Shown one piece after another: positions 1-31,157 of a stretch of 31,157 nucleotides of DNA (positions within the stretch are counted from its first letter, which is position 1; each line of letters opens with the position of its first letter). Under the pieces are notes generated by a model that saw only the letters and a program-made list of their open reading frames with translations, was not told where the DNA came from and made no database searches. The DNA is from a virus, in IMG/VR virus record IMGVR_UViG_3300042567_001012, positions 1 through 31,157 of that record; one strand, given 5' to 3'. A program made the position numbers and the translations under genes.

Positions 1-567
1 TTTAAGTAGATTTCTCATTTGAAAACTATACAAAACAGCGAAAGAAGAATAAAGTGAAACACCTTCGGCAAAAGCAGAAAATATAGCTAAAGATTTTGCT
101 ACATCTCTTCTTGCTTTTGATGAAGTTCTTAAATCTTCAGGTGTCCAATCTGCTTCAGTTGAAAGTAGAAATTCAAATTTATTTGCAATTGTAGGTTCAT
201 GCATAAATCCTTTGAAGTCTTCTAAACCTAGGGTTTCGTTTAAGTATGAATATGCAGTTGCATGTATAGTTTCTTGAGATCCAAATAACATAGCCATTTG
301 CTTAATCTCATGTTTCGGAAACCATTTAGTTACCATTCCAGTCCAATAATCAGAAACGGCACATTCTGTTTGTGCAAATCCAAGTAAGATATTTCCTACT
401 AGATTTTTTTCTGATATGGATAAATTTTCTTTCCAATCTTTTACATCACCTTGCATAGATATTTCTGTATGCAACCAAAAAGCTTGTGCTTGTTTTAACC
501 ATCCTTCAGTGTAGTATTCTGGATATTCAAAAGGTTTGTATTCTATTCTTTCATCAAAAAGTCCCAT
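1..567 (-). CDS. nrdB: Ribonucleotide reductase small (beta) subunit, class I, 3' end cut by window
   Basis: This is the radical-generating subunit of aerobic ribonucleotide reductase, which with NrdA makes deoxynucleotides for phage replication. The first 189 residues are visible and the frame is still open at base 1. E35 (in WLHTEISMQGD), E99 and H102 (in SQETIHATAY) and E168 (in FAEGVSLYSSF) fit the first four di-iron ligands. Y106 sits seven residues after E99, as the radical tyrosine does in E. coli NrdB (E115/Y122). The last Glu/His ligand pair lies beyond the window. The ATG at 567 follows an A-rich leader with no Shine-Dalgarno and is 7 nt after the polymerase-fragment stop. nrdA is not in the window. 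The family is clear; the subclass is not settled by this fragment. Confidence 0.93.
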   Translation of the reverse strand, partial: MGLFDERIEYKPFEYPEYYTEGWLKQAQAFWLHTEISMQGDVKDWKENLSISEKNLVGNILLGFAQTECAVSDYWTGMVTKWFPKHEIKQMAMLFGSQETIHATAYSYLNETLGLEDFKGFMHEPTIANKFEFLLSTEADWTPEDLRTSSKARRDVAKSLAIFSAFAEGVSLYSSFAVLYSFQMRNLLK

Positions 568-574
568 GTATTTT

Positions 575-1954
575 TTATTTTTTTGCTAATAATCGTTCGA
601 TATCTAAGTGTCGATTCTTGAACTTTTTACGTTTTGTATATAGATCCGTTAGAATTTCTTTCAATACGGAAGTATCTTTGTTATCATAAATAGCACCTGT
701 TACAGAAACGATATAATTTTCATCATTTCTATATTTTTCCAATGTCGCTGTATCTTGAGTTTTCGTTATAAATGATTCAGGTGATATGTTATATTGTCTC
801 ATTACGGATGGATATAGGGAAGCATAATCGAAGCATGTTGCAGCTCTGAATATCCCAACTTCCGGTTCTTTAACATAAGCACCTTCATAAACACCTCTAA
901 CTGAATCTCCTCGTTCGTCTGCTATAACTAATTTTCTATCATAATATCCTTTCCAAAGGAGAGCTTCAGTAAGATTAACGGCTGAAGATGCTCGGTATAT
1001 GGACAAATTACAGAGACAAGACATTGTAAGAATCGCATTAATTGTTTTGAGTTTTTTATGTATTAAACAAACTATCGCAGCATCAATAGCATTGTAAAGT
1101 ACATATTTGTCATAATCATTTTCGTATAGTTCTTGCAGAGTTCCTTCATATTTTAATTTAGTTACTCCAAGAACAGCATTTCCTACGAAATCTAAAGTGT
1201 TGTTTTCTTTAATTGCAACTGTTCGGTCCCATCGACGATAAACATCTAAATAATCGATAATTCCAACGTGAGTTGGGATATTATCTTTACCGTAGATTTT
1301 CTTAGATGGTGAACATCTAGAAACGTCGATACCTATTTTCTTGCATCTATTATATATGTATTTCCAGTCGAATCCAATAAAGTTCCAACCAATCATTAAA
1401 CTGAAATTTGGAATGAATTTATTTATGAAAGTATACATCATGTTATATTCATCCTCGAAACAAATATATTTGAAATTCCATTCGCCATATTCTTTTAGAT
1501 ATTCTCGATGTTTATCGAATATCATCTTTTCTTGTTCTTTAGAAATAGGTTTCCACCCTAAAACAACAGTTGCATTAGCTTCAGTTGCAATAGCAATAGT
1601 TGTTATTCTTTCTCGAGCAATTTCGGGAACAGGGAATGAATCAATGACTTCAGTTTCAATATCTATTGATTGAATTTTTGGAAAGTTAAGTGCTGTGATT
1701 TCAGCCTTTTCATCTTCTGGCAGAGTATCGATAAATTCATATATAGAGAATTTATTGAATCGTGGAGAATTTTGTTTCTTTACAGATCTACCATTCCAAT
1801 TTTTGAATTCTGGATCTCTACGAGGATCTGAATCCGAGCAAACTTTCCAATTTGGACAATTATCTAATCGATAATCTTTAATTTTTATCTTTCCTTCCTT
1901 ATCGAAATAAGAAATAATTACTTGATTTTCGTTGTTTTCAACTTCTAGGATCAT
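575..1954 (-). CDS. 43: Family B DNA polymerase, N-terminal part only (exonuclease plus palm motif A); probable split gp43
   Basis: This 459-residue protein is the N-terminal half of a T4/RB69-type replicative polymerase. The proofreading exonuclease motifs are intact: Exo I D98-I-E100, Exo II N191-FIG-F195-D196 and Exo III Y287-NAI-D291. Polymerase motif A is present as D376-YASLYPSVM. The protein then ends at residue 459 in a basic helix (TKRKKFKNRHLDIERLLAKK), where the fingers domain begins. Motif B (K-x-x-x-N-S-x-Y-G) and the catalytic DTD of motif C are missing, and no other gene in the window has them. T4 gp43 is about 900 residues. The ATG at 1954 lies just after the stop of the preceding gene. 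I infer a split enzyme whose C-terminal half is encoded outside the window. A truncated remnant is the alternative, but the intact exonuclease and motif A argue against decay. Confidence 0.93.
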   Translation of the reverse strand: MILEVENNENQVIISYFDKEGKIKIKDYRLDNCPNWKVCSDSDPRRDPEFKNWNGRSVKKQNSPRFNKFSIYEFIDTLPEDEKAEITALNFPKIQSIDIETEVIDSFPVPEIARERITTIAIATEANATVVLGWKPISKEQEKMIFDKHREYLKEYGEWNFKYICFEDEYNMMYTFINKFIPNFSLMIGWNFIGFDWKYIYNRCKKIGIDVSRCSPSKKIYGKDNIPTHVGIIDYLDVYRRWDRTVAIKENNTLDFVGNAVLGVTKLKYEGTLQELYENDYDKYVLYNAIDAAIVCLIHKKLKTINAILTMSCLCNLSIYRASSAVNLTEALLWKGYYDRKLVIADERGDSVRGVYEGAYVKEPEVGIFRAATCFDYASLYPSVMRQYNISPESFITKTQDTATLEKYRNDENYIVSVTGAIYDNKDTSVLKEILTDLYTKRKKFKNRHLDIERLLAKK

Positions 1955-1957
1955 TTA

Positions 1958-2167
1958 TTAAAATTTAGGTATGAATTCTTTATTTATATGACCACATGAT
2001 TTACATTGGAATGTTGGTATTGGAATGTATGTATCATTCGCAGCACCTGTTAGAAGTCGAGAAGCTTTACGAATAAACGTAATTTCTTCAAATTTTTCTT
2101 CTTTACACATTTCGCATTGAACAGCAGTAGTGTCTTTAGGATTTAATCCTTTTGGTTGTAAGTCCAT
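1958..2167 (-). CDS. Small zinc-ribbon protein
   Basis: This 69-residue protein has two knuckles, C18-x2-C21 and C55-x2-C58 (QCKSCGH), separated by 33 residues, as in a rubredoxin-like or zinc-ribbon fold. The linker, RKASRLLTGAANDTYIPIPT, is unusually specific and is probably the functional surface. It starts directly after the stop of the 54-residue gene and ends 3 nt before the polymerase-fragment start, so it is likely co-translated with replication genes. A role as a transcription or replication accessory factor would fit its size and position, but nothing in the sequence identifies a partner. The zinc-binding call is firm; the function is unknown. Confidence 0.8.
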   Translation of the reverse strand: MDLQPKGLNPKDTTAVQCEMCKEEKFEEITFIRKASRLLTGAANDTYIPIPTFQCKSCGHINKEFIPKF

Positions 2168-2332
2168 TTATTTTAGTTTTTTTAGTTCCATTAGAGTTAA
2201 TTCCAAAGTTGTGATTATAGAATACATCGGATTAGTTGGTTTGTTTGCATATTCTGCCTTTGCTAGGAGAATAGAAGCCCAAAGATTTCCTTCGATTGCA
2301 TCTAAATTGTTTTCTTCTTTTTTCTTTGCCAT
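2168..2332 (-). CDS. Small hypothetical protein (54 aa)
   Basis: This short gene fills the space between dUTPase and the zinc-ribbon gene. The ATG is at 2332, 4 nt after the dUTPase stop, and the TAA (2168-2170) abuts the next ATG at 2167. The product begins MAKKKEENNLDAIEGNLWAS, is predicted to be mostly helical and ends in a Lys/Leu-rich segment (LMELKKLK). The exact fit between two real genes, with the tight spacing seen elsewhere in this genome, is the main evidence. I do not recognise a family. Confidence 0.75.
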   Translation of the reverse strand: MAKKKEENNLDAIEGNLWASILLAKAEYANKPTNPMYSIITTLELTLMELKKLK

Positions 2333-2336
2333 AATT

Positions 2337-2828
2337 TTATTTTAGTCCAGTTGAACCAAATCCACCTTCACCTCTTTGAGATTCTTCAGGGAATAATTCT
2401 TCAAGTGTTTGTACTTCAATAGGATCAACGTAATTTACAGGAACAATAATGAATTGCATTAACTTTTCACCTGGAATAATGTCTACATATCCTGGATCCG
2501 AAGAATAAGCTGTTTCACCAAATGATTCAATAGGTTGATTTATATTTATTATATGTAAATGTAGTTCGCCTTGATAATCTTCGTCAACTACACAAGCACC
2601 AACGATAACTCCTTTTTTAGTAGCTACTCCTGATTTATTAAAAGCAATAAGTGCATGGCCGTTAGGAACTTTTAGTTTCACACCTGCAGGAATAAGAAGA
2701 CTTCCACCAGGTCTTAAGTGATAGGGTTCACCATTGTTCCATTCATTAGGAATGAAGAAATCTATTCCTGCTGAATGTGGTGTACCTCTAGAAGGAGACT
2801 TAACATCTCGAATTTTGATATACTTCAT
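2337..2828 (-). CDS. dut: dUTP diphosphatase (trimeric dUTPase)
   Basis: This enzyme hydrolyses dUTP to dUMP and diphosphate, keeping uracil out of DNA and supplying dUMP for dTMP synthesis. All five motifs of the trimeric family are present: I (A20-GIDFF), II (N64-KSG), III (GVIVGACVVDEDYQGEL, with the expected catalytic Asp at D82), IV (PGEKLMQFIIVPV, 119-131) and V (RGEGGFGSTG, 152-161). At 163 residues it is slightly longer than bacterial enzymes, because of an insertion of about 15 residues between motifs III and IV. Motif II reads NKSG rather than the usual PRSG. It follows a terminator and leads the stretch that ends in the polymerase fragment and nrdB, a nucleotide-metabolism and replication group. 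Confidence 0.95.
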   Translation of the reverse strand: MKYIKIRDVKSPSRGTPHSAGIDFFIPNEWNNGEPYHLRPGGSLLIPAGVKLKVPNGHALIAFNKSGVATKKGVIVGACVVDEDYQGELHLHIININQPIESFGETAYSSDPGYVDIIPGEKLMQFIIVPVNYVDPIEVQTLEELFPEESQRGEGGFGSTGLK

Positions 2829-2878
2829 GTTTTTTTATTTTATTATGAAGGTTCGAGTTGAATGGGATCAATACTAGA

Positions 2879-2907
2879 CAACAAAAGTCCATCTAAAATG
2901 GACCTTT
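2879..2907 (-). terminator. Intrinsic terminator after the small membrane-protein gene
   Basis: Read on the minus strand, AAAGGUCCAU and AUGGACUUUU pair across a five-base UUUAG loop, with one G-U wobble. The stem runs into UUUUGUUGU. It lies 26 nt past the membrane-protein stop and about 50 nt before the dUTPase start. It therefore separates the 3145-14081 gene run from the dut-nrdB run. The U-tract is interrupted, so termination may be partial. Confidence 0.6.
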
Positions 2908-2932
2908 GCAAAATATGTTAAGAGTTATTTTA

Positions 2933-3145
2933 TTATGATTTTGCACGTTTCGACAACAAAAAATACAGCCCAAAGAGCAATCCCGATACGCCATAAAAAA
3001 TTGCATCCGTAATCCAATATGATCCCGTCCACGTCATCACCAGATGGAATAGGGCATCGAACCCAAGAGGGTTGAAGAATGTTGCTAAAACAAGAACAAG
3101 AGTTCTTAGTTTTTTGCCTTGCTGATTTCTGTTTTTCAGGGTCAC
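2933..3145 (-). CDS. Small membrane protein, two predicted transmembrane helices
   Basis: The product is 70 residues: a basic N-terminus (MTLKNRNQQGKK), a first hydrophobic stretch at about 13-37 (LRTLVLVLATFFNPLGFDAL), a short polar turn, a second hydrophobic stretch at about 47-64, and a basic tail (SKRAKS). The start is a GTG at 3145; no ATG exists in this frame before the upstream stop. The competing frame, which has an ATG at 3152, gives a Cys/Pro-rich product without a plausible fold, so I prefer the GTG frame. A terminator follows. Small two-helix phage proteins can be holins, superinfection-exclusion factors or membrane anchors; nothing here decides which. Confidence 0.6.
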   Translation of the reverse strand: MTLKNRNQQGKKLRTLVLVLATFFNPLGFDALFHLVMTWTGSYWITDAIFYGVSGLLFGLYFLLSKRAKS

Positions 3146-3179
3146 CGTCCATAGTTGTAAGTTTATTAGTTCGGCAAAC

Positions 3180-3452
3180 CTAAAAGGCCGATCTTAGGTC
3201 TTCACTACCTTTGATAAAATCTTTAAATCTTACAAAGGAGGATTTCTTCTTTTTCTGTGGTTGTCCTTTAGACAACGTATAAGGGATATCTCCAGATCCA
3301 GTCTCTTGAGTGACATAGTCATTCTGAGTTCCTGGATTTCCTGGCATTGAAGGAGCACCCATTCCACTAACTGAACTAACAGTTGCTGCAGCAGAATTTT
3401 CTTTTATGAAATCTTCATATGAGGACATAGGTGTATGTTTTCTTTTTGGCAT
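3180..3452 (-). CDS. Candidate capsid-targeted small protein with basic tail (90 aa)
   Basis: I do not recognise a domain. Near the N-terminus is SSYEDFIKE followed by NSAAA, which fits the T4 capsid targeting pattern with predicted cleavage after E18 (I-K-E). If M9 is the start (3428), the sequence MSSYEDFIKE is exactly the length of the T4 signal. I keep the ATG at 3452, 4 nt after the upstream stop. The middle is low-complexity (Gly, Ser, Pro, Met). The C-terminus is strongly basic (QKKKKSSFVRFKDFIKGSED) and repeats the motif in diverged form (FKDFIKG). Such a basic tail could bind packaged DNA. It is the last of four neighbouring candidates of this type. Confidence 0.7.
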   Translation of the reverse strand: MPKRKHTPMSSYEDFIKENSAAATVSSVSGMGAPSMPGNPGTQNDYVTQETGSGDIPYTLSKGQPQKKKKSSFVRFKDFIKGSEDLRSAF

Positions 3453-3456
3453 CTTA

Positions 3457-3789
3457 TTAGATGTAATTTTGAGATACCATTGCGTCGATAACTCGTCCGC
3501 TAATGGATTTGTATTTTTTAAGATATTGTTTTGCTACATCTCTAAGTTCTTCACATTGTCTAGATTGACCGAAAGGAGAACGTGTATTAGGATCTTCAGA
3601 TTCAGTATCCCACCACATTACAACTTCGTCATAAAGTTCATCTAACTCCTTTTCGTTTTTAGCAATTTTCTTTGAGAAATCTTCTTCTCCAACTGGAGTT
3701 CCTTTTTCATATTGTTTCCAATAAGCTATATCTCCTGCTTCATTGATTTTTGATTCATTAATGAATTCACTGAATGATTTAATTTTCAT
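3457..3789 (-). CDS. Candidate capsid-targeted internal protein (110 aa)
   Basis: The N-terminus, MKIKSFSEFINE-SKINE-AGD, has two consecutive matches to the gp21-type cleavage rule (L/I)-x-E followed by a small residue: I-N-E12|S13 and I-N-E17|A18. The first is preceded by the SFSEFINE signal. The remaining ~93 residues are charged and probably helical, with an acidic centre and an aromatic patch (YDEVVMWWDTES). No known domain is visible. It lies 8 nt after the preceding gene and 4 nt before the next, within a cluster of proteins sharing the signal. The gene is well supported by length and context; the packaging role is inference. Confidence 0.75.
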   Translation of the reverse strand: MKIKSFSEFINESKINEAGDIAYWKQYEKGTPVGEEDFSKKIAKNEKELDELYDEVVMWWDTESEDPNTRSPFGQSRQCEELRDVAKQYLKKYKSISGRVIDAMVSQNYI

Positions 3790-3797
3790 ATCTCGTT

Positions 3798-4064
3798 TTA
3801 TTTAATTTGAAATTCTGTATCACCAGAGAATTGAGCTCCAATGAGTTTTATATTTTTAGCTTCAAAACCTTCTTTCTTAAGAATCTCTTCAAGGACTTCT
3901 GGATATTTAAGAGCAAGACCTACACATTTGAAAACCTCTGAAGACTTTGTATATTCAACAACAGTTCTTAGTTTTTCTGAAACTAACTTCTTAACATCCG
4001 AAACCTTAGAATCATCTAAAGCTTCGGTTATTAAGTATTGTTCGTATGTAGGTAGATTTAACAT
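3798..4064 (-). CDS. Candidate capsid-targeted internal protein (88 aa)
   Basis: The N-terminus reads MLNLPTYEQYLITE-ALDD. TYEQYLITE matches the T4 capsid targeting sequence, with predicted cleavage at I-T-E14|A15. The mature part would be a compact alpha/beta domain of about 74 residues: two or three helices (VSDVKKLVSEKLRTVVEYTK and KYPEVLEEILKKEGF), then a strand pair (KNIKLIGAQF, TEFQIK). The fold is not recognised. The ATG at 4064 is one base after the upstream TAA, the tight TAA-N-ATG coupling common in this genome. Confidence 0.75.
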   Translation of the reverse strand: MLNLPTYEQYLITEALDDSKVSDVKKLVSEKLRTVVEYTKSSEVFKCVGLALKYPEVLEEILKKEGFEAKNIKLIGAQFSGDTEFQIK

Positions 4065-4065
4065 T

Positions 4066-4923
4066 TTAGTATTCTGTATCTTCTAGAGATAAATTCTTAT
4101 TTGCCCATTCGATTAAAGCTTTCTCCTGATTTATAGGATAAACAACGATTTGGAAATCTGAATAATCATCACCATCTTCATATGTAATAAGATCGATATT
4201 AGCATCAGCAATATGCCAATGGTAAGCAGGTCTTCTTTGATTAGATGAATGCCATGGAGAATTAAAACTTAATTCGGAAACTAATAAAACATTTTTATCT
4301 CCATCTTCTCTTCTTTTTTGAAATCCTATAAAAAGGGCAAGAACAAAATCGTATGCATTACTTTCTGAATCAATTATCATCAATTTATTTTCAGGAGTTT
4401 TAAGTGTTTTAGATAATGTAGTATACAATGTATTAAGTAATTTCATATCACAAACATCTTCACCTACTGATTTATTATCACTTTCGATCATTTTTATTCT
4501 GTTTGTAATAGTTGTAGCACCATCTTTAATATCAGCTGGATTTACAATTTTCCCTTCATTTAATCTGATATTTTTGAAAAGACCTACACATTCATTTAAC
4601 GATTGTTTTTGTGTAGTCTTACCAATCATTTCTAGAACACGTTTACCGTATTTAGAAAGAGTAATAACTTTTTGTCCTCTATTTTCGAAAGACTCGAAGT
4701 ATCTTTGATTTCTTCCGAACCATTTTTTATCATCAAAAGATTTTCCTGTCTCCTCATTCATTTTAGATAAGAAATTTTTCATTTCTTCCTCAGTAACAAA
4801 ACGTTTCCCTACAAAACCAATAACCTTGTTTCTTACGGGTGCTTTTTCGTTTACTTTAATTTTTGAGTACTGACCGTACTGTCTTTTGATTTGGGTTCTA
4901 CCTTCGTTAAGATTTTCTTCCAT
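4066..4923 (-). CDS. Hypothetical protein with three L-N-E processing-type sites (285 aa)
   Basis: I do not recognise a family. Three sites fit the T4 prohead-protease rule: L5-N-E7|G8, L109-N-E111|C112 and L121-N-E123|G124. Cutting at these would divide the protein into an N-terminal basic part (about 8-111) and a C-terminal domain (about 124-285). The C-terminal domain has hydrophobic strands (KLMIIDSES, VLLVSELSF, FQIVVYPI) and a His/Trp-rich loop (YHWHIADANIDLI), suggesting an alpha/beta fold. It lacks the aromatic-E-F signal but directly precedes three genes that have it. The ATG at 4923 follows an A-rich leader. It may be a structural or ejected protein; this rests on the site pattern and position only. 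Confidence 0.75.
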   Translation of the reverse strand: MEENLNEGRTQIKRQYGQYSKIKVNEKAPVRNKVIGFVGKRFVTEEEMKNFLSKMNEETGKSFDDKKWFGRNQRYFESFENRGQKVITLSKYGKRVLEMIGKTTQKQSLNECVGLFKNIRLNEGKIVNPADIKDGATTITNRIKMIESDNKSVGEDVCDMKLLNTLYTTLSKTLKTPENKLMIIDSESNAYDFVLALFIGFQKRREDGDKNVLLVSELSFNSPWHSSNQRRPAYHWHIADANIDLITYEDGDDYSDFQIVVYPINQEKALIEWANKNLSLEDTEY

Positions 4924-4954
4924 TTTTAGTTTTTTTTGTTTGTTTTTCTATATA

Positions 4955-6181
4955 TCAAAGTTTGACTCTTCTTGAATCATCCGTCTTTTTAGAGAAGAAT
5001 TCTTCATATGTAGGGAATGAATTAGATTCTCCTACCTTTTTAGTTTCTAAAACTTTATCTTTAATTTTCTTAGCTAGATCTATTGTATCATCAATAAGCA
5101 TTTGAGTTACAGTTCCACTCGGTTTCTTCTTCGGCTTAGAGAAAGAACTCATAAGAATTTTGAAGATATGCTTGTTGATTGTAGATTCTTTAATTAGATC
5201 TCTAACTTTTTGATCTTTAATGAATCCTGTATTAAGATCAAATTCAGGAACCGATGCAAAAGAAAGAGGATCTATTTCGATTCCATTGTACTTATAGCCA
5301 TATTTCTTCATGTATTGTGAAAAAATCTGACAAACAAGTTCTAAATATCTAGCATCTTCACCTTCTTCTTTAAGACCGTATTTTTGAAGTCCTGTTACTT
5401 TGATGTATTCAACTAGATCAGAAAGAATAATCCCGTAAAGATCTTGTGGTTCTCTTTCTTCGTCATTAGATCTGTTGATTTGTGTAATTACAGGATCTAT
5501 TACTTTTGAATGAAAAACTTCGCTTGTATCATCAGATATAAATTTGAAGATAATTGAATCGATTGGTTTTTCTATATCGTTTTTAAGAGCTGTAGCTTCA
5601 ATCTCAGGATTAAGAATTGATATGATATATTTAGTGAACGAATCCGTAGAGAATCTTTTTATTAACTCATCTTCGGGAGTTCTAAGATATTCTAAGATTC
5701 TTGTTTTTTGTGATTTATCTAACTTACCATACCAAATAACAGGAGGTTTTTCTACTCGTAGAAGATCTGATATTCCATTAAGAATTGTTACATCATCTAT
5801 GATTTTACCTGAAGGGTTTTTGATATCTGTTAAAACAAGACCGTTTAGCGGAATCTTATCATAAACGATATTAGCTGGTTTTGTGTTATGAAAATAACGA
5901 AGTCCGAATTTGAATCCTATAGGAAGTTTTATCATATCTTCTTTAGGAAGAGATTCGATAAATTTAATGGGACCTTCATAAAGTGAAGACATTGTTCTAT
6001 CAATAGATGTTATAGGTCCATCTTTTTTGAAGAATTTGATTCCCTGAGATCCATTGTATTCGAAACAAAATCTAGTAGCATTTAGCTTTTCACTAACAAC
6101 AACAAATCCATCTAGTAGTTTGTTGACGAAGGGCATTCCTTCTTTTAGATATACTTGTCTTAGGGATAAAATTTCTGCCAT
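4955..6181 (-). CDS. RNA/DNA ligase-like nucleotidyltransferase with altered motif I (408 aa)
   Basis: The N-terminal ~215 residues follow the plan of covalent nucleotidyltransferases (RNA/DNA ligases). Residues 31-38, EKLNATRF, stand where motif I (K-x-D-G-x-R) is expected, with K32 as the candidate nucleotidyl lysine. KKDGPITSIDR (52-62) and the stretch at 88-120 with FKFGLRYF and NIVYDKIP resemble the segments up to motif III. PIDSIIFKF (206-214) could be motif IV. The D-G of motif I is N-A here, so activity is uncertain. The C-terminal half is helical and ends with FPTYEEFFSK (389-398), close to the packaging signal of the neighbouring genes but at the wrong end. It shares base 6181 with the stop of the preceding gene. 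The ligase-superfamily assignment is by motif pattern only. Confidence 0.6.
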   Translation of the reverse strand: MAEILSLRQVYLKEGMPFVNKLLDGFVVVSEKLNATRFCFEYNGSQGIKFFKKDGPITSIDRTMSSLYEGPIKFIESLPKEDMIKLPIGFKFGLRYFHNTKPANIVYDKIPLNGLVLTDIKNPSGKIIDDVTILNGISDLLRVEKPPVIWYGKLDKSQKTRILEYLRTPEDELIKRFSTDSFTKYIISILNPEIEATALKNDIEKPIDSIIFKFISDDTSEVFHSKVIDPVITQINRSNDEEREPQDLYGIILSDLVEYIKVTGLQKYGLKEEGEDARYLELVCQIFSQYMKKYGYKYNGIEIDPLSFASVPEFDLNTGFIKDQKVRDLIKESTINKHIFKILMSSFSKPKKKPSGTVTQMLIDDTIDLAKKIKDKVLETKKVGESNSFPTYEEFFSKKTDDSRRVKL

Positions 6182-6393
6182 TACTTTCCGTTTTGAGCGT
6201 TTTTATAACTTTTCATTGTTTCCAAGAATTCGGTAAGTTGTTCTTCGTCAAGTTCGGAGGGATCTTTAGCACCATATTTAGAAAGATTTTCATTGAATAT
6301 CTTTTTGAAATTTTGTGCAGCAGTTTCACGAAGCTTATTTTCCTTAGCCTCTGTTCTTAATTTTGCAAATGTTCTGTATTTAAGCAAAGCCAT
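6181..6393 (-). CDS. Small charged helical protein (70 aa)
   Basis: The product (MALLKYRTFAKLRTEAKENK...) is almost wholly charged helix, with a basic first half and an acidic segment (DPSELDEEQLTEFLETMK). A GTG three codons upstream (6402) would overlap uvsW. I prefer the ATG at 6393, which lies just after the uvsW stop at 6395 and follows an A-rich leader. The stop overlaps the ligase-like start by one base (TAATG). The composition resembles small phage scaffold or core proteins, but I cannot assign it. It is probably co-translated with uvsW and the ligase-like gene. Confidence 0.7.
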   Translation of the reverse strand: MALLKYRTFAKLRTEAKENKLRETAAQNFKKIFNENLSKYGAKDPSELDEEQLTEFLETMKSYKNAQNGK

Positions 6394-6394
6394 T

Positions 6395-7927
6395 TTATTC
6401 ACTATTTTTACTATATATCTTCTTCAAGTCCATACGTCTTATGCTGAACGGGAAGTTTTGATCCGTGTAAATAGCTTGTCTGACTTCTGAATGCTTATAA
6501 AGATAGTTCTTAAATTTACCTGTACAATAATCATCTACGAAATCGATAATTACTAGCTTCTTCTTATCAGCATGTTTTCTAAGTCCTCTACCGATAGATT
6601 GTCTAATAATTACCTCTGATTTGAATGATTCTGTTAAGTAAATTGTATGTATATTTTTAACGTTAATTCCTGTAGAGAAGGTTCCGAAGGATGCAATCAT
6701 AATCTTACCTTCACCTTCTTCTAACATATCTTTTTGATATTCTCTAAGATCTTTATTAACCGATCCATCTATGTAAAAGATTTTTCGGTCTGTTTTCGAT
6801 CTGAGCTTATCATATATTTTATTTCCATATTCAATTCGATAGAAAAGAACTAATGAATTCTTATTGTTCTTTAGAATCATATCTGTAATGAATTCTAATC
6901 TTTCTTCGGATTGTATAGCATATTGTTGTTCTAGATTAAGAAGTTTCTTTCGATCTTCTTCGGATCTTTGAAATAACATTTTGAATCCGTCTTTTACTTC
7001 TTGTCGAGCATAATCCATTTCGATAACATAAACTTCACAAGGCGTAATATGTCCTTGTTCCATCAAATAATCTGCTCGAATCGAAGTAATCACAGGTCCT
7101 GTATATGCCATAAGTGTTAGACGATCAAGAGTTCCTGGTTTAGGAATTGTTCCAGATAGACCAAATTTTCTTCCTGCATTTTCACATTTTTCTAAAATAG
7201 TTTTAATAGAAGCCGATTTAGCTTTATGAGTTTCGTCGACTATTACCGTATCAAATTGATCAAAATAAGTTTTATCTTTCTTTACGAGAGATTGATATGT
7301 TCCTATAACGATATTTGATTTTTCTCGAATAACAGATCCTGCAAAAATTTGTTGAATATCTATTTTCAATTTACACGATTCTTCGTTATATTGGTAAAAA
7401 TCTTCTGTTCCTTGAACGACAAGATCCACTGTAGGAACAATCATTAAAACCTTTCTAGCTTTTTTCGTTTCTAGAAGATAAGCAATTGCCATATAAGTAA
7501 TCAAAGTCTTTCCTGCAGAAGTTGCTAGTTCAGCTAAGCAATTTTGATATTTAATGATATTGAAAACTGTATTAACCTGATAATCTCTAGGTTTTCTTTC
7601 TTCTACATTTGCCCATTTTTCATCGACCCAAGATTGAAATTCTTCTTGGTCGATATCTCTATCAAATTTATTTTCTATTCCTTCTATATGAAGTTCGAAA
7701 TTATAAAGTTTACAAATATCTACAACTTCTGACCAAAGCCCTGAAGGTAGATATCGGTCTGATTTGAAGTATGAGATATAACCATCCCACCAACCTTTCT
7801 TTACTCTTGGATCCCATTTCGCATTAGCTGTTTGTCTTCTGAATGATAAATTAAGTTGATCAATTTCTAATCCAGTTGCTTCAGTTAATGTTAGGATTCT
7901 ATCATTATGTGTTAGTGTCCATTTCAT
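6395..7927 (-). CDS. uvsW: UvsW superfamily 2 helicase
   Basis: This is an ATP-dependent branch-migration helicase of the T4 UvsW type. It processes recombination intermediates and R-loops and supports the switch to recombination-dependent replication. At 510 residues it is close to T4 UvsW (about 503). Visible motifs are Walker A (ATSAGKT, 135-141), the DETH box (231-234), the SGT of motif III (258-260) and motif VI with Q443 and the arginine fingers (RQSIGRGLRKH, about 442-452). The first ~110 residues form the small N-terminal domain typical of UvsW. It directly follows uvsY with 2 nt between, an adjacency conserved in T4. The ATG at 7927 is clear. All catalytic motifs look intact. Confidence 0.95.
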   Translation of the reverse strand: MKWTLTHNDRILTLTEATGLEIDQLNLSFRRQTANAKWDPRVKKGWWDGYISYFKSDRYLPSGLWSEVVDICKLYNFELHIEGIENKFDRDIDQEEFQSWVDEKWANVEERKPRDYQVNTVFNIIKYQNCLAELATSAGKTLITYMAIAYLLETKKARKVLMIVPTVDLVVQGTEDFYQYNEESCKLKIDIQQIFAGSVIREKSNIVIGTYQSLVKKDKTYFDQFDTVIVDETHKAKSASIKTILEKCENAGRKFGLSGTIPKPGTLDRLTLMAYTGPVITSIRADYLMEQGHITPCEVYVIEMDYARQEVKDGFKMLFQRSEEDRKKLLNLEQQYAIQSEERLEFITDMILKNNKNSLVLFYRIEYGNKIYDKLRSKTDRKIFYIDGSVNKDLREYQKDMLEEGEGKIMIASFGTFSTGINVKNIHTIYLTESFKSEVIIRQSIGRGLRKHADKKKLVIIDFVDDYCTGKFKNYLYKHSEVRQAIYTDQNFPFSIRRMDLKKIYSKNSE

Positions 7928-7929
7928 TT

Positions 7930-8376
7930 CTAAAAGTTTTTGTGATGAAATTCTTCTATAGAAATTCTATTTCTAATAGCGAATCCCATTTTATCCACCG
8001 TTTCAATACATTGATTGAAAAACAAAATCTGATTGTCTAGTAGTTCTGTTTGACGAGTTCTTATAGCCATATCGGAATCGATGAATTGGTTTATTTCACG
8101 ATAATCCAAACGGACATCATGTTGTGTTTTATAGTATTCAAATCTTAGCTTTCTAAAATTCTGATCATTTGTTTTCTTTTTATAAACAGCAGACCTATAT
8201 TTAGATGCCTTTTCAACAAACATATGTCGATAAGAAAGCATAAATACTTGAGCTTCTGGTATTTGATCTATCTTATTGATCTTAGAAATCAAATCCGAAA
8301 GTTTAACCCCATATTCTACACGTTCCTTTTCGAGGGCTTCGTCTATATCGTTTACTTTTCTTTCTTCTTCGGTCAT
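7930..8376 (-). CDS. uvsY: UvsY-like recombination mediator
   Basis: UvsY loads the UvsX recombinase onto gp32-coated single-stranded DNA. This 148-residue helical protein is close to T4 UvsY in length (137). Its C-terminal part, with CIETVDKMGFAIRNRIS and EEFHHK, aligns with the T4 region around GALDAIKSRGFAIKHI and RAFEAGK. The central basic segment (YRSAVYKKK...RKLRFEYYKT) is also in the expected place. It lies immediately upstream of uvsW, as in T4. The ATG overlaps the stop of the previous gene (TAATG). Similarity is modest at residue level, so the call rests on pattern, length and gene order together. Confidence 0.8.
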   Translation of the reverse strand: MTEEERKVNDIDEALEKERVEYGVKLSDLISKINKIDQIPEAQVFMLSYRHMFVEKASKYRSAVYKKKTNDQNFRKLRFEYYKTQHDVRLDYREINQFIDSDMAIRTRQTELLDNQILFFNQCIETVDKMGFAIRNRISIEEFHHKNF

Positions 8377-8612
8377 TAGAATAGTGAATTATCTTCTTTT
8401 TTATTTCGAATTTTTAGATCTATAACAGATCCCTTTTTAACCTTTTTGGTTTTATATTTTATGCTTTCTACCTCAAAAGGGTTTATTTCAACTTTTTTAT
8501 CGTCTATATCGAAATCGACAATAAGCTTAATGTTTCCTTTCTTAGAAGATTCGAAGAATTTTTCAAGTTCATTTTCCATAGCACTATACGCTTCGGATGT
8601 CCAGTGGTTCAT
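8376..8612 (-). CDS. Small hypothetical protein between primase and uvsY
   Basis: The reading frame is open from 8681, but the primase coding region ends at 8584, so the full-length version would overlap it by almost 100 nt. I place the start at the ATG at 8612 (MNHWTSEAYSAMENELEKFF), giving 78 residues and a 29-nt overlap. The ATG at 8579, 4 nt after the primase stop, would give 67 residues and is almost as good. The product has an acidic helix, then three beta-type segments (NIKLIVDFDI, KVEINPFEVESIKY, SVIDLKI) with alternating charge, like a small beta-barrel or sandwich. No family is recognised. It sits in the recombination group, so an accessory role is possible. Confidence 0.65.
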   Translation of the reverse strand: MNHWTSEAYSAMENELEKFFESSKKGNIKLIVDFDIDDKKVEINPFEVESIKYKTKKVKKGSVIDLKIRNKKEDNSLF

Positions 8613-9648
8613 GTGTAAAGTATTTATCGAGATTTTTAATTGCTTCGTTTTTATTTTTCCAACAGTAGATGAACAGATCATTTAGATCTTTAACTTGTTC
8701 TCTTACTTTGAAATCTCTAACGAGCTTATTCCACATGAAGACATTTTTTCTTTTTTTAAGTTTTGCTTCCATAACTCTTCTTCCTGCATTATCATTATCG
8801 AAGAGATATCGTATTGTATTTATATCATCAAACATTTCTGTCGGTTTGTCTGCACCTGTTATAGCTATTGAATTTGGTTGTAAAAAGGAATCAATAACAC
8901 CTTCAAATATAGTAACATTCTTAGAGAAATCGGTTGATAGAATACCGAAGTAAAGACTCATAGTATTTAACTTAATTATTTCGTCTTCTGATCGATCTTC
9001 GATGCCTCGACCGAAAAGTAGATAGTTTATTTTTTCTATATTGAAACTGACGTATTTAGCTCTGTTTTCTTGAAAGTTTCTAATCTGCCATCCTAGAATT
9101 TTAGTTTTATCTGGAGTTAGATTGAGAACATATAACTGATCTTTCTTTTTATCGTAAAGGAAGTGATCCATCTTAAAATGCATGAATCGAGCTTTAAGAT
9201 ATTTTTCAATAGTCATATCTTCAGAAGGATGTAAGAGTCTTAGTTTTGATTTGACGGTTTCGTAAGGAATACCGAATTCAACAAGATTTTGAAATGTGTT
9301 GAGTTCAAGATATTCCTTAGTTACCGTTGATACACGATGTTCACGTATATAATCTAAAAAGAACGTTAATTCATCGGTATTTTGAACAGGACTGTTAAAA
9401 TCTTTATAGAAATTTACAAGATTAGTGTGCTTTTTACAACCATCATTGAAGCAATGATACATTAGATTTGCCCAATAGATATTAGCACGTTTTTTGTGTT
9501 CATTCGTAGAATCCCCACAATAAGGACATGCAAAGTTAAGTCTATCTCTAAAAAATCTTACTTCCCCCTTTACTCCTGAGAATTCTGATTTTATGATATT
9601 TTCGACCTTAGCATTAATCTGTAATTTTTTCTGTTCAGTTATTTCCAT
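8584..9648 (-). CDS. 61: DNA primase, gp61/DnaG type
   Basis: This enzyme makes RNA primers for lagging-strand synthesis, normally with the gp41 helicase. The 354 residues match T4 gp61 in size (342). The N-terminal zinc-binding module has C41-PY-C44, H65-C66 and C71. The TOPRIM domain shows the metal-binding glutamate E249 (FEGVIDS) and the DxD pair D284/D286 (FDNDNAG). The C-terminal tail (VKDLNDLFIYCWKN) is typical of phage TOPRIM primases. The gene starts 5 nt after the rmlA stop and is followed by a small gene and then uvsY-uvsW. No gp41 helicase gene is seen in this window. Confidence 0.93.
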   Translation of the reverse strand: MEITEQKKLQINAKVENIIKSEFSGVKGEVRFFRDRLNFACPYCGDSTNEHKKRANIYWANLMYHCFNDGCKKHTNLVNFYKDFNSPVQNTDELTFFLDYIREHRVSTVTKEYLELNTFQNLVEFGIPYETVKSKLRLLHPSEDMTIEKYLKARFMHFKMDHFLYDKKKDQLYVLNLTPDKTKILGWQIRNFQENRAKYVSFNIEKINYLLFGRGIEDRSEDEIIKLNTMSLYFGILSTDFSKNVTIFEGVIDSFLQPNSIAITGADKPTEMFDDINTIRYLFDNDNAGRRVMEAKLKKRKNVFMWNKLVRDFKVREQVKDLNDLFIYCWKNKNEAIKNLDKYFTHEPLDIRSV

Positions 9649-9653
9649 TATTT

Positions 9654-10574
9654 TTAATATGTCCCGTGAATGTGTAAAGGTTCATTTTCAGCAATAGAAG
9701 TTAGATATTCACCATATCCACTTTTTTCATATTTCTTAGCTATAGATAACAATTGATCCTTATCAATCCATTTCATTTTATATGCAATCTCTTCAATACA
9801 TCCAACTTTTTGTCCTTGTCTCTTTTCGATCATATGAATAAATTGACCTGCTTCCATAAGGGATTCAAAAGTTCCGGTATCTAACCATGCAGTTCCTCTT
9901 TGTAATTGAGCAACATGTAAATGACCTTCGTCTAAATAGATTTGATTGATGTCGGTAATTTCTAATTCTCCTCGATTCGAAGGCTTAAGATTTTTTGCCA
10001 TTTCAACGACTTTATTATCGTAAAAATAAAGTCCTGGGATAGCAAAGCTAGATTTTGGATTTTTCGGTTTTTCTTCGATAGATAGTACTCTATTCATATT
10101 ATCGAATTCTACTACACCATAACGTTCAGGATCACTAACATGATATGCAAATACACAAGCTCCTTGAGAAGGTGCAACTCCACGGAATCCATCCCATTCC
10201 ATTGTTTTCGTTTTAAGCATTCCAGCTAATCCAGAAGAGTAAAAGATATTATCTCCTAGAATTAAACAAACGGCATTATCTCCAATAAAATCTTCGGCTA
10301 TAATGAATGCTTCTGCTATTCCACGAGCTTCAGTTTGAACTTCATATTCGAATTTACATCCTAATTCGGATCCATCACCTAGAAGTTTTTTCATTGAATG
10401 AACGTCTTCTGGGTTTGTAATAATCATAATCTCTTTGATTCCAGCTAACATCAAAATAGAGATTGGGTAATATATCATTGGTTTGTCATAAACAGGCAAA
10501 AGCTGTTTTACTTGAGTTGTAGTAATAGGAAGCAATCTAGTTCCTTTACCACCGGCTAATACGATTCCTTTCAT
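9654..10574 (-). CDS. rmlA: Glucose-1-phosphate thymidylyltransferase
   Basis: This enzyme joins glucose 1-phosphate and dTTP to give dTDP-glucose, the first step of dTDP-rhamnose and related sugar pathways. The full length of 306 residues fits the family (about 290). Diagnostic motifs are the nucleotide-binding GGKGTR (8-13), QLLPVYDKPM (24-33), GDNIF (107-111), EEKP (167-170), RGELEITD (201-208) and WLDTGT (230-235). One deviation is EARGIAEAF (82-90), where enzymes of this family usually have a P-x-G-L-A-Q-A type segment. It lies inside the replication block between gp32 and primase, directly downstream of a terminator hairpin. No rmlB, rmlC, rmlD or glycosyltransferase is in the window. 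It is an auxiliary metabolic gene, probably host-derived, for glycosylating virion, DNA or host surface. Confidence 0.96.
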   Translation of the reverse strand: MKGIVLAGGKGTRLLPITTTQVKQLLPVYDKPMIYYPISILMLAGIKEIMIITNPEDVHSMKKLLGDGSELGCKFEYEVQTEARGIAEAFIIAEDFIGDNAVCLILGDNIFYSSGLAGMLKTKTMEWDGFRGVAPSQGACVFAYHVSDPERYGVVEFDNMNRVLSIEEKPKNPKSSFAIPGLYFYDNKVVEMAKNLKPSNRGELEITDINQIYLDEGHLHVAQLQRGTAWLDTGTFESLMEAGQFIHMIEKRQGQKVGCIEEIAYKMKWIDKDQLLSIAKKYEKSGYGEYLTSIAENEPLHIHGTY

Positions 10575-10582
10575 AATTTTTT

Positions 10583-10620
10583 AGAATAAAAAAAGGGCAC
10601 CCCTATAAGAGATGCCCTTT
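10583..10620 (-). terminator. Strong intrinsic terminator after gene 32
   Basis: On the minus strand, AAAGGGCAUCUC pairs with GGGGUGCCCUUU across a five-base UUAUA loop. This gives a 12-bp stem with two G-U pairs, followed by a run of seven or more U. It begins 14 nt past the gene 32 stop. The rmlA ATG lies only about 17 nt beyond the stem, so downstream genes need read-through or a promoter inside gene 32. Confidence 0.85.
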
Positions 10621-10633
10621 GATTTAATTTGAT

Positions 10634-11590
10634 TTATTTAATATCGAATTCTTGTAACCAAGATTCAATATCTGAGTCATTTGAATTACCGGCATCTTTC
10701 GAAGCGGAATCAATAGATGGTGTTTCTTTAACAATGTTGTTTTCAGTAGTTCCAGCCATTGGAGCTGAAGTCATTTCTGATTTAACAGGAGTTGGAGAAG
10801 AAACAGCTTGGTAAGCAGCACCAGGATTAGATCCTGTAAGTTCTGCGATGTAATTGAATACCTTTTCACGAAGTTCGTTAGTCCATGGTTTGAATTCTTG
10901 ATCTTCTAAAGCAGAAGCACCTGTATAGATTCCCATGATCATTTTACGACATTCTTCATTGTTTTCCATTTGAGCACCGTTAAGTTTAACAGATGCTGGA
11001 GTATTTCCGAATTTACATTCATCATAATTCCAATATCCACCTTTCATGGTTACTTTTAATTGGAAATCTTTTCCTTGGAAGAAGTCAAAGATGTTTGTTG
11101 GTTCGATTCCCATTTCGATATCTTCAGCAGATGGCTGAATTTGAGCATCGATAAGTTTCTTAACGGCTCTAGGGAAACGGAATAATTGAACTGTGTTTTC
11201 CAATTCAGGACGTTGTGGATCCTTTACAATCAAAACATATGAGTAGTAATACTCTTTACGTTTAATTTTTTCAGCTTGTTTCTTTTCGAATGCTGATTCG
11301 GATTTATAAAGTTTCCAGAAAGTATCTTGGATAACTGATTTTTCACCTGGAACAGATGAAGGACAATCTGCATAGAATCCACTTCCTTCGGCATTTTCTA
11401 ACCAATAGGAGTATTTTCTTACGATAGATTTTTTAGGGTTGTTAAGATTCGGAATGAATCTGATAACTGCTCTGTAGATAGAGTCTTTTGAATTTTTTGG
11501 ATCTGTTTTGTAGATGTCAGTTCCACTTGTTTGTTTTTCCTCGGTTTTGAAATTGTCGAGGCTTAGATTAAAAATGTCTAAATTTTCCAT
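10634..11590 (-). CDS. 32: Single-stranded DNA-binding protein, gp32 type
   Basis: This protein coats single-stranded DNA during replication, recombination and repair. Its 318 residues compare with 301 for T4 gp32. The N-terminal LAST-like segment, the RAVIRFIPN strand (40-48), the YWLEN region and SYVLIVKDP (117-125) follow the gp32 core. A Ser/Pro/Thr-rich linker leads to an acidic C-terminal tail (DSDIESWLQEFDIK, 305-318), the expected site for partner proteins. The T4 zinc ligands (His64, Cys77, Cys87, Cys90) have no equivalent: only C76 lies in that region, and it has no CxxC partner. A long leader upstream and a strong terminator downstream make it a self-contained unit that could be autoregulated. 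Confidence 0.92.
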   Translation of the reverse strand: MENLDIFNLSLDNFKTEEKQTSGTDIYKTDPKNSKDSIYRAVIRFIPNLNNPKKSIVRKYSYWLENAEGSGFYADCPSSVPGEKSVIQDTFWKLYKSESAFEKKQAEKIKRKEYYYSYVLIVKDPQRPELENTVQLFRFPRAVKKLIDAQIQPSAEDIEMGIEPTNIFDFFQGKDFQLKVTMKGGYWNYDECKFGNTPASVKLNGAQMENNEECRKMIMGIYTGASALEDQEFKPWTNELREKVFNYIAELTGSNPGAAYQAVSSPTPVKSEMTSAPMAGTTENNIVKETPSIDSASKDAGNSNDSDIESWLQEFDIK

Positions 11591-11776
11591 TTGCTTTACT
11601 TTTTTATTTACGTTATTATTTATATGAACTTACAGTTAAGAGATTCACTTACAATTACTTACTACTCCGGATTAATGTTCGTTGTAGGATTATCACTTAC
11701 TTTAAGTACCTTACTTACTTTTTTATTTACTAATTAGATATTATATGTATCTATGTTGATTAGAGTTTCTTTATCT
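11591..11776 (-). promoter_or_regulatory. 32: Gene 32 leader with GUAAGU repeats
   Basis: This is the longest gene-free stretch, 186 nt, in front of gene 32. On the minus strand it holds five GTAAGT hexamers (plus-strand ACTTAC at 11628, 11647, 11657, 11695 and 11713), spaced 19, 10, 38 and 18 nt apart. An AT-rich tract leads to the ATG. A 6-bp inverted repeat (11760-11765 with 11775-11780) straddles the end of the upstream gene. T4 gene 32 is repressed by its own product binding repeats and a pseudoknot in its mRNA leader. A similar translational operator is a reasonable inference here, but I see no clear pseudoknot. Confidence 0.45.
11617..11624 (-). promoter_or_regulatory. Possible T4-like late promoter element TATAAATA
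   Basis: TATAAATA on the minus strand equals the T4 late-promoter consensus and ends 26 nt before the gene 32 ATG. The same octamer occurs at 1981-1988, with identical spacing to the polymerase-fragment ATG. Other copies (8817, 11967, 29913) fall inside genes without useful positions, so in this AT-rich DNA chance is a real possibility. Confidence 0.3.
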
Positions 11777-12112
11777 CTAATTTATTTTTTCATATTTGTA
11801 ACCGCCTTTTCGGATCAATGACCAAAATCGAGTTCCAAATGTCCCTTCATCTACTGCATCTTTCCCGAATAACTTTCTTGCTCCACTCGCTATACCACCT
11901 CCTATTTTTTGAAGGAGATTCTTTTCTAGTGAAAGTTCTCGCCAAACAGATTTAGGAACTTCACTATATTTATATTTTGATCCATCATGAAATTCTATTT
12001 CTAGAATCTCTGTATCTGAATCATAGTCCATCGAAATTAAATGAGAAGATTCAACTTCTTTCTCCCATTTCTTTTCAAAAAGGAATTCATCGTATTTTAG
12101 AAATTGATTCAT
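11777..12112 (-). CDS. KTSC-domain protein with capsid-targeting-like N-terminus (111 aa)
   Basis: The N-terminus, MNQFLKYDEFLFE-KKWEKE, fits the packaging signal with a possible cut at L-F-E13|K14. The rest is a KTSC domain: VESSHLISMDYDSDTEILEI (20-39), then FHDGSKYKYSEVPKSVWREL (41-60), with the closing GTRFWSLIRKGGYKYEKI (93-110). KTSC domains are small beta-rich modules named after a fusion to lysyl-tRNA synthetase, and their own function is not well defined. An extra Gly/Ala/Lys-rich insert (IGGGIASGARKLFGKDA, 70-86) splits the domain and looks amphipathic. The start overlaps the HNH-gene stop as ATGA, so the two are translationally coupled. Confidence 0.8.
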   Translation of the reverse strand: MNQFLKYDEFLFEKKWEKEVESSHLISMDYDSDTEILEIEFHDGSKYKYSEVPKSVWRELSLEKNLLQKIGGGIASGARKLFGKDAVDEGTFGTRFWSLIRKGGYKYEKIN

Positions 12113-12459
12113 ACGTATCCAAATTGATTTATTTTTTCGAATAGCTCATCTGTGGTATGTCCACATTTAGCATTTTTCTTCTTATTTTCTTTAGCTTTCA
12201 ACATTTGTAGATTGCAAGGGTGTGCTATGAAAAAAGGATTTATTCTATCTTTGAAAGCTTGGGATATCGAATAGATATGATCTAAATGATTAGCCTTCCA
12301 ACTTCTTTTAAGATTTTTTGGATTGATTTGTGACTTAAATATATCGTAATTCTTTTCAGTTAAAGCTCGTACAAAGATAAAATAATCTTCCTTAGTATCA
12401 AGAAGACCATCAAAGTTATCTCTATAACTTTCAAAATTGATTAGATTTGGATTTAACAT
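12109..12459 (-). CDS. HNH-like endonuclease (116 aa)
   Basis: H58-L-D-H61-IYSIS, then PCNLQML (81-87) and ENKKKN (91-96), follow the beta-beta-alpha-metal HNH pattern: DH on the first strand, N in the middle, N/K on the helix. It is a single compact domain preceded by a helical segment, like free-standing phage HNH endonucleases. A GTG at 12492 would overlap the previous gene, so I place the start at the ATG at 12459 (MLNPNLINFESY), one base after that gene's TAA. It could be a homing endonuclease or a DNA-processing nuclease; tight coupling on both sides argues for a resident gene rather than a recent insertion. Confidence 0.7.
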   Translation of the reverse strand: MLNPNLINFESYRDNFDGLLDTKEDYFIFVRALTEKNYDIFKSQINPKNLKRSWKANHLDHIYSISQAFKDRINPFFIAHPCNLQMLKAKENKKKNAKCGHTTDELFEKINQFGYV

Positions 12460-12460
12460 A

Positions 12461-12622
12461 TTAAGGATTTGTTGCTCCGGTTGCACCTGCACCTGCTAAT
12501 CCCGTGACAGTTGTGCTATCATCATTAAGTAGGAGAAGTTGAATCATTTGTAATCTAGCTTCTTCTTCTCTTCGACGACGTTTTTTAGCATTCTGTTGAT
12601 ATAACCATTCTGGTGTAGGCAT
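12461..12622 (-). CDS. Small basic/Gly-Ala hypothetical protein (53 aa)
   Basis: The ATG at 12622 follows an A-rich leader, and the TAA at 12461-12463 is one base before the next ATG at 12459. The product starts MPTPEWLYQQNAKKRRRREE, continues as an acidic/hydrophobic helix (EARLQMIQLLLLNDD) and ends in a Gly/Ala/Thr-rich tail (GLAGAGATGATNP). The Arg-rich patch could bind nucleic acid or phosphate. No family is recognised. The gene is supported by exact spacing and by the need to fill the gap between two real genes. Confidence 0.65.
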   Translation of the reverse strand: MPTPEWLYQQNAKKRRRREEEARLQMIQLLLLNDDSTTVTGLAGAGATGATNP

Positions 12623-12632
12623 AATTTCTTAT

Positions 12633-12968
12633 TTATTTTCCTGTTGTTCTATTCTTTTCAATCCAAGCTTTGAATATCTTAATAGCATCTCTCATTTCTG
12701 GTGTTTGATGTTCATGTTTTTCAGCTCTATTCATCATGGTAGTAGCAACTGACATTGCCCACATATGTTCACCTTTCTTTTCTAGATCATCTAATTGTTT
12801 GCAAGTAGATTCGGCTTTTTCAGCATTTGCATATCCAGTTCCTTTTAGAGCATACTTACCTCCACCTGTGTAAAGTCCATCTTCTTTCGGATCCCCTGGA
12901 GCTCTCTTATGTCCTTGACCTTTATCTCCTTCGTTGATAAATTCATCGAAATCCATTATATTTTTCAT
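12633..12968 (-). CDS. Candidate capsid-targeted internal protein (111 aa)
   Basis: The N-terminus, MKNIMDFDEFINE-GDKGQG, fits the capsid targeting motif, with predicted cleavage at I-N-E13|G14. An upstream TTG (12974) is in frame, but the ATG at 12968 puts the signal right at the start. After a Gly/Lys-rich segment come helices with many Glu, Lys, Met and His residues (EKKGEHMWAMSVATTMMNRA, then KHEHQTPEMRDAIKIFKAWI). It resembles no domain I know. A leader of about 130 nt with a hairpin precedes it, so it may be separately expressed. Confidence 0.72.
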   Translation of the reverse strand: MKNIMDFDEFINEGDKGQGHKRAPGDPKEDGLYTGGGKYALKGTGYANAEKAESTCKQLDDLEKKGEHMWAMSVATTMMNRAEKHEHQTPEMRDAIKIFKAWIEKNRTTGK

Positions 12969-13099
12969 AGTCAATCTTTTTTTATATTTTATTTATCTTT
13001 TTTTGGATTCTGAAACTCACTCAACCTAGAGTACATATAACCATTACTGGTTGTTTAGGTAAAAGGATAACAGTTACGACAAGGATCCACTTCAGTTAG
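12969..13099 (-). promoter_or_regulatory. Structured leader with GUAA-capped hairpin
   Basis: This 131-nt gap lies between the RuvC-like gene and the gene starting at 12968. On the minus strand, AACCA-GUAA-UGGUU (13039-13052) forms a perfect hairpin with a GNRA-type loop. ACCUA and UAGGU (13056-13060 with 13024-13028) close an outer stem around it. The stretch before the ATG is very A-rich. It carries no U-tract, so it is not an intrinsic terminator; an RNA-processing or regulatory leader is possible. No tRNA cloverleaf fits. Confidence 0.45.
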
Positions 13100-13714
13100 T
13101 TATTCCACTTCAATAAGAGTTAGTGCTATGGCATCCACTAAGTCATCTAAAGGCTTAGGTATATTGAATTCCCCTTCTACTACGATATTTAATTTCTCTA
13201 TTTCTTTCTTAAGTTTACCATCGGATTTTTCCATAAAGGATCTAAGCATATCACATTTGGAAGCATTACCGTTTCCTGTGTAAGCTTTCTTTATTGACTT
13301 AGGAGAAATAACTTTGATTATATGCCCAAACTTCTGAATGAGCTTGACCTTTAAGAATGTGTTAAATGTAATCATATCAATGAAAGAATTTCCTTTAGAT
13401 CCAAACGAAAATCCTTCAATTCTGATCTCTGTGGGAATGATTCCTGTGTAATTGAATATCTCTATAATCTCATTAGATAGTTCATCAGCGTTCCTTAGTT
13501 TGATCGCCTGATCCTCTATAGCATCTTTAATTAGATTATCTTTATTATATGAAGTAATTGTTGCGGTTTTTGATTCGTGAAGAATCTTATGTAATTGAAA
13601 TCCTTTTAGCTTTGGATTGTAATTAGGAACGAATGAAAAAAGTAGAAATTTATCTTTCGTCGTCTTAATCGCTATAGCTGTTGAATTAATTGAAAAGTCT
13701 ATACCAATAATCAT
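13100..13714 (-). CDS. RuvC-like (RNase H fold) nuclease, candidate Holliday junction resolvase
   Basis: The RuvC acidic residues are all in place: D6 in MIIGIDFSINSTAIAI, E100 in RIEGFSFGSKGN, and D190/D191 with D194 in the C-terminal LDDLVDAIALT. At 204 residues it matches phage and bacterial RuvC-type resolvases. The ATG at 13714 directly follows the stop of the previous gene as TAATATG; a longer open frame to 13741 would overlap that gene. T4 resolves branched DNA with endonuclease VII, an unrelated His-Me finger enzyme, so this may be the functional substitute for clearing junctions before packaging. A different DNA-processing role is not excluded. Confidence 0.8.
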   Translation of the reverse strand: MIIGIDFSINSTAIAIKTTKDKFLLFSFVPNYNPKLKGFQLHKILHESKTATITSYNKDNLIKDAIEDQAIKLRNADELSNEIIEIFNYTGIIPTEIRIEGFSFGSKGNSFIDMITFNTFLKVKLIQKFGHIIKVISPKSIKKAYTGNGNASKCDMLRSFMEKSDGKLKKEIEKLNIVVEGEFNIPKPLDDLVDAIALTLIEVE

Positions 13715-13715
13715 A

Positions 13716-14081
13716 TTACATTCTTTTACCGATTGCAGCACCTAAAGCAGCACCAACTAATCGACTAGTTAATAAGTCAAATACAACACCTCTTTCTATT
13801 CCTAAAACATTTGCAATAATTTTTCCAACCGAAGATCCAAGAGCAAATCCAGTAAGTCCGCCTATAATAGAACCTAAGAAACCTTCGTTTGTTAGTTCTT
13901 CATTAAATTCTTTAAGTCCTTTGCTTTTTTCTAAGTATTCTTCACAGAATTTTTTAACTGCTTCGTCTACTTTTTTCTCTTCGTCTTCAGTTAGCTCAGA
14001 CTTGAGATTTTCGTTCATCATCCATATCTCAATGTCTGAGAATGTTCCTGATTCGATTAAGTATTCTTTAAATGTTTTCAT
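13716..14081 (-). CDS. Capsid-targeted glycine-zipper protein (121 aa)
   Basis: The N-terminus MKTFKEYLIE-SGTF is almost the T4 internal-protein signal MKTYQEFIAE, in the same length and register, with predicted cleavage after E10. An acidic helical segment follows (15-65). The C-terminal part (67-121) is a glycine zipper: GFLGSIIGGLTGFALGSSVG, then LVGAALGAAIGKRM. Such segments pack tightly in membranes and occur in pore-forming or membrane-associated proteins. The combination suggests a packaged protein that meets the host membrane during DNA entry. It is the first small gene after the virion module, 12 nt past the tail-tube-like gene. Confidence 0.78.
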   Translation of the reverse strand: MKTFKEYLIESGTFSDIEIWMMNENLKSELTEDEEKKVDEAVKKFCEEYLEKSKGLKEFNEELTNEGFLGSIIGGLTGFALGSSVGKIIANVLGIERGVVFDLLTSRLVGAALGAAIGKRM

Positions 14082-14093
14082 AGTATATGTATC

Positions 14094-14660
14094 TTATACA
14101 ACAGGGAAGTCCATTTTCATTTCATTGAAGGCAAAAGTAGCTTCAAATGTTCTAAATTCCGGTGACATATCCGAATATGATAGAGTAAATTGATTTAATC
14201 CAGTAAATAGACAATCGTGAAATTGTACTGAATACATTCTTACACCTTCAGTATCAAATATATGAAGTGGAATATCCATCGTATATGGTTGAGTTGTTTG
14301 GAAATCATACCAATAGAAGAATGTTTCTAGCATAATCCAATAATTAACATTTCCGTCTAGTAATTGAAAAGTTATAGTAAAAGTTCTATCAATAAGCATC
14401 TCATGTGAAAGTGCTTGTCTCCATTTCTTCGTAGTTCCTTTTGCTTGTGGTGCATTACCAGGTTTAACTTGCTCGATTGGTTGATAATTAAAATTTGGAA
14501 TCGAAATAGATTGAATAGACCAATTGACTACATCCGAAACGTCTGTAACTGGTGTAGGCATTCTAAACAAATAAGGTGTATAACGATCCTTTACTTCTCT
14601 AGGAATAAAGATCCTAGGAAGTTCTATTTTGAATAAGTCGTTTCTACTTTGTAATATCAT
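14094..14660 (-). CDS. Tail-tube-fold protein (tube, or baseplate-tube junction)
   Basis: Residues 130-180 carry the pattern of T4 gp19/gp48/gp54-type proteins: PLHIFDTEGVRMYSVQF, then GLNQFTLSYSDMSPEFRTFE and ATFAF, a beta hairpin in which the final strand is introduced by E-x-x-T-F. The total of 188 residues is close to tail tube size. The N-terminal half has strands typical of this fold (VVNWSIQSISIPNFN). The start overlaps the stop of the preceding coiled-coil gene as ATGA. Whether it is the main tube subunit or a baseplate-tube adaptor cannot be decided here. Its position at the end of the virion module supports a tail role. Confidence 0.6.
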   Translation of the reverse strand: MILQSRNDLFKIELPRIFIPREVKDRYTPYLFRMPTPVTDVSDVVNWSIQSISIPNFNYQPIEQVKPGNAPQAKGTTKKWRQALSHEMLIDRTFTITFQLLDGNVNYWIMLETFFYWYDFQTTQPYTMDIPLHIFDTEGVRMYSVQFHDCLFTGLNQFTLSYSDMSPEFRTFEATFAFNEMKMDFPVV

Positions 14661-16930
14661 TTTTTCTCGTTAGGTTTTTGACTTGAAGCTTGGGTTGTTC
14701 TGATATTTGCTAAAGATCTGCCAATTAATTTATTTGCTATTGATGTATTAGATTCAGTTGCTGTTGGAGTTGGTGTAACATCATTAGCTACATTCTGTAA
14801 TCCATTAATTTGTGAAAGTGCCTGTAATGTAGCATTCATCGTTGCAGTAAGTGAAGATATTTGTCCATTTAATTGTTCTATAGTAGAATTCATAGCAGCA
14901 ATCTGTTGATCTTTCTGATCCATCATAGAATTAGTTTGTGTAATAACATCTTCAACTGTAGTTGTTGCAGTAACAGGAGCTAGAACTGGTTGATTAGCTG
15001 CTGATTGTAATTGTTGATTTGTCGAGTTCAAAGAATCAATCGTCGTTTTTTGTTGATCTATCATTGAATTAAGTCCTTGTAATTGTGAAGATAAAGTAAC
15101 AACTTGAGTTTCTAAATCAGCAATCTTACTATTCTTTTGAATATCTTGAAATTCTGAAGTTGAGAAGAAATCTCCTGCATAAAGGAATGTTCTATCTCCT
15201 TGATCATTCTCGATAAAGATTCTAAATGATCTGTTTGTAAGTGCAAGAACTCTACGAGTATCATTTTCAGAGAGTCTAAAAACAACTTCCCCTCCACCTT
15301 TAGAAGTGTATAAATTAGGAAATTCGATGAACTCTAAATTTTCTCCTTGAGAAGAATCGAAAACAATAAACAAATCACCAAGACCTGCAAGATTCATTCT
15401 TGTATTTTGCCCATTTTCTTTTTGGAATAAAGTAAATTTCAAGAAAGCTACAGATTCTGGTATAAGAACTCTTCCTAATCCATTGCTATAAATTTGTAGA
15501 TTTGAGGTTCCTGTATTTTGTAGAGTACTTGGAACATTAGTAACTGTAGTTGGTGATCCATTAATAGCTGGTTCTGGATTTACAGTTTCTGTTGTTATAG
15601 AAATCTCAGAATTAGTAGAGAATGATGTAACATATTTCGTACTATTCAAAACTGGTTCAGTTATTCTATTGATTTGAATGTCTTTAATAACATTTTGATT
15701 GTATATCTTGGTTTGAATTGGATTAACACCTAAAGCAATAGACTTAAGTTTCCTTCCATATTTAGCAGCTGATTGTGAAATCATAGAAGAAGTTTTCCAA
15801 ACCTGTGAATTATCTTGTCGATTGTATAGACGAACAACATAATCAATTTTATAAGCTATAGCTGAGTTATTCTTAATGATTGGTCGATATAAATTAGGTT
15901 TGTCGTATTCATCTATTTGAGAGATTTGCAGATCATCCGTTTTAATCCAGGAATAAGTTGATGATGTATTATCATAAACATATTCGGATATTGTCAAATC
16001 ATGTAGAAGAATGAAATCATATCCACTATTATTCAAATCTAGAATGTAATTCTCTATTATAGCTCCTCCGTAGGTTGCATAAAATTCAATATAATCACCA
16101 TCCGTTGATTCTTCAATGAATGCAGAAATAGAAGCAAATTGATCTCTTACCGGAAGGTCTATAGCTTTTGTATCGAATATACTCAGATATTCCTGTCCGT
16201 CATTTATTTCTCTACTATCAATCCAAGCAAAATAAACAGAAAGGAGTTGATTACGCATTACTCCATTGAAATCAGTTATTCTTTCAACTACAGTATCTCC
16301 AGAAAGAACACCTAACCAATAATCATAAATAAGATTGTAAAGTGAAAGAACTCTTAGTTCAACGTAGGAACTATAAACTTTACCACCAAAGAAGAATGGA
16401 TTTGGATTTATAATCTCAAAAGAGGAATCCTCTTTATTATATGAATAATTTGCTAGAACTAGATTCGTATCATCTTTCTTCTTACATTTAACCGAAAGAA
16501 TTAGACCAAAATTATCTTCGAAATTGAAACCTTGAATCAAATGTAATCTGATTGTATCATATACAGGAGCTTGAGGATTCGTGAATGCTATTGGTAAATT
16601 AGGCGTTGATGTAAGAAGTGGATCATAATCATTATAGAATACAAGCTTATTAATATCTAAGGCTGCTCCTTTATAAGGTAGAATTGCAGCGAAAGCTCTA
16701 TTTCTAACATTAGCCGTTCCTACGGGAAGACCATCTTGAATAATCTCAGAAGAATCTGAATTCAAAATTTGATCCTCGTTAGAATGTCCATTACTCATTT
16801 TCCAAATAGGAGCTGTTGTAGTAGATATTCTAAATTCGTTACCGGGATCGTTAATTACGTCCTGATCTGAGTATATGTACTCCATCAAAACTGATGAAGA
16901 AACTTGTATGTATTTAGATGATGTTGCCAT
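14657..16930 (-). CDS. Virion protein with C-terminal twin coiled coils (757 aa)
   Basis: The family is not recognised. The first ~590 residues are beta-rich, with many Asn, Tyr and Ser and frequent aromatic-ended strands, like phage baseplate or fibre proteins. From about 601 two coiled-coil segments follow: 601-643 (KIADLETQVVTLSSQLQGLN...) and 661-720 (MMDQKDQQIAAMNSTIEQLN...). An Ala/Pro/Thr linker separates them, and a Thr/Ser/Asn-rich tail follows. This suggests an oligomer, probably a trimer, with a stalk. The gene overlaps both neighbours by 1-4 nt, placing it firmly in the tail operon. Confidence 0.7.
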   Translation of the reverse strand: MATSSKYIQVSSSVLMEYIYSDQDVINDPGNEFRISTTTAPIWKMSNGHSNEDQILNSDSSEIIQDGLPVGTANVRNRAFAAILPYKGAALDINKLVFYNDYDPLLTSTPNLPIAFTNPQAPVYDTIRLHLIQGFNFEDNFGLILSVKCKKKDDTNLVLANYSYNKEDSSFEIINPNPFFFGGKVYSSYVELRVLSLYNLIYDYWLGVLSGDTVVERITDFNGVMRNQLLSVYFAWIDSREINDGQEYLSIFDTKAIDLPVRDQFASISAFIEESTDGDYIEFYATYGGAIIENYILDLNNSGYDFILLHDLTISEYVYDNTSSTYSWIKTDDLQISQIDEYDKPNLYRPIIKNNSAIAYKIDYVVRLYNRQDNSQVWKTSSMISQSAAKYGRKLKSIALGVNPIQTKIYNQNVIKDIQINRITEPVLNSTKYVTSFSTNSEISITTETVNPEPAINGSPTTVTNVPSTLQNTGTSNLQIYSNGLGRVLIPESVAFLKFTLFQKENGQNTRMNLAGLGDLFIVFDSSQGENLEFIEFPNLYTSKGGGEVVFRLSENDTRRVLALTNRSFRIFIENDQGDRTFLYAGDFFSTSEFQDIQKNSKIADLETQVVTLSSQLQGLNSMIDQQKTTIDSLNSTNQQLQSAANQPVLAPVTATTTVEDVITQTNSMMDQKDQQIAAMNSTIEQLNGQISSLTATMNATLQALSQINGLQNVANDVTPTPTATESNTSIANKLIGRSLANIRTTQASSQKPNEKK

Positions 16931-17745
16931 TATTTTTTAAAGTTCCATTGAATTAAGTTGTATTGGAGTCCTATTCCTAATTGAACTCCCATTCCAATTT
17001 TTGCGTTGAAAGGATCTACATAAGGACCAAATCCTGTATAAAGACCTAAAGACCATTTTTTAGGTGGAAAGTATTTTTTCAGAACGTCTGATTTTTTAGG
17101 ATCTATCAGAGCTCCATCCATTGAACTAACACTGAATCCTGGATAATCTGACTTAACAAAAATTTCAAGAAGTCCTTCTTTATTTTCAGTTAATCCTGTG
17201 GTTATTGCCATACTGAATTCATCGTCTGTTATATGCACCGGTGTAGAAGTTAGGTTCATTGCTGTATCAACAGTTATATCAAGTTTACCTGAAAGTTTTC
17301 TACTATTTCCTTTGCCAAAATCTTTATCATAGCTCCATTTAAGTTCTCTTGAAACTGATCCATCTTCATTCCAAACTGGATTGCTAATATAAACAGGAAC
17401 CTCAATTGTATCATGTTTGATGATTATTCTAGTTTGAATAACTACAATCGGATGATCTTTGAGATATTTAATATCATCAGCAAGTCCTTTATTTAACTTT
17501 TTAAGGTTTCCGTTTTCTGCAATCAAAGCACCCTTTTCATAAACAAGAGTTCCTGTTTTCGTCTTATAGGTTCTTATTGAATCGTTTAGAGCAAAAACAT
17601 TTTGTTTTAGAGAATTAACTTCAGATGAAGATCCAGAACAACTACGCATAAGAAGAATGATTATAATTGCAATGATTATAGTCAAGTTTCTTTGATGTTT
17701 TGGATCCTTAATCCATTCCCTAAACCAAATTAAAAAGTTTGTCAT
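16930..17745 (-). CDS. Inner-membrane-anchored envelope protein with outer-membrane-like C-terminus (271 aa)
   Basis: A cytosolic N-terminus of about 20 residues precedes one hydrophobic helix (LTIIIAIIIILLM, 21-33). A coiled coil covers about 41-90, then a beta-rich periplasmic part begins with a strand pair (HPIVVIQTRIIIKHDTIEVPVY). The last 43 residues (229-271; WSLGLYTGFGPY, then KIGMGVQLGIGLQYNLIQW) alternate polar and apolar positions and end in aromatic residues, as outer-membrane strands of Bacteroidota do. Similar proteins are common in phages of Bacteroidota, with unknown function. C36 after the helix could be read as a lipobox, but R34 at -2 makes this unlikely. A spanin-like lysis role is possible. 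Confidence 0.65.
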   Translation of the reverse strand: MTNFLIWFREWIKDPKHQRNLTIIIAIIIILLMRSCSGSSSEVNSLKQNVFALNDSIRTYKTKTGTLVYEKGALIAENGNLKKLNKGLADDIKYLKDHPIVVIQTRIIIKHDTIEVPVYISNPVWNEDGSVSRELKWSYDKDFGKGNSRKLSGKLDITVDTAMNLTSTPVHITDDEFSMAITTGLTENKEGLLEIFVKSDYPGFSVSSMDGALIDPKKSDVLKKYFPPKKWSLGLYTGFGPYVDPFNAKIGMGVQLGIGLQYNLIQWNFKK

Positions 17746-20700
17746 ATATTAAGTAGTTTTTCTATTCTAGCAATTTTTTCCTCTAAGGATTTGATAGTTT
17801 CTTCTTGTGATTCAATTATTCTTTGTTGATCTTGAATAGCTCCAATTGCAGTAGTAAAAATAGCGTTATATTCTAGAACGTGTTCATCTTCAAAATTCTC
17901 TGATTTATGAATCCATACAGCTTCAGGTATAATTTCTTTTATTTCTTGAGCAAAAAATCCAAGTTCTATTTTTCCTGGAGTTTGTGATTTTTCATTCCAT
18001 GAGAAAAGTACAGGAGATAATTTCTTTATTTTTTCGATAGAAGAACCTAATTCGAATCTAGCTAATTCATTTTTTAATCTTACGTCCGATGTATTGAAAT
18101 GTCCTTGTTGTTTAGTTATTCCATTTACTGCTAATCTTGCTGTATAAGTTCCTGTTCCGTCTTGAGCAAGAGCTGTATATGTAGCACTAGAGATAGGAGA
18201 TCCTGCATAACCGCCATAAATTATTTCATTCCCACCATTAACATTAGTAATTGTTAAAATCGAAGCTGGTTGATCGAGACCGAATCCGATAGCAGCAAAA
18301 TTTGCAACTTCCATATTATAAGCAGATTGTATACCTCCATCTCCTAATACATTAGTACAATCAGCATTACATATTCTAAATGCTCCACCTTCACCACCAA
18401 CATTATTTCCTCCCATTCTAATCACACCGACATTATTTGTCCCGGTTTGAGAAATAGCATTTGCATTCGTAGCACAAGCGATATAAAAGGTATCTACTCC
18501 AGAGACAATAAAATTAGAAAAATTTTGATAAACTTGTAGACTAAGTTGATTATAAAAAGAGGTTAGTCCAGCAGTACTAGTGTTTGTGTTACTTCTTATA
18601 AAGATTGCTCCACCGGCTGAACCTATATAACCTTCGATTGGAGGTCTTGTTGCTCCAGATGTAGTCCCAATTTGGAAATTTCCTCTATTTTCGGCAAAAG
18701 TGTTATTGGCAACTCCTGTTACAATTCTAAATTGATTACCAACCATTGCAGCCGGAGAAAAATCACTTTCACCAAAAATCTGTAAAGTTTTATATCCGTT
18801 ATTTGAATTATTAATGATACTAATTCCTGCAGCTGAATCAGTTCTAACAAATAAATTAGCTAGAGCAGTTCCACTATTGATTATATCTATTACGTTAGTT
18901 GTGTCTACCGTGTGGTTAGAAGTCACAGATATTTGAGGTCCATTCACGGATCCTGTAGCACCCGAAAGAGTCAATGATCCAGTTACATGTAATTTACTAG
19001 ATGGGGTTGTTGTACCGATACCTACATCTCCTGCATCAGTTATTCTCATTCTTTCAACCGAAGATATAGTGTTAATGGGTGTAGTATTAAAAGATAACCA
19101 TGAAGGTCTTGAAGTACCGCTCCATGAAGAAGGAACTCCGGCGAGAATCTCAGCACCTCCATCGAATCCAGTAGACCAAATACTTCCATCCCAACCACCA
19201 AAGCTTAATCCTCCTATAAACGATGTAGGGGATGTTACACCTGCACCATTTTGTTTTTGGAATAGGATATTATTTCTTGATCCAGAACCTGCGTTATTTG
19301 ATCTTATAAGTAAAGAATGAGAAGTGTTATCTTGAATATGAACCCTATATATTGTTGCTGTTGTTCCGTGTGCAGTAGAATTTCCAATACTAATAACTCC
19401 AGTAGGATGAATTCTCATAGCTTCAGAAGTTGCTCCTACATTAGCATTAACAAAAGATAAACCTACATTATTTGCAGCAGATCCTCTATATAAATTTATA
19501 CTCGATGCTACAGAGGTTCCGTTTTCAAATTTGATTCCTTTACCGATTCCCTGAACAGCTAAAAGAATATCATTTATAGCTATATTTCCATTTCCTATTT
19601 CTAATTTATCAGTAGGTGTTATTGTTCCGATACCAATAAGTCCAGAAGCTATAATTCTCATCCATTCAGTATTATTTGTACCGAAAGCCAAGCTAAATGC
19701 ATCTCTATTGAAAATTGTTCTATCCGTACCAGAAACATGAATGTTACCATTTACATGTAAAGCTACTTGTGGATTGTTAGTAAGAATACCTACTCTTTGA
19801 TTTACTGTGTCGATTCTTGCTATCTCAGATCCAATAGAATTACCGAAACGAATATAACCGGTTACTAAATGACTCCCAACTAAATTAATGAAACTTCCAG
19901 AAGCAGTTGATGTTATATTTAACTGCCCTGTTCCTGTTTGTTCAATTTGTGCAATTCCATTAGCTGTTGAATTTCTCGTTATACTAAAACTGGAAGTAGT
20001 TGGTGTTGTTCCGTTTGAATAAAATTCCAAAGAAGAAGATCCATCAATAGTTCTTCCATATCCTATTAGAGCTTTACTTGCTGTACCGGAAAGATCACCT
20101 ATTAGCAAATTACCTCTAACTCTTGCATGATTACTAACATCTAAGACAGAAGTAGCTCCTGCTATAACATCAAAGGTAGGGACCGTTGTATATCCAATAG
20201 CAACCTTTTCTCTAAACATAGTAGAAGTAGCACCAAAAGCAACTCTTGGATTTGATTGCCAATCTGATATAAGTGTTCTATTTGATCGAAGAATAAGATC
20301 AGGGGTTTTCCCTTTGGATAATCCTGTAAAATTTTCATCACCTGCTTGAATCTCGAGATTTATAGTTCCTGTTCTCATTTTGAATATATGAGAAAACTGT
20401 CCTCCTGGTTGATTGAAAGCGAATCCTGCAGTAAAGAAGTTAAGAGCATCTGTTATTGCTGTAGAATCACCTTCATACAAAGATTGTGTAGCTCCAATTG
20501 AACTAGTAGCTCCATATGCACCTATAGTTAAACCTCCTAGTCCTGTTGAATCTATTTCGGTTTGTATTATAACTTGTTTTGGTGTTAATCTTTGAATGTT
20601 AGTTGGGTCTAATGTATCATAAACACCAAAATTATTTAATTTAGAATAAGCCCATGATTTATCTCCTAAGAAAAATGAATTCTTTTCGATGTTAACTGGA

Positions 20701-21200
20701 ATAATAAAATCTACTCCACCTGAAGCGACTGTAGTAGCACCACCAATTCCAGGAGTATAATTTGTAGCTCCTATTCCTGTAGAAGGAATTGATCCAGGAG
20801 TATTAGCGTTCCCTGAACTTCCTTGATACATTCCCATTTCAAAAGATCCTCCAGTTGCACCAATTGCACCTTGAGGTCCAGTTAAATTTGTTCCGGAACT
20901 AGTCCAAGCAGAAGCTCCAGAATTCCAATAATAAACTTGACCTGTAGCACTAATCCAAAAATCGAAATCTTTAAGAGATCCATAATTAGGACCATGATCT
21001 GCAGTTGGAGCAGTAGTTCCTACTTGCCAATGATCGCCTCTTTCTCCTTGTGGACCTGGAATTCCAGGAACACCTTGAGGACCTATAGGTCCTGGAGGTC
21101 CACCTCCTGCTAGAATAAGTTGATCGAAGTTAAAATTTATTTTCTCTAGTGCCTCCGATAAAGGATCAGAAGGAAATAATTCCTTAATTACTATTGGCAT
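17742..21200 (-). CDS. Tail fibre: collagen-like N-terminus, repeat shaft, S74 chaperone C-terminus (1152 aa)
   Basis: The N-terminus (MPIVIKELFPSDPLSEALEK) is probably the virion attachment segment. A collagen-type Gly-x-y stretch follows (GGPPGPIGPQGVPGIPGPQG, about 27-50), with a short second one (GPQGAIGATG). The shaft contains repeated units of the form (V/I)-G-I-G-T-x-T-P-x-x-K-L-x-(V/I). The C-terminus is a peptidase S74 intramolecular chaperone: S1038-D-V-R-L-K, then GFFAQEIKEIIPEAVW, and a terminal coiled coil (about 1117-1152). These domains guide trimerisation and usually cut themselves off at the S-D-x-R motif. The protein should recognise the host surface. Its stop overlaps the next start as ATGA. 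Confidence 0.9.
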   Translation of the reverse strand: MPIVIKELFPSDPLSEALEKINFNFDQLILAGGGPPGPIGPQGVPGIPGPQGERGDHWQVGTTAPTADHGPNYGSLKDFDFWISATGQVYYWNSGASAWTSSGTNLTGPQGAIGATGGSFEMGMYQGSSGNANTPGSIPSTGIGATNYTPGIGGATTVASGGVDFIIPVNIEKNSFFLGDKSWAYSKLNNFGVYDTLDPTNIQRLTPKQVIIQTEIDSTGLGGLTIGAYGATSSIGATQSLYEGDSTAITDALNFFTAGFAFNQPGGQFSHIFKMRTGTINLEIQAGDENFTGLSKGKTPDLILRSNRTLISDWQSNPRVAFGATSTMFREKVAIGYTTVPTFDVIAGATSVLDVSNHARVRGNLLIGDLSGTASKALIGYGRTIDGSSSLEFYSNGTTPTTSSFSITRNSTANGIAQIEQTGTGQLNITSTASGSFINLVGSHLVTGYIRFGNSIGSEIARIDTVNQRVGILTNNPQVALHVNGNIHVSGTDRTIFNRDAFSLAFGTNNTEWMRIIASGLIGIGTITPTDKLEIGNGNIAINDILLAVQGIGKGIKFENGTSVASSINLYRGSAANNVGLSFVNANVGATSEAMRIHPTGVISIGNSTAHGTTATIYRVHIQDNTSHSLLIRSNNAGSGSRNNILFQKQNGAGVTSPTSFIGGLSFGGWDGSIWSTGFDGGAEILAGVPSSWSGTSRPSWLSFNTTPINTISSVERMRITDAGDVGIGTTTPSSKLHVTGSLTLSGATGSVNGPQISVTSNHTVDTTNVIDIINSGTALANLFVRTDSAAGISIINNSNNGYKTLQIFGESDFSPAAMVGNQFRIVTGVANNTFAENRGNFQIGTTSGATRPPIEGYIGSAGGAIFIRSNTNTSTAGLTSFYNQLSLQVYQNFSNFIVSGVDTFYIACATNANAISQTGTNNVGVIRMGGNNVGGEGGAFRICNADCTNVLGDGGIQSAYNMEVANFAAIGFGLDQPASILTITNVNGGNEIIYGGYAGSPISSATYTALAQDGTGTYTARLAVNGITKQQGHFNTSDVRLKNELARFELGSSIEKIKKLSPVLFSWNEKSQTPGKIELGFFAQEIKEIIPEAVWIHKSENFEDEHVLEYNAIFTTAIGAIQDQQRIIESQEETIKSLEEKIARIEKLLNI

Positions 21201-21211
21201 TATTTACGTAG

Positions 21212-24200
21212 TTATTTTTTCTCAAGAACAACTGTTATTGCTATTGAGGTTCTTTTGTCTTTCGGTATTGTATATATCACCTTAAAATTAAGTCCACCGC
21301 TTTCATCTATGATAACTTTGAAATTCTTACTTTTCAGATATCCGTTTTGAATTTTTTGAATATCTGATAGATTTATAGCTATTTGCGGTAGATCATTTGT
21401 TCCTTTAGTAGGAATCCAAACTTTCTCCCATAGAATAACTTCTTTAATCACATATCTTTGGAATATATTTTCCTGAATATAAGTTTTAATATCATCATCT
21501 AAAATAAGATCTCCAAATGAGTAGTTTGGATCAATAAATTTATAGAATTCTGTTCCAAATCCGTCAGTTATTAACCAATCCTCTAAGGATTTTGTGACTA
21601 AAATACTAAGATCTAATTCATTTTTTGATGAAGTAATTATATTCTTAGTAATTATTCCAGCATCTATATTCTGTAAAGATCCAGCATCTATAACATCCTG
21701 TGAAGTCGATATTCCTAGAGGAAATGTTTCTAATCTAATCTCATTTGGAATAGAAATTGCTTTCGATGCAAAGAATGATTTTTCTTCTTTAGGTTCTCTT
21801 GTTCCTATTACATTCTCGAAAAGATTGTTCTTGATGTATTTTTTGTAATAAAAAGGATCCCAATTAGATCGGAATACGTAAAAATCAGAGAAATCAATTG
21901 ATACGTCACCTATTAGAGGATATATGAATCTTTCAGAATCCGTATTAAGATTGTTAGTTATGATGATATTCGGATTTTCCGTGTTTACTTTATTGTAATA
22001 TAAATTCTTAATCTTACCTAAATTATCGTCTTTAATCCAACCTAAGTCAGTAAGTATTTGTATGTTGAGATAATCTAATCCTTCTAGTTTTAGATCATTC
22101 ATATCAACGAATTGAAAGATATTTTTCCATCTAGGTGTGTAATTTCCTCGATATCTTACTATTGGATTAAGTGCAATTCTATCTAAAGAACCAATAGTAT
22201 ATCCGAGAATAGATTGATTTTCTTGTGAGTCTAGTGATGTTTTCTTTAGAGCTTCTCTTTTTAGGTAAGATGATTTAATCGGATAATCCGGTCTTACTAG
22301 AGAAATAACAAATGTGTTTTCTTCAACCACACCAGTTTTTGAAACTGAAATATATCGAATTTCATCATCTCCAAGATTTATTGAATTCTGAATAGACGAG
22401 AAAGATATTGAATCAATTAAAGATCTATAAGCGTTATAACCACCTGCATCATAAATAGGATTTGTTTCTAAAGGGGATTTTCTTATTGGAGAAAATGGAA
22501 CCCAAGTGATATTTACTAAAGTTGAAAGATTATATGTTCCGTTTGGTGCAGCAGGATTTGGTAATAGAGGTAGACCGCTTATCGAAGTACACTTAAATGT
22601 ATTTGCTGTTATATCGTAAATTCCATTAAAAGTATAAGTGAATGAATTAGCCGAAACTGAAATCGTGTTATAACCACCATCTTCGTTTTGTGTGACCTCA
22701 GAAGTAAGATTTGGTGTATTACCAACATTATCAGTTCCCATTATCACTTCGAAATAAGATCCATTATCAATCCAATCGACTATTTTACCCGAAATAGGAT
22801 TGTCTTTATATTCTAATTCTCCAGCATTAAGTTGAAATTTATCATCAACCGTATAAAGTAAAGATCTATCTATGAATTTGTTAATGGTTGAAGTTGTTGT
22901 ATCTTCATATTGAAATAGAAGGTCGTTGAAATCGCATTGGATAACAACAGTTATTGATTTCCATTTATCATTTTTTATAACAGTAATCTGAGATCCTGCG
23001 TTACCATAAGTAAGAACTGCTGAGAATCTATAATTGTTATATTTTTCGTTATAAACATATTTCAGAGATTCTCGATTATGATTAATATAACTAAATTCAG
23101 ATCGATCTAAGATCTCAACTTTAGCTCCTCTAAAAAGAGTTTCTGCAGCTTTCGAATTAGAAGATCCACTAAATATAGAATACTTAAAATCTCTAGGAAT
23201 TTCTAATCCATCTACAGTTTCTCTAGTGAAATATGATAAGAAATAATCCTCTTCGATTGAAAGTAAATTAGCCGAAGCTCCACTAGCTCCTGTAAGTCCT
23301 AGATAAGTAGAAGTAGATCCAAGAGAACCTATGAATGGAAGATCTGGGAAATAAAGATCATTATCGAAATATGAAAATGAATTTAGCTTCTGATCAAAAT
23401 CCATATAAGGTGGATATTTTTGTAAGTAATACCACTCATGAGTAAAGAATTTAGGTGTCTTTTCTACTTGATCAAAATCAGGTGAAAAGTTATTATAACC
23501 CATTGCTTGATCCGTATTAAGACGATATCCATTTTCTCTAACGTCGGTTGATTCGTTATCATATACCCATTTGTTTATGAAAGGAACTACTCTGGATGAT
23601 AGAGCTAATTGAGTTATGTAATTTTCTTTAAGACGATCATATTCATTAACGACAGGATCTACAGTATCAGTTAAGTCATCCTGATATCCTATAAGAGATT
23701 GAAATCCTCCATTTTGAACAAAAGGTGAAGTAGGTCCTACTAGCTGATCAATGAATGATTGTGAAGTAGATCCTAAAGAAGGATAATCGAAAACAGGGAT
23801 ATTTCCTGATGATCCAGTTCCACCAATATACCAATCATAAAGTCCAATTGGAGAAGAATCTGCATCTTTCTTATAATCTGTATTATTGAAATCAAAATCG
23901 AAATCTTTTATAGGGAAAATAGAAAGATATCCATTTGTATTCCATGCTTTCTTATAGAGTGCTAATTTGCTAGAAGATCCAAATTCTATTTTTTGTTTAT
24001 TATCAATCAAATTAATTACGTAGTATTTATCGTAGTTTTTGAATCCTATAATTTCTCCACTATCGTTATAAATAGGTTCATCTAAATAAAGTCCATAATC
24101 ATCCATTGTACAATATCCACTTGTCGTCTTAATATAAATAGGACCGTTTGGTGTAGAATCGATAAATTCTTGAATATATTTTCTTTCTATTATTGCTCTC

Positions 24201-26008
24201 GATCCAGGTTGATTATTTCCTCCTTCGAAATTAGATTCTAAAAATTTACCTGCTGCAACCGGATTTGTTGCAATGGGAGAAGGTTGATAATTAGTAATCG
24301 ATATTACATCAACGAATTCATTAGATAGTAGGAATGGAAATGATGAAGTATCGCTGAATAAAGATATTTTCAATTTATTCCAATTCTCGGAATTAACTCT
24401 AGAAAAGATTAAAATTTCTTCACCAATATAAAAAGCTTGAAATGCTTGAATCTCATTCGAATAATTTTGAATTTGATTTATTGATGCAACTATAGCAATA
24501 GAAATATCTTTTAATGTTCCGTTAGTGCTATAAATCAATCCATTTATAGTTCCTGAAGGAAGAGTAGAACTTCCTTTTACTGTATGTGTATCAATGAAAG
24601 GAGCTTCTTTAGGATTGTTCCAATCTGTATATTGAACTCTAATTTCATCTCCATCATTTGGTGCAGAAATTAGCTTAAATGCAATAGCAGGTCGACCTTT
24701 TACATCTGTTTTTGTCGATGGGATATATGTAAAAGGCGAATCAAATCCACTAAAATTTTTCCAATTAACAGTCTTATTCTTGATTCTTAAGTAATCGGTA
24801 TTTGTATTTAGAGGATCTATTACAGTGGCCCAATTCGTAACATTGTCGATAGAATAGAAATTTCCATTTCGATCTTTAACATAACCAAATCTAACATTTT
24901 GGAGTTCGGACCAGGTCATTAATCTACCTTCAGGATTTCCTGGATATATTTTTATTCCATTTACGTTATATTGAATATCATCTTTAACAGAAGTAGGAAC
25001 TCCAATGACTGGTTCGTTTGATTGTGGTGTTTGTGTTTGTTCATTGAATCGATCAGCAAATAGCCTATCATTATTAATTCTAAATTGACCTAATTCCACT
25101 TCATTAACATAAAGTCCAAAATATCTACCAAATGTATATTCTACTTGTTCTTCATCATCAAATAGAAATTCCATATTAAGAAGATTAGCACAAACAACAC
25201 TATTTCTTTTGAATCCGTCTGTGATAAAATCTTCAGATTCAATAAAAGTCTTATCGATTAGAGTGTAATCTAAATAAACGTCGGATCCGATAGATCCAAA
25301 TCCGCCTTTTCTATATGAGATTCCATTCCAATAAGAATTTGCTCCTTTATTCAACGAAGAATAAAAAGGAGATTCAGGAAAACTAGGATCATTTACGTGA
25401 TTTCTAATATATTTACCTATTTCTGTCTTATCAGTCAAATCAAATTTCTTGATTATTCTTGCTTTCTTTAATACATTATCGAAGAAATTAGAAGGATCTT
25501 CCACTAACGAATTAAGTAGAGGATTTGTATCGAGATTTGTTGTTGAATATGGTAAAGAATTAAAAGTAACAGGGTCATCCATCTTGAAAATTAAGAAATA
25601 ATCAGGGATGGAATCTTTTTCGACCCAAAGTGGTGCAAAGAGAGAGTATTCTTCAGAATATAAACGACTATTTTTAGGGTACATACCATACCCATAAGTG
25701 AAATCGTATTGTTTATTGAATCGATCTTTAACAGAAGTTGAAGGATCTTCTTCGAAAATAGTGTATGCAATATCTTCAGGGAGAGTTCTGCTTCCCTGAG
25801 AATAAAATCTTCTTAAATCGAAAGAATATGATCCATTACCACTAACTTCAAAACCTTTATATATCGATTTACTTAAAAGTGGATTTGCGTCAATAGTCTC
25901 TAAATAGATTCTATTCTTTGAATCCGCAATTATTTTTATGTTAGTAGTTAGCTTAGGATTTGTTCTAAGTAATCCGAAGGAACTCCTTTTAAGTATTTGA
26001 TTAGGCAT
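21212..26008 (-). CDS. Giant virion structural protein (1598 aa)
   Basis: I do not recognise the family. The protein is beta-rich and low in Cys, and full of Asn, Ser, Asp, Tyr and Phe, with many short strand-turn units, as in phage tail, baseplate or adhesin proteins. The N-terminus (MPNQILKRSSFGLLRTNPKL) lacks a signal peptide. There are no obvious long coiled coils or tandem repeats. A Gly/Ser-rich stretch near 760-790 (GSTSQS..., GGTGSSGN) and one near 905-920 (LTGASGASAN) could be domain linkers. It lies between the collagen-like fibre gene and a 1212-residue structural gene, with gaps of 11 and 19 nt. It probably forms part of the tail or adhesion apparatus. Confidence 0.75.
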   Translation of the reverse strand: MPNQILKRSSFGLLRTNPKLTTNIKIIADSKNRIYLETIDANPLLSKSIYKGFEVSGNGSYSFDLRRFYSQGSRTLPEDIAYTIFEEDPSTSVKDRFNKQYDFTYGYGMYPKNSRLYSEEYSLFAPLWVEKDSIPDYFLIFKMDDPVTFNSLPYSTTNLDTNPLLNSLVEDPSNFFDNVLKKARIIKKFDLTDKTEIGKYIRNHVNDPSFPESPFYSSLNKGANSYWNGISYRKGGFGSIGSDVYLDYTLIDKTFIESEDFITDGFKRNSVVCANLLNMEFLFDDEEQVEYTFGRYFGLYVNEVELGQFRINNDRLFADRFNEQTQTPQSNEPVIGVPTSVKDDIQYNVNGIKIYPGNPEGRLMTWSELQNVRFGYVKDRNGNFYSIDNVTNWATVIDPLNTNTDYLRIKNKTVNWKNFSGFDSPFTYIPSTKTDVKGRPAIAFKLISAPNDGDEIRVQYTDWNNPKEAPFIDTHTVKGSSTLPSGTINGLIYSTNGTLKDISIAIVASINQIQNYSNEIQAFQAFYIGEEILIFSRVNSENWNKLKISLFSDTSSFPFLLSNEFVDVISITNYQPSPIATNPVAAGKFLESNFEGGNNQPGSRAIIERKYIQEFIDSTPNGPIYIKTTSGYCTMDDYGLYLDEPIYNDSGEIIGFKNYDKYYVINLIDNKQKIEFGSSSKLALYKKAWNTNGYLSIFPIKDFDFDFNNTDYKKDADSSPIGLYDWYIGGTGSSGNIPVFDYPSLGSTSQSFIDQLVGPTSPFVQNGGFQSLIGYQDDLTDTVDPVVNEYDRLKENYITQLALSSRVVPFINKWVYDNESTDVRENGYRLNTDQAMGYNNFSPDFDQVEKTPKFFTHEWYYLQKYPPYMDFDQKLNSFSYFDNDLYFPDLPFIGSLGSTSTYLGLTGASGASANLLSIEEDYFLSYFTRETVDGLEIPRDFKYSIFSGSSNSKAAETLFRGAKVEILDRSEFSYINHNRESLKYVYNEKYNNYRFSAVLTYGNAGSQITVIKNDKWKSITVVIQCDFNDLLFQYEDTTTSTINKFIDRSLLYTVDDKFQLNAGELEYKDNPISGKIVDWIDNGSYFEVIMGTDNVGNTPNLTSEVTQNEDGGYNTISVSANSFTYTFNGIYDITANTFKCTSISGLPLLPNPAAPNGTYNLSTLVNITWVPFSPIRKSPLETNPIYDAGGYNAYRSLIDSISFSSIQNSINLGDDEIRYISVSKTGVVEENTFVISLVRPDYPIKSSYLKREALKKTSLDSQENQSILGYTIGSLDRIALNPIVRYRGNYTPRWKNIFQFVDMNDLKLEGLDYLNIQILTDLGWIKDDNLGKIKNLYYNKVNTENPNIIITNNLNTDSERFIYPLIGDVSIDFSDFYVFRSNWDPFYYKKYIKNNLFENVIGTREPKEEKSFFASKAISIPNEIRLETFPLGISTSQDVIDAGSLQNIDAGIITKNIITSSKNELDLSILVTKSLEDWLITDGFGTEFYKFIDPNYSFGDLILDDDIKTYIQENIFQRYVIKEVILWEKVWIPTKGTNDLPQIAINLSDIQKIQNGYLKSKNFKVIIDESGGLNFKVIYTIPKDKRTSIAITVVLEKK

Positions 26009-26027
26009 CTCATTTCAATTATTTATT

Positions 26028-29000
26028 CTATCTATTCGAATCTCCTCCTTTGGTACCTCTAAGTTGTACAGGAGTTTCGTTCCTAGTAGTTCTAGGTGTT
26101 ATTGACTTGATTGTTTTATTCAAATCATCCAATGCTGTATCGAATGTTCTAGAAGGAAGATCCTTACCAACAATCGTTCTAGAATAATATCTAGCTGTTA
26201 TTTCCAAATCGAAAGAGAATCTCTCTTTATTGATAGGATTGCTGTATATATCGAAACCGATTTTCTTTGTGTATACTAAATTAGCATTTTTAGAGAAGTT
26301 TCTAATTCCAGAAACATTACCAATACCTACATTACCAACACCGAAATAATCTGTCATTCTATATTGGAAAGTAACAGGAATAGTTATTGCTTGTTCTTCT
26401 CCGAAAGTTATTCTTCTAACAGATAAGGAATCGGATCCATCAACAACTACATCTGAATGTGAAGTAGGATTCATAAACAAATAAGCTCCAACAGATTTTG
26501 GTCCTAAAAGATATTGATCATTTACATCGAAAGCTAATTTAGAATAACGATCTCCTGTACCACCGGTTCCTTCGAAGAATAAAGGTGTTTGATATAGAGA
26601 TCCAGTAGATCCGGAAATAACATTCCCGAAAATAGAATTTCTTACATCAAGATTAGCTAATTGATTTGGTGTACTTCCTGCAGTTGCTCCGGAATTCCAA
26701 TCATCTATAGCAGGATGATCAATATGAATAAGAATTGTATTATCATAATCATTAATTACAGCTCCATCGATCAAAGGGATTACATCTGATAATGTTGTAG
26801 GTCCTAAGACATTAGATCCTTTCCATATAAAATCAGATGCAGTAGATCCAATACCAGCAGTAGCCGATATAGCATCTTGTATTGTAAGATCATTTATCCA
26901 TTCTAAATCATCAACGTTAGAAGCAAAATAAGGTGCCGAATTGGATATTTGAGAAAATGCATCAACTACTCCATTTGTAGCTCCACTAACAGAACCATAA
27001 AGGTTAGATTTACCATCAATCGAAACATATCTAGAAGAAATAAATTCACCAAGAACTTGAGAAGATTGTTGTGGAAGTTCTCTAACAAATCCATAAGCAG
27101 CTACATCATCCGATGAAGGATTAGAAAGTCCTAAAGGAACTCTATCATATCTTCTCGTTAAGTTATAATCCGTATCATTTGAATTGTAAGTAGTTCCACC
27201 TGACCAAGATTCATTAGCTTTATAAATTCTGTTACCCCAATATCTTGCATACATTTCAAGTGAACTTGCAGAATCATTAAACATTTTTATGAAATAATTC
27301 TTAGAAATAATTGCTCCTTTCTTAACAGTTCTTTGAGCAACTTCATCTTTATAATTTCCAGCAAAAAGTTTTACCGTTGTATTTGATTGAACTTGATATT
27401 CTGTTCCTGCTTCATCAACAACTCTAACAACAAGAACACCTCTCGAAGCTTCAAGTAGAGCAGTTAATCTAGCGATTTCCGAATCCATAGCAATTAGCTT
27501 GTCGAAAAGAGCAATAACGTTTTGTTCAGGGGATAAGAACCCTGAAGCAATTTCAGTTGAAGGGTGAGCAAAGAATTTTCCGTTTTGTTCGAATTGATTT
27601 GCAACGTGCTTCTTAATTCCTAATGCGTCAAGATCTTGTTGTAGCTCAACTCTTACTTTTTCATCTTTAGCTTCTGAAAGAATAACCTCAGCATCTGGTG
27701 ATGATTCGAATTCAGGTGGGAATTCCACTTTCATAATTTCTGACCAATCTGATTCCTTAGGTGATACTGGCCATCCAGATTCTGATAGAGATTTAATTCT
27801 AAATTCTACAGATTCCCCAAATGTGATTGGAATATCTACTGAATTTATATTAACAGAATCAGCATTTTCTAGATCTTCAATAGCCCATGTTACTTGACCG
27901 GTTGTAGGATCAGTTTTTCTTTGTCTTACTTCGGATCGAACTTCAACCCAAGTGGAGAAAGTTCCTCTACGAGTTTGTCCATCTTGATCTAAGAAATTGA
28001 TTTGCTCGGGTTGATTAGCTCCTCCTTCTTTACTCAAATATCTATATTGTGTAATAAATTGAACAACTTCTTGAGGTGCTGTTCTATCTGAAGATTTTGC
28101 AATAGGCATAGGGAAGAATCCTCTAATTCTATATTTAGGAGTAAGTTGATCAACTGAATTTGAAACTCCAATAGCATTAATATCATCAATAGTAGAAGCA
28201 AATAGTGAAGAAAGAGAATCTCTCTGATTGATCAAAGTACCTAATTGATTTTGATCAGTATCTTTTAATTGTTGAGATGCATATTGAGTAGTTTGTAATT
28301 TCGATCTAAGTTCTTTAATAGATTTATCAGTCGAATTTAGATCTGATTGTATTCTTTGCTTATCAGATTGAAGTTTTTTCAAATCAGAAAGAACTGAATT
28401 GTCAGTTAAATGTTGATTAACCTGAACGACTTTGAAATTTTCTAAATTCAAATCAGGAGCATCTGGTGTTATCCCTAAAGAAGTAGGAATAACTCCATCT
28501 TTAGCTATTGAATAAAGATAAGATCCAAAATCAACAACTTCATTTTGGTAATATGTGCTAAGTGCAATATCTTCACCAACATCATTTTTAGTTTTAAGAT
28601 CGGATGTATAGAATCCAACACCAGGAGACCAATTTACAGCTGCAATTTTAGAATCTGGATCGATAGGCTTAATGAAAACAACAGTATATTCATCAAATCC
28701 GATATTAACATTTACGTTAACAGGAGCTTCATCTGCTGAATAAATCGAGAAGATATTTGTTCCTATTGTAATAGGATCAGCACCTTCAATTAATCTAACA
28801 CCTACAGTTCTTGTAGAAGATTCGATTTGTGTAATCTCATATCGAGTATTTTGTCTTCCTGAATTAACAATAAGTGAATCTCCTATTTTTAGAGATTGTG
28901 TTCCTAGGAATTCAGATTGTGAATCGTTATAAGTTAAAGAATCAAGTTGAACTCTTATAACTCTTTTCGAATAATTAACGTTATCTATTTGTTCAGTAAC

Positions 29001-29666
29001 TGTATCATCAGTGATTTTTGTTACTGCAAAATTACCGAAATATCTTAATGATCTAGGAGGTAAAGGAATTACGTCTTGATCTAAGAAGTAAGTTATTCCA
29101 TTAGCAATAAGAACTTTAGCGAAATTTTCATATTGAATATCTGCTTTACTTAGGAAATTGTTATTGAATACTTGCTTTTGTGCATCACTATCTATATTTA
29201 GAATATATCGAGAAACTTCAACGTTTTCAGTGTTGTATTTAACTTGATCTCCTAAATTAAAAGAAACATAAAGAAGAGGATTCAAAAAAGATTCAAAGAA
29301 CCAATTTTCTTTCGTATTGAAAGAAATAGGAACAGGCATTGATTTAATATCAGCAGCTTCTCTTTGAAAATTACTAACTAAGATTTTTCTAAAAGAACCA
29401 TCCGAAAGTCTAACCGAAGATTCTGTTTCACCAATCCCTGCAATAGATTTAACATCAGATTCTAAACGAGTAAGTTGATCTTTAATAGCTCCAAATGATG
29501 GAACTTGTACAGATTGAATTACTCCATTAGCATCCATAACCGGCATTTCGATAGTGTCCGATTTAGAAGATACCAAATCAGATACCTTAGAGATAATCTG
29601 ATATGAATTGTTTTGTAACCTTAGAAGGTCATTTAATAGTGTTGTTAGCGAGTATTTAGTATCCAT
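26028..29666 (-). CDS. Large virion structural protein with FN3-like region and coiled coil (1212 aa)
   Basis: The N-terminal ~100 residues have a heptad-rich segment (DLVSSKSDTIEM, then SFGAIKDQLTRLESDVKSIA), and a long coiled coil lies at about 420-490 (DLKKLQSDKQRIQSDLNSTD...). Residues about 505-655 look like a fibronectin type III-like module: YRIRGFFPMP, then VVQFITQYRYLS, and SVEFRIKSLSESGWPVSPKE. A short helix follows at about 715-745. The rest is beta-rich, with Gly/Ser/Thr turns. The start at 29666 is 1 nt after the stop of the preceding gene (29668). It is probably a baseplate or tail-fibre network component. No specific T4 counterpart is evident. Confidence 0.75.
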   Translation of the reverse strand: MDTKYSLTTLLNDLLRLQNNSYQIISKVSDLVSSKSDTIEMPVMDANGVIQSVQVPSFGAIKDQLTRLESDVKSIAGIGETESSVRLSDGSFRKILVSNFQREAADIKSMPVPISFNTKENWFFESFLNPLLYVSFNLGDQVKYNTENVEVSRYILNIDSDAQKQVFNNNFLSKADIQYENFAKVLIANGITYFLDQDVIPLPPRSLRYFGNFAVTKITDDTVTEQIDNVNYSKRVIRVQLDSLTYNDSQSEFLGTQSLKIGDSLIVNSGRQNTRYEITQIESSTRTVGVRLIEGADPITIGTNIFSIYSADEAPVNVNVNIGFDEYTVVFIKPIDPDSKIAAVNWSPGVGFYTSDLKTKNDVGEDIALSTYYQNEVVDFGSYLYSIAKDGVIPTSLGITPDAPDLNLENFKVVQVNQHLTDNSVLSDLKKLQSDKQRIQSDLNSTDKSIKELRSKLQTTQYASQQLKDTDQNQLGTLINQRDSLSSLFASTIDDINAIGVSNSVDQLTPKYRIRGFFPMPIAKSSDRTAPQEVVQFITQYRYLSKEGGANQPEQINFLDQDGQTRRGTFSTWVEVRSEVRQRKTDPTTGQVTWAIEDLENADSVNINSVDIPITFGESVEFRIKSLSESGWPVSPKESDWSEIMKVEFPPEFESSPDAEVILSEAKDEKVRVELQQDLDALGIKKHVANQFEQNGKFFAHPSTEIASGFLSPEQNVIALFDKLIAMDSEIARLTALLEASRGVLVVRVVDEAGTEYQVQSNTTVKLFAGNYKDEVAQRTVKKGAIISKNYFIKMFNDSASSLEMYARYWGNRIYKANESWSGGTTYNSNDTDYNLTRRYDRVPLGLSNPSSDDVAAYGFVRELPQQSSQVLGEFISSRYVSIDGKSNLYGSVSGATNGVVDAFSQISNSAPYFASNVDDLEWINDLTIQDAISATAGIGSTASDFIWKGSNVLGPTTLSDVIPLIDGAVINDYDNTILIHIDHPAIDDWNSGATAGSTPNQLANLDVRNSIFGNVISGSTGSLYQTPLFFEGTGGTGDRYSKLAFDVNDQYLLGPKSVGAYLFMNPTSHSDVVVDGSDSLSVRRITFGEEQAITIPVTFQYRMTDYFGVGNVGIGNVSGIRNFSKNANLVYTKKIGFDIYSNPINKERFSFDLEITARYYSRTIVGKDLPSRTFDTALDDLNKTIKSITPRTTRNETPVQLRGTKGGDSNR

Positions 29667-29667
29667 G

Positions 29668-31157
29668 TTATCTTATTACGTCTACGTTAAATAGATATTG
29701 ATTTTCGTCTGTACAGTAAATTTCAAATATAGGTCTATCAGAAAGTAACATTGCAGGAGAAATAATAGCCATTATTTTTCCATAGTTTCCATTACCTAAA
29801 GCATTTTGTGAATCAGTTCTGAATATGATATTGAAACCACCATCGTTTATTTTCTCATTGAAAACAAATTTAAGCATTTGTCCATTCTTCCATCTAACAT
29901 TTTTATCGTCTATATTTATATACACAGTATCAGCAAAAGTTTCAATTCCTGTAACAGGATCTGGATTTTGATTAGTTTGTCTAAATGAATTTGTAAATGT
30001 TCCTAGTACAAGAATGTTATTATCAACAAGATTTGTAGATGCGTAATTTTGTCCATTACTTGTAGTAGTTTCTATATTATTAGATGAATTACCACATAAC
30101 ATAAAGTTATTATAAGCCTGAGTACGATTAATTATTTTTACTTGATTAGGTACAGATTTATCAAGTAGAATACCATCTCCTCCCTTTAGAACATCAGTGT
30201 TATAAGTTAAATTAGTTGATAGATTTCCAGAGACAATCAAATTGATATTATCTGCATTCATATTAATCAAATCAAGTAAAGTTGTACTCGATTGGAAAGC
30301 TAATTGAGCATTATTCAAAGAAGATTCTAAAGCAGATAATCTTTGAGAAAGTCCTGTGATATCCCCTTGTGAGAAATAGTATTGTTGTAAAGCTGATATT
30401 TGTTGCTTAATTTCAATAATCTGTAGATTTTGAGATAAGAACATTTCGGCAGCTTCTTGCATTCTTGTCGAAGCATCGATGAATAAGTCCATCGAAAATG
30501 TGTTATAATCATTGATGATAGTTTCAACACCTACATTATCAGCAGAAGTGTCAAATTTAACATTCAATTTCAAACCATATCCATTACCATTAAGTTTCGT
30601 AATTTTATTTGGTTTGTATTTATCGAATCTTTTAAGGTAAGATGGTGCTGATATTTGATTAACATAATCATCTAAAACAAGAATACCATATAGGTTTCTT
30701 GCTCGATCCATTGGATTTGATGAACTGTAAACATCGTAATAAACAAGTGCAGCATTGAATGCGAAATCCTCAGAAGCATCAGAAGCATTAAATTCCGATA
30801 TTAAAGAGATATTTGGATCATCTACAATTGGTTTATATGAATCAGCATCAGTATCTAGAACAATTCCATCCATTCTCGAAAGGAGAACAGGTTTTGTGGA
30901 TAATCCTAGAGGATCTGCCGATGCAAAAAGTGCTATATTTGCTGGATTTCCAAAAGTTGCCGAAGATAAGTATGCATCAATAACATCATTATCATAATAA
31001 GCTGTTAGTGAAAGTCCAGTAGGGTGAACTGATCCTGCATCTCTACCGTCAATGTAAACATTACCGTTACTCCATTGTCTACCAGGAGCATAATTAGAAT
31101 CTTGATCAGTTTTGAAAAGAACTAGAGGGGTATTACCGTGTGTTACCGGAACATTAA
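29668..31157 (-). CDS. Virion structural protein, 5' end cut by window (495 codons visible)
   Basis: The frame stays open from the stop at 29668 to the right edge. The ATG at 30873 is therefore internal: upstream codons give sensible protein (NVPVTHGNTPLVLFKTD, then GRQWSNGNVYIDGRDA), and no stop occurs. A coiled coil covers plus-strand bases 30280-30460 (LQIIEIKQQISALQQYYF, then SQRLSALESSLNNAQ). The C-terminal part is beta-rich, with NIDDKNVRWKNGQMLKFVF as a clear strand set. It is followed immediately by the 1212-residue gene, so the two are likely partners in one tail structure. No family is recognised, and the true N-terminus is outside the window. Confidence 0.75.
   Translation of the reverse strand, partial: NVPVTHGNTPLVLFKTDQDSNYAPGRQWSNGNVYIDGRDAGSVHPTGLSLTAYYDNDVIDAYLSSATFGNPANIALFASADPLGLSTKPVLLSRMDGIVLDTDADSYKPIVDDPNISLISEFNASDASEDFAFNAALVYYDVYSSSNPMDRARNLYGILVLDDYVNQISAPSYLKRFDKYKPNKITKLNGNGYGLKLNVKFDTSADNVGVETIINDYNTFSMDLFIDASTRMQEAAEMFLSQNLQIIEIKQQISALQQYYFSQGDITGLSQRLSALESSLNNAQLAFQSSTTLLDLINMNADNINLIVSGNLSTNLTYNTDVLKGGDGILLDKSVPNQVKIINRTQAYNNFMLCGNSSNNIETTTSNGQNYASTNLVDNNILVLGTFTNSFRQTNQNPDPVTGIETFADTVYINIDDKNVRWKNGQMLKFVFNEKINDGGFNIIFRTDSQNALGNGNYGKIMAIISPAMLLSDRPIFEIYCTDENQYLFNVDVIR

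What the first reader, a model, noticed from the sequence alone, without database searches (positions are those of the whole stretch)
3180..14081. Dispersed set of six proteins sharing a T4-like capsid targeting signal
Six otherwise unrelated small proteins open with aromatic-x-E-(F/Y)-(I/L)-x-E: MKTFKEYLIE|S (13716), MKNIMDFDEFINE|G (12633), KYDEFLFE|K (11777), PTYEQYLITE|A (3798), SFSEFINE|S (3457) and SSYEDFIKE|N (3180). T4 internal proteins carry MKTYQEFIAE, which targets them into the prohead and is cleaved by gp21 after (L/I)-x-E. The downstream sequences are all different, so the shared part behaves like a sorting tag on varied cargo. I infer a set of proteins packaged in the capsid and delivered with the DNA, possibly acting against host defences or at DNA entry.
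Basis: partly seen in the sequence, partly recalled or inferred. Interest (0 to 1): 0.9.

Follow-up and report, generated by a model that had tools for sequence, protein, structure and literature searches.

The report
Capsid-packing tags on huge-phage proteins
A large bacterial virus marks dozens of unrelated proteins with a short, probably cut-off address tag that seems to load them into the virus head, much as the classic phage T4 does with a few, and one of them copies the arm of the virus's own shell protein.

Summary
Six of the 29 ORFs I called in the window carry the tag at the N-terminus; a tag model trained only on other phages gives them 10 to 25 bits, the next best ORF -2.5. The window is a fragment of a huge T4-like phage. 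Relatives encode a gp21-type prohead protease fused to a scaffold, beside gp23, and carry the tag on up to 53 of 438 genes, with 52 unrelated bodies. The tag keeps the T4 capsid-targeting register and ends in I/L-x-E. The same heptad recurs every 14 residues in the scaffold part of seven relatives, so the tag looks like one scaffold repeat. Proteins are swapped or fused at tag-like sites. The 3180 protein is not free cargo: after its tag it copies the mature N-arm of the lineage's gp23, then has a lysine-rich stretch. T4 gp61.1 and proteins of LR745206 and Lak-C1 do likewise with their own gp23. Prohead targeting plus cleavage is very likely; ejection and anti-defence roles are untested.

The parts
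13716..14081 (-). Tagged protein, 121 aa; tag MKTFKEYLIE (14052-14081). A second possible site LTNE|G precedes a glycine-zipper hydrophobic segment.
   Evidence: PWM 18.6 bits; weak Gly-zipper match, E 0.0067, below Pfam's cut-off; homologs in 8 of the 10 relatives searched, the tag degenerate in G009 and G013
12633..12974 (-). Tagged protein, 113 aa; tag MKNIMDFDEFINE (12930-12968). Body is a three-helix unit that reads as present twice in longer orthologs.
   Evidence: PWM 14.0 bits; alignment A3; model mean pLDDT 65.8, residues 1-42 below 50
11777..12112 (-). Tagged KTSC-domain protein, 111 aa; tag MNQFLKYDEFLFE (12074-12112). Compared with G008 this body now follows the tag of the neighbouring gene.
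   Evidence: PWM 19.3 bits; KTSC 2.4e-14; blastn blocks overlapping at window 12074-12095
3798..4064 (-). Tagged protein of unknown fold, 88 aa; tag MLNLPTYEQYLITE (4023-4064)
   Evidence: PWM 10.0 bits, one residue off register; orthologs in G008, G002, G007
3457..3789 (-). Tagged protein, 110 aa; tag MKIKSFSEFINE (3754-3789)
   Evidence: PWM 25.4 bits; homologs G006_20179 (E 3.1e-10) and G009_272249 (E 0.0002); in the latter the body follows an internal PVNE|G site
3180..3452 (-). Tagged capsid N-arm mimic, 90 aa; tag (M)SSYEDFIKE (3399-3452)
   Evidence: PWM 13.1 bits; its G008 ortholog is the best non-self match to the gp23 N-arm in that proteome
3273..3398 (-). Within the mimic: 42 residues resembling the mature gp23 N-arm (GMGxxxxPGxPGTQ...GSGD), followed by a KKKK stretch
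   Evidence: score 109 to G008 gp23 vs shuffle mean 30.2, sd 4.5, 0 of 2000 reach it
4066..4923 (-). Neighbouring two-domain protein with likely cut sites (ENLNE|G at the start, IRLNE|G inside); its second domain matches separately tagged proteins in G009 and G010
   Evidence: not one of the six, scores -14.4 by the tag model

Best explanation
The six N-termini are cleavable capsid targeting sequences of a huge T4-like phage. Inferred steps: (1) the aromatic heptad [FY]x[ED][FY][IL]xE docks the precursor in the prohead core, because it looks like one unit of the 14-residue repeat in the scaffold part of the protease-scaffold fusion; (2) when the shell is complete, the gp21-type protease cuts after the Glu in the scaffold repeats, at the gp23 junction (LxE|S/N) and at the tags; (3) the freed proteins stay in the head with the DNA, and at least some are probably ejected into the host. 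Separately, the mature 3180 protein starts with a copy of the gp23 N-arm and then has lysines, so it probably docks in N-arm sites of the shell, for instance at vertices or beside the portal, while its lysines contact DNA or core. Shown here: the motif, its genome-wide N-terminal enrichment, unrelated bodies, the protease and gp23 in relatives, the same heptad in the scaffold repeats, and the N-arm similarity. Not shown: packaging, cleavage, ejection, binding site.
For: N-terminal enrichment in independent genomes with few decoys. 52 body families of 53 tagged proteins in G009 and 34 of 35 in G010. 53 of 53 tag 21-mers in G009 differ at the DNA level, so the protein sequence is what is kept. 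The register equals T4's CTS: an amber study of T4 ipIII found targeting mainly at residues 4 and 7 and processing at 8 and 10, and gp21 cuts after L/I-x-E (PMC9026906 passages). The model trained only on huge-phage tags scores T4 ipIII 21.1 and ipII 18.7 bits, and its best window in T4 gp23 is the known cut site, though at only 1.4 bits (next -1.2). gp21 and gp23 families exceed their cut-offs next to each other in G006, G008 and LR756500; gp21 exceeds it in 7 of 7 further contigs. The scaffold heptads are spaced in multiples of 14 (one final heptad off phase in five of seven), and 0 of 2000 shuffles reach the count in 7 of 7 proteins. Several fusion junctions carry I/L/V-x-E sites, such as VDEFILE|K before a KTSC domain. 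Tagged genes form islands: 32 adjacent pairs in G009 against 6.3 at random, maximum 16 in 2000.
Against: No virion proteomics or cut N-termini are available. The window contig has no protease or capsid gene. Lak-C1 has protease and gp23 but no tag enrichment, so this head type does not need the tag; T4, PAU and Lak-C1 show no scaffold protein leading the heptad count, so the scaffold-repeat idea is confined to this clade and LR745206. In LR745206 and LR756501 the gp21 match is below the curated cut-off. In G006 and G010 the N-arm mimic has only a short MKxxKE start. Decoys are not always rare: LR745206 5 of 650 against 20 of 920, Lak-C1 4 of 467 against 1 of 615. Some low-scoring tagged hits are probably chance, such as ORFs in LR756500 that read as UvsX and topoisomerase at 9 and 10 bits. 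Some fusion rows show no recognisable cut site. In G008 tagged genes are not clustered beyond chance (5 pairs vs 3.0, maximum 7).
Confidence: 0.87

Rival explanations
1. The tagged proteins are head-assembly or core components that stay in the head or are degraded; they are not delivered to the host. The tag is real but its purpose is morphogenetic.
For: Several tagged genes sit in the head gene cluster near protease and gp23. One tagged protein is an N-arm mimic, a structural role. T4 IPIII mutants had head-assembly aberrations (PMC9026906 passage).
Against: Dozens of unrelated bodies in islands, some with domains such as RimK ATP-grasp and LRR, look like cargo rather than core parts.
Confidence: 0.3
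2. The shared N-termini come from duplicated 5' ends (gene duplication or a shared regulatory or ribosome-binding leader), not from a protein signal.
For: Tags are sometimes similar at DNA level between unrelated genes (window 3752-3811 and G008 3318-3375, E 1.3e-6). LR756500 has a tagged family of seven, LRR proteins among its tagged set.
Against: Identical peptides use different codons (53 of 53 distinct 21-mers in G009). The motif recurs inside scaffold proteins and at internal fusion junctions, where no start codon or leader is involved.
Confidence: 0.05
3. The tag sends proteins to another compartment or is cut by another protease, such as a tail, membrane or nucleus-like shell.
For: The glycine-zipper body of 13716 could be membrane-active (weak match), and its gene lies beside a tail tube gene.
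Against: The cut-site rule LxE followed by a small residue is shared with the gp23 junction, and the heptad with the scaffold repeats, of the same phages. None of the other 23 called window ORFs, tail proteins included, has the tag.
Confidence: 0.07

Closest known systems
T4 internal proteins IPI, IPII, IPIII and their capsid targeting sequence
   Same: Short N-terminal tag with the same aromatic positions and I/L-x-E end, unrelated mature bodies, S77 prohead protease near gp23
   Different: Dozens of tagged proteins in some records instead of a handful; tag resembles a 14-residue scaffold repeat; protease fused to scaffold; tagged units fused into likely polyproteins
T4 gp61.1 (hypothetical protein of T4-like phages)
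   Same: Tag, then a copy of the phage's own gp23 N-arm, then a lysine-rich tail
   Different: The bodies of the two mimics are not clearly similar (65 of 2000 shuffles reach the score); each matches its own gp23; in some huge phages the mimic is fused to DUF3008 or to further domains
phiKZ and SPN3US head and ejection proteins
   Same: Head-packaged proteins with N-terminal propeptides cut after Glu by a distant gp21-like protease (PMC10052503 and PMC9026906 passages)
   Different: In SPN3US nine substrates, most propeptides long (111-254 residues), cut after AxE
MuF-fused and polyvalent packaged effectors
   Same: Diverse effectors packaged in heads (PMC9503650 passages)
   Different: They are proposed to reach the head by fusion to head proteins or as large multidomain proteins, not by a short shared tag

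Membership tests
T4-type CTS internal proteins | N-terminal tag with aromatic residues at P7 and P4 | tested here: met
   five of six window tags in exact register; 3798 is shifted by one residue; positions per PMC9026906
T4-type CTS internal proteins | I/L-x-E cleavage site at the tag's end | tested here: met
   all six, by sequence
T4-type CTS internal proteins | unrelated mature bodies | tested here: met
   6 families of 6 in the window, 52 of 53 in G009
T4-type CTS internal proteins | gp21-type protease in the same phage | tested here: inconclusive
   absent from the 31-kb fragment; above cut-off in 4 of 12 records including close relative G008 and in 7 of 7 further records
T4-type CTS internal proteins | present and cut in the virion | not testable with these tools
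   needs mass spectrometry
T4-type CTS internal proteins | ejected into the host | not testable with these tools
   needs infection experiments
Peptidase S77 prohead protease (relatives) | Pfam PF03420 above curated cut-off | tested here: met
   G008 44.7 bits in the genome search, 42.6 bits as a protein, cut-off 27
Peptidase S77 prohead protease (relatives) | catalytic residues | not tested
   not aligned to T4 gp21 residue by residue
gp61.1-like N-arm mimic | best non-self match in the proteome to the phage's own gp23 N-arm | tested here: met
   tested on the G008 ortholog, since gp23 is outside the window: 110 vs next 45; T4 77 vs 40
gp61.1-like N-arm mimic | tag before and lysine-rich stretch after the mimic segment | tested here: met
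   window 3180 and T4 gp61.1
gp61.1-like N-arm mimic | homology of the body to gp61.1 | tested here: inconclusive
   BLASTP aligns only the tags (E 0.002); bodies score 35 vs shuffle mean 24.1, 65 of 2000 shuffles reach it; so it works alike but is not shown to be a homolog

The most novel reading that the evidence does not exclude
In this clade the capsid address is one unit of the scaffold's own 14-residue repeat, so any gene that gains one repeat at its N-terminus is carried into the head and trimmed. This has grown into a general protein-packing system, with about 20 to 50 tagged genes in the larger records (6 in the smaller G013 and G014), shuffled and fused at the tags. Alongside it, distant T4-like phages each keep a small protein that copies their own capsid N-arm, including T4 gp61.1, pointing to an overlooked shell component.
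Probability: 0.6. Interest if true: 0.87.

Novelty: new variant of a known kind. Interest (0 to 1): 0.77.

Why it matters
It gives a readable address label for proteins that huge phages may carry into cells, turning scores of hypothetical genes into a testable list. It offers a concrete model for how a capsid targeting sequence works, as a scaffold repeat. It also suggests a function class for T4 gp61.1, a small protein of the best-studied phage for which my two searches by name listed no functional study.

Tried and rejected
A C-terminal version of the tag (without the Glu) is conserved in the ligase-like and mimic families but is not enriched genome-wide apart from weak values in the window and G009, so I do not claim a general C-terminal signal. 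I tested whether each mimic matches its own gp23 better than relatives' gp23: it does between distant lineages, not among close ones. There the own score was bettered by 5, 22, 9 and 14 of 75 gp23 arms for loci L242, L246, L238 and L236; the L241 row of that script compared a wrong antisense ORF and is void (corrected). The N-arm mimic was looked for in 12 gp23-bearing genomes: found in 10, not found in PAU or P-SSM2. Of the 10, G009 is weak (63 against a next best of 59, gapped; 52 vs shuffle mean 22.1, 0 of 1000), and G010 was found only by direct translation because my gene caller chose an antisense ORF. Pfam, PHROGs, PADLOC and NCBIfam scans of 136 of 140 tagged proteins (4 crossed chunk borders) gave no dominant function. 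A structure search with the 12633 model gave no match at E 0.001 or below. The single regex was replaced by a position model because it had been shaped by the window. The relaxed pattern used on T4 and PAU was too loose and was dropped.
Full report
What was checked. The window is a virus record of 31,157 bases with T4-type replication genes (DNA polymerase, UvsW, UvsY-like, primase, single-strand binding protein, RuvC-like) and a tail tube match. Its UvsW is 53% identical to that of LR756500, a 462-kb phage genome, and 98% identical to those of three IMG/VR contigs. The close relative G008 (46.6 kb) is collinear at 89 to 95% DNA identity over most of the window's first 17.7 kb.

Chance. With the pattern [FYW]x[EDQ][FYW][ILVMF]x1-2E near a start, the window has 6 matches against 0.04 expected from the internal rate. 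The pattern was derived from these six, so the fair test is elsewhere. G009 (294 kb) has 45 against 0.87, G010 25 against 0.46, LR756500 23 against 0.79, G006 16 against 0.31, LR745206 (634 kb) 24 against 2.29, G014 6 against 0.54, G013 6 against 0.29 and P-SSM2 4 against 0.46. Lak-C1 (2 against 0.72) and PAU (1 against 0.46) show no enrichment. A position model trained on 101 tags of LR756500, G006, G009 and G010, window excluded, separates the window's six (10.0 to 25.4 bits) from its other 23 called ORFs (at most -2.5). At 8 bits or more it finds 53 of 438 genes in G009 (3 of 295 internal decoys), 35 of 336 in G010 (0 of 236), 22 of 228 in G006 (1 of 159), 30 of 669 in LR756500 (1 of 439), 20 of 920 in LR745206 (5 of 650), 13 of 52 in G008 (1 of 43), 6 of 172 in G014 (1 of 149), 4 of 260 in T4 (0 of 159), 4 of 289 in PAU (0 of 222) and 1 of 615 in Lak-C1 (4 of 467). 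The four training genomes are of course favoured by this model. G008 shares orthologs with the window and is not independent of it.

Bodies and codons. After removing the tag, the bodies fall into 52 families of 53 in G009, 34 of 35 in G010, 22 of 22 in G006 and 23 of 30 in LR756500, where one family of seven is tagged repeatedly; five of the 136 scanned proteins match LRR models. The 136 proteins aligned together have a consensus only over the first 13 residues. All 53 tag 21-mers in G009 and 29 of 30 in LR756500 differ at DNA level although peptides repeat, so the protein sequence is under selection. Tagged genes form islands: 32 adjacent pairs in G009 against 6.3 at random (maximum 16 of 2000), 19 against 3.5 in G010, 10 against 2.0 in G006, 7 against 1.3 in LR756500; G008 is not different from random.

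Protease, scaffold and capsid. PF03420 (gp21) exceeds its cut-off in 4 of 12 records and in 7 of 7. In one search two more, LR745206 and LR756501, match below the cut-off; the six records without a match are fragments of 8 to 55 kb. PF07068 (gp23) exceeds its cut-off in 6 of 12. In G006, G008 and LR756500 the protease domain lies in an ORF of 632 to 634 residues near gp23. Much of the rest of this ORF is a repeat region: heptads ending in Glu, [FYHW]xx[FYHLMW][ILVM]xE, occur 4 to 14 times per protein. In all seven relatives examined the repeat-region heptads are spaced in multiples of 14; in five, one last heptad lies out of phase. No shuffle of 2000 reached the count in any of the seven. These seven proteins rank first in their genomes for this heptad; in T4, PAU and Lak-C1 the counts are 2 or 3 at most and the leading ORFs are others. 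In LR745206 the repeat ITYSEYLAE scores 12.5 bits with the tag model. In 74 of the 80 gp23 loci fetched, all those whose N-terminus could be read, the residues before the N-arm are L-x-E followed by S or N (34 LNE|S, 27 LYE|N, 9 LYE|S, 2 LNE|N, 1 LSE|N, 1 LHE|N). The tag's P1' is S 33, A 22, N 8, G 5 of 101.

Same register as T4. T4 work summarised in PMC9026906 (passages read) placed targeting mainly at residues 4 and 7 of the ten-residue CTS, processing at 8 and 10, and gave the gp21 rule L/I-x-E. In the window tag MKTFKEYLIE these are F4, Y7, L8 and E10. The model trained on huge phages scores T4 ipIII and ipII at 21.1 and 18.7 bits and gp61.1 at 14.7; in T4 gp23 its top window is the known junction, but only at 1.4 bits.

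Tags as joints. Between the two blocks collinear with the window, 532 bases of G008 have no counterpart, and the blocks overlap by 22 bases inside the tag of the KTSC gene (window 12074-12095), so one tag now precedes the neighbour's body. G007 has the two-gene form too, so a deletion in the window's lineage is the likelier direction. In other relatives tagged bodies occur inside longer proteins after a cut-like site: VDEFILE|K before KTSC in G010, PVNE|G before the 3457-type body in G009, SVNE|G in G010, IRLNE|G in window 4066-4923. G014 has a 536-residue ORF that starts with MISSFDDFLDE|, then a domain weakly related to window 4066-4923 (E 0.0007), DUF3008, an N-arm mimic, and FSESLINE|A before another stretch. 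Some fusion rows show no clear site.

The capsid N-arm mimic. The 3180 protein after its tag reads like the mature N-arm of this lineage's gp23 (score 109 to G008 gp23; shuffles mean 30.2, sd 4.5, 0 of 2000) and then has a lysine stretch. In whole called proteomes the best non-self match to the phage's own N-arm is such a protein in T4 (gp61.1, 77 vs next 40), G008 (110 vs 45), G006 (115 vs 37), LR756500 (95 vs 50), Lak-C1 (66 vs 52), G013 (120 vs 48), G014 (98 vs 40) and, weakly, G009 (63 vs 59). In LR745206 a gp23-like fragment with the delta region ranks first (96), followed by two mimics (94, 86). G010 has one by translation. PAU (best other match 56, a protein that reads like a dihydrofolate reductase) and P-SSM2 (40) show none. 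Each of five lineages' mimics matches its own arm best: T4 70 vs at most 23, G008 110 vs 91 for its kin LR756500, LR756500 95 vs 78, LR745206 94 vs 42, Lak-C1 73 vs 32. Scanning 50-residue windows along gp23, the arm is the top region for small proteins in T4, G006, G008, G013, Lak-C1 and LR756500; LR745206 has further gp23-like fragments that score as high or higher elsewhere. Window mimic and gp61.1 compared directly align over the tag (E 0.002); their bodies alone are inconclusive (65 of 2000 shuffles). Searched against the PDB, gp61.1's best hit is T4 gp23 (E 0.0067), aligned across the cut site, residues 58-94. The mimicked stretch is the N-fist, residues 66-91 of gp23 (PMC7136217 passage; N-fist also in PMC9958956). 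N-fists beside the portal are disordered; that the mimic fills N-fist sites there or at vertices is my inference. gp61.1 is matched in 1,386 of 50,697 phage records, some of which may be hits on gp23 itself. Three records already name such a protein major capsid protein, but the searches listed no paper that by title or abstract treats this likeness; the two that hold the name gp61.1 list it in gene tables (passages).

Literature on huge phages. The listings and passages of PMC13282480, PMC7824862, PMC9503650, PMC12363816 and PMC7162821 showed no report of a capsid targeting sequence in this clade. The library holds only part of the literature, and I read passages, not whole papers.

Conclusion. 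The tag system is a strongly supported, expanded version of the T4 capsid targeting sequence. Packaging, cutting and delivery remain to be shown at the bench.

Noticed in passing
window 4955-6181 (-): 408-aa protein with a predicted T4 RNA ligase 2-like fold (best PDB match 2hvr, E 9.8e-7; model mean pLDDT 74) and a degenerate KxDG-like motif; orthologs in LR756500 and G013 carry an added C-terminal domain with a GRFQPxTLGH nucleotidyltransferase-like motif (motif names recalled).
   Followed up: partly
window 4955-6181 C-terminus and 3180-3452 C-terminus: Tag-like sequences without the P1 Glu (TYEEFFSKK, FVRFKDFIKG), seen again in orthologs; possibly uncut targeting signals. Not enriched genome-wide.
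   Followed up: partly
window 13716-14081 (-): After a second LTNE|G site the protein is a glycine-zipper-like hydrophobic segment; a membrane-active peptide could be released.
   Followed up: no
T4 record NC_000866 114210 (+): MLLEFKQFLYE|A scores 17.1 bits with the tag model, inside the region annotated uvsW and flagged for sequence discrepancies; recalled to be UvsW.1 in corrected sequence.
   Followed up: partly
L057:10752-12254 (G006), also G010 109121: A tagged RimK-like ATP-grasp protein with a weak Zn_protease-like match, encoded within 4 kb of gp23 in G006.
   Followed up: no
LR745206 (W02) 460435-460686: An 83-aa ORF made of scaffold-type 14-residue repeats (NYEDYIAE..SYSEYISE..), separate from the scaffold gene.
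   Followed up: no
G009 tags: Tag codons favour C-ending forms (TAC 0.72 vs 0.30 genome-wide, AAC 0.51 vs 0.30), little or not in LR756500.
   Followed up: no
window 575-1954 (-): DNA polymerase ORF of 459 aa that matches residues 100-488 of an 856-position polymerase profile; the polymerase may be split.
   Followed up: no
window 9654-10574 (-): An ORF that reads like a glucose-1-phosphate nucleotidylyltransferase (recalled motif, not searched) lies between the primase and single-strand binding protein genes.
   Followed up: no
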